From: Bacteroidaceae bacterium
GTDB lineage: Bacteria; Bacteroidota; Bacteroidia; Bacteroidales; Bacteroidaceae
Direction of reading: 5' to 3'
Length of the DNA stretch: 40,262 nucleotides
NCBI GenBank assembly: GCA_017546505.1
Contig: JAFYWV010000042.1
Span: 1 to 40,262, forward strand
Shown: positions 1 through 40,262 of the stretch, in pieces
Numbering within the stretch: position 1 is the stretch's first letter
Layout of the letters: each line of letters starts with the position of its first letter
Notes under the pieces: generated by a model
Seen by the model: only the letters and a program-made list of their open reading frames with translations
Databases searched by the model: none
What the model was told of the DNA's origin: nothing
Made by a program: the position numbers and the translations under genes

Positions 1-1
1 C

Positions 2-226
2 AATATCTTCTGTGCTGATATGGATTTGATTACCGGTAGAGGAATAGAAGGATTTGCAGTTCCTTATATGTGGCCAACAGTTCCATTTGGTTATCCTTTC
101 AGTACAGGAATCGATGACTTTATACCGTGTTACAAGAAATCAGCAAAGAAACTAGGTGCATCGAGAATGAAAGATATAATGATAACCCACAGTAAGAATA
201 ATTTAAATGTAAGATTGTTCTATTGA
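2..226 (+). CDS. 3' end of an unknown gene (partial)
   Basis: An open frame enters from the left edge and stops at TGA 224-226, giving at least 75 residues. The first internal Met is at 20, but the frame is open before it (N-I-F-C-A-D-M), so the true start probably lies outside the window. The visible part is rich in aromatic residues and Gly/Pro (YMWPTVPFGYPF) and ends in a basic stretch (KKSAKKLGASRMKD). I recognise no family and assign no function. It could be the tail of a larger gene of the same accessory element. Low certainty that it is translated. Confidence 0.4.
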   Translation, partial: NIFCADMDLITGRGIEGFAVPYMWPTVPFGYPFSTGIDDFIPCYKKSAKKLGASRMKDIMITHSKNNLNVRLFY

Positions 227-348
227 ACTCTATATGAATATCACTTTTAAAAAGGTTGTTAAGATATAATAGTAGCCAATTCATCTCTGCCACTAAATAC
301 TTTTGCAGTAAATGGTAAAATCACAACCTTCAATGTCTGTAACCAACA

Positions 349-356
349 TATTTTTG
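349..356 (+). promoter_or_regulatory. Candidate -7 box for the GIY-YIG gene
   Basis: TATTTTTG fits the Bacteroidetes -7 consensus TAnnTTTG and ends 20 bp before the ATG at 377. A second match, TACTTTTG, is at 298-305. Neither has a clear TTTG -33 box at the right distance, so this is weak. Confidence 0.35.
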
Positions 357-376
357 TACTAAAATCAAATTAGAAT

Positions 377-718
377 ATGGAAATTACAAGCATTGATTGC
401 AGAGATTATAAGGCAGAGCAAGTGATAGCGCTTCTCTTTGACATTCATCCAGAACTCCAAAATAGCAGAAGAAAGAGGAAACGTGTATATATTGGAGTAA
501 CCAACGATATCAATAGGAGAGCTCGTGAACACAACATCTCCATTGAAGAGATTATCTTCTATGCTCAGACTGCAGCCCAATGGGTGGCCGCAAAAGTTGA
601 GGAAATCGCTCATGAACAAGGTTTTAAAATTGGCGATGTAAAATATGGAGGCTGTGGCACAAATAGCTACTCCATATATGTTTATGCTTATGTAATCACT
701 AGAGATTCGAAACAATAG
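377..718 (+). CDS. Degenerate GIY-YIG-domain protein
   Basis: A 113-residue protein whose centre reads VYIGVTNDINRRAREHN (from about residue 37), the YIG half of the GIY-YIG nuclease fold with the following conserved Arg (R47). A Glu pair (E75-E76) and an Asn (N96) lie where the metal-binding Glu and late Asn of the family are expected. The first GIY strand is not recognisable: residues 20-36 are a charged, Arg/Lys-rich stretch. Family members are nucleases or repair proteins (UvrC, homing enzymes). With half of the signature missing, activity is uncertain and it may only bind nucleic acid. It is monocistronic and convergent with the ATPase gene, with a shared hairpin terminator between them. 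Confidence 0.7.
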   Translation: MEITSIDCRDYKAEQVIALLFDIHPELQNSRRKRKRVYIGVTNDINRRAREHNISIEEIIFYAQTAAQWVAAKVEEIAHEQGFKIGDVKYGGCGTNSYSIYVYAYVITRDSKQ

Positions 719-767
719 CAGGTTAGATTCTTAGGAAGACCTTTGTCATCCTGGTGGTAAACAAAAC

Positions 768-795
768 GAGAGAGAACTTTTAACGGTTCTCTCTC
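768..795. terminator. Bidirectional hairpin terminator
   Basis: GAGAGAGAAC at 768-777 pairs perfectly with GTTCTCTCTC at 786-795 around an 8-nt loop. T-rich sequence follows on the + side (ATTGCTTTTC) and on the - side (GTTTTGTTT). It sits between the convergent GIY-YIG and ATPase genes, so it can end both transcripts. Confidence 0.8.
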
Positions 796-808
796 ATTGC
801 TTTTCTGA

Positions 809-1948
809 TTAGATTATTTGTCCGCTCCAAAGCATTTTAAAGAAATCGAGCACATAAATCATCTCTATTCCATTTGCTTCACGTGTCATTTTGTCTAACG
901 AAACGATGATTTTTCTTGCATCGGGGTGTTCTTCGGCAAATGTCTTAAGATTCTTTTTATGCTTGGTTTGGACCTCATCGGTAGATTTGATTTCAATAGC
1001 GATACGGGCATCACCTATTATGGCATCAACCTCTATACCGGTATATGTTCTCCAATAGGACAGTTTTTCTGTTGATTCGGTATAGCCCAAATAAGCGACA
1101 ATCTCCTGAATGACCAGATGCTCAAAGGCGTGTCCGAATTCATCGGTACCGCGTTTAAGGTTTGTTCTGCCCAACAGATAGTTTACAACACCAACATCGA
1201 AATAGTAGAAGCGTGGAGCCTGCACTAATTTTCTCTTGATATGTTTGGTGTATGCAGGTATTTCGTATCCGACCAAAGTGTCGTATAGTATCTGAAAATA
1301 GGCTGCAACGGTTTTTGCAGACACACCGCAGTCGGCTGCTATATTCTCATAATTCAGTATCTCGCCATCGCATATTGCGGCAACCTCCAAAAAACGTTCG
1401 AATGAAACGATGTCCCTAACCAGCGCTTCTTCTTTTATTTCTTCCTTCAAGAAAATATCAACGTATGCCTTCAAGCGTCTTGTTGCGTTTTCTATCATAT
1501 AATGACGAGGAATCATACCGTTCTGAATAGCCTTATAAATGTCGAAATCAGGAATCTCGGCACTCACCAATGGGTAAAAGAACATCGGTATAGCTCTTCC
1601 ACCAAGAGTGTTGGATGACTGCTTTTTCAACTTTCTTGCACTTGAGCCGCAAAGAATAAACCTTATATCCTTATTTGTCATAAGCCAATGAACCTCATCG
1701 AGCAGTTCGGGTACCTTTGGAATCTCATCAATTATCACCAATGTTCCCGCAGGTTTATTCTGAAGCATCTCTCGAAGTAGTTCGGGGTTCTTTTGAAACC
1801 TTTTTCTAATATCGGTGTTCAGAAGGTCGTAATAGATCGTATCAGGAAACAACTCCTTCAAAAGAGTTGATTTACCTGTCTGACGTGCTCCTAACAAGAA
1901 ATTTGCATCGTCAAGACGATTTTGAATATCGATAATACGTTTATACAT
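809..1948 (-). CDS. AAA-family ATPase with DUF4143 C-terminal domain
   Basis: A 379-residue protein of the AAA_14/DUF4143 class. The Walker A motif is GARQTGKST at residues 20-28 (Lys26) and the Walker B motif is TLVIIDE (Asp74-Glu75). A sensor-like CGSSARKL follows, then a winged-helix-like middle and a C-terminal part with EVDAIIGDARIAIEIKST. That last motif is D...ExK-like and resembles PD-(D/E)xK nuclease folds often found at the end of this family. The length is typical for the family and I see no disruption. The biological role is not established; such genes are abundant in Bacteroidetes and often lie in accessory regions. The start is the ATG at 1948, preceded by a promoter and a palindrome. 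It lies downstream of the five-gene operon on the same strand, but with its own promoter. Confidence 0.85.
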   Translation of the reverse strand: MYKRIIDIQNRLDDANFLLGARQTGKSTLLKELFPDTIYYDLLNTDIRKRFQKNPELLREMLQNKPAGTLVIIDEIPKVPELLDEVHWLMTNKDIRFILCGSSARKLKKQSSNTLGGRAIPMFFYPLVSAEIPDFDIYKAIQNGMIPRHYMIENATRRLKAYVDIFLKEEIKEEALVRDIVSFERFLEVAAICDGEILNYENIAADCGVSAKTVAAYFQILYDTLVGYEIPAYTKHIKRKLVQAPRFYYFDVGVVNYLLGRTNLKRGTDEFGHAFEHLVIQEIVAYLGYTESTEKLSYWRTYTGIEVDAIIGDARIAIEIKSTDEVQTKHKKNLKTFAEEHPDARKIIVSLDKMTREANGIEMIYVLDFFKMLWSGQII

Positions 1949-1992
1949 AATTGGTGTACAAATTAACTGTTTGCTTCTAAATATATTTGAAA

Positions 1993-2048
1993 ATCCGAAT
2001 TATAATTGCTCATTTTGATTGAATATCCGAATTGCGGATGCAAATATA
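1993..2048 (-). promoter_or_regulatory. ATPase promoter with operator-like repeats
   Basis: On the minus strand TATATTTG (2048-2041) matches the -7 consensus TAnnTTTG; the -33 position has only TTGA. Right at the expected transcription start lies the palindrome ATCCG-aattg-CGGAT (2025-2039). Its left half, ATCCGAATT (2025-2033), is repeated directly at 1993-2001, 32 bp away, which is about three helical turns. This looks like a repressor operator, perhaps autoregulatory. Box and repeats are seen; the regulation is inferred. Confidence 0.5.
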
Positions 2049-2360
2049 AAAACTTTTTTTCTTATCATTCAATTATATCATTTAAAATTTAAACAACGTT
2101 TGTAACATTTGGTAAGAAGTTTTTTTTGAACACGATTCTCTTTTTGTGGTTCTTTGCTTACTACGGACTGGTCGATAATTCTATGTTATACGCTTCCCCT
2201 TACGCCATCCTCCGCTAACGCTCGGCTAGGGAAAGACTTTACCTTGAATGAGACCCCTGAATATTTAATCTCAATAAAAAAGTATTATACCCATATTCTA
2301 CTAACCTGGAGCGAAGCGGAAGGAGGCTAAACTGAACGGAGTGAAGGTTAGACTGGACAT

Positions 2361-2428
2361 ACTGACTTGTATTTCCTTTAAAAGCCACAAGCCAAAGGCT
2401 TGAGAAACATAAAGGTTTTTCAGTCAGT
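2361..2428. repeat. Three-tier nested hairpin 1
   Basis: ACTGACT (2361-2367) pairs with AGTCAGT (2422-2428), CCTTTA (2375-2380) with TAAAGG (2410-2415), and CAAGCC (2388-2393) with GGCTTG (2397-2402). The internal loops are nearly symmetric (7/6 and 7/7 nt) and the apical loop is AAA. Three perfect helices stacked in register are unlikely by chance. Confidence 0.7.
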
Positions 2429-2458
2429 CTGCAAAAGAAATTGGAACTCCTTTAATTC

Positions 2459-2522
2459 CCTGACAAACAATCTTTGTATCTTCAAGCCATTGGCTTGGTA
2501 TTTCAAAGAGAACAATGTCAGG
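2459..2522. repeat. Three-tier nested hairpin 2
   Basis: CCTGACA (2459-2465) pairs with TGTCAGG (2516-2522), TCTTTG (2471-2476) with CAAAGA (2504-2509), and CAAGCCA (2483-2489) with TGGCTTG (2491-2497). It has the same architecture as hairpin 1 and the same CAAGCC/GGCTTG apical helix, 30 nt further on. Confidence 0.7.
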
Positions 2523-2677
2523 AGACAAGTCGTAATCCTCGGCTTCGCCTCACATTACTCCCCTTCCATTCGCTTCGCTCATTACAGGAAGTTGTAAGGA
2601 GATTTTATATTCTTCTCTGTAGGTGAGTTTTTCAACCCCTATATAAGATTAGTCCGTAGTGCAAAAACCCACACATG

Positions 2678-4369
2678 CTATGATACAACAAGGATTATGT
2701 TCAGTTTTCCCAAGGCTTTGACAAGTGGGTTATAAGCCCTTCTTCGCATCTCTTTCTTTGGGCATATTACAGCCAATTGTGAAAGAGGAATACTCAAGGT
2801 GTAGCTATGTCTGGTTTCGATCTCAGCTTTAAGATCGGGATACATTGTTGCAAGTTTCTCAATATCTCCTTTCATCGGCTCTCTGATACCACAGGCTTTC
2901 GCAATGTCGTCAAACCAAGGCTTCTTACTCTTTGGCTTACTTTTTGGCGTGTACTTATTCATATTCAAATAATTCTTTAGTTGGTTAATAAATAATGGTT
3001 TGTAATCTTTTGTGTAATATACTTTGAAGTTACCGCCCGTCAGATTTCTTATTCCAATGCGACAGATAAGCTGAGTATAATACCAGACTCTGTAATCCTC
3101 GATAGTAGTATCCGAATTGAAGGCAGTTCTAACACGGCCTGCAAAGTTCTCAGGTGTATTCCAGTCACCAAGGAGTATTATATTCTGATAGTTCCTATAC
3201 TGATTAGTGCTCTTTGTATCGGCTGCACCAAAATAGGTTATTGAGTAGTTAGTTCCATTTAGAAAACCTCTTCTCATTAGGTCGGCATCAATAAGGTCTT
3301 TCCATTCCGATTTACCGCTTTGCTGATTATCAATACGAGAACCTGTATTTTTCCAGCATACAATCAGCGTTTGACTACCTTCTTCTACCTTCAAAGTTTT
3401 CTCTACTTCGTCCATCATAGTATCAAAGGTTGCCTTCTTAAACTTCTCGCTTCTCTTCTGTGGTTCTACATCGAGAGGGATAAAGTCTACAGTAGAGTTG
3501 TATTTCCCTGGTATATCAAGCAAGGTGATATTCTTGATTCCTCTTAATAGCACCTCTCCAACGCCTTCGTAGAACAGTATATGCGTCTTGATATTTTTCA
3601 GACAAATATCGGTTGGGTAGAACTGCAACTCCATCTTATCCTGCTTTCCTCTATTGATCCAAGCATTCCAAAAGCGAGGAATGATAGCAAGGGTTGTATC
3701 TCTCTTCAGACGACCTAGCTTGTGATTGCTCTTGCTAAAAGCTTCGGGTGTTCCTTCTACAAACTTCATATAAGAGTCTTGCATGTCACTTGGGCTCTTA
3801 CACTGCCATAATTTGCCTCGTTTTTCAGTCAAGCATCCGAGAACGGCCCGGATTATCTTTGCGAATGGTACATAGAATAGAGGGGTTTCATCAAATAATA
3901 TCCACTTACGGAGATCTTCCCTCTTCATAAGCGACTCAAAGTCTCCATCAAAAGCGCCAGGATCTGTTTTCGGATTGAAGATAAGGAAGTAATGAATCAG
4001 GTCACTCCAAAACCTAACGTGGGTAAGCAGGATTACCTTCTTCAGCATTATTTCCTCCGGGTGATCTCGATAGGCATCAAGTTCAGTTGTTGCATCCCCG
4101 TGGAGTCGCAAAATATGTGTCTCTGCTACAATGCCGTTATCCTTGAGGTGATTATACATCTTATCCACCTCAGCCTTGGTGTCGACACAGTAGATCACTC
4201 CTTCATCCTGTTTGAGGGCGATAAGTTCCTTTATTCCTTCTGTCTTACCGGCTCCACAACCAGTGCTGATGAGATATCCTCCCTGCCGGTCTGGTATATC
4301 AAGAGTGCCATTCTTGAATGTGGCTTCAAAACCTGATCCAGTGGAGTGCGGCTTGATTTTCTTTGCCAT
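2678..4369 (-). CDS. SF2-like helicase/ATPase, last gene of the accessory operon
   Basis: A 563-residue protein. Walker A is STGCGAGKTEG (about residues 35-45, Lys42). The DExx box is WILFDETP (Asp160-Glu161). In the C-terminal half, ENFAGRVRTAF and QLICRIGIRN resemble the late Arg-bearing motifs of superfamily 2 helicases. The C-terminus is basic and Lys/Pro-rich around KYTPKSKPKSKKPWF, suggesting nucleic-acid contact. I infer a DNA- or RNA-dependent ATPase; the substrate is unknown. The start ATG is 13 nt downstream of the conserved junction hairpin at 4383-4403. The gene ends 4 bp from the right inverted end of the hairpin-rich element, so its last few codons or its original terminator may have been altered by that element. 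Confidence 0.7.
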   Translation of the reverse strand: MAKKIKPHSTGSGFEATFKNGTLDIPDRQGGYLISTGCGAGKTEGIKELIALKQDEGVIYCVDTKAEVDKMYNHLKDNGIVAETHILRLHGDATTELDAYRDHPEEIMLKKVILLTHVRFWSDLIHYFLIFNPKTDPGAFDGDFESLMKREDLRKWILFDETPLFYVPFAKIIRAVLGCLTEKRGKLWQCKSPSDMQDSYMKFVEGTPEAFSKSNHKLGRLKRDTTLAIIPRFWNAWINRGKQDKMELQFYPTDICLKNIKTHILFYEGVGEVLLRGIKNITLLDIPGKYNSTVDFIPLDVEPQKRSEKFKKATFDTMMDEVEKTLKVEEGSQTLIVCWKNTGSRIDNQQSGKSEWKDLIDADLMRRGFLNGTNYSITYFGAADTKSTNQYRNYQNIILLGDWNTPENFAGRVRTAFNSDTTIEDYRVWYYTQLICRIGIRNLTGGNFKVYYTKDYKPLFINQLKNYLNMNKYTPKSKPKSKKPWFDDIAKACGIREPMKGDIEKLATMYPDLKAEIETRHSYTLSIPLSQLAVICPKKEMRRRAYNPLVKALGKLNIILVVS

Positions 4370-4382
4370 ATTTCTAAATTAC

Positions 4383-4403
4383 GGAGGCGCTCTCACCACC
4401 TCC
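4383..4403 (-). promoter_or_regulatory. Junction hairpin A (Sel1 gene / helicase gene)
   Basis: In the minus-strand RNA, GGAGGTG, loop GTGAGAG, CGCCTCC forms a 7-bp stem including one U-G pair. It starts 11 nt after the Sel1 gene's stop and ends 13 nt before the helicase ATG. The same hairpin occurs at 5531-5549 and 6348-6368. There is no T-tract, so it is not an intrinsic terminator. Confidence 0.7.
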
Positions 4404-4414
4404 CGGTTATTTCA

Positions 4415-5515
4415 TTACCCCATCTCCCACGGGTTGTCTTGAACGATTGCTATTCCTCGGAGATTATACTTTTGTGCCTCTTCATTATTTTTAGCGACTC
4501 CGATTCCATGGCATAAACAATCTGCAACAAGATCTGTGGCCACGTTGTTATTCATGTCTGCAGCTTTCTTTAGGTATTTGAAACCTTCTGCAAGATCTTT
4601 ATCAACTCCAATTCCTCTTTGGTAACAGGCTGCAAGGTTTATGTAATCCTGGCTGGTTCCTATTCCCATATCGCAAATAAGTTTCCTGTAGTAGAATGCT
4701 TTACTATCATCTCTTGGCACGCCAATTCCCTGTGTATAAATATTTATAACAGCATTATAGGCTTGGCGTTGAAATGGTTTCCATCCACCCTCAACATAGA
4801 ATGGAAGATCATCTGTATTCACATCTATCCTAGCACATTCCAGGAACAATGAAACAGCTTTCCTGGCGTTGGTTTCAGTACCTAGGCCGTAGAGAGTACA
4901 ATATCCAACAGCATACATACTATTGTATAGGCTCTCATGAAGCGAAGCTAAATAAAATTCACTTCCTCTTTTAGATTTATCTTCAAGTTTTTTTTTACAC
5001 TCACACATAGCTCTTGCCCAAAGATCGTAAGCAGCTTCTTCATCTTTGTGTTCACATCCCCAACCGTTAAAAATGTATTGTGCTAATCTGTTGTCAATAA
5101 GATAGAAAGGACCGATTTCTGTATTCAGATAGTCCAAAAGCTCGTACACCTTATTGATATCTTTTTCAAACCCCTTTACGCCGTTTTCAAGACAGTATAT
5201 CCAATACTGCATATATAAGGGCTCATTCATCGCTTCCTGCATTATCTCGTATGTCGGTTTGTTGATGAACTGTCGTCCACTAGAGCGAAAAATGCAATCC
5301 AAACTTACCCCGGGCTTCGTAATCGGTTCATCTGTGATTTGGGCAATCCCTTTCTCCTCGTCTGCGGATGGTCCATTAGTTTCCACTGCCGGAACTATAG
5401 CTTCTGGCATAATCTTCTCATCGATGCTACAAAGTCTCTCGCTTTTGCAAGTCTCATCGTTTCTCACAGTTGCAGTACTCTTTGCAGCAACTTTTCCTTT
5501 TTTTATTTTTTTCAT
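4415..5515 (-). CDS. Sel1-repeat protein
   Basis: A 366-residue protein. The first 75 residues are charged and low in complexity (MKKIKKGKVAAKSTATV at the very start), probably a flexible basic tail. The rest contains about four to five Sel1-like helical repeats, recognised by the G-x-G-V/T signature: YCTLYGLGTETNARKAVSLF, IYTQGIGVPRDDSKAFYY, ACYQRGIGVDKDLAEGFKYL and CLCHGIGVAKNNEEAQKY. Sel1 repeats form superhelical scaffolds for protein-protein contact, so it is likely an adaptor for the neighbouring proteins. No signal peptide is seen, so it is probably cytoplasmic. It is flanked by junction hairpins on both sides and lies between the DUF5131 and helicase genes of one transcript. Confidence 0.8.
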   Translation of the reverse strand: MKKIKKGKVAAKSTATVRNDETCKSERLCSIDEKIMPEAIVPAVETNGPSADEEKGIAQITDEPITKPGVSLDCIFRSSGRQFINKPTYEIMQEAMNEPLYMQYWIYCLENGVKGFEKDINKVYELLDYLNTEIGPFYLIDNRLAQYIFNGWGCEHKDEEAAYDLWARAMCECKKKLEDKSKRGSEFYLASLHESLYNSMYAVGYCTLYGLGTETNARKAVSLFLECARIDVNTDDLPFYVEGGWKPFQRQAYNAVINIYTQGIGVPRDDSKAFYYRKLICDMGIGTSQDYINLAACYQRGIGVDKDLAEGFKYLKKAADMNNNVATDLVADCLCHGIGVAKNNEEAQKYNLRGIAIVQDNPWEMG

Positions 5516-5530
5516 AAATTAAAGTATTAT

Positions 5531-5549
5531 GGAGACTCTCACCGCCTCC
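5531..5549 (-). promoter_or_regulatory. Junction hairpin B (DUF5131 gene / Sel1 gene)
   Basis: In the minus-strand RNA, GGAGG (5549-5545) pairs with TCTCC (5535-5531) using a G-U pair, around a loop containing the same GTGAGAG. It is 6 nt after the DUF5131 stop and 15 nt before the Sel1 ATG. Compared with hairpins A and C it has lost two bases on the 3' arm, so its stem is shorter. Confidence 0.65.
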
Positions 5550-5555
5550 TGGTTA

Positions 5556-6296
5556 TTATTCTGTTATATTATCCTTTGGCATATTCTGTACAATCTTACC
5601 TTGCAGTAATTTACCGTTGGCCTTAACGCTTCTCTTTACACCGTCTCTTCCCCAGGCTCCCCACTGCTTAAAGAAGAAAGGTATTCCGTTAGCATCAGCC
5701 TGCCTCTTGATGTCAAGAACCCATGTTTCTGCCATAGGACGAGCGTTTTTACCACTCTCGCCTCCTACGATAATCCAGTTAATGCCCGTTAAGTCAAGAT
5801 CACCCAGCTCCCCCAAGAGCGGCTCAATCGATAGGAATCTTTTGGGAGTTGCTACTTCCCTAAGACAGTCAATGCGGTGTTTAACGTCGGCATTCTCTAC
5901 GGTAACACCTACCCATAAATTGCTTGGTACATCGCGGTCCTTGAAGTATGCAACCATCTCCCCCGCACGCTTGGTCAGCATCTGGAAAGTGTGTTGAGGG
6001 TTGTCTTCTATGACCTTAAGTATTTTGTCAATGAAATCCTTAGGAACATCTTTGTGGAAGGGATCGCTCATGGAACAGACAAAGACCTTACGATGTTTTT
6101 TCCAAGTGTACGGCTCATCCAGTGCTTTGGGGTGTAACGTGAGTTTAAAACCATTGGCATACTTGGCATTACCCATCGCCTTCAGTCTTTCTGCTATTAC
6201 CAAGGCATAGCAATTAGCACAGCCGGCAGAATGCTTGGTACATCCTGTTACTAGATTCCAGGTTTGCTTGGTCCAATCAATTTTTGTTTTTTTCAT
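5556..6296 (-). CDS. DUF5131 (phage Gp37/Gp68) three-Cys protein
   Basis: A 246-residue protein of full family length. The family signature lies at the N-terminus: IDWTKQTWNLVTGC followed by two more cysteines, with Cys19, Cys26 and Cys29 in the spacing C-x6-C-x2-C. Further family motifs are VFVCSMSDPFHKDVP, LWVGVTVEN, RFLSIEPLLG and WIIVGGESGKNARP. The fold resembles radical-SAM/photoproduct-lyase-like TIM barrels and the Cys cluster suggests an Fe-S site, but the reaction is not known. Members occur in phages and mobile elements, often beside a separate three-Cys-motif partner protein, which is absent here. Its neighbours are the DGQHR/ParB-like gene upstream and the Sel1 gene downstream, each across a junction hairpin. 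Confidence 0.88.
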   Translation of the reverse strand: MKKTKIDWTKQTWNLVTGCTKHSAGCANCYALVIAERLKAMGNAKYANGFKLTLHPKALDEPYTWKKHRKVFVCSMSDPFHKDVPKDFIDKILKVIEDNPQHTFQMLTKRAGEMVAYFKDRDVPSNLWVGVTVENADVKHRIDCLREVATPKRFLSIEPLLGELGDLDLTGINWIIVGGESGKNARPMAETWVLDIKRQADANGIPFFFKQWGAWGRDGVKRSVKANGKLLQGKIVQNMPKDNITE

Positions 6297-6347
6297 TAGT
6301 TACTGATTTTATTGCCAATACAGAGCAATGGCGCGGTTTGTATTATT

Positions 6348-6368
6348 GGAGGTACTCTCACTACCTCC
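6348..6368 (-). promoter_or_regulatory. Junction hairpin C (ParB-like gene / DUF5131 gene)
   Basis: In the minus-strand RNA, GGAGGTA, loop GTGAGAG, TACCTCC forms a perfect 7-bp stem, extendable by one pair. It starts 9 nt after the ParB-like stop and ends 51 nt before the DUF5131 ATG. Against hairpin A, the seventh stem pair changes from G-C to A-U with pairing kept, which supports an RNA structure. Confidence 0.72.
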
Positions 6369-6377
6369 ACTTCCTTG

Positions 6378-7865
6378 TCATTGAACTTTGCTTGTTATGT
6401 GTTTGGAACTTATTGAGTCTTTAAGTCTATCAACGGCGTCTTTTGCCTCCTGTGCTTTCCTTTGAGCATTATCATTGGCGGCAATAGCTTTAGCTAGTCT
6501 CTCCTGATCAATATTGTTCTTAACGGCCAAGTCGTGCTTGATAAGTTCGCTTACGCGCCCTGACTTGAGAGGTTTCTTGGTTAACTTCTCTCGGTTCTCT
6601 TCATCAACTTTTTCAATGTAAGTTGCTATACGCTCATCAAGTTCGGACTCCATCTGAGTTAGTACCTCCTCGCTATATCCAAGCTTCAGAAAGGCTTTGT
6701 AGCTATCCTTAACGAAGGTGTTCAGTTGACCAAAATTCTTCTCGGTAATAAATCGCTTGACCGTTTCGCGATCGTCCGCCGACATTGTGCCCATAAGAAG
6801 TTTCATGTTACGGCCAAAAACTCCTTTCTCCTTGTCTGGGGTGTTTATATGGGTATGTATTATGGCATATAGAAGTTCTATCTTCTTTGCCTCCTTGCAA
6901 GCAGCAAAGTTCATCATACAAGCATTCAAGATGCCTTTGCCGCGGTTTGCATTATCCTCGTTAAACTTCGTAGTGTCTCGTCCGGCAATAAGGTCCGAAA
7001 TCCTGGTTGTATTAAGTACGAACGTAAGTGCACATTCTGCCGCTTTGTTTGTAATGCCATATCGTTCCTGAAGGATTTTGGCTTCTCCGTAGAGTTTGTT
7101 CGTGGTGATGCCTGCATTTACATTGGAGTCGCGCAAATCCTGGCCATTCCAATTTCTTTGATCTGAGTTTATCAGTTTTATGGTGTCCAAAGGATGCATG
7201 CCGTTGAATTCGTTCAATTCAAGCTCAACGTCGACCTCGGAATGAAACTCGCAGACAGTTAAGCGGTGCTGACCGTCATAGACAATGAGGTATAGCTCAA
7301 TGTCCGGAGTGTCGAGTGTTATCTGATTGCCATCAAGGTCATAGACTTCAATGTCTTTGAACCTCTCCAGGATAGGTCGAAGTGGTACGACATAGCAGCT
7401 ACGTGTAAATCGCATGCTGTCTTTCACACTTTTGTAAAGTGCTTTAACATGGCTGTTGTTTACTTCTCGGTTGAATTTGAAAAAGCAGATCTTTAAACCA
7501 GCTTTCTTTGCTTCGAGGTAGCTCATGCATACCTTTCTGATTATCTTGGGTATCTTATCGCCCAAGCAGGCAAGTAGAACGGCGACGGTAGAGGTTTCGA
7601 TAGTTTCTACCTGGTTGTTCGCATCTGTTGCAGACTCATTATCACTCACTGTAGCAACCTCTTGTACACCGCTGCCGGGCGTTGTCTCGCAAGCACCAGT
7701 CTGGGGTACCATTGAGCTCTGGAAATCTGTCACTTCCATAATTGTTTCTTCGTTGTTTGATTGGTTGATAACTGGAGCAGCCTCCGCTTGCTCGTTAAAA
7801 TTCTCGGTAGTGTTATCTCCGGCTACTGTCTTTACCGAAGAGTTTTTGTTTGTTACATTACGCAT
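6378..7865 (-). CDS. DGQHR/ParB-like domain protein
   Basis: A 495-residue protein. Residues 1-95 are polar, Thr/Glu/Asn-rich and probably disordered. Residues 105-260 carry a ParB/Srx-like fold with LYLIVYDGQHRLTVCEF (DGQHR at 197-201), the motif shared by ParB N-terminal and DndB-type DGQHR proteins. The C-terminal 80 residues are highly charged and likely coiled-coil (DNAQRKAQEAKDAVDRLKDS). ParB folds bind DNA and may hydrolyse CTP; DndB-type proteins regulate or assist DNA modification. Which applies here is unknown. The ATG overlaps the end of the HTH gene by 8 bp (ATGCGTAA), so the two are translationally coupled. It is the largest upstream gene of the operon. Confidence 0.75.
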   Translation of the reverse strand: MRNVTNKNSSVKTVAGDNTTENFNEQAEAAPVINQSNNEETIMEVTDFQSSMVPQTGACETTPGSGVQEVATVSDNESATDANNQVETIETSTVAVLLACLGDKIPKIIRKVCMSYLEAKKAGLKICFFKFNREVNNSHVKALYKSVKDSMRFTRSCYVVPLRPILERFKDIEVYDLDGNQITLDTPDIELYLIVYDGQHRLTVCEFHSEVDVELELNEFNGMHPLDTIKLINSDQRNWNGQDLRDSNVNAGITTNKLYGEAKILQERYGITNKAAECALTFVLNTTRISDLIAGRDTTKFNEDNANRGKGILNACMMNFAACKEAKKIELLYAIIHTHINTPDKEKGVFGRNMKLLMGTMSADDRETVKRFITEKNFGQLNTFVKDSYKAFLKLGYSEEVLTQMESELDERIATYIEKVDEENREKLTKKPLKSGRVSELIKHDLAVKNNIDQERLAKAIAANDNAQRKAQEAKDAVDRLKDSISSKHITSKVQ

Positions 7866-8151
7866 ATCTACTATTGATTATATTTGTCTGCATGAATTTC
7901 TCGAGGTCAGAGCGCTTTACATATATTTTCCTGCTAATCTTCGTGTAGGGGATGATTTTCTTGTCCCTATAATTCTGCCAAGTCTTTCGGCAAATGCCAA
8001 GTGTTCTCATAACCTCTTCAGAGTCTAGATAATCTTCTTTTGCTTTCTCCTTATTAATAGAAAGGCTTTCACATAACCGATCAACCTTTTCTATTAAGTC
8101 GTCGAATTTATCTGCATCGACGATTAAAATCCTTGTTTCTTTTTCTTTCAT
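7858..8151 (-). CDS. Excisionase-like helix-turn-helix protein
   Basis: A 97-residue protein. Residues 1-38 look helical and acidic (VDADKFDDLIEKVDRLCESL). Residues 40-90 are a MerR/excisionase-type winged HTH: DYLDSEEVMRTLGICRKTW, YRDKKIIPYTKISRKIYVKR, then SDLEKFMQ. This HTH_17 form is common at the head of Bacteroidales integrative elements, where it acts as excisionase or as operon regulator. It is the first gene of the leftward operon, overlapping the ParB-like gene. Its upstream region holds a promoter box, four phased repeats and a TGTTTATGT copy, all possible binding sites for it. Confidence 0.85.
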   Translation of the reverse strand: MKEKETRILIVDADKFDDLIEKVDRLCESLSINKEKAKEDYLDSEEVMRTLGICRKTWQNYRDKKIIPYTKISRKIYVKRSDLEKFMQTNIINSRYA

Positions 8152-8168
8152 AAGTTTAATATATTTAA

Positions 8169-8177
8169 TGTTTATGT
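8169..8177. promoter_or_regulatory. TGTTTATGT copy in the HTH gene leader
   Basis: TGTTTATGT occurs here, between the predicted transcription start and the HTH ATG, and again at 8710-8718 and 8721-8729, with the complement ACATAAACA at 8656-8664. Candidate binding site for the HTH protein or for an integrase. Confidence 0.45.
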
Positions 8178-8201
8178 TTTGTTTTCTGAGCTTTACGAAA
8201 G

Positions 8202-8209
8202 CAAAGGTA
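8202..8209 (-). promoter_or_regulatory. -7 box of the HTH operon promoter
   Basis: On the minus strand TACCTTTG matches TAnnTTTG and lies 50 bp before the HTH ATG. The -33 region lacks TTTG, which suggests a promoter needing an activator. The phased repeats at 8237-8306 lie directly upstream. Confidence 0.5.
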
Positions 8210-8236
8210 GCAAGAATTAAAGGGGTGGCTTTTGGC

Positions 8237-8306
8237 AGAAATTCACCATAAAATATAGAAATCCGTTTCCTTGAAATAGAAACTCATAACTCTAAAACAG
8301 AAACTT
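8237..8306. repeat. Four helically phased AGAAAYY direct repeats
   Basis: AGAAATTC at 8237, AGAAATCC at 8257, AGAAACTC at 8278 and AGAAACTT at 8299 have start-to-start distances of 20, 21 and 21 bp, two helical turns each. Read on the operon strand they are RRTTTCT repeats immediately upstream of the -33 position. The arrangement fits an activator array or iterons. The rest of the gene-free stretch 8152-8786 is AT-rich with no credible coding sequence. Confidence 0.55.
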
Positions 8307-8651
8307 AAAAACTGTTAAAATGGGCTTTTTATACGCGAGTTAGTGTTGAAAGTGAATATATAGGCGATGAGTTCAAGAAAAAACGATTTTTTTTGAAAAA
8401 AAGTGATTTTATATTAGGATATGCCTTGTGGCTATCTCTGAATAGGGTGGTTGCTCTTGGAGTGGCCGATTTAGAACGTGATTCTATCGTTTTTTTGCTC
8501 CTTTTTGCGAATTATCACCAGATATGAGAATTTTTGCTAATATTTTGTGGCTTATTTGTTGTGTTGTCAAGTCAAATATCAGCTTAAGGATAAGGAGCAT
8601 TGCTCGAAATTTAGCGCTATTGCTGGTCTTGAGCTGTTAGTGCGTGTATGA

Positions 8652-8733
8652 TTTTACATAAACATATTTAGCCTGCTTCTTGTGAGAAACAGGCTATAAT
8701 CCGGGGAAATGTTTATGTAGTGTTTATGTAAAA
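8652..8733. repeat. Inverted TGTTTATGTAAAA repeats around a hairpin
   Basis: TTTTACATAAACA (8652-8664) is the inverse of TGTTTATGTAAAA (8721-8733). A further direct TGTTTATGTA is at 8710-8719, and between the arms AGCCTG (8670-8675) pairs with CAGGCT (8690-8695). The structure sits between the operon and the terminator of tRNA-Leu, at the presumed element boundary, so it may be a recombination or excision site. Confidence 0.55.
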
Positions 8734-8739
8734 ACAACA

Positions 8740-8772
8740 AACCCCTCATAAGAGCTTATCTTACAAGGGGTT
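8740..8772 (-). terminator. Terminator of tRNA-Leu
   Basis: On the minus strand AACCCCT (8772-8766) and AGGGGTT (8746-8740) form a stem containing an inner ATAAG/CTTAT pair, followed by TGTTGTTTTT. It begins 14 nt after the tRNA 3' end. Confidence 0.8.
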
Positions 8773-8786
8773 ATAAAGAGTGTTTG

Positions 8787-8872
8787 TACTCGAAGCGGGA
8801 CTTGAACCCGCACGGCGTTTAAATGCCAAAGGATTTTAAGTCCTTCGTGTCTACCGATTCCACCATTCGAGC
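8787..8872 (-). tRNA. tRNA-Leu (UAA)
   Basis: An 86-nt gene folding into a class II tRNA. The acceptor GCTCGAA pairs with TTCGAGT (a G-U pair at 1-72), with discriminator A. The anticodon arm AAGGA-CTTAAAA-TCCTT gives anticodon UAA. The long variable arm has GGC/GCC and the T arm is GCGGG-TTCAAGT-CCCGC. CCA is not encoded. Leu tRNA 3' ends are known insertion sites of Bacteroides mobilizable elements such as NBU1, and the accessory block lies exactly on this 3' side. Confidence 0.96.
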
Positions 8873-8908
8873 GACCTTTTATGTTGTTGTGGTTTGTCAC
8901 AACGGGTG

Positions 8909-8940
8909 CAAAGATATAATAAACGGGCGAGATATACAAA
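8909..8940 (-). promoter_or_regulatory. Promoter of tRNA-Leu
   Basis: On the minus strand TTTG (8940-8937), a 20-nt spacer and TATCTTTG (8916-8909) match the Bacteroidetes vegetative consensus TTTG-N19-21-TAnnTTTG exactly. The -7 box is 36 nt from the tRNA 5' end. Confidence 0.8.
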
Positions 8941-9032
8941 CTTGCTTTGATTTTTTACAGCAAGTGTTGTTTAATGTTTGCGGTTTGTCGCAAATGTGTA
9001 GCTTTTTGCCTGGCGTGGAAAGTGTTTTGTTC

Positions 9033-9554
9033 TTAGTTTCTTATTATTACCTCGGAGCCGTTGTCGAACACGCGGTATTGCCATAGCGGGCGGGTATCTC
9101 CTTCAAGGGCTATGCCGTTGCTGTTGAGGTCGAATCTTGTTGCGCAGTGGGGGCAGGTGGCATATCCCATCGTGTAGTCTATCTCTACACGGTAGCGGGC
9201 AAGGTCGCACCCGGGGCACGCCCAGTCGTATGCCATAAGAACACCGTCGCTAAAAATAGGAGTGCCTATTATCAGTCCGCCAAGACCGTAATAGAATTTT
9301 CCTTGTTGCAGATGTATCTGTGGAATGTTTATTGTTTGGGTCTTGCCCAGTGCGTCGGTGAGTCGGTACTCTCCTATATTTGCTCCTTGCCTTATGCAGA
9401 TGAATTGGCCGGGGCTGCGGGCTTGGATATAGGGGTGGACTGTACCGTCGAAAATGAAGTTGACGTGATAGCTCGAGTAGGGGTTCTCGCCTTCGCAACC
9501 GGCAAAGACGAGGATGGTTGTCAGCAACAATATAATATGGGTGAACTTGTTCAT
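9033..9554 (-). CDS. Lipoprotein with two CxxC pairs (Rieske-like region)
   Basis: A 173-residue protein. The signal peptide ends in the lipobox VFAGC (Cys20), so it is probably anchored in the periplasm or outer membrane. The C-terminal half resembles a Rieske [2Fe-2S] fold in spacing (a CPGC motif at 113-116, CPHC at 134-137, then ATRFDLNSNG and a closing WQYRVF). However, the two pairs are C-x2-C rather than C-x-H and C-x2-H, so a mononuclear Fe or Zn site or a redox role is as likely. Partners are not visible. I chose the Met at 9554 because it gives a normal signal peptide; Met codons at 9557 and 9569 are alternatives. It lies 68 nt after argH, behind a hairpin. Confidence 0.75.
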   Translation of the reverse strand: MNKFTHIILLLTTILVFAGCEGENPYSSYHVNFIFDGTVHPYIQARSPGQFICIRQGANIGEYRLTDALGKTQTINIPQIHLQQGKFYYGLGGLIIGTPIFSDGVLMAYDWACPGCDLARYRVEIDYTMGYATCPHCATRFDLNSNGIALEGDTRPLWQYRVFDNGSEVIIRN

Positions 9555-9576
9555 CATAAGTATATGCAATGTAAAC

Positions 9577-9609
9577 GCACGGGGATGTTGTATATTGCTT
9601 TCCCCGTGC
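9577..9609. terminator. Hairpin after argH
   Basis: GCACGGGGA (9577-9585) pairs with TCCCCGTGC (9601-9609) around a 15-nt loop, between the argH stop and the lipoprotein gene. On the argH strand the T-tract is weak; on the + side a T-run follows. It is probably a terminator or an RNA-stabilising hairpin for argH. Confidence 0.6.
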
Positions 9610-9622
9610 TGTTTAACTTTTT

Positions 9623-10963
9623 TTATCTGCCCAACAGTGTCTGTTCGGCATCACGTGCTTTCTGAAAGTCCATTTCGTCGTATGTGCGGTACATAATCTC
9701 TCTTATCTCTTTGTTGCATAGGTTGCCTATGCTGCCTTCGTGGGTGTGGTGCACCTCTTTATGGGGTGTGAATGTGCCTGCTTCAATGTCGAGCCCCACT
9801 TTCTTGTAGGCGTCGCGGAACGGCATACCCTCTGTGGCAAGGCGGTTTACCTCTTCGACGCTGAACATTGTATCGTAGCGGCTGTCGTTGAGGATCTCTT
9901 TGTTCACTTCTATGCGCTCAATGATGTATGTTGCCATTGAAAGGCACTCCTTGATGTCGGCAAATGCTGGCAGGAAAAGCTCTTTGATGACTTGTAGGTC
10001 GCGGAAATATCCGCTTGGCAAGTTGTTCATAATCATTGTGATGTCCATTGGGAGTGCTTGCAGGCGGTTGCATTTTGCGCGCATAATCTCAAAGACATCG
10101 GGGTTTTTCTTGTGTGGCATAATGCTGCTGCCTGTGGTGCACTCGGCCGGGAGCTTGACGAACCCGAAATTCTGTGAGTTGAACATACAGGCATCAAAAG
10201 CCATTTTTGAGAGTGTGCCGGCAACGCTTGCAAGGGCAAAGGCTACGTTCTTCTCGCACTTGCCGCGTCCCATCTGTGCATATACGACGTTGTAGTTCAT
10301 TGAGTCGAACCCTAACAGTTCTGTTGTCATTGTGCGGTTTAACGGGAACGATGAACCATAGCCGGCGGCAGAACCCAACGGGTTGCGGTTGCACATTCTG
10401 TATGCGGCCTGCAGAAAGAGCATATCGTCGGCAAGGCTCTCGGCGTATGCTCCGAACCACAAGCCGAATGACGATGGCATAGCCACTTGCAGATGGGTGT
10501 AGCCCGGCAACAGGATTTCCTTGTGTTTCTCGCTCTGCTCAATGAGGGCGTCGAACAGCCCTTTTACGGCAGCGCAAACCTCCTGTAACTCGTTGCGCGT
10601 GAACAGCTTCAGGTCGACAAGTACCTGGTCGTTGCGTGAGCGGCCGCTGTGTATCTTCTTGCCGGTATCGCCCAAGCAGCGTGTGAGCATTAGCTCTACT
10701 TGTGAATGCACGTCCTCAACGCCATCTTCGATTACAAATGCTCCATCTTCTATGGTGGAGTATATGTTGCGCAACTCGCAGTGCAGACTCTCTGTTTCCT
10801 CTTGTGTGAGAAGACCGATGCTTTGCAACATAGTGCTGTGAGCAATTGAGCCGATGACATCGTAGCGGGCTAACAAAAGGTCCAGTTCTCTGTCGCGTCC
10901 AACGGTAAAACGCTCAATTTCGGGGTTTACGGTTGTGTTCTTTTCCCAAAGTTTCTTTGCCAT
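9623..10963 (-). CDS. argH: Argininosuccinate lyase
   Basis: A 446-residue enzyme of the fumarase/aspartase superfamily. It splits argininosuccinate into arginine and fumarate, the last step of arginine synthesis, in the cytoplasm. The superfamily signature TTGSSIMPHKKNPDVFE is intact, with the flexible SS loop that carries the catalytic Ser. GRSRNDQVLVDLKLF and LPGYTHLQVAMP are also family motifs. Length is normal. I chose the Met at 10963 (MAKKLWEKN), which aligns with known N-termini; the open frame extends to 11026 only because it runs through an untranslated hairpin. It is the third gene of the pyrE - SRPBCC - argH series on this strand. Confidence 0.95.
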   Translation of the reverse strand: MAKKLWEKNTTVNPEIERFTVGRDRELDLLLARYDVIGSIAHSTMLQSIGLLTQEETESLHCELRNIYSTIEDGAFVIEDGVEDVHSQVELMLTRCLGDTGKKIHSGRSRNDQVLVDLKLFTRNELQEVCAAVKGLFDALIEQSEKHKEILLPGYTHLQVAMPSSFGLWFGAYAESLADDMLFLQAAYRMCNRNPLGSAAGYGSSFPLNRTMTTELLGFDSMNYNVVYAQMGRGKCEKNVAFALASVAGTLSKMAFDACMFNSQNFGFVKLPAECTTGSSIMPHKKNPDVFEIMRAKCNRLQALPMDITMIMNNLPSGYFRDLQVIKELFLPAFADIKECLSMATYIIERIEVNKEILNDSRYDTMFSVEEVNRLATEGMPFRDAYKKVGLDIEAGTFTPHKEVHHTHEGSIGNLCNKEIREIMYRTYDEMDFQKARDAEQTLLGR

Positions 10964-10984
10964 AGTCATATATATTGTACAAAC

Positions 10985-11037
10985 GGTGTTCCGGGGTGAT
11001 GTCGAACGCGCCATACTCCGGAACACCTTTTTTTATG
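10985..11037 (-). promoter_or_regulatory. Leader hairpin before argH
   Basis: GGTGTTCCGG (10985-10994) and CCGGAACACC (11028-11037) form a perfect 10-bp stem with a 33-nt loop. It fills the 81-nt gap between the SRPBCC stop and the argH start, 21 nt from the ATG. A run of seven T follows on the + strand, so it could act as a terminator for + transcripts. On the argH strand it is preceded by A's and has no T-tract, pointing to a leader structure or processing site. Confidence 0.55.
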
Positions 11038-11044
11038 TTTCAGC

Positions 11045-11455
11045 TTAATAAGCTATCAATGATAACGCTTCGGCCATTTTTTCAATACCCTCTTTGAGTG
11101 GTTTTTCAATCATTGAGCGTAGCATAAAGTTTATCTCTGCTTTTACTACTACCCGCATCTTGGCTGCCTCGTCTCCGTTGGGTATAATCTGTATCCATAG
11201 GGTTATGGGAACAGGTGAGCCCACAGCCTCGAGCTTGATACATTTAGGCTCTTCGCGCTCGACCACTCTGATGGTGACATTGCCCATTGGTGGTACGCTC
11301 ACAGTTGCCTCGTCACGGCTGTATGTGAGTTCCTTCACCTTGTCTTGGGGGAGCTTGTCTTTCAGTGCCTCAAGGTTGTTGAGGTCTTCCAGTTTTGCAT
11401 ATACCCTTGCCTGTGGATAGGGAATGTTTTTAACGCTGCTTTCGTATTGGCTCAT
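11045..11455 (-). CDS. SRPBCC-fold protein
   Basis: A 136-residue protein of the START/Bet v1-like (SRPBCC) superfamily, recognised by the order of strands and the final long amphipathic helix (MLRSMIEKPLKEGIEKMAEA). The family binds hydrophobic ligands in a cavity. The actual ligand here is unknown; such small proteins are conserved next to pyrE in Bacteroidales. No signal peptide, so cytoplasmic. It starts 6 nt after the pyrE stop, so the two are very likely co-transcribed. Confidence 0.75.
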   Translation of the reverse strand: MSQYESSVKNIPYPQARVYAKLEDLNNLEALKDKLPQDKVKELTYSRDEATVSVPPMGNVTIRVVEREEPKCIKLEAVGSPVPITLWIQIIPNGDEAAKMRVVVKAEINFMLRSMIEKPLKEGIEKMAEALSLIAY

Positions 11456-11461
11456 AAGCGG

Positions 11462-12106
11462 TTATTTCAGGTCGTTTCTCCATTCTGACGGGTTTGCACG
11501 CCACTCCTGGAGTGTTGGCATAACCTCCTCGGTGATGTAGCCTGTCTCCTTTGCCGCCTCGAGCACTGCTTCGTAGTCGGTGAGTGTGATGAGTTTTACA
11601 CCGGCATTCTCAAAAGCCTCGGTTGCAACGCCGAAACCGTATGTGAACGATGCTACCATACCGATTACCTCAACGCCTGCTGCACGCAAGGCATCAACAG
11701 CGCGCAGACTGCTGAGGCCGGTAGATACAAGGTCCTCTACGACAACAACTTTTGCGCCAGGATAGACGTCGCCTTCAATCTGGTTACCCATTCCGTGATC
11801 CTTTGCTTTGGGGCGTACATAGACGAATGGTTTTGCAAGCTCCTCAGCAACAAGAGCGCCCTGTGCAATTGCGCCTGTTGCTACACCTGCAACGATGTCG
11901 GCCTCGGGGAACTCCTGAAGAATGAGGTTCGCAAGTCCCAATTTTACGCGTGTTCGCAATGCCGGGAATGACAATGTCTTGCGGTTATCGCAGTAGAATG
12001 GTGATTTCCAACCCGATGCCCAAGTGAATGGTTGCTCGGGCTGCAACTTTACAGCCTTGATTTTAAGAAGCTCGGCTGCCAATGAAAGTTTTGATTTGTT
12101 TGACAT
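11462..12106 (-). CDS. pyrE: Orotate phosphoribosyltransferase
   Basis: A 214-residue enzyme that joins orotate to PRPP to make OMP in pyrimidine synthesis. The PRPP-binding loop is VVVVEDLVSTGLSSLRAVDA; the substrate region YVRPKAKDHGMGNQIEG carries the catalytic Lys/His loop of the family. WKSPFYCDNRKTLSFP is the conserved N-terminal segment. Length is typical. It heads the leftward group with the SRPBCC gene and argH. A possible -7 box TATATTCG lies at 12153-12146 on the minus strand, without a clear -33 box. Confidence 0.95.
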   Translation of the reverse strand: MSNKSKLSLAAELLKIKAVKLQPEQPFTWASGWKSPFYCDNRKTLSFPALRTRVKLGLANLILQEFPEADIVAGVATGAIAQGALVAEELAKPFVYVRPKAKDHGMGNQIEGDVYPGAKVVVVEDLVSTGLSSLRAVDALRAAGVEVIGMVASFTYGFGVATEAFENAGVKLITLTDYEAVLEAAKETGYITEEVMPTLQEWRANPSEWRNDLK

Positions 12107-12166
12107 ATTCTATTCTTTTAAAATGATTTGTCCTGTTTTGATGTGCGAATATACGAATTTTTATTA

Positions 12167-12505
12167 CTATTTTGTTTGTGTGTAGCCCTCTTTTTTGAGC
12201 AGCTCAATGATTTTGTCCTTGAAATCGCCCTGCACAAGAATTTCACCGTCTTTGGTGCTTCCGCCCACGCCGCATTTTGTCTTCAGCATACGTCCAAGCT
12301 CTTTTATGTCGTTTTCCGTGCCTACAAAGTTTTTTATTATCGTCACGGTTTTTCCGCCACGGTGGTTCTTTTCAACACCCACTCTGAGCTTCTGTTGTTG
12401 CTTGGGCAATGTCTCAATTTCCTCCTTTTCATCGGTGGAATATGCAAAGTCGGGGTTTGTTGAGTATACGATGTTCAAGCGGTCTTTCCAGTCGTTGTTC
12501 TTCAT
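12167..12505 (-). CDS. SUI1/YciH-like translation initiation protein
   Basis: A 112-residue protein with an unstructured N-terminus and a SUI1 (eIF1-like) domain over about residues 45-110. It has the basic loop KNHRGGKTVTIIKNF and the core KCGVGGSTKDGEILVQGDFKDKI, which are hallmarks of the family. YciH proteins can affect start-codon selection in initiation, but their importance in bacteria is limited. I start at the ATG 12505 (MKNNDWKDRL) because the upstream open frame contains no recognisable sequence and crosses the divergent rex promoter. Confidence 0.9.
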   Translation of the reverse strand: MKNNDWKDRLNIVYSTNPDFAYSTDEKEEIETLPKQQQKLRVGVEKNHRGGKTVTIIKNFVGTENDIKELGRMLKTKCGVGGSTKDGEILVQGDFKDKIIELLKKEGYTQTK

Positions 12506-12565
12506 TGTCTGTTGTGTTTGTTGTAAAATTATTTGGTTGCTAAGATACAATATTTTTGCGACAAA

Positions 12566-12597
12566 TTTCAAAGCTTCGCAAAATAACATTACTTTTG
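12566..12597 (+). promoter_or_regulatory. Candidate rex promoter
   Basis: TACTTTTG (12590-12597) fits TAnnTTTG; the -33 position 20 nt upstream has TTTC instead of TTTG. It lies 30 bp before the rex ATG. Confidence 0.45.
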
Positions 12598-12627
12598 TCA
12601 CGTTATATACAAACACGCGCGAAATAA

Positions 12628-13284
12628 ATGGCTCAATTGACGAAGATAGAAAAAGTTCCCGAACCGACACTCAGGCGTTTGCCTTGGTATCTCTCGGTGT
12701 GTCGTTTGCTGAAACAGCGTGGTGAGCAGTATGTGTCGTCGACACGTCTCTCCAAGGAGACAAGTATTGTATCATCGCAGATAGCGAAAGATCTTTCCTG
12801 TGTGAATATTGTGGGTCGCACCCGTGTGGGTTATGAGATAGATAATTTGCTCGAGGTGCTCGAGGATTTCTTGGGCTTCACGCGTATGCATAAGGCTTTT
12901 CTCTTTGGTGCAGGAAAGTTGGGCAGTGCGTTGTTGAATGATACCGGACTCAAACAGTTTGGTCTTGAGGTGGTGGCGGCGTTCGATACAAGCCCGAAAG
13001 TTGTCGGCCACAGCGTGGCAGGGATACCGGTATATCATATCAACGAACTTGAGGCGAAAATGAAAAAGCATAATGTGCAGATAGGTGTGCTCACAGTGCC
13101 TATCGACCGTGCGCAGGAGGTTGCCGACAAGATGATTGTGTGGGGGATAAGAGCCATTTGGAACTTTACTCCTCTGCGTATACGTGTCCCCGAGAATATT
13201 GTTGTGCAGAATACTTCACTATATGCTCATCTCTCCTTGATGTTCAACCGTCTCGAAGGGCTTGATGTGACAGAGGAAATTTGA
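12628..13284 (+). CDS. rex: Redox-sensing transcriptional repressor Rex
   Basis: A 218-residue cytoplasmic repressor that senses the NADH/NAD+ ratio and controls fermentation and respiration genes. The N-terminal winged helix spans residues 1-80 (EPTLRRLPWYLSVCRLL, VSSTRLSKETSIVSSQIAKD). The Rossmann domain begins with FLFGAGKLGSALL (GxGxxG) near residue 90, and the family segment IRAIWNFTPLRIRVPE is near the C-terminus. Length is normal. It is divergent from the SUI1 gene and followed, 6 nt after its stop, by the FAH-family gene, so the two probably share a transcript. Confidence 0.95.
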   Translation: MAQLTKIEKVPEPTLRRLPWYLSVCRLLKQRGEQYVSSTRLSKETSIVSSQIAKDLSCVNIVGRTRVGYEIDNLLEVLEDFLGFTRMHKAFLFGAGKLGSALLNDTGLKQFGLEVVAAFDTSPKVVGHSVAGIPVYHINELEAKMKKHNVQIGVLTVPIDRAQEVADKMIVWGIRAIWNFTPLRIRVPENIVVQNTSLYAHLSLMFNRLEGLDVTEEI

Positions 13285-13290
13285 TTGAAA

Positions 13291-13905
13291 ATGAAAATAA
13301 TAGCTGTTGGTAAAAATTACAAAGAACACGCATTGGAGTTCGACGGCAGTTGCGAGAAACCGGCCGTGCCAATCATTTTTATGAAGCCCGACTCGGCTAT
13401 CATAAAGAATGGCAAGCACTTTTATGTTCCCGATTTCTTGGGCAGGATTGATTATGAGGCCGAGATTGTCGTTCGCATAAACAAACTTGGCAAAAGTATT
13501 CCGGCACGTTTTGCGCATCGCTACTATGATGCAATAACCGTAGGCATAGACTTTACTGCACGCGACTTGCAACGCAAACTCATTGCCGAGGGCGAGCCTT
13601 GGGATATGAGCAAAGGTTTTGACGGTTCGGCGGTGCTTGGCGATTTTCGCCCGGTGGAGAATTACGACATAAACAATATTGAATTCTCGTTGACAATAGA
13701 TGACAAGGTTGTGCAAAAGGCAAATACGTCACAGATGCTCTTTCCGGTTGACGAGGTTATAGCATACGTAAGCCGTTTCTGCACGCTTAAAACCGGAGAC
13801 CTGATATTTACCGGTACACCTGCAGGCGCAGGGCCTGTGACTATCGGTACGCACCTTAAAGGTTACATCGGTGAGGAAAAACTTCTTGACTTTCACATAA
13901 GATAA
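13291..13905 (+). CDS. Fumarylacetoacetate-hydrolase-family protein
   Basis: A 204-residue single-domain FAH-fold enzyme. It has the opening IIAVGKNYKEHALE, the metal-binding acidic residues in RIDYEAEIVVRI and the later VGIDFTARDLQ, WDMSKGFDGSAVLG and GDLIFTGTPAGAGPV motifs. The family includes acylpyruvases, oxaloacetate decarboxylases and hydratases of keto-acids, so an acylpyruvate- or oxaloacetate-type substrate is most likely, not proven. The ATG at 13291 is preferred; a TTG at 13285 is in frame. It is 5 bp ahead of porU, continuing the rex transcript. Confidence 0.9.
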   Translation: MKIIAVGKNYKEHALEFDGSCEKPAVPIIFMKPDSAIIKNGKHFYVPDFLGRIDYEAEIVVRINKLGKSIPARFAHRYYDAITVGIDFTARDLQRKLIAEGEPWDMSKGFDGSAVLGDFRPVENYDINNIEFSLTIDDKVVQKANTSQMLFPVDEVIAYVSRFCTLKTGDLIFTGTPAGAGPVTIGTHLKGYIGEEKLLDFHIR

Positions 13906-13910
13906 ACGAT

Positions 13911-16900
13911 ATGAAGACAAAACTATTGATATTCTGTTTTTTGCTGTTCTCTGCGACAATGGTGCGGGGACAGTTCCAAATGGTTGATTGGAATAACCAG
14001 TGTGCGGATACCTTGTTGCCTGTATGTGCACAGGTGGTAGAACTGCCGGATGATTATGCCGAATATGGTTATTCGGCTCACATTGAGTATCCCGAGTTCC
14101 AGATGATGAGTGACGCGGATGTTGCTCGCTTTGCACTTGTGGAAAAGTATGGTGCACTGCCCGAGATGCCGGTTGTCGAGTGCAGTGTCGGTATACAGGC
14201 AAAGCGCGCGCAGCTTGATGTGTACTTCTTGCCTGTTGTGATGCGGGATGGGAAATATTATCGCATAAACTCTTATAAACTGGTACTGGACAAGCACTCT
14301 GCGCCGCAGCGTCAGCGCGTTGCTGCAACCGTCGCGCCGGCAGAGCGCTATGCAGCCTCGTCGGTGCTTGCCGAGGGTAAATGGGTGCGTGTGGCTGTCG
14401 AGTCGAACGGGGTGCATAAAATAACAGACAAGGAGCTTAAAAATATGGGCTTTAGCAACCCGGCAAAGGTGCGTCTGTTTGGTTATGGAGGTCATTTGTT
14501 GCCCGAGGATGATTTGGCATCTCTGCCCGATGACCTCTGCGAGGTGCCGCTATGGCGCGAGAATGGCTATGTTCTTTTTTATGCAAACGGAACATTGAGT
14601 TGGGAGTATGGCACCAGAAGTTATGTTCACACACAAAATGTATACTCAAACTATGGCTGTTATTTCCTTACAGAGGGTGAGGTGGAGCCGATGGAGTTCC
14701 CGAAAGTGGCTTTCACTCCCACTTTGTCAACGGTGTATACCTCGTACCCCGATTATGCTCTTTATGAAAAGGAGAAAAAGAGCCTCTGCTCATACGGTCG
14801 TGTGCTTGTTGACAACGATGCTTTTTCGCAGTCTCAGGGGCGCAAGAAGGATTATAAGTTCTCTATTGACGGGGTTGTCGAGGGAGCGGCTGTCATAGGA
14901 CTCTCCTTTGCTACCGGAGGTGAGGTTTCAAGCAGTGTTTCCATTGTGTGTAAAAAGGGTGATAATACCGTTACTGCAGGCTCTCTTACGGTGGGTCGTA
15001 CCTCATCGGGCGAAGTCGGAAAGATTGCTCAGGGAATTTACACTTTGTCAAGTGGCATTACAGACAATCCGGTCTTTTCTCTGGTGCACAATACAAACAA
15101 CAGCTCGCTTGTGGGTTATCTTGACTATCTTTCGGTCAATTATCGTCGTTCTCTTGCCTTGCGCGGTTCGTCGACCTTGTTCCGTGGAGACTTGAAAGGT
15201 GAAGGTTATGCTACTTTTGAAGTAGCGGACTGTAACAGCGATACAAGGGTGTGGGATGTCACAACTCCCTCCGAAATAAAGGAGGTTGAGGGTGTGCTCG
15301 ACGGCACGACATATTCAGTGGTTGCTTCGGCCGGTAATAATAGTAATCTTGTGGCTGTGGATGTCAAAGGTTCGTTCCCCGCGGTTAAGGTGATGGGGAA
15401 TGTTCCGAACCAGAACTTGCACGCTTTGGGGCAAGTGGATATGGTTATCATTGTGCCGTCAAACGGTAAATTCCTTGCTGCGGCAGAGCGTCTTGCCGCT
15501 GCGCACCGCTCAATCGACGGTCTTACGGTTGAGGTGGTGACAGCCCAGCAGGTGTATAATGAATTTGCATCGGGAACGCCCGATGTGACGGCTTATCGTC
15601 GTTTGATGAAGATGCTTTATGACCGGGCTGTCGAGTATGAGGATGTTCCAAAATATCTGCTTCTCTTCGGTGACGGCTGGTATGACAATCGCTTGATAAC
15701 ATTCCCCGGACGCAAGCAAGAGGATTATCTGCTGTGTTACGAGTCGCAGAATTCTGTAGATGCCATCCGTTCGTATGTCCTTGAGGATTATATGGGTTAT
15801 CTTGATGATGGAGAGGGTAGCAACCATACACGTGACAAGGTAGATCTTGGTGTGGGACGTATCCCCGCGCAGTCTGTTGCTGATGCCAATGCCGTGGTAG
15901 ACAAGATTATTGCTTATATGCAGAACAAAAATGCAGGTGGATGGCAAAATACCATTCTGCTCTTGGGTGATGATGGTGATGAGAATATGCCTAACCAGCA
16001 TATGAAGGATGCTGATGCTGTCGCAGCTGTATATGAAAGAGAGTATAACTCTTATATTCTTAACCGTATATATTGGGATGATTATCAGATTGAGGTTTCT
16101 GCAACAGGAAAACGTTATCCTGCAGTTACGCAAGAGATATACAATGCTCTTGAGAAAGGAGCTCTTATAGTCAATTACTCGGGACACGGAAGTACCAATC
16201 TCCTGTCGCACGAGATGGTGTGGAAGGCGTCTGATATGGCAACGATAAAATTGCCGCGTATGCCCTTCTGGGTGACTGCGTCGTGTGACATCGGTCCTTT
16301 TGATATGGGTGACAACTCTGTTGCCGAGTCGGCGATAATGAATGCCGATGGTGGTGCGATTGGTCTTTTTACAACTACGCGTACTGTGATGCAAAGTTAT
16401 AACTCTGTTATAAACAAGGAGTTCTCAGATGTTGTTATGCGCCCGGTCAACACCGGCGAGGTGATGGCGGTAGGTGATGCTATGAGAATCGCTAAGTGTA
16501 ATGTCATAACGTATGGCAGCGACAGGACAGTGAACAAGTTGCAGTATATACTTTTGGGCGACCCGGCGTTAAGGCTCAAATATCCGCAATACAGCATTGT
16601 GGTAGATAGGGTAAATGGTGTTGATGCGTCCGAGACAACACAGGTGAGCGCAGGCTCATTGCTGAATGTTGAGGGTCGTGTATTGACAAGGTCGGGTGAG
16701 TTGGCTTCGGATTTTTCGGGAGTGCTATATTCTACACTGTTTGATAGTGCAGTTGAGGTTAGTACACGTAATAATACCGGTCTTGGAAGCCACACTTACA
16801 CCGCTTATAACAAAACTCTTTTTACAGGTACCGATTCTGTGCGTGGTGGCTACTTTGCAATGAGTATGCCTGTTCCATTGGATATAAGTTATAGCAATGA

Positions 16901-17678
16901 CTACGGTCTGTTGAGCCTTTATGCTGTCGATACGGCCTTTGTCTCATCGGCACAGGGACGTTTTGTCAATTTTACAGTGGGAGGAACTGCCGAGGATTTC
17001 AGAAATGACAGTGTCGGTCCGGAGATAAAACTATACCTGAATTCGCCTTCGTTCATAGATGGCAGTGAAGTAAATTCTAATCCTGCCCTTTTTGTGGAAC
17101 TGTATGACGAGAATGGTATAAATACAATGGGTACAGGTGTCGGTCACGATATTACCGCGATTGTGGATAACGATATCCATCACACGTATAATCTTAACAG
17201 TGCCTTTGTACCGGCTGTCGGTGATTACACACGCGGAACAATAAGTATGCCGCTAAAAACTCTTGATGCAGGGTGGCACACCTTGAAGTTGCGTGCTTGG
17301 GATTTATACAATAATTCATCGCTTGCAGAAATCTCTTTCTACGTCAATCCGTCGCTTGCCCCCGGTCTTTCTGAGTTGAAAGTGACTCCTGCACCGGTTG
17401 TTGCAAATTCACCTGTGACATTCACTCTGATGCACAACCGTCCCGAGAGTGAGATAGAAGTGTGCATAGATGTCTTTGATGTTCAGGGGCGTCTCTATTG
17501 GAGCAATAAAGAGCGTGTGGTTTGTGATACCAATGTCTACACTTGTCAGTGGAACGTAGCCAAGCAAGGTGGCCGCCCACTGTCGGCAGGTGTGTACCTC
17601 GTAAGGGCTTATGTGACTGAGGGGGGTGTTCCTTCATCTGTGAAAAATGGAAAATTTGTTGTGGTAAACAATAAATAA
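13911..17678 (+). CDS. porU: Type IX secretion sortase PorU
   Basis: A 1255-residue outer-membrane-associated protease-sortase. It removes the C-terminal signal of type IX cargo and attaches the cargo to A-LPS. A signal peptide (MKTKLLIFCFLLFSATMVRG) is followed by an N-terminal domain and a C25 gingipain-type domain at about residues 508-890. His759 (YSGHGSTN) and Cys792 (VTASCDIGPFD) are 33 residues apart, the same spacing as the catalytic pair of gingipain RgpB. The C-terminus is Ig-like with a FlgD-like final module (FDVQGRLYW...LSAGVYLVRAYV). It is slightly longer than the P. gingivalis protein. porV follows 70 nt later, as in P. gingivalis (PG0026-PG0027). Confidence 0.93.
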   Translation: MKTKLLIFCFLLFSATMVRGQFQMVDWNNQCADTLLPVCAQVVELPDDYAEYGYSAHIEYPEFQMMSDADVARFALVEKYGALPEMPVVECSVGIQAKRAQLDVYFLPVVMRDGKYYRINSYKLVLDKHSAPQRQRVAATVAPAERYAASSVLAEGKWVRVAVESNGVHKITDKELKNMGFSNPAKVRLFGYGGHLLPEDDLASLPDDLCEVPLWRENGYVLFYANGTLSWEYGTRSYVHTQNVYSNYGCYFLTEGEVEPMEFPKVAFTPTLSTVYTSYPDYALYEKEKKSLCSYGRVLVDNDAFSQSQGRKKDYKFSIDGVVEGAAVIGLSFATGGEVSSSVSIVCKKGDNTVTAGSLTVGRTSSGEVGKIAQGIYTLSSGITDNPVFSLVHNTNNSSLVGYLDYLSVNYRRSLALRGSSTLFRGDLKGEGYATFEVADCNSDTRVWDVTTPSEIKEVEGVLDGTTYSVVASAGNNSNLVAVDVKGSFPAVKVMGNVPNQNLHALGQVDMVIIVPSNGKFLAAAERLAAAHRSIDGLTVEVVTAQQVYNEFASGTPDVTAYRRLMKMLYDRAVEYEDVPKYLLLFGDGWYDNRLITFPGRKQEDYLLCYESQNSVDAIRSYVLEDYMGYLDDGEGSNHTRDKVDLGVGRIPAQSVADANAVVDKIIAYMQNKNAGGWQNTILLLGDDGDENMPNQHMKDADAVAAVYEREYNSYILNRIYWDDYQIEVSATGKRYPAVTQEIYNALEKGALIVNYSGHGSTNLLSHEMVWKASDMATIKLPRMPFWVTASCDIGPFDMGDNSVAESAIMNADGGAIGLFTTTRTVMQSYNSVINKEFSDVVMRPVNTGEVMAVGDAMRIAKCNVITYGSDRTVNKLQYILLGDPALRLKYPQYSIVVDRVNGVDASETTQVSAGSLLNVEGRVLTRSGELASDFSGVLYSTLFDSAVEVSTRNNTGLGSHTYTAYNKTLFTGTDSVRGGYFAMSMPVPLDISYSNDYGLLSLYAVDTAFVSSAQGRFVNFTVGGTAEDFRNDSVGPEIKLYLNSPSFIDGSEVNSNPALFVELYDENGINTMGTGVGHDITAIVDNDIHHTYNLNSAFVPAVGDYTRGTISMPLKTLDAGWHTLKLRAWDLYNNSSLAEISFYVNPSLAPGLSELKVTPAPVVANSPVTFTLMHNRPESEIEVCIDVFDVQGRLYWSNKERVVCDTNVYTCQWNVAKQGGRPLSAGVYLVRAYVTEGGVPSSVKNGKFVVVNNK

Positions 17679-17748
17679 ACGAAAATTTAGTTATATAATG
17701 TACAAATTGTTTCTGACAGTTTTTTGCTGCCGGTAAAAATATTTAGAT

Positions 17749-18954
17749 ATGATGAAGAATAATATAGCAGTTCTGTTTCTTTTGGCCGTGATGGCTATTC
17801 CTGCTTTTTCGCAGAATTCAAAAAGTCAATTCAACCCTGTGTACACAGGAGTGACATCTCTTTCAATAGCTCCTGATGCGCGTGCCGGTGCTTTGGGTGA
17901 CGTGGGTGTGGCAACAGAGCCGGATGCAAATTCACAGTATTGGAATCCTGCAAAGTATCCGTTCAATATTGCGCGTGCCGGTGTGTCTATGTCCTATACT
18001 CCGTGGCTTCGTCAGTTGGTAAGTGATATTGATCTTGTCAACCTTGCCGGTTTCTACCGCATAGGTAACTATTCGGCGGTGAGCTCTTCGTTGACCTATT
18101 TCTCGCTTGGTGAGGTCTTTGCCGGTGAGGATGGTGCAGAATGGACTATCAAACCATACGAGTTGGCCTTTGATGTCGCATATTCACGTATGCTTTCCGA
18201 GACTTTTTCTGCGGCCATAGCATTGCGTTATATCTTCAGTGACCTGCAGTATGACTACCAGGATGATATGTCACCTGGTCACGCTTTTGCTGCCGATATT
18301 GCATTGTACTACAATAAATATCTTTTTATGGGTAGCCGCGAGTGTCTGTTGGGTCTTGGATTGAATATCTCAAATATCGGTACAAAAATATCATACGATG
18401 GTGGTGCAACCAATGAGTTCATTCCAACCAACTTGCGTTTTGGTGCATCGTTGCTTTTGCCGTTCGATGAGTATAACACTTTGTCAATCAGCTTTGATAT
18501 AAATAAACTGTTGGTGCCCACAAAGCCTTCGTATGAACAGTTCCTTGAGGAGAATCCTGCTCCGGATGTGGATGAAGAGAGCCGTTATTCCGAGTATCAG
18601 GCTTGGTTGGATGGCACGGGTTATAACGATATTTCTTCAATATCGGGTATATTCAAATCTTTTGGCGATGCTCCTGGTGGCGCGGCTGAGGAATTTCGTG
18701 AGCTATATGGCGGTATCGGTCTTGAATACTGCTATAACAGACAGTTTACATTGCGTGCCGGTTATCATCACGAGGATGCCTACAAAGGCAATAGAAAGTA
18801 CTTTACTTTGGGAGCAGGTTTCCGTATGAGTGTCTTTTCGCTCGATGCCGCTTATCTTATATCGACAGCCCAAAGCAACCCTCTTGACCAGACATTACGT
18901 TTCTCGCTATCGTTTGATTTGGATGGCTTGAAAGACCTTTTCCGTCGTCGTTAA
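17749..18954 (+). CDS. porV: Type IX secretion outer-membrane protein PorV
   Basis: A 401-residue outer-membrane beta-barrel of the FadL-like PorV (LptO) family. It carries exported cargo from the SprA translocon to the PorU sortase. The signal peptide ends at AIPAFSQ. The conserved start SLSIAPDARAGALGDVGVATEPD, then NSQYWNPAKYPF, is diagnostic for PorV/PorQ-type proteins. Pairing with porU argues for PorV. A 50-residue acidic/polar insertion (about 260-315, ENPAPDVDEESRYSEYQ) is probably an outer loop. ispF follows 10 bp later. Confidence 0.93.
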   Translation: MMKNNIAVLFLLAVMAIPAFSQNSKSQFNPVYTGVTSLSIAPDARAGALGDVGVATEPDANSQYWNPAKYPFNIARAGVSMSYTPWLRQLVSDIDLVNLAGFYRIGNYSAVSSSLTYFSLGEVFAGEDGAEWTIKPYELAFDVAYSRMLSETFSAAIALRYIFSDLQYDYQDDMSPGHAFAADIALYYNKYLFMGSRECLLGLGLNISNIGTKISYDGGATNEFIPTNLRFGASLLLPFDEYNTLSISFDINKLLVPTKPSYEQFLEENPAPDVDEESRYSEYQAWLDGTGYNDISSISGIFKSFGDAPGGAAEEFRELYGGIGLEYCYNRQFTLRAGYHHEDAYKGNRKYFTLGAGFRMSVFSLDAAYLISTAQSNPLDQTLRFSLSFDLDGLKDLFRRR

Positions 18955-18964
18955 ACATTCTGCT

Positions 18965-19438
18965 ATGATACGTGTAGGTTTTGGAATTGATGTCCATAAA
19001 TTCGTAGAGAACCGTGACCTTTGGATAGGTGGCGTAAAAATCCCTTATGGGTATGGCTTGGCCGGGCATTCGGATGCCGACGTGCTCATCCACGCTATTT
19101 GCGATGCTTTGTTGGGGGCTGCAAATCTGCGCGACATCGGCTATCAGTTCCCCGATAATTCCGATGAGTTCTTGAATATCGACAGTAAAATACTGCTACG
19201 ACGCACGGCAGAGCTGTTGAAAGAGAAGGGTTACACTATCGGCAATATTGATTCAACTGTTGCCGCGCAGGCACCAAGGTTGAACCCTTATATACCCGCA
19301 ATGCAACAGACTATGGCCGATGTGCTTGGCGTAGATGTCGATTGTGTGTCGGTGAAGGCTACTACTACTGAAAAACTTGGTTTTGAAGGACGTAAGGAGG
19401 GTATAACCGCATACGCCACGGTGCTTATATGCAAGTGA
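18965..19438 (+). CDS. ispF: 2-C-methyl-D-erythritol 2,4-cyclodiphosphate synthase
   Basis: A 157-residue enzyme of the MEP isoprenoid pathway. It cyclises CDP-ME 2-phosphate, a step towards the undecaprenyl chain made by uppS further along this block. The metal-binding motif FGIDVHKF (Asp/His), LAGHSDADVLIHAICDALLGAA and the C-terminal KATTTEKLGFEGRKEGI are intact. The length is standard. Its end overlaps the next gene by 10 bp, so the two are translationally coupled. Confidence 0.96.
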   Translation: MIRVGFGIDVHKFVENRDLWIGGVKIPYGYGLAGHSDADVLIHAICDALLGAANLRDIGYQFPDNSDEFLNIDSKILLRRTAELLKEKGYTIGNIDSTVAAQAPRLNPYIPAMQQTMADVLGVDVDCVSVKATTTEKLGFEGRKEGITAYATVLICK

Positions 19439-20259
19439 GATTAAAAAATGTTCTCTTACACTATATGATTTTGGCAGCAGTGATGCTGCTAATTTCGTCT
19501 TGTGCCTCGTTGTCACCCGATGGGGTGGGGCGCGTCAAGCGTTATACGTTTGATGATGAGAGTGTTCCACAGGAATTCGATGGCTACAAGGTGGCTTTTG
19601 TGTCCGATTTGCATTACCCGAGTCTTTTTAACCGGAAACGTCTGGAGAAGCTTGTGCGTAGGCTGCAGAAAGAGTCGCCTGGAGTGCTGCTTTTGGGTGG
19701 TGACTATGTGGCTTCGGCGATTTTTTTTGATGAACTGTTCCATTCGCTTTCTGCTGTAAAGCCGTCCGATGGAGTGTTTGCCGTACTTGGCAATCACGAA
19801 CGCCGTTATGAGGAGGCTGCAATTATGTCTATGAATGAATTTGGCGTAGATCTGCTTGCAGACAATGTCGTTGCCATAGAACGTGGGCGTGATACGGTTT
19901 ATGTTGCCGGAGTATATGATAGCTTCGCGTATGATTCGCTTGTCGTGCAGCCTGCTGAGCTTGTTGATGAAGAGGCTTTTGTGATGTTGCTTTGTCACAC
20001 CCCCGATTATGCCGAGCGTTCATCTACAGCTGCTGATATTGTCTTTTCGGGGCACACACACGGCGGTCAAGTGTCACTTCTTGGGCTTTATACGCCTGTA
20101 AAAAATACACGCTACGGCAGGCGTTTCCTGCGTGGAGTGAACAAGACGACAAGCGGTGCAACGGTAATCACTACAAACGGAGTCGGAACATCAAGGCGCA
20201 AAGTGCGTTTTTGCGTACCAAGTGAGATTGTCATAGTGACGCTGAAGTGCAAAAAATAG
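19429..20259 (+). CDS. Calcineurin-like metallophosphoesterase lipoprotein
   Basis: A 276-residue protein. The N-terminus has a hydrophobic stretch ending in a lipobox LLISSC (Cys25), so it is probably membrane-anchored on the periplasmic side. All family motifs are present: VAFVSDLHYPS, LLLGGDYVAS, VLGNHERRY, LLCHTPDY and SGHTHGGQVS, giving the two-metal site. It belongs to the YkuE/LpxG-like branch, whose members cut phosphodiesters or pyrophosphates, in some bacteria UDP-diacylglucosamine. The substrate cannot be told from sequence. The overlap with ispF suggests an envelope role. Confidence 0.88.
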   Translation: MQVRLKNVLLHYMILAAVMLLISSCASLSPDGVGRVKRYTFDDESVPQEFDGYKVAFVSDLHYPSLFNRKRLEKLVRRLQKESPGVLLLGGDYVASAIFFDELFHSLSAVKPSDGVFAVLGNHERRYEEAAIMSMNEFGVDLLADNVVAIERGRDTVYVAGVYDSFAYDSLVVQPAELVDEEAFVMLLCHTPDYAERSSTAADIVFSGHTHGGQVSLLGLYTPVKNTRYGRRFLRGVNKTTSGATVITTNGVGTSRRKVRFCVPSEIVIVTLKCKK

Positions 20260-20329
20260 TATCATAATAAATCTTTTTTGTTTGTCGTTGTTTTTTTGAC
20301 AAATGTAATGAATGTGAAAATAATTTACA

Positions 20330-21382
20330 ATGAGCAGTGTTGATGAACTCTATATGCAGCGTTGCCTGCAGCTTGCACGTTGCGCAGCGGGAAGTACCTC
20401 GCCTAACCCTATGGTTGGGGCTGTGATTGTATGTAACGGTCGTGTAATTGGTGAGGGATTTCACATTCGTGCGGGTGAACCGCACGCTGAGGTGAATGCC
20501 GTGAATTCAGTTGCCGAGAGGGATAAACATCTGCTTGGGCGTTCAACGATGTATGTCTCTCTTGAACCTTGCTCTCATTATGGCAAGACACCGCCCTGCT
20601 GTGATATGATAATCGCTAGGGGAATACCGCGTGTCGTCATAGGCTTGGCCGACCCGAATCCTCAGGTCAATGGGGCCGGAATAGAACGTATGCGAGCTGC
20701 CGGTGTGGATGTTGAAGTCGGCGTTCTCGAGGCTGAATGTTCCCGATTAAATCGTGCTTTTTTTACATCTCAAGTACACAAGCGTCCATACGTGACACTG
20801 AAATGGGCACAGAGTGCCGATGGTTTTATTGACCTGTTGCGCGATGGTGGTCAGGCTGTGAAAATATCATCATCTGTGTCGCAGGTGGCAGTGCACCGCT
20901 TGCGTGCGCAGAGTGATGCCATTCTTGTGGGGCGGCATACTGCACTGCTTGATAACCCCTCGCTCGATATACGTCATTGGGTGGGGCGTCCCCCATTGCG
21001 CTTGGTGATTGACAAAACCGGCTCTTTGCCTGTAGATTTGAATATTTTCAATGGGAAGCTGCCTACTGTTGTTTACACAGCTTGTGAAAAGGAAGATAAG
21101 GTTGGTAAAAATATTGAACAAATTGTGCTTGATTTCGATAAGCCGTTGTTGCCCCAAATACTTGCTCATTTAAGTACGCGTAAAGTCAATAGTTTGCTTG
21201 TCGAGGGTGGAGCGACGTTGTTGCAGTCTTTTATAGACTCTTCGCTTTGGGATGAGGCTCGCGTAGAGATTAATCCATCGCTTGAGTTGGGATGTGGAGT
21301 GGTAGCTCCTTCGCTTGGCGTATTGTCCCCTGCAAGCAGAGAATCCATTTCAGGTAATGAAATCCTCCACTTTTACAGGTGA
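20330..21382 (+). CDS. ribD: Riboflavin deaminase/reductase
   Basis: A 350-residue bifunctional enzyme of riboflavin synthesis. The N-terminal cytidine-deaminase-like domain (1-145) carries the zinc ligands in PHAEVNAVN and LEPCSHYGKTPPCC; MQRCLQLA and TSPNPMVGAVIV are also typical. The C-terminal domain (150-350) is the NADPH-dependent reductase (RPYVTLKWAQSADGFI, LLVEGGATLLQSFID). Length is normal. It is separated from the phosphoesterase gene by 70 AT-rich bases that may hold a promoter. I see no FMN riboswitch upstream. Confidence 0.95.
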   Translation: MSSVDELYMQRCLQLARCAAGSTSPNPMVGAVIVCNGRVIGEGFHIRAGEPHAEVNAVNSVAERDKHLLGRSTMYVSLEPCSHYGKTPPCCDMIIARGIPRVVIGLADPNPQVNGAGIERMRAAGVDVEVGVLEAECSRLNRAFFTSQVHKRPYVTLKWAQSADGFIDLLRDGGQAVKISSSVSQVAVHRLRAQSDAILVGRHTALLDNPSLDIRHWVGRPPLRLVIDKTGSLPVDLNIFNGKLPTVVYTACEKEDKVGKNIEQIVLDFDKPLLPQILAHLSTRKVNSLLVEGGATLLQSFIDSSLWDEARVEINPSLELGCGVVAPSLGVLSPASRESISGNEILHFYR

Positions 21383-21450
21383 AAATCCCTTAATTATTTT
21401 AAAATATTATAAATAAAGCCTCAAATGTCGCATAAACCAAAAAATGTTGC

Positions 21451-21458
21451 TATTTTTG
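21451..21458 (+). promoter_or_regulatory. Candidate -7 box before the lipoprotein gene
   Basis: TATTTTTG matches TAnnTTTG and lies 27 bp before the ATG at 21486. No clean TTTG -33 box is present. Confidence 0.45.
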
Positions 21459-21485
21459 CAGATTGAACGAAAAGTGCAAATTTGT

Positions 21486-22844
21486 ATGAAAAAAAGTTTA
21501 GCGATATGTTTTTCGGTGTTGATGTTGGTTGCTACTTCTTGCTTGGATGGTGTAGAAGAGGTTACCCTCTCGCCGTATGCGGTTTTGAAATCATTCAGCA
21601 TTGGGGATATCACTTCTGAATATCCTGCGTTTACATCGGAAGGTCTGGACACGACTGAGACGAAAACAGTGCTGGGCAGTTCTTATGTTTTTTCTATAAA
21701 TCAGCAGACAGGCGAAGTTTTCAATGCAGACTCTTTGCCCTATGGCACAGAGGTGGACAGCATAATGATTGATATGCAATTGTCGGGCTATGCACAGATT
21801 TATGTTGACAGTACCGATAGTTTCGAGGGTTTTCTTACCGACGAATTTATAGACTTTACAACGCCACGTAAGTTTCGTATAACATCTACTGATTCCGAGT
21901 ATCACAGGGATTATACGGTTTCTGTAAACGTGCATCAGGTTGAGCCCGAGATGATGATGTGGAGCGATGAATATCTCTCTGATGATGCTCTTGTGCCGCT
22001 GCGTGCGTTGGAGTTCGACGGCAAGATGTGCCTGTTTGGTAAAAAAGATGAGGGTTTTGTGCTTGCGACAACAGGGATGCAGGGTGCTCCTTCGTGGCAG
22101 TGTGAGGCTATTACGGGCCTGCCCGAAACAGCGGATTTGGCAACTGCTCATTCGTTTTCCGGTGCTCTGTATGTGATTGCCGGCGATGGGCTTTATACCT
22201 CGCTTAACGGCAAAGAGTGGACGTTGTGTTATGGTGGCAGCGGCTTGGTAGCCATTGTCGGAGTTTCGGATGATGAAGGGGTTATGTGGGTGGCTGCAGA
22301 TAACGGATTGCTGACAACTGTCGACGGTGTCGCTTTTGAGAGTGCAGGAGAGGTGCCAGCCGGTTTTCCGCTCTATGGCGTATCGACTGCATCGTGTGCA
22401 ATGAAACATAACAAGAATATTGTCAGATATGTTGTTGTGGGCTATCCCGACAAAGACAAGAGTGGTAAGACGACGGTTTGGAGTAAGTTGTCTACCGAGA
22501 CCGCTTGGGTGAAATATGAAAATGAGAACAACGTATACTCTTGTCCTTCATTGGAGGGCTTGACTGTGTTCGGGTACGATGGATTTCTCTATGCTGTCGG
22601 TGGTGCCGGAGTTGCACAAGGCAAGGATGTTGAGGCTTTTGAATCATTCTACATATCACGTGATAATGGTATAACCTGGAAAGCACCAAAAGGTTTTTAT
22701 CAGCGCATACCTTCGTCATTGAAGGGATGTGACGAGCCATTTGTCGTGGCTGTCGGTTCGGATAATGTTGTGTGGATTATATGTGCCGGTGAGCAGTTGG
22801 CTGTCAGAAAGGGAATGATTAACCGTTTGGGGTTTAAGAAGTGA
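21486..22844 (+). CDS. Unknown lipoprotein with propeller-like repeats
   Basis: A 452-residue protein. The start at 21486 (MKKSLAICF) gives a signal peptide with lipobox LVATSC. The next 130 residues look like an all-beta Ig-like domain. The C-terminal 280 residues have recurring short motifs of sialidase/BNR-type propellers (DGLYTSLNGKEWTLCYG, DNGLLTTVDGVAFES, FYISRDNGITWKAPKG). It resembles proteins labelled DUF6242 in Bacteroidales; I know no function. It stops 4 bp before the porG ATG, so it is co-transcribed with porG and may be an outer-membrane or surface partner of the type IX machinery. Confidence 0.75.
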   Translation: MKKSLAICFSVLMLVATSCLDGVEEVTLSPYAVLKSFSIGDITSEYPAFTSEGLDTTETKTVLGSSYVFSINQQTGEVFNADSLPYGTEVDSIMIDMQLSGYAQIYVDSTDSFEGFLTDEFIDFTTPRKFRITSTDSEYHRDYTVSVNVHQVEPEMMMWSDEYLSDDALVPLRALEFDGKMCLFGKKDEGFVLATTGMQGAPSWQCEAITGLPETADLATAHSFSGALYVIAGDGLYTSLNGKEWTLCYGGSGLVAIVGVSDDEGVMWVAADNGLLTTVDGVAFESAGEVPAGFPLYGVSTASCAMKHNKNIVRYVVVGYPDKDKSGKTTVWSKLSTETAWVKYENENNVYSCPSLEGLTVFGYDGFLYAVGGAGVAQGKDVEAFESFYISRDNGITWKAPKGFYQRIPSSLKGCDEPFVVAVGSDNVVWIICAGEQLAVRKGMINRLGFKK

Positions 22845-22848
22845 GTAT

Positions 22849-23550
22849 ATGCGGATGATGGCATTGGTGCGTAGGTTTGTGTTGAGTGCAATGATGTTGT
22901 GCTTTGTTACAGCTGTGCGTGCCGATGGTCTTGAATACCGTTACGAGGTTGGAGCGATGATAGGCGGTTGTACCTACTATGGCGATGCGAATTACTCGTC
23001 TCCATTGGATAATTTCAGTATGATGGGTGGTGCACTGTTCCGCTACAATATCAACCCTCGTATGGCTTTAAAGGCTGATTTTGCCATTGCCCGTATTACG
23101 GGCAAAAGTGCCGGCGGAGAATTTGCTTTCCCCGGTGGCGATTTTGAGTTCGGACGAATGTTGTATGAGTTGGGAGTGCAGTATGAGTGCCATTTCTTTG
23201 CTTATGGCGACGGCTCTGGTTATAAGAGTTCGCGCAGGTTGGCTCCTTACGTATTTGCAGGTTTGGGAGTGACGTATGCTCCGGCTCCGGCCAAGCACGT
23301 CTTTACGCCGAATATACCCCTGGGCGTCGGTTTGAAATGGAAATTTATGCAACGTTTGAATATAGGGTGTGAACTCACTTATCGCTTTACGTTCAGTGAT
23401 AATCTGGATGTGGTGCGCACGGGTAGGGCTGTTCCGGATGATCCCTATGGTATAAAAAGTGGATTGATGAAAAACAAGGATGGCTATTCGTTCCTGTCGA
23501 TATTTGTGACATACGATTTGTCGCCAAAATATAGAAAATGTAATAATTAG
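22849..23550 (+). CDS. porG: Type IX secretion outer-membrane protein PorG
   Basis: A 233-residue protein of the DUF6089/PorG family. It has a signal peptide, then an eight-stranded outer-membrane beta-barrel pattern ([55 protein letters not shown]-like strand, [12 protein letters not shown]). In P. gingivalis PorG (PG0189) tethers the PorK-PorN ring to the outer membrane. The gene order porG-uppS-bamA-ompH is the same as PG0189-PG0193, which supports the call beyond sequence. It ends 5 bp before uppS. Confidence 0.88.
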
Positions 23551-23555
23551 AAGAT

Positions 23556-24305
23556 ATGGCAATGAACTTTATTGAGAAGATTGACAAAAATAGAGTGCCT
23601 GCGCACATAGCCATAATTATGGATGGCAACGGCCGTTGGGCGCAGCTTCGTGGTAAAGAACGGCAAGAGGGGCACCACGCCGGTGCGGCTGCGGTTCGTC
23701 AGTTGGTAGAAGATGCTCTTAGATTGGGAGTCAAGTATTTGACGCTTTACACATTCTCTACCGAGAACTGGAAACGTCCTGAGGCCGAGGTGGCAGCCTT
23801 GATGGTTCTGCTTTTTGAGTCGATTGAGGAAGACCTGTTCATCAAGCACAATGTCGGTTTCCGTGTGATAGGCGATATGAGTAAGTTGCCCGAGAATGTG
23901 CGTGACCGCCTTAATGCTTGTGCCGAGCGTACGGCAAATAACGATGCGATGGTGTTGGTGCTGGCTTTGAGCTACTCTTCAAAGTGGGAGCTGACCGAGG
24001 CTGTACGTAGTATTGCATCAAAGGCAAAGGATGGTGATATTGACCCCTCGGAGATAACCGATGAGACAATTGACAAAGCTTTGACCACCTCCTTTATGCC
24101 AGACCCGGATTTGCTCATACGTACAGGCAAGGAGCAACGTCTGAGCAACTTCCTTTTGTGGCAGTTGGCGTATTCTGAGTTTTATTTTACAGACATACTA
24201 TGGCCCGATTTCAACAAGGAAGAGCTTTGCAAGGCTATATATGAGTTTCAGTGTCGTCAACGCCGCTACGGCTTGACTGGTGAACAAGTGACAAATGAAG
24301 AATAA
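23556..24305 (+). CDS. uppS: Undecaprenyl pyrophosphate synthase
   Basis: A 249-residue cis-prenyltransferase that makes the C55 lipid carrier for peptidoglycan and O-antigen precursors. The signature [13 protein letters not shown] with the catalytic Asp, the downstream [14 protein letters not shown], and [28 protein letters not shown] are all present. Length is normal. A second Met codon at 23562 is an alternative start. Its last 11 bp overlap the bamA start at 24295, indicating translational coupling. Confidence 0.96.
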
Positions 24306-26949
24306 AAATTACAAAATGAGGTTTTTACCATTTTTGAAAGTATCCATTTTGGCTGTGATGGCACTCTTTGTTTCGACGTTGTCGGCTCAGGAGGTTGTTG
24401 TCAAGCCTACAATCCTATATACCGGTGCCGCGCACAAATATACAATCGGCGGGTTCAATCTGTCGGGAGCAGACAACCTTGAACCGTCTGTTGTGATTGG
24501 CTTGTCGGGCTTGTCGGTGGGCGATGTCATATCTGTGCCTGGCGAAGAGGTTACAAATGCAATTAAACGCTATTGGAAACACGGCCTTTTTGAGGATGTA
24601 TGTATCACAGCCGACAGTATAAAAGGTAATTATATCTATTTGGGTATTGCACTCAAACAGCGTCCTCGTGTATCTCAGTTCAACATTCTGGGTATAAAGA
24701 AAACAGAGCGTGAGGAGCTTGAGTCCAAGATAGGTATCCATCAGGGCGGACACATTACCCCGGACATAATTTCGCGTGCCGAAAAGGTCATCAAGAATTA
24801 TTATGATGAAAAAGGTTACAAGAATGCCGAGGTGAGATTTGTACAACGCCCGGACGTTACAGAGGATAATCGTGTGATTTTGGATGTCGAGATTTCAAAG
24901 AAAGATAAAGTTAAAGTACATCGTATATATATAGAAGGTACAAACGCCCTCTCAAACAACAAGGTGAAATATGCGATGAAGAAAATCCGTGAAAAAACCC
25001 GTTTAGACAACATAATATACACTATCTTCAGGCCCAAAAAGTTTACAGAGGAACTATATGCCGAGGATAAGGAAAAAATCCTTGCCAAATATTCTGAGAA
25101 CGGTTATCGCGATGCCCGCATTGTGAAGGACAGTGTTGTGCCGTTCGACGACAAGAGTGTCGATATATATTTGGGTATAGAGGAGGGTTCAAAATATCAT
25201 ATACGCAGTATAAAATGGGTGGGAAACAGTGTCTATTCTACAGCTCACCTTGATTACCTGTTGCGTATGAAGGCCGGTGATGTTTATGACCAGAATGAAC
25301 TTGAGAACCGTTTGTTGGTCGATGAAGATGCGGTGAAGAACCTGTATTACAATGAGGGTTATGTCTTTTTCAATGCCTTGCCGGTGGAGGCAAAGATTGA
25401 GAACGACTCGGTCGATTTGGAAATTCGTGTTTCTGAAGGTGTGCAGGCGACTATTGACCGTGTCAACATAAGCGGAAATGACCGCGTATATGAAGAGGTG
25501 GTGCGTAGAGAACTCTATACACTGCCGGGTAGCCTTTTCTCAATGAATGCGCTTGAGCGTTCTTGGCGTAATATCGCGAATATGGGACACTTCGACCCCG
25601 AGAAAATTGATCCGGGAGCAGTGCCTAATCCCGAGAACGGAACTGTGGATATGAACTGGAAACTTGAGCCCAAGAGCAGCGACCAGATTGAGTTGTCTGC
25701 CGGTTGGGGACAGACCGGTATCATTGGTAAGTTGTCGCTGAAATTCACGAACTTCTCAATACGTAACCTTTTCCGCAGGGATGGTGTGCGCCGTGGTATC
25801 ATTCCACAGGGTGACGGACAGACGTTTGCTATCAGTGCACAGACAAATGGCCGTTACTATCAGTCGTACAGCATAAACTTCTTTGACCCTTGGTTTGGCC
25901 GCAAGCGTCCTAATTCATTCTCTTTATCGGCATTCTTCTCAATGCAGACAGACGTTGCCGATAGCTACTATAACTCGGCCTACTACAATAACTATTACAA
26001 CTATCTCTATGGCTATGGTAACTATAATGGCTATGGATACAATAATATGTCATCGTATTATGACCCGGACAAATACATTAGGATGTACGGTGTCTCATTG
26101 GGTTGGGGCCGTCGTCTGAATTGGCCGGATGACAACTTTACATTGTCGGCCGAACTGAACTATCAGGTGTACAACCTGAAGAACTGGCAATACTTCCTTA
26201 TAACAGACGGTATCTGTAATAATCTGAACCTTCAGCTAACATTGGGACGCAGTACACTCGACCACCCTTACTTCCCACGTCAGGGTTCTGAGTTTTCGTT
26301 GGCAGTCTCTGCAACTCCGCCATACTCGGCTTGGGACGGCAAGGATTATGCAAATCTTGCAACAAATTCCAATTCACCGCAATATAAGGCTGAACTACGC
26401 GACAAGCATAAGTGGATAGAGTATTACAAGATTAAGTTCCGCAGCAAGACATTTACATCACTCACTCCCGGCAAGTACAATCTTGTATTGATGACACGTG
26501 CCGATTTCGGAATCTTGGGTAGTTATGACAGGAACAAGAAGTCTCCGTTCGAGACATTCTATGTAGGTGGTGATGGTATGAGTGGATATTCGTACAACTA
26601 TGCCACAGATATGATTGCCTTGCGCGGTTACGAGAACGGTAGTCTTACACCATACGGTTATGAGGGTTATGCATACACACGTCTCGGACTTGAATTGCGT
26701 TTCCCATTTATGTTGCAGAATTCAACAAGTATCTATGGTCTGGCTTTTGTAGAGGGTGGTAATGCCTGGACGGATATCTCTAAATTCAATCTCTTCGATC
26801 TCAAACGTAGTGCCGGTGTGGGTGTGCGTGTATTCCTGCAGATGATTGGAATGATAGGTATCGATTGGGCGTATGGCTTCGACAAGGTCTTTGGTTCGTC
26901 TCAATATGGTGGCAGTCACTTCCACTTTATCCTGGGACAGGAGTTTTAA
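24295..26949 (+). CDS. bamA: Outer-membrane assembly factor BamA
   Basis: An 884-residue Omp85 protein that inserts beta-barrels into the outer membrane. The signal peptide ends near STLSAQE. Five POTRA-like repeats span about 45-455 (for example [20 protein letters not shown] and [19 protein letters not shown]). The C-terminal barrel runs from about 461 ([18 protein letters not shown]) to a terminal Phe. Residues 557-597 form an unusual Tyr/Asn/Gly-rich stretch, probably an outer loop. A start at 24316 (MRFLPF) is also possible. It sits between uppS and three Skp-like chaperone genes, as in P. gingivalis. Confidence 0.95.
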
Positions 26950-26966
26950 TATTAAGGCATTTGGCT

Positions 26967-27482
26967 ATGAAAAGAATTTTTTTAACGCTGGTTGTATGCT
27001 TGTTTGCCTTTGCAGGGGCGCAGGCACAGAAATATGTTACTGTTGATATGGAGTATATCCTGAAGAATATTCCGGCGTACGAGCGTGCCAACGAACAGCT
27101 TAACCAGCAATCGAAGCGTTGGCAAGGCGAGATTGAGGAGCTTGTGCAGGAGGCCGAGACTCTCTATAAGAAATATCAGAGCGAGTCGGCTTTCCTTTCC
27201 GATGCACAACGTATTGAGCGTGAAGAGGAAATTCTTGCCAAGGAGAAAGAGGCAAGCGAATTGAGACGTCTCTATTTTGGCGCGACCGGTGAGCTTTATA
27301 AAAAGCACGAGAGCCTTATTGCGCCCATACAAGAGGAGATTTACAATGCTATCAAGGATATTTGTGAGTTGAAGAAGTATACAATGGTGTTTGACAGGTC
27401 GTCGTCAACCAACCTGATATATTCGGCTCCATCGATAGATATCAGTAAAGATGTGCTTGTGAAATTGGGATATTCAGAATAA
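26967..27482 (+). CDS. OmpH/Skp-family periplasmic chaperone 1
   Basis: A 171-residue Skp-like protein. The signal peptide ends at AGAQAQ, followed by the family start KYVTVDMEYILKNIPAYERA and a long charged coiled coil (about 30-120) that forms the tentacles of the trimeric chaperone. It closes with the beta strand YTMVFDRSSSTNLIYSAP. It holds unfolded outer-membrane proteins for BamA, which is encoded 17 bp upstream. I start at 26967 because the longer open frame overlaps bamA without homology. Confidence 0.9.
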   Translation: MKRIFLTLVVCLFAFAGAQAQKYVTVDMEYILKNIPAYERANEQLNQQSKRWQGEIEELVQEAETLYKKYQSESAFLSDAQRIEREEEILAKEKEASELRRLYFGATGELYKKHESLIAPIQEEIYNAIKDICELKKYTMVFDRSSSTNLIYSAPSIDISKDVLVKLGYSE

Positions 27483-27567
27483 ATAACTTTATTTTACATT
27501 TGTTAGTGTTACAAATGCTTGATTTGGCAGTCTAATGGATAGAATTTGTTTAATTTAAATATAGAAG

Positions 27568-28098
27568 ATGATGAAAAAATTATTGATTTTGATTTTGATG
27601 CTGGCTCCAATGAGTCTTTTGGCACAGAAATTCGGTTATGTAAATTCAGCTGAGATTATTCAGGTTATGCCTGAGTACGCCAAGGCTTTGAAGGATGTAC
27701 AGGCGCTTGAGAAGATGTACACTGATGAGTTCAACAGCATCCGCACAGAGCTTGAGAAGAAGGGTACCGAGTTTGAGAAGATGCAACAGGATTCTGTTCC
27801 CGAGAATATCCTGAAACGTCGTTATGAGGAGTTGATGCAGTTGCAGCAGCGTCTTCAGGAGTATGGACAAGAGATACAGCAGAACCTTCAGAAGGCCGAG
27901 ATGGAGAAAATGACAGAGATAAATAAGAAACTCCAGGATGCTCTTGCTATAGTTGGCAAGGAGGGTTCATACGTTTGTATTTTTGATGCAGCCGGCAGCA
28001 TACCTTTCATTAATACAAACATCTGCGAAGATGTTACTGCAAAGGTGAAGTCAAAGCTCGGTATTGCTGCAAATGCTGTTCCTGCGGTAGCCAAGTAA
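27568..28098 (+). CDS. OmpH/Skp-family periplasmic chaperone 2
   Basis: A 176-residue paralogue of the preceding gene. The signal peptide is cut near LLAQ, followed by KFGYVNSAEIIQVMPEYAKA, the most canonical OmpH start in the window. A Gln/Glu/Lys-rich coiled coil follows and then VCIFDAAGSIPFIN. It is separated from chaperone 1 by 85 AT-rich bases that may hold a promoter; the match to consensus is poor. A GC hairpin follows it. Confidence 0.92.
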   Translation: MMKKLLILILMLAPMSLLAQKFGYVNSAEIIQVMPEYAKALKDVQALEKMYTDEFNSIRTELEKKGTEFEKMQQDSVPENILKRRYEELMQLQQRLQEYGQEIQQNLQKAEMEKMTEINKKLQDALAIVGKEGSYVCIFDAAGSIPFINTNICEDVTAKVKSKLGIAANAVPAVAK

Positions 28099-28118
28099 TA
28101 CAGTCTTCATTTATATGG

Positions 28119-28145
28119 GACAACTCCCTTTTCAGGGGGGTTGTC
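28119..28145 (+). terminator. Hairpin terminator after OmpH 2
   Basis: GACAACTCCC (28119-28128) pairs with GGGG-GTTGTC (28136-28145) around a short T-rich loop, followed by TTCTGTTAATT. It lies between the second and third chaperone genes, so it may lower expression of the third. Confidence 0.65.
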
Positions 28146-28182
28146 TTCTGTTAATTATACACCATTAGTAAAATCGTAAACA

Positions 28183-28881
28183 ATGCGTAAACTCTTTCTG
28201 TTTTTGTCACTATTCGCTTTTGCTGTGTCTGCAAAAGCGCAGTTCGGGTATTATAGCAGCAATAGCGTATTGCAGATGTTGCCGTCCTACAAGCAGGCGG
28301 TGTCTGATTATGAACTTCTTCGCAGTCGATGCGAGAAAGAGATTGAACATAACGAGAGGGAGTTGACACGTCAGTATGTAGCTTTCCTTGATGGCTATCG
28401 CGACTTTCCCGAGCCAATCCTGCGTAAAAGGCAGAATGAGTTGCAGCGCTTGGTTGACAATAGCGTTAAATTCCGTAAAGAATTGAAAATGTGGCTTGCC
28501 GAGGCAAAAGACTCTCTTTTTGCCCCCTCAAATGGCGCTGTTGCGGCTGCGCTTGAAAAGGTTTGTATTGCCTGCGATATTGATTATGCAATAGACACAG
28601 ATGAAGCTGTGTATAAGTATATCAATCCCAAGAAATCGGTCGATATAACCAGGATGTTGCTCGATGCCTTGCTCAATCCCGAGAAACCGGTTACAGCCCT
28701 TGATGGGTATGACGATTTTCTCAGGGTCTTAAAACCTGCAGAGCAAACGGAGAATGCAACTCTCATTGAGACAGAAACAACGGTGAAGATTCTGCAACAA
28801 GAGGATACAGAGGCTGTGATTGGTGAAGGTGTTGCAACAGATGTTGAGGATGTTGCATCCGATGAAGAGGGACAGGAATAA
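28183..28881 (+). CDS. Divergent OmpH/Skp-like protein 3 with acidic tail
   Basis: A 232-residue protein. A signal peptide ends at VSAKAQ, followed by FGYYSSNSVLQMLPSYKQA, aligned with the OmpH start of its neighbours, and a charged coiled coil to about residue 105. The middle has two Cys (KVCIACDIDYAID). The last 60 residues are a Glu/Asp/Thr-rich acidic tail (EDTEAVIGEGVATDVEDVAS) absent from the two paralogues. It is probably a periplasmic chaperone that has changed its clients or partners. murI follows 28 bp later. Confidence 0.8.
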   Translation: MRKLFLFLSLFAFAVSAKAQFGYYSSNSVLQMLPSYKQAVSDYELLRSRCEKEIEHNERELTRQYVAFLDGYRDFPEPILRKRQNELQRLVDNSVKFRKELKMWLAEAKDSLFAPSNGAVAAALEKVCIACDIDYAIDTDEAVYKYINPKKSVDITRMLLDALLNPEKPVTALDGYDDFLRVLKPAEQTENATLIETETTVKILQQEDTEAVIGEGVATDVEDVASDEEGQE

Positions 28882-28909
28882 TTGAGGAACTGAATATACT
28901 GTAAATGGT

Positions 28910-29758
28910 ATGGATAAACTTGTGCAACTATCAAAAGAGGCTGGGCCTATAGGTGTTTTTGATTCCGGGTATGGAGGCTTGACAATCTATGATGAAATCA
29001 AGCGGCTGATGCCCGAGTATGATTACATTTATCTGGGCGACAATGCCCGTACTCCTTATGGTACACGTTCGTTTGATGTTGTGTATGAGTTTACCCGTCA
29101 GGCAGTTGAATATCTCTTCCGTCAAGGATGCCAGTTGGTTATTCTTGCCTGCAACACAGCATCGGCAAAGGCTTTGCGTACAATACAGCAGATTGATATT
29201 CCGTTGCTGGACCCTAACCGTCGCGTGCTGGGTATCATACGCCCAACTGTCGAGTGTGTCGGTGATATCACAAAAAGCCGCCACATTGGTGTGCTGGCAA
29301 CAGAGGGCACGATAAAATCTCTCTCCTATCCACTTGAGATACGCAAACTTTTTCCTGACATTGAAGTGACCGGTGAAGCCTGTCCAATGTGGGTGCCGCT
29401 TGTCGAGACCAATGAGTTTGCCGGTGATGGGGCCGATTATTTCGTGAAACGCCACATTGAAAATCTCCTTTCCCGTGACCCCGAAATTGATACGATAATC
29501 CTCGGTTGCACCCACTATCCAATACTCCTTGAGAAAATCAGAAAGTACACTCCGGAGAATGTTACATTGGTTACACAGGGTGCCGCTGTTGCCGCATCGT
29601 TGAAGGATTATCTGGCTCGTCACAGGGCTATGGATGCTTTATGTACAAAAGGTGGGACAACTCAGTTCTGTACAACCGAGGCCGGTGGCAAGTTCGGTGA
29701 CCAGGCCTCCCTTTTCCTTAAATATCCGGTTGAGGTGAAGAATGTTGTGCTCGTTTGA
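28910..29758 (+). CDS. murI: Glutamate racemase
   Basis: A 282-residue cytoplasmic enzyme that makes D-glutamate for peptidoglycan. The two catalytic Cys motifs are present, VILACNTASAKAL and IDTIILGCTHYPIL. The N-terminal IGVFDSGYGGLTIYDEI and YIYLGDNARTPYGTRS (substrate binding) are intact. Length is slightly above the usual 265 owing to a C-terminal extension. It closes the rightward envelope block and is convergent with the permease gene, only 16 bp away. Confidence 0.96.
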   Translation: MDKLVQLSKEAGPIGVFDSGYGGLTIYDEIKRLMPEYDYIYLGDNARTPYGTRSFDVVYEFTRQAVEYLFRQGCQLVILACNTASAKALRTIQQIDIPLLDPNRRVLGIIRPTVECVGDITKSRHIGVLATEGTIKSLSYPLEIRKLFPDIEVTGEACPMWVPLVETNEFAGDGADYFVKRHIENLLSRDPEIDTIILGCTHYPILLEKIRKYTPENVTLVTQGAAVAASLKDYLARHRAMDALCTKGGTTQFCTTEAGGKFGDQASLFLKYPVEVKNVVLV

Positions 29759-29774
29759 TTGCGCTGCCGTTCTT

Positions 29775-31001
29775 TTATACATATCTCTTTGTGAGAGCCT
29801 TTACCGGCAACCATACTGTGGTGAAGCCGACAACAACGACAGTGACAAACGTTGCAGCAATATCGCCTGGTATGATTTCAACAGGGTAGCTGTCGACAAT
29901 GAATCCGTCGGATGCTCCCATAGATATAAGTCCGAAATGTTGTTGTGCAAAACTTAATGCGACTCCTGCAATTATGCCTATCACGGCCCCTATGGTTGAG
30001 ATTATAGCCCCCTCAAATACAAAAATGTTAGCTATGGTCTTGCGCTCCGCTCCCAAACTATGCAAAGTTATCATATTCTCCCGTTTCTCTATTATGAGCA
30101 TCGCCAGGGAGCCAATTATATTGAAGCAGGCAACCATCAGTATAAAGGTGAGAAAGATGTATGAGATTATTTTTTCAACCTGCATCACCTTGTATACACT
30201 CTCTTGTTGTTCGTATCTGTCTTGTACCGTGTAATTGCTGCCGAGGATTTTCTCAATCTCTTTCTTTGTTTTGTCAGCATTTGCACTGCTCTTAATGTTC
30301 AGTTCCATCGATGTGGCTTCATTGGCAGCTCGTGAAAACAAGCTACGTGCAAAACTGTCAGATGTGATTATATACTCATAATCGTATTTGGGCTGGTTCA
30401 GAACAAACACCAATCCGGTTGAGTGCAGCTCGCTTTTTTTGAAGTTTCTGGCTGGGTTTGTGAGATTTGCTGCCCCCAATCTGTTTGGAGCAAATATCTC
30501 CAATGGTGTTGTGAAGAGTATCCCGCAGTTGAGCTCCTGTACCAATCCTCCGCCAAGCACGGCATAGTCGTTTATACCATCGTTGAGAACAAATTCGCCA
30601 GGTCCGTATAGAACCTTATCAATTCCTATGAGTGGAGCAAAAGCGTTGTCCACGCCTTTTATTGTTACAACTGTTTGACGACCGCCAATGCCGACCATAG
30701 CTTTTTCCTCTATACTGAACGTATGCCCCGATACTTGTGGCAGTTCGGCTACCCTGATTATTTCCGGAGCATCTGTGGCAATGGTCTTACCGCTTGCTGC
30801 TGTTATTCTCAGGTCGGTTTCAAAGGCCGAAAACTGTTTGGCTACAACGCCTTGAAAGCCGTTGAAAACCGACAGTGTACACACCATAGCTGCTGTTGCA
30901 AGAGCTATACCCGCAATGGCAACGCCTGAGATGATGTTTATCACCTGGTGACTTTTCTTTGAGAAAAGATAGCGTTTGGCTATGTATAGCGACAGATTCA
31001 T
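29775..31001 (-). CDS. LolE/FtsX-type ABC transporter permease
   Basis: A 408-residue inner-membrane protein. One transmembrane segment near the N-terminus follows the typical IAKRYLFSKKSHQVINIIS start. A large periplasmic domain of about 220 residues follows, then three transmembrane helices in the C-terminal third (IISYIFLTFILMVACFNIIG, IFVFEGAIISTIGAVIGIIA and a last one near 375-395). This is the LolC/LolE layout, and lipoprotein release is the likely role; the ATPase partner is not in the window. It is the last gene of the leftward group after rbfA, 76 bp downstream. Confidence 0.85.
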   Translation of the reverse strand: MNLSLYIAKRYLFSKKSHQVINIISGVAIAGIALATAAMVCTLSVFNGFQGVVAKQFSAFETDLRITAASGKTIATDAPEIIRVAELPQVSGHTFSIEEKAMVGIGGRQTVVTIKGVDNAFAPLIGIDKVLYGPGEFVLNDGINDYAVLGGGLVQELNCGILFTTPLEIFAPNRLGAANLTNPARNFKKSELHSTGLVFVLNQPKYDYEYIITSDSFARSLFSRAANEATSMELNIKSSANADKTKKEIEKILGSNYTVQDRYEQQESVYKVMQVEKIISYIFLTFILMVACFNIIGSLAMLIIEKRENMITLHSLGAERKTIANIFVFEGAIISTIGAVIGIIAGVALSFAQQHFGLISMGASDGFIVDSYPVEIIPGDIAATFVTVVVVGFTTVWLPVKALTKRYV

Positions 31002-31077
31002 TGGCGTGTTCTATATCTACATTGTTATGTCGTCCCGACAAGTTGTGTCGACGAGTCGTAAATCAATATATGCGTCG

Positions 31078-31413
31078 TTATTCTTTCAACAGTTTGTCTA
31101 TGTTCTCGATGTAGTCGAGTGAGTCGTCTATGTAGAATCTTATTTCCGGGATAATGCGCAACTGGTGGCGAACCTTGTTGCCAAGTTCAAAGCGTATGGC
31201 CTTGATGTTTGTGTTGAGGTGCTCTACAACTTCGTTGCCTTTCTCCGATGGGAAAACACTTAGATAGGCCTTTGCTATGCCCAAGTCGGGGCTGACACGC
31301 ACCGCGCTCACCGAGACCATAATGCCACGTGTCTCTTTCTGTAGTCTCAATAGTATCTCGCTCAACTCTTTTTGAATGAGACGTGAAATTTTGTTTTGTC
31401 TTGTACTGTCCAT
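31078..31413 (-). CDS. rbfA: Ribosome-binding factor A
   Basis: A 111-residue cytoplasmic protein for maturation of the 30S subunit. It has the type-II KH fold with the family order: N-terminal helix SRLIQKELSEILLR, strand VSVSAVRVSPDLGIAKAYLSVF (the most conserved segment), helix NTNIKAIRFELGNKVR and ending IPEIRFYIDDSLDY. Full length. It lies 7 bp after the O-methyltransferase gene and likely shares its transcript. Confidence 0.93.
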   Translation of the reverse strand: MDSTRQNKISRLIQKELSEILLRLQKETRGIMVSVSAVRVSPDLGIAKAYLSVFPSEKGNEVVEHLNTNIKAIRFELGNKVRHQLRIIPEIRFYIDDSLDYIENIDKLLKE

Positions 31414-31420
31414 TGTATGA

Positions 31421-32056
31421 TTATTTTTTTCTTATTATCGTAAGTCCGTCGCGGAGTGGCAAAATGACAACCTCAACCCTCTCGTCGTTCCGTATCAGGT
31501 CGTTGAAAGCTCTTACACCGTTTGTCTGTGCATCTTGTCTGTCCGGGTCAATCACGTGTCCGTCCCAAAGGGTGTTGTCTGCAAGAATCCAACCACCTTC
31601 ATTGAGATGCTCCATAGCCATCTCGTAATACTTTATGTACTCGCGCTTGTTGCCGTCGATGAATACGAGGTCGAACTTCTCGTTCAGCGTCGGTACAATC
31701 TCAAGTGCATCACCAATGATGAATTCAATCTTGTCGGCAAACTGTGAGCCATCTATCCAACGACGTGTAAAATCTTCAAGTTCGTCCTCGACTTCAAATG
31801 TGTAGAGTTTGCCACCTTCGTCAAGCCCCTCGGCCATACATAGTCCCGAATAGCCGGTGAATGTGCCTATTTCCAGAATTCTGCGTGGTCGTATCATCTT
31901 TACCAGGAATTTCAACAGTCTTCCCTGTATGTGTCCCGACGCCATTTGTGGTGCCAGAATCTCAACGTGAGTGGCGCGGAACAGCCTGTAGAGGTAGTCG
32001 CCCTCGGGGCTGCTGTGGTCGGCAATGTACTGGTCGAGTGGGGTCGTAAGGCTCAT
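31421..32056 (-). CDS. SAM-dependent O-methyltransferase (class I)
   Basis: A 211-residue protein of the catechol-O-methyltransferase-like family (methyltransf_3). The SAM motif is ILEIGTFTGYSGLCMAEGL, then YTFEVEDELEDF, and the metal/substrate region FDLVFIDGNKREYIKYYEMA and GGWILADNTLWDG. The substrate is unknown; bacterial members methylate small phenols or hydroxylated tRNA bases (TrmR). The neighbouring rbfA makes an RNA-related role possible. It is divergent from xerD. Confidence 0.9.
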   Translation of the reverse strand: MSLTTPLDQYIADHSSPEGDYLYRLFRATHVEILAPQMASGHIQGRLLKFLVKMIRPRRILEIGTFTGYSGLCMAEGLDEGGKLYTFEVEDELEDFTRRWIDGSQFADKIEFIIGDALEIVPTLNEKFDLVFIDGNKREYIKYYEMAMEHLNEGGWILADNTLWDGHVIDPDRQDAQTNGVRAFNDLIRNDERVEVVILPLRDGLTIIRKK

Positions 32057-32209
32057 TTTGCGTTCTGCTCTTAGAAAGAATTTTGATTGGTTTCTTATTT
32101 CAACTGCGAAGATAACTATTTTTAGTGAGCAAACAAATAAGGTTTCAAATTCTTAATGGTTGTACGGTGTCGCAATTCTGTTATTTTTTTGTAACTTCGC
32201 CTGTGAAAA

Positions 32210-33142
32210 ATGTTGTCACCGATGAATAGTATTTCAAAATCGCCCTTGATGCGCTATCGTATCCATTTGCAGCTCGAGAAATCTCTCCGGCAGAACACTG
32301 TTGAGGCATACCTTGGTGACATAAATAAGCTCGTGGCTTTTTTGGGCGATGTAGAGCGTTTGCTCTCGGTCGGGCTTGAGGATTTGCGTGAGTTTCTTGC
32401 TGCTATAGCCGATATTGGTGTGAATGCCCGTTCTCAAGCGCGTATCGTGTCGTCATTGCGTTCATTCTATGGTTTTTTGCTGCTGGACGGATATATCTCG
32501 GAGGACCCTACCGAGCTGTTGCGTTCTCCAAAGATTGGTGTGCGTTTGCCGGATGTCCTGACTCTGCAGGAGATTGACGACATTATAAATGCAATTGACC
32601 TTGCCACTAACGAGGGCCAAAGAAACAGAGCGATGATTGAAGTTCTTTATAGTTGTGGATTGCGAGTGTCTGAACTTTGTGCGCTTCGCCTCTCTGATCT
32701 CTATTTCGATGAGCAGTTCATTCGTGTTACCGGAAAAGGTGATAAACAACGGCTTGTTCCAATCTCGTCAAGAGCTATAGCTGAACTGGAAGCCTATTTT
32801 TTGGATCGCAATAGAATTTCCATAAAACGTGGTTATGAGGATTATGTCTTCATCAGTGAACGGTTGAAAAAGCCACTATCCCGCATAACAGTCTTTCATC
32901 ACATCAAAGAGCTGGTGTCACGGGTGGGCATTAAAAAGAGTGTAAGCCCTCATACTTTCCGTCACTCCTTTGCCACACACCTGCTTGAAGGTGGTGCAAA
33001 TCTGCGTGTGATACAGATGATGCTTGGGCACGAAAGTATATCAACGACCGAAATTTATACCCATATAGACCGTGTCCGTCTGCGCGAAGAGATAATAACT
33101 CACCATCCTCGCAATAAAAATTATAAAAAAAGTGCAAAATAA
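32210..33142 (+). CDS. xerD: Site-specific tyrosine recombinase XerD
   Basis: A 310-residue recombinase that resolves chromosome dimers at dif with XerC. The N-terminal SAM-like core-binding domain is at about 10-100, the catalytic domain at about 110-300. Catalytic residues are visible: Arg in YSCGLRVSEL, Lys in VTGKGDKQRLVPI, His-x-x-Arg in SPHTFRHSFATHLLEGG, His in MLGHESISTT and Tyr in IYTHID. Length and motif spacing are those of housekeeping Xer proteins rather than of phage integrases, so I do not link it to the accessory block. The ATG at 32222 is an alternative start. Confidence 0.92.
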   Translation: MLSPMNSISKSPLMRYRIHLQLEKSLRQNTVEAYLGDINKLVAFLGDVERLLSVGLEDLREFLAAIADIGVNARSQARIVSSLRSFYGFLLLDGYISEDPTELLRSPKIGVRLPDVLTLQEIDDIINAIDLATNEGQRNRAMIEVLYSCGLRVSELCALRLSDLYFDEQFIRVTGKGDKQRLVPISSRAIAELEAYFLDRNRISIKRGYEDYVFISERLKKPLSRITVFHHIKELVSRVGIKKSVSPHTFRHSFATHLLEGGANLRVIQMMLGHESISTTEIYTHIDRVRLREEIITHHPRNKNYKKSAK

Positions 33143-33165
33143 CCTATACAAGAACCCTTCTTTGC

Positions 33166-33197
33166 TTTGATATTTGAAATAGTAGCGTTACCTTTGT
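33166..33197 (+). promoter_or_regulatory. Promoter of the TPR lipoprotein gene
   Basis: TTTG (33166-33169), exactly 20 nt, then TACCTTTG (33190-33197): a perfect Bacteroidetes vegetative promoter, leaving a leader of about 50 nt before the ATG at 33257. Confidence 0.85.
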
Positions 33198-33256
33198 AGC
33201 AGAAAGCGTTGCCGGTGTACGCTGTGCGACAAAATAAAACGAAAAACTATAAATCA

Positions 33257-34957
33257 ATGCTTAAGAAATTGTTTTTGCTGCTTGTTGTGGCAGCTGTTAT
33301 GTTGAGTTCTTGTAGCTCAAAGATGAAGAGTATGAAAGCGGAGTATTTCACTGTTACTCCAGGTGTATTGGAAGTGGTAGGTAGCGAAATCCCTGCCGTT
33401 GTTGATGGCCGCTTCCCAGAAAAGTTCTTTGATAAGAAATCAGTGCTGACAATCACTCCTGTACTCAAATACGAGGGTGGCGAGGCTATTTCGGAGCCTG
33501 TTACTTTCCAGGGTGAGAAAGTTCGTGGCAACGACCGCACTATCTCTTACGACAATGGCGGTAGCTTCAAGATGAAGATGCAGTATGATTACGTTCCCGA
33601 GATGGAGGATGCAGAACTCTATCTGCGTTTCGTTATCAACAAGGGTGACAAGAAAATTGAGGTGCCCGAGGTGAAGATTGCAGACGGTTGCATCGCAACA
33701 TCACAGTTGTACCGCCAGACAGCGGCTGCTGCAAACATCGCTGTTGGAGAGGATGCTTTCCAGCGTGTAATCAAGCAGGCAAAGGAGGCTAATATTATGT
33801 TCCTTATCCAGCAGGCTAATCTTCGCTCTTCTGAACTCAACAGCACTGATATGAAAGAGTTCAGAGCAACACTCAAGGATGTTGCTACAGATAGCGAGAA
33901 CAAGGTGCTCGACGGTATTCAGGTATCGGCATACGCTTCTCCCGACGGTGAGGTGAAACTCAATGATGGCCTTGCTGTAGTGCGCGAGCTCAATGCCGCA
34001 AAGCAGATGAAGAAGGAACTCAAGAAGGCAAAAATCGACGGTGTTGTTGACAGCGAGTACACTGCCGAGGACTGGGAAGGCTTCAAGACTCTTGTATCAC
34101 AGTCTAACCTCCCCGACAAGGAACTCATCCTTCGTCTCCTCTCAATGTACAGCGACCCCGAGGAGCGTGAGCAGCAGATAAAGAATATCTCTTCAGTTTA
34201 TGCCGAGCTTGCAGAGGAAATCCTTCCTAAGTTGCGTCGTGCGCGTGTGACATTGAACTATCAGGTTATCGGCCGTTCAGATGATCAGATTAAGGCACAG
34301 TATGCACAGAACCCTGCAGAGCTTTCACTTGAGGAGATTCTTTACTTGTCAATACTTACAGATAATGAGGCTGAGCAGGTTGCAATCCTCAATACTGCTG
34401 TAAAACTCTATCCTAACGATTACCGTGCATACAACAATCTTGGTGCGATTGCTTATAACAATGGTGATTACAGCGCTGCTGCAAACTATTTGGCAAAGGC
34501 CGAGAAAGTATCAAAGTCTGCTCCTGAGGTTATGGTAAACCTTGGCTATCTTGAGTTGCTCAAGGGTAATGTTGCCGAGGCTGAGAATTATATGACAAAG
34601 GGTGCTGATGCAAAGGCCGGTGATGAGGCTCTTGGTAACCTTTACATCGCACAGGGCGAGTATGGCCGTGCTGCAGATTTGCTCAAGGGTAAGAATACCA
34701 ACAGCGCGTTGTTGGCTCAGGTGCTCAACAACAACTATGTAGCTGCTCGTGAGGTTCTTGAGGCTATTGAGACTCCCGATGCTATGACTTACTACATAAA
34801 GGCGGTTCTTGGTGCACGTACATCAAATGTAAGTTTTGTTTACGATGGCTTGAAGAAGGCTGTAGAGCTTGACCCATCTTTGGCAAAGAAAGCTATGAGT
34901 GATTTGGAGTTTGCAAAATTTGTAAATGACAGCACTTTCTGCGATATCCTGAAGTAA
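33257..34957 (+). CDS. TPR lipoprotein with an OmpA-like segment
   Basis: A 566-residue protein. The start at 33257 (MLKKLFLLL) gives a signal peptide with lipobox VMLSSC. After an N-terminal beta domain, residues 210-260 resemble an OmpA-like domain (IQVSAYASPDGEVKLNDGLA, then VVRELNAAKQMKKELKKA). Residues about 385-480 contain TPR repeats (YPNDYRAYNNLGAIAYNNGDY, MVNLGYLELLKGNVAEAENY). Probably an outer-membrane lipoprotein facing the periplasm and binding peptidoglycan or partner proteins. Conserved in Bacteroidales; function not known to me. Its strong promoter suggests high expression. dprA begins 6 bp later. Confidence 0.85.
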   Translation: MLKKLFLLLVVAAVMLSSCSSKMKSMKAEYFTVTPGVLEVVGSEIPAVVDGRFPEKFFDKKSVLTITPVLKYEGGEAISEPVTFQGEKVRGNDRTISYDNGGSFKMKMQYDYVPEMEDAELYLRFVINKGDKKIEVPEVKIADGCIATSQLYRQTAAAANIAVGEDAFQRVIKQAKEANIMFLIQQANLRSSELNSTDMKEFRATLKDVATDSENKVLDGIQVSAYASPDGEVKLNDGLAVVRELNAAKQMKKELKKAKIDGVVDSEYTAEDWEGFKTLVSQSNLPDKELILRLLSMYSDPEEREQQIKNISSVYAELAEEILPKLRRARVTLNYQVIGRSDDQIKAQYAQNPAELSLEEILYLSILTDNEAEQVAILNTAVKLYPNDYRAYNNLGAIAYNNGDYSAAANYLAKAEKVSKSAPEVMVNLGYLELLKGNVAEAENYMTKGADAKAGDEALGNLYIAQGEYGRAADLLKGKNTNSALLAQVLNNNYVAAREVLEAIETPDAMTYYIKAVLGARTSNVSFVYDGLKKAVELDPSLAKKAMSDLEFAKFVNDSTFCDILK

Positions 34958-34963
34958 GGAATT

Positions 34964-36097
34964 GTGACAATACATATACAAACTGAGCAAGTTGCGATGC
35001 TTGCACTCTCAAGGGTGCAGGTGCCGCAACTTGCTGTTATTAGAGAACTTATTGAAACGGTGGGCAGTGCTAAAGAACTGCTTGAGAATAGCGATAATAT
35101 CGGCGATATAGTACCCGGTGCTTCGCCCCGTTTACGTGAACTGCTGTGCGACCGCTCACTTGTGGAGCAGGCCGAAAAGGAGATGGAGTTCATTGAGTCG
35201 AAGGGTATTAAACTCATCTGCTGCGGCGATGAGGCTTATCCTTGCCGTCTTGCCGAGTGTGCCGATGCTCCTCTGGTGCTGCATTCGCTCGGCAATGCCG
35301 ACCTGAATGCCCGTCGCATCGTCTCAATTGTGGGCACGCGCCACGCAAGCGAATATGGCAAGGCTTTGTGTGAAAATTTTGTTGCCGACCTTGCCCGTTT
35401 GGTTCCTGGTACACTCATAGTCAGCGGTCTGGCGTATGGAATCGATGTCTGCGCGCATCGCGCTGCGCTGAATGCCGGATTGCCGACAGTCGGTGTGCTT
35501 GCACACGGTCTCGACCGCATATATCCAGGCGCGCACCGCGCCACAGCAAAGCAGATGCTTGAAAATGGTGGCTTGCTCACCGAGTTTATGAGTGGAACAG
35601 AATCTTTGAAGCCATTCTTTGTGCAACGCAACAGGATTGTTGCCGGTATGGCCGATGCAACGGTTGTTGTGGAGTCGGCATCAAAAGGTGGTTCGCTCAT
35701 CACAGCTTCGCTTGCCCAGAGTTATGACCGCGACTGTTTTGCTTTTCCCGGCCGTGTCAACGACCAATATTCACAGGGCTGCAACGAGCTTGTCAGCCGC
35801 AACAGGGCTGCGCTTATAACAAGCGCATACGATTTTGTAGAGGCTATGAACTGGGAGGTCACCACCGCAAAAAAGAGTGCCGAAGAGCGACAGGCCGAAC
35901 TGTTCCCTGACCTCTCTCCCGAAGAAACTGCTGTAATGACTGCCTTGCGCGAGAACTGCGACGGATTACAAGTAAATCAGATGGTTGTTCAGTTGAACAT
36001 TCCAATAAACAAGCTGCTGCCGTTGCTTTTTGAGATGGAGATGAAAGGCCTCGTTAAAGCTGTTGCCGGTGGTTATTACAGGGCTGTTATGATGTAA
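34964..36097 (+). CDS. dprA: DNA processing protein DprA
   Basis: A 377-residue protein that protects incoming single-stranded DNA and loads RecA during transformation. The Rossmann-like core has IVSIVGTRHASEYGKALCENF, LIVSGLAYGIDVCAHRAAL, VGVLAHGLDRIYPGAHR, GGLLTEFMSG and RNRIVAGMADATVVVESASKGGSLITA. The last 65 residues form the winged-helix DML1-like end. The start is GTG at 34964, since the first ATG (34997) would cut the conserved N-terminal SAM-like region. Its 3' end overlaps the convergent gene at 36076 by 22 bp. Confidence 0.93.
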   Translation: MTIHIQTEQVAMLALSRVQVPQLAVIRELIETVGSAKELLENSDNIGDIVPGASPRLRELLCDRSLVEQAEKEMEFIESKGIKLICCGDEAYPCRLAECADAPLVLHSLGNADLNARRIVSIVGTRHASEYGKALCENFVADLARLVPGTLIVSGLAYGIDVCAHRAALNAGLPTVGVLAHGLDRIYPGAHRATAKQMLENGGLLTEFMSGTESLKPFFVQRNRIVAGMADATVVVESASKGGSLITASLAQSYDRDCFAFPGRVNDQYSQGCNELVSRNRAALITSAYDFVEAMNWEVTTAKKSAEERQAELFPDLSPEETAVMTALRENCDGLQVNQMVVQLNIPINKLLPLLFEMEMKGLVKAVAGGYYRAVMM

Positions 36098-37017
36098 AGT
36101 GGTTTAGTGTGTCCATTTCTCCAGTGTCCCCCATTAGTCATCAGGGATTTTGGCTTCTTTAAGGGGAAAGTCCAATTAAGGAAACTGGTTTCAAATTTAC
36201 CGTTTATATACCACACCGGCCAGGGTTTCAACTCTTTTAAAATCTCTTTAACGGCTTTTATAAAAAGGATTTTCTGGGTCATTGACTCAAACTTGTCAGG
36301 TCTTATGCATTGCACACAGCAATCTTTCAGTATACCGTTTTCGTCAATGATGAAGTCGCTGAATTGTAAGACAAACCTAGTCTCTTCATATTCGGGGAAT
36401 CTTTCCCAGGGAAAATTCTCGGTCAGTGCTTTGCAAACATCAGACGGCGCAATTCCCTCTTTATGGTAATTGTTGTGCTGGGCTATTTCTCTGACAACTC
36501 CGTTGTCTACAACTATAAGACATTCATTTTCATTGTGCCTTGCAAAAGCCATATGTTTGTAGTATATCTCTTTGCCTCTGCCTGCACGCATTGTGTCGCA
36601 AAACCACGATGCACATATTCCCTCGGTTGTGTAATATGGTGCAAAAATCTCCTTGAGCTTCTCTTCATTCAGTGTAAAAAAGTGATCTTCTAATCTGTTC
36701 CCGACTTTCCGAATATATGGAACTCCGATTTCCCGCAGAAACAACCTGTTGTCCTTGATTTCCCATTCTGCAATATAGTTTCTCCATAAATCGGTGCTTT
36801 GGCCTTTCACCCATTCGATACTATCTTCGGTTATCGTTTCGGGCAATAATTCAATGGCTTTTGCTATTTCTTCACTAAGTGCCATATCGGTTTCTATCGG
36901 GCAGTAGTAGAGCTGCCAATATTCTCCATTTATCGACAGTCTTTCGGCCATCTGTCCGGTTGCCTTAATCATAACAGGCAAGGAAAGCAGCAGTATAGTG
37001 AACAGTATCTTTCTCAT
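36076..37017 (-). CDS. Secreted protein with TonB-C-like C-terminal domain
   Basis: A 313-residue protein. The start at 37017 (MRKILFTILLL) gives a clear signal peptide; the frame extends upstream to 37059. The N-terminal 200 residues match nothing I recognise (several Trp, Tyr and Cys). The C-terminal 75 residues follow the plan of TonB C-terminal domains: FSDFIIDENGILKDCCVQCI, a helix with KILFIKAVKEILKEL and then PWPVWYINGKFETSFLNWTF. Bacteroidetes have many such energy-transducer-like proteins, but this one lacks an N-terminal membrane anchor after processing. The gene overlaps the 3' end of dprA on the opposite strand. Confidence 0.65.
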   Translation of the reverse strand: MRKILFTILLLSLPVMIKATGQMAERLSINGEYWQLYYCPIETDMALSEEIAKAIELLPETITEDSIEWVKGQSTDLWRNYIAEWEIKDNRLFLREIGVPYIRKVGNRLEDHFFTLNEEKLKEIFAPYYTTEGICASWFCDTMRAGRGKEIYYKHMAFARHNENECLIVVDNGVVREIAQHNNYHKEGIAPSDVCKALTENFPWERFPEYEETRFVLQFSDFIIDENGILKDCCVQCIRPDKFESMTQKILFIKAVKEILKELKPWPVWYINGKFETSFLNWTFPLKKPKSLMTNGGHWRNGHTKPLYIITAL

Positions 37018-37082
37018 TCTTGTAATATTTGTAATGCAATGATAACTGTTTTTCTGCATTTCTGCAAAAGAAAATCGCTATC

Positions 37083-37317
37083 ATTCACCTACGGTGCATA
37101 TACTTCTTTGGGGCAGTAAAACCGCACTCCTTTAGGGAGATAAATCTCCCGTCGTCGCAAACGACGCTACTTTCGCGTCGTCGCTTTGAAAAATAATCAA
37201 GTAAACTTGTTATTTCTCGCTCGTTTATTCGTCTTTATTCACCTGCGGTGCATATACTTCTGCACTCGCTTTGAAAAATAATCAAGTAAACTTGTTATTT
37301 CTCGCTCGTTTATTCGT
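37083..37317. repeat. Tandem fold-back repeat upstream of hflX
   Basis: Two copies of a two-part unit. Part 1 (25 bp, one mismatch) is at 37083-37107 and 37237-37261; part 2 (52 bp, identical) is at 37181-37232 and 37266-37317. Copy 1 has 73 bp between the parts, copy 2 only 4. Part 2 contains AAATAA-T-CAAGTAAACTTG-TTATTT, an imperfect palindrome. The extra segment of copy 1 holds GGGAGA-TAAA-TCTCCC (37135-37150) and ACGACGC/GCGTCGT (37161-37181). This accounts for nearly all of the 323-bp gap before hflX, and no gene is seen in it. Confidence 0.85.
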
Positions 37318-37340
37318 ATATTCGCGTAAAATATAATTTG

Positions 37341-38606
37341 ATGAAAGAATTTGTTATATCGACAACTAAGAAGGAGACCGCCATTCTGGTGGGATTGATT
37401 ACCGCCACGCAGAACGAGCGCAAGACAAACGAGTATCTCGACGAACTCGAGTTCCTTGCGCAGACAGCCGGTGCCGAGGTCGTTAAGCGCTTTACACAGC
37501 GCATTGACCATCCGCACCCTGTGACATACGTGGGTACAGGTAAACTAAAGGAGATTGCCGATTATGTAGAGATGCTCAAGGATACTGATGATGAGATTGG
37601 TATGGTTATCTTCGACGACGAGCTGTCGGCAAAGCAGATACGCAACATTGAAAAGGAAATCAAGATAAAGATTCTTGATCGTACGTCGCTCATCTTGGAC
37701 ATCTTTGCTATGCGTGCACAGACTGCACACGCAAAGGTGCAGGTTGAGCTTGCGCAATACAAATATATGCTCCCCCGTCTGCAACGCCTGTGGACTCACC
37801 TTGAGCGTCAGGGTGGCGGTTCCGGCGGCGGTAGTGGAAAGGGTGGTAGCGTGGGCTTGCGTGGTCCGGGTGAGACACAGCTCGAGATGGACCGTCGTAT
37901 CATCTTGGGACGTATGTCGCTTTTGAAGGAACAGCTCTCGCAGATTGACCGCCAGAAGAGCATACAGCGCAAGAACCGCGGGCGCCTCATCCGTGTGGCA
38001 CTGGTGGGCTATACCAACGTGGGCAAATCGACACTGATGAACCTGCTTGCCAAGAGCGAGGTGTTTGCCGAGAACAAGCTTTTTGCTACGCTCGACACCA
38101 CCGTGCGCAAGGTGATTATCGAGAACCTGCCGTTCCTGCTCTCGGACACCGTTGGTTTCATCCGCAAGTTGCCTACCGACCTTGTGGAATCGTTCAAGTC
38201 GACACTCGACGAGGTGCGCGAGGCCGATTTGTTGCTTCACGTTGTGGATGTGTCTCACCCCGAGTTCGAGGAGCAGATTGAGGTGGTTGAAAAGACACTG
38301 GCCGACCTCAAGTGCGGTGACAAGCCATTGATGGTAATCTTCAACAAGATTGATGCCTTTACATACGTTCAGAAAGAGGAGGATGACCTCACTCCAAAGA
38401 CAAAGGAGAATATCACTCTTGATGAACTCAAGGAGACCTGGATGAACAAACTGTCGGACAACTGCCTGTTCATCTCGGCACGTGAAAAACAGAATATTGA
38501 GAACCTCAAGGAGATTATCTACAAGAAAGTATGTGAACTGCACGTGCAGAAGTATCCTTATAATGATTTTTTGTATCAGACCTACGACGAGGAAGTAAAT
38601 GACTAA
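37341..38606 (+). CDS. hflX: Ribosome-associated GTPase HflX
   Basis: A 421-residue GTPase that splits stalled or hibernating ribosomes. The N-terminal HflX domain (1-195) includes VTYVGTGKLKEIADY and the nucleotide-sensing DELSAKQIRNIE. A Gly-rich linker (GGGSGGGSGKGGSVG) leads into RGPGETQLEMDRR. The G domain has G1 ALVGYTNVGKSTLMN, G2/G3 LDTTVRKV and LSDTVGFIRKLP, and G4 FNKIDAF. All motifs are intact. I prefer the ATG at 37341 over the TTG at 37338. It is flanked by fold-back repeats on both sides. Confidence 0.95.
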   Translation: MKEFVISTTKKETAILVGLITATQNERKTNEYLDELEFLAQTAGAEVVKRFTQRIDHPHPVTYVGTGKLKEIADYVEMLKDTDDEIGMVIFDDELSAKQIRNIEKEIKIKILDRTSLILDIFAMRAQTAHAKVQVELAQYKYMLPRLQRLWTHLERQGGGSGGGSGKGGSVGLRGPGETQLEMDRRIILGRMSLLKEQLSQIDRQKSIQRKNRGRLIRVALVGYTNVGKSTLMNLLAKSEVFAENKLFATLDTTVRKVIIENLPFLLSDTVGFIRKLPTDLVESFKSTLDEVREADLLLHVVDVSHPEFEEQIEVVEKTLADLKCGDKPLMVIFNKIDAFTYVQKEEDDLTPKTKENITLDELKETWMNKLSDNCLFISAREKQNIENLKEIIYKKVCELHVQKYPYNDFLYQTYDEEVND

Positions 38607-38705
38607 AAAGCGCATTGCTGCGTTACGCTTGCCCTGAAAATCCTCATTTACTTCAAGTAAACTGCGGTTTTCAGGCCTTCGCAAGCCTTGCACTGCATCT
38701 TTTTA
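38605..38705 (+). terminator. Large fold-back structure after hflX
   Basis: Nested inverted repeats: AAAAAG (38605-38610) with CTTTTT-side bases to 38705, GCTTGC (38627-38632) with GCAAGC (38682-38687), CCTGAAAA (38633-38640) with TTTTCAGG (38668-38675), and TTTACTT (38647-38653) with AAGTAAA (38655-38661). It begins inside the hflX stop codon and ends in a T-run, so it can terminate hflX. Its apical CAAGTAAACT is shared with the repeat upstream of hflX. Confidence 0.75.
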
Positions 38706-38764
38706 TTCATTCACTTAACAAAACAAAAACGAATAACATTTAACATATTAACATATATAAAACT

Positions 38765-40262
38765 ATGGCAGCAATTCCTGAATTCAAGTATGCCCATATG
38801 TTCCAGCACGGACAGGACACAACCGAGTATTATCTCTTGACAAAAGAGGGCGTGTCAGTGGGCGAGTTTGAGGGTAAACCAATCCTTAAAGTTACTCCTG
38901 AGGCTTTGACACTCTTGTCACGCACTGCATTCCGCGATGTATCGTTTATGTTGCGCCGCGCTCACAACGAGCAGGTTGCAAAGATTTTGAATGACCCCGA
39001 GGCAAGCGACAACGACAAGTATGTGGCACTCACATTCCTGCGCAACGCCGAGGTGGCTTGCAAGGGTCAGCTCCCATTGTGCCAGGATACAGGTACAGCA
39101 ATCATCCACGGCGAGAAGGGCCAGCAGGTGTGGACCGGTTTCTGCGACGAGGAGGCTCTATCACGTGGTGTGTTCGATACATACACACAGGAGAACCTGC
39201 GTTACAGCCAGAATGCTCCACTCAATATGTACGACGAGGTGAACACAAAGTGCAACCTCCCTGCACAGATTGACATTGAGGCTACCGAGGGTATGGAGTA
39301 CAAGTTCCTTATGGTTACAAAGGGTGGCGGTTCTGCCAACAAGACATATCTCTATCAGGAGACAAAGGCTCTGTTGAACCCTGCTACACTCGTTCCATTC
39401 CTTGTTGAGAAGATGAAGAGCTTGGGTACAGCGGCTTGTCCTCCATATCACATTGCATTCGTTATCGGTGGCACATCGGCCGAGAAGAACCTGCATACAG
39501 TGAAGCTTGCTTCGACACACTACTATGATGACCTGCCCACAACTGGTGACGAGACAGGCCGTGCATTCCGCGACATAGAGCTCGAGGAGCAGTTGCTCAA
39601 GGAGGCTCACAACATCGGCTTGGGTGCGCAGTTCGGCGGCAAGTACCTTGCACACGACATCCGTGTGGTACGCTTGCCACGTCACGGTGCAAGCTGCCCT
39701 GTCGGTATGGGTGTGAGTTGCTCGGCCGACCGCAACATCAAGGCGAAAATCAACAAGGACGGTCTTTGGATTGAGAAACTCGACGACCAGCCTGCAACAC
39801 TCATCCCCGAGGCTTTGCGTAACGCAGGCGAGGGCGAGATTGTACGCGTTGACCTCAACCGTCCGATGAAGGAGGTTTGTGCGCAGTTGTCACAGTATCC
39901 AATCGCTACACGTCTTTCACTCAACGGTACAATCATCGTTGGCCGTGACATCGCTCACGCAAAGCTCAAAGAGCGCATCGACCGTGGCGAGGGTCTTCCA
40001 CAGTACATCAAGGACCACCCAATCTACTATGCAGGCCCTGCAAAGACTCCTGCCGGTATGCCTTGCGGCTCAATGGGTCCTACAACAGCCGGTCGTATGG
40101 ACTCTTACGTTGACCTGTTCCAGGAGAACGGTGGCTCAATGATTATGCTTGCAAAGGGTAACCGCAGCCAGCAGGTGACCGATGCTTGCCAGAAGCACGG
40201 CGGTTTCTACCTCGGTTCAATCGGTGGTCCTGCAGCTATCCTCGCTCAGAACAACATCAAGA
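38765..40262 (+). CDS. Class I (iron-sulfur) fumarase, 3' end outside the window
   Basis: At least 499 residues of a class I fumarate hydratase (FumA/FumB type), interconverting fumarate and malate in the cytoplasm. The iron-sulfur cluster ligands are in [12 protein letters not shown], the region [16 protein letters not shown] and a later Cys in [32 protein letters not shown] is also a family motif. The frame is open to the right edge, about 40-50 residues short of full length. The start at 38765 ([13 protein letters not shown]) follows a 60-bp AT-rich leader; no consensus promoter is seen. In fermenting Bacteroidales it works in the reductive branch to succinate. Confidence 0.94.

Follow-up and report, generated by a model that had tools for sequence, protein, structure and literature searches.

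A shared hairpin at the spaced gene junctions of an operon in a Bacteroidaceae integrative island

Why does nearly the same small hairpin stand behind three genes of a single operon? The question is raised by a contig of a Bacteroidaceae bacterium (GenBank assembly GCA_017546505.1, contig JAFYWV010000042.1, positions 1 to 40,262; this whole stretch of 40,262 nt is termed the window in the following). A reading of the sequence alone (the sequence-only reading) had noticed these hairpins on the minus strand and suggested that they exert a post-transcriptional control common to the operon. The features concerned are, in descending order of position:

8786-8872, minus strand: tRNA-Leu adjoining the start of the island, probably the attachment site
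8202-8209, minus strand: TACCTTTG, candidate -7 promoter element, seen by eye
7858-8151, minus strand: first gene of the operon, HTH_17 excisionase-like protein of 97 aa (Pfam HTH_17, 1.9e-13; PHROG excisionase/regulator, 1.4e-7)
6378-7865, minus strand: 495-aa protein with YDGQHR motif (neither Pfam nor PHROG match; 8-nt overlap with the preceding gene)
6348-6368, minus strand: hairpin A at the DGQHR/gp37 junction, GGAGGUA-GUGAGAG-UACCUCC
5556-6296, minus strand: DUF5131 protein, gp37 (Pfam DUF5131, 6.8e-99)
5531-5549, minus strand: hairpin B at the gp37/Sel1 junction, with a 3' arm shortened by 2 nt
4415-5515, minus strand: Sel1-repeat protein (Pfam Sel1, 1.1e-23)
4383-4403, minus strand: hairpin C at the Sel1/helicase-like junction, GGAGGUG-GUGAGAG-CGCCUCC
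2678-4369, minus strand: 563-aa protein, helicase-like by inspection (Walker-A-like GCGAGK motif; no Pfam match; one weak PHROG match, function not known)
2120-2677, minus strand: rod-like structured region of 558 nt, 3' of the helicase-like gene (MFE -176.9, z -6.69)

The operon and its three hairpins

Judging from gene order, the five minus-strand genes probably constitute one operon, which sits in an integrative island beside the tRNA-Leu; an att repeat was looked for and not found. DGQHR is what we take to be the family name of the 495-aa protein, the DUF5131 protein presumably corresponds to the phage Gp37/Gp68-like proteins and is labelled gp37 here, and TACCTTTG fits TAnnTTTG, which we take to be the -7 promoter consensus of Bacteroides. 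The structured region at 2120-2677 is an imperfect palindrome, whose DNA matched one of 200 genomes, namely its own, and a search of Rfam over this region gave no match near the gathering score. Near the far end of the island, an AAA_14/DUF4143 ATPase gene is situated on the minus strand (809-1948), which may or may not belong to the island.

The first two genes overlap and possess no hairpin at their junction, whereas each of the three spaced junctions (81, 40, and 45 nt) contains one, such that the claim of a hairpin at every non-overlapping junction of a five-gene operon is borne out (3/3). Coordinates, strand, and sequence of the hairpins were confirmed as well. Their common form is GGAGGYR-GTGAGAG-YRCCTCC, and the first G of GGAGG follows the upstream stop codon at a distance of 9 nt (A), 6 nt (B), and 11 nt (C), in agreement with the 6-11 nt reported before; if an extra U-A pair is counted in A, its distance becomes 8 nt, whereas those of B and C stay the same. 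The loop, described as identical, is so as a sequence but not as a predicted structure, where copy B exhibits a shifted loop (GGUGAGA instead of GUGAGAG).

Folded in isolation, the hairpins reach -12.1 (A), -9.6 (B), and -12.8 kcal/mol (C), with z values of -4.27, -2.36, and -2.65, respectively. The folds of the whole junctions (z -1.95, -1.98, and -2.58) are not outstanding against a smaller control of 44 genome junctions, 13 of which lie at z <= -2 (and 23 at <= -9.5 kcal/mol). For each junction, 20,000 dinucleotide shuffles were made, and the motif GGAGGNNGTGAGAG appeared in none of them; the three hairpins are real and beyond chance. The heptamer GTGAGAG alone occurs at chance frequency in the window (4 observed vs. 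4.27 expected), and GGTGAGAG shows no genome-wide enrichment (71 matches vs. 84 for the reversed control); only the hairpin as a whole is special, neither the heptamer nor GGTGAGAG alone. In two of the three window junctions, the hairpin ends 13-15 nt ahead of the next AUG, and hairpin A ends 51 nt before it.

Several known kinds of element were rejected for these junctions. Concerning intrinsic terminators, no U-run follows the stem: the 8 nt past A, B, and C contain 2, 3, and 4 T, the longest run being three, in keeping with the earlier statement that a T-tract is absent. Readthrough of the stop codon is opposed by tandem in-frame stops in B and C and by a further in-frame TAA before gp37 in A. 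A known Rfam family is likewise not indicated, since none of five covariance-model matches in window positions 1-12000 (E <=5), and none of four in the two related loci L064 and L065 described below (E <=2), fell on a hairpin.

As a control for hairpins behind stop codons in general, 94 same-strand junctions of 30-100 nt were taken from 790 kb elsewhere in the own genome and from the window beyond 9 kb, a hairpin being counted if it began 4-14 nt behind the stop, had six or more pairs, and reached <= -7 kcal/mol. Such a hairpin was found in 10 of the 94 junctions (8 of the 10 without a T-tract; 4 ending 10-25 nt before the start) and is, therefore, not unusual as such; what stands out is the sharing of one sequence rather than the occurrence of hairpins. 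The window (3/3 vs. 10/94; Fisher 0.002) consists of junctions chosen for their hairpins. Among 30-100 nt junctions of related islands that were not picked by hairpin, 3 of 6 possess one (L065 1/3, L240 2/2, L242 0/1; Fisher 0.028), or 2 of 5 without a hand-drawn junction of L240 leading to a small ORF (Fisher 0.11); all junction counts are approximate, as gene calling relied on a simple ORF rule. A stable stem right after the stop at a spaced same-strand gene pair is found for A, B, C, and the copy of L065, whereas the copy of L064, which follows its stop after 40 nt, lies outside the stop-proximal range. Elsewhere in the own genome (L261), an 81-nt junction carries a 17-bp post-stop hairpin without T-tract (z -9.42).

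Occurrence in the genome, the genus, and beyond

In the own genome, the exact pattern has three matches, all of them window copies, and the model R1 (E <=0.1) finds these three and nothing else. The random scatter of the motif that the sequence-only reading had named as contrary evidence is, hence, not seen. Intercistronic REP/BIME hairpins are similar in that they follow stop codons between genes of one operon; REP elements, however, have many dispersed genomic copies, whereas all three exact genome matches found here lie in one operon, and a REP/BIME element was therefore rejected.

Within the genus, clear copies exist in 3 of 44 genomes (the own genome, G303, and G327). If up to 3 mismatches are allowed, a pattern that misses copy B due to its deletion, the 44 genomes give 16 matches, four of which are known sites, and the other 12 compare with 14 in the reversed control. 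The exact pattern matched two of 295 genomes of the order, the own genome and G131, in which the site is situated inside an ORF on the opposite strand and partly in an ORF on its own strand. In 301 genomes of the family, the best match of R1 besides the own copies had an E value of 8.5e-4 (24.6 bits), and at E <=0.1 the matched genomes numbered 41 including the own one, vs. about 30 expected; G303 and G327 are absent from these matches, being presumably outside the 301-genome sample.

Viral contigs contained 24 matching stretches (16 in ORFs, 8 elsewhere), 0 of which were classed as same-strand junction, and the longer pattern gave 0 matches in them. The 80 listed of 97 stretches in genome contigs comprise 67 in ORFs, 12 elsewhere, and one junction (L117, i.e., G303); L153 (i.e., G327) was classed as elsewhere because the piece is short, and is an operon junction when read in L065. 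A 51-nt stretch with the hairpin of L065 reached a best E of 4 in phages and of 0.9 in plasmids. Outside the genus, no convincing junction copies were found in the order, family, viral, genome-contig, phage, and plasmid scans, the matches being chance-like. A signal general to Bacteroidales is, with 3 of 44 genomes in the genus and chance-like matches further out, not supported; within the collections searched, the hairpin is restricted to one island family.

The 3' end of gp37 was rejected as a source of the hairpin: in 29 further gp37 loci, taken from 36 other genomes matched by gp37, and in L209 (see below), the best R1 match had an E of 0.085. Under a more permissive rule that sets no energy limit, some predicted stem follows the stop in 8 of 28 gp37 loci. 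Concerning the proteins, the 495-aa and 563-aa proteins of the window and the helicase-like protein of L065 had no relatives in viral, phage, plasmid, and genome-contig searches, some of which depend on exact peptide stretches; the fused protein of L065 and the proteins of L240 do have relatives. Among the papers listed by literature searches, none dealt with the hairpin or the island.

Related islands and the level of constraint

The two relatives, G303 (locus L064) and G327 (locus L065), belong to the same genus as the host and were also recovered, independently of the hairpin, by homology to the 563-aa protein (3 of 150 genomes matched). Each contains one copy in the same orientation upstream of a helicase-like gene, at the Sel1/helicase-like junction in L064 and at the gp37/helicase-like junction in L065. 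L064 has the start of a close, though broken, helicase-like gene, and the stretch from the tRNA-Leu to the operon, including the first gene, is 92% identical between the window and G303 at the same tRNA-Leu. A tRNA-like stretch with GGTTCGAATCC (L064:7530-7640, minus strand) separates hairpin and helicase-like gene; ARAGORN and Rfam gave no tRNA call for it. The order in L065 is a 684-aa DGQHR-like/gp37 frame, the hairpin, a helicase-like protein with 22% identity to its window counterpart, a BT4734-like protein, and a phage-type integrase. The 684-aa frame (L065:5643-7697, minus strand) unites the DGQHR-like part and DUF5131, which are separate genes in the window. The excisionase-like and DGQHR-like genes are separated by about 210 nt (L065:7659-7868, minus strand) that fold at -52 kcal/mol, but a 143-nt part of this gap is within the shuffle range (z -0.19). 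The gene sets thus differ among the three islands, the cargo being mosaic.

The hairpin is 76-95% identical in all 10 copy pairs, whereas the 300-nt flanks (0.48-0.55) are at the level of the shuffle means (0.50-0.52; 30 single-letter shuffles per value), with the exception of gp37 in the B/L065 pair (0.96). Over the 30 nt immediately 5' of the hairpin, B, C, L064, and L065 reach 0.50-0.69 (0.90 for B/L065) vs. 0.44-0.52 in the shuffles, somewhat above these because the motif AATAACC, kept just 5' of the hairpin in four of the five copies, is shared. The hairpin and a short 5' flank therefore form a small patch of conservation, as would be expected if the hairpin is either under selection or transferred together with modules. 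The DNA of gp37 is about 90% identical between the window and L065 up to the hairpin (96% in the last part), past which there is no DNA match, and the DNA similarity of C and L065 is confined to the hairpin and a weak 5' flank.

A more distant island was reached through the fused protein of L065: MT838662.1 (L209, from human faeces, labelled Bacteriophage sp.), with the order integrase-like, excisionase-like (both assigned by inspection), DGQHR, LRR, a 115-aa protein, and the start of gp37. In L240, a contig of a viral collection whose DGQHR protein is 94% identical to that of L209, hairpins of unrelated sequence follow the stops of DGQHR (z -3.78), of the 115-aa gene (z -1.24, within the shuffle range), and of gp37 (z -4.72). 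The DGQHR-LRR junction of L240 measures 46 nt (7 nt after the stop, a 9-bp hairpin, and 16 nt up to the AUG), near the junction lengths of B (40), C (45), and L065 (46). As predicted structures, the hairpins of L240 and the window have the position in common, not the sequence. The expectation that homologous operons carry the hairpin holds, consequently, for the two genus relatives with one copy each, but not for the distant islands, which lack the sequence and have other hairpins instead.

Short records of 5-10 kb from human faeces labelled Bacteriophage sp. (L209, L242, L243, and L244) encode relatives of the island-family proteins and may therefore represent packaged satellites. Long structured leaders precede a gene of ~950 aa in L240 (12546-12777, plus strand), L064 (3925-4155, plus strand; -68.6 kcal/mol), and L242 (5713-5829, minus strand); those of L064 and L242 have a GGTGGAATAAAAAAGTNTGCAAAAAG stretch in common, and the ~950-aa gene of L240 contains a BT4734-like domain.

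Covariation had been proposed for stem positions 6 and 7 of A and C. Position 7 indeed exhibits a two-sided change (A-U to G-C), whereas the change at position 6 (U-A vs. U-G) is one-sided. After inclusion of the relatives' copies (an alignment of four sequences, with copy B left out), two pairs show two-sided changes and 28 of 28 cells are paired; the covariation is suggestive only, and weak, because its score is reached by 73 of 500 shuffles. In C, L064, and B, G-U pairs stand in for Watson-Crick pairs and the fold is kept, whereas a duplex DNA operator would lose its symmetry; this speaks for RNA rather than for a symmetric site in duplex DNA. All five copies are intergenic and point the same way with respect to the operon, and the seven loop letters, which are asymmetric, are unchanged in all of them. 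From these patterns, the constraint is likely to act at the RNA level.

A boundary between cistrons and its alternatives

With a probability of roughly 0.36, we favour the reading of an intercistronic RNA structure that is specific to this kind of mosaic integrative island and would separate cistrons behind the stop codon and travel with exchanged modules. It would be transcribed with the operon and fold 6-11 nt behind each window stop, marking the cistron boundary; there, ribosomes that continue scanning behind the stop codon would be held back, and the A/T-rich start of the following gene would stay unpaired; protection of the upstream mRNA end may be a further effect. The number of copies would increase through exchange of gene-plus-hairpin modules between islands. 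Of the shared post-transcriptional control suggested at the outset, the hairpin at all spaced junctions, the missing T-tract, and the copies at operon junctions in two relatives are supported, whereas an extension to Bacteroidales is not.

Comparable structures are described in two publications. According to a review (PMC12548453), predicted structure just 3' of a stop codon, the position also found here, correlates with lower translational coupling; the structures in the passages concerned are screened or gene-specific, whereas here one sequence recurs at three junctions. In Escherichia coli dusB-fis, disruption of a stem-loop near the gene end lowers translation of the next gene, and adjacent operon genes are argued to be structurally insulated on one messenger, as shown for one stem-loop (PMC5318159). 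That gene-boundary stem likewise keeps the next gene unpaired, but it lies inside the upstream gene, whereas the window hairpins stand between genes and their function is predicted.

Against the boundary reading, a sequence-blind boundary needs no conserved loop; the strict loop suggests that something reads the sequence as well. A sequence-specific RNA site for an island-encoded protein or small RNA, coordinating the operon genes, would account for the loop letters kept in five of five copies and for the upstream AATAACC. We regard it as doubtful: no recognised RNA-binding family is found among the Pfam and PHROG matches, the minus strand of 2120-8151 does not contain CTCTCAC, the complement of the loop, and the loop of copy B is shifted. 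Next after the boundary reading, and possible, is a joint at the DNA level, with short homology patches or folded single-strand sites serving recombination of modules and the RNA hairpin having no function of its own. The end of DNA homology at the hairpin in B/L065, the lack of similarity around it between C and L065, and the variable gene sets of the three islands would all be expected of such joints; the single orientation of all copies between genes, the RNA fold preserved by G-U pairs, and the lack of dispersal in the genome, however, would not, and the paired changes in A are not explained by recombination alone. Integron attC sites, which resemble the hairpins as imperfect palindromes in one orientation after each gene of a variable array, were rejected, since their core sites (RYYYAAC and GTTRRRY) are absent from the three window junctions; the recombinase of L065 matches Phage_integrase. 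We consider it unlikely, though conceivable, that the hairpin is a dedicated module tag of a satellite-like island family, i.e., a short RNA or single-strand DNA structure copied to each module end and read by an island-encoded factor, which would place swapped genes at once under common control, attC-like but on the messenger.

Intercistronic hairpins are also known as stems that process or stabilise mRNA. An RNase cut or 3' end protection would suit a stable stem directly after the stop, without T-tract, in an operon of unlike genes; it does not require a conserved loop, however, and we regard it as rather improbable. By far the least probable is a start signal for the following gene, of the Shine-Dalgarno or leader-peptide kind. 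In Shine-Dalgarno starts, GGAGG precedes the start codon by about 4-12 nt, and such a start is unlikely here because the distance of GGAGG is at least 29 nt to the next AUG and just 2 nt to the loop GTG. GGAGG in the 5' arm is complementary to the anti-Shine-Dalgarno core CCUCC named in PMC9976891, but the ribosomes of Bacteroidia, according to that paper, fail to recognise Shine-Dalgarno sequences since the 16S tail is hidden.

The boundary reading calls for reserve, considering the small number of five copies, the weak covariation, the 51 nt between hairpin A and the AUG, the position of the L064 copy 40 nt past its stop with a tRNA-like stretch ahead of the helicase-like gene, the modest enrichment in related islands, and the post-stop hairpins at 10 of 94 junctions elsewhere. 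If it is true, the hairpin would show how genes swapped among mosaic mobile elements are kept independent on one messenger in a phylum with low use of Shine-Dalgarno sequences, and it would constitute a compact natural insulator for Bacteroidales. If, instead, the DNA joint or the module tag is true, the islands would have revealed a small new way to build gene cassettes.
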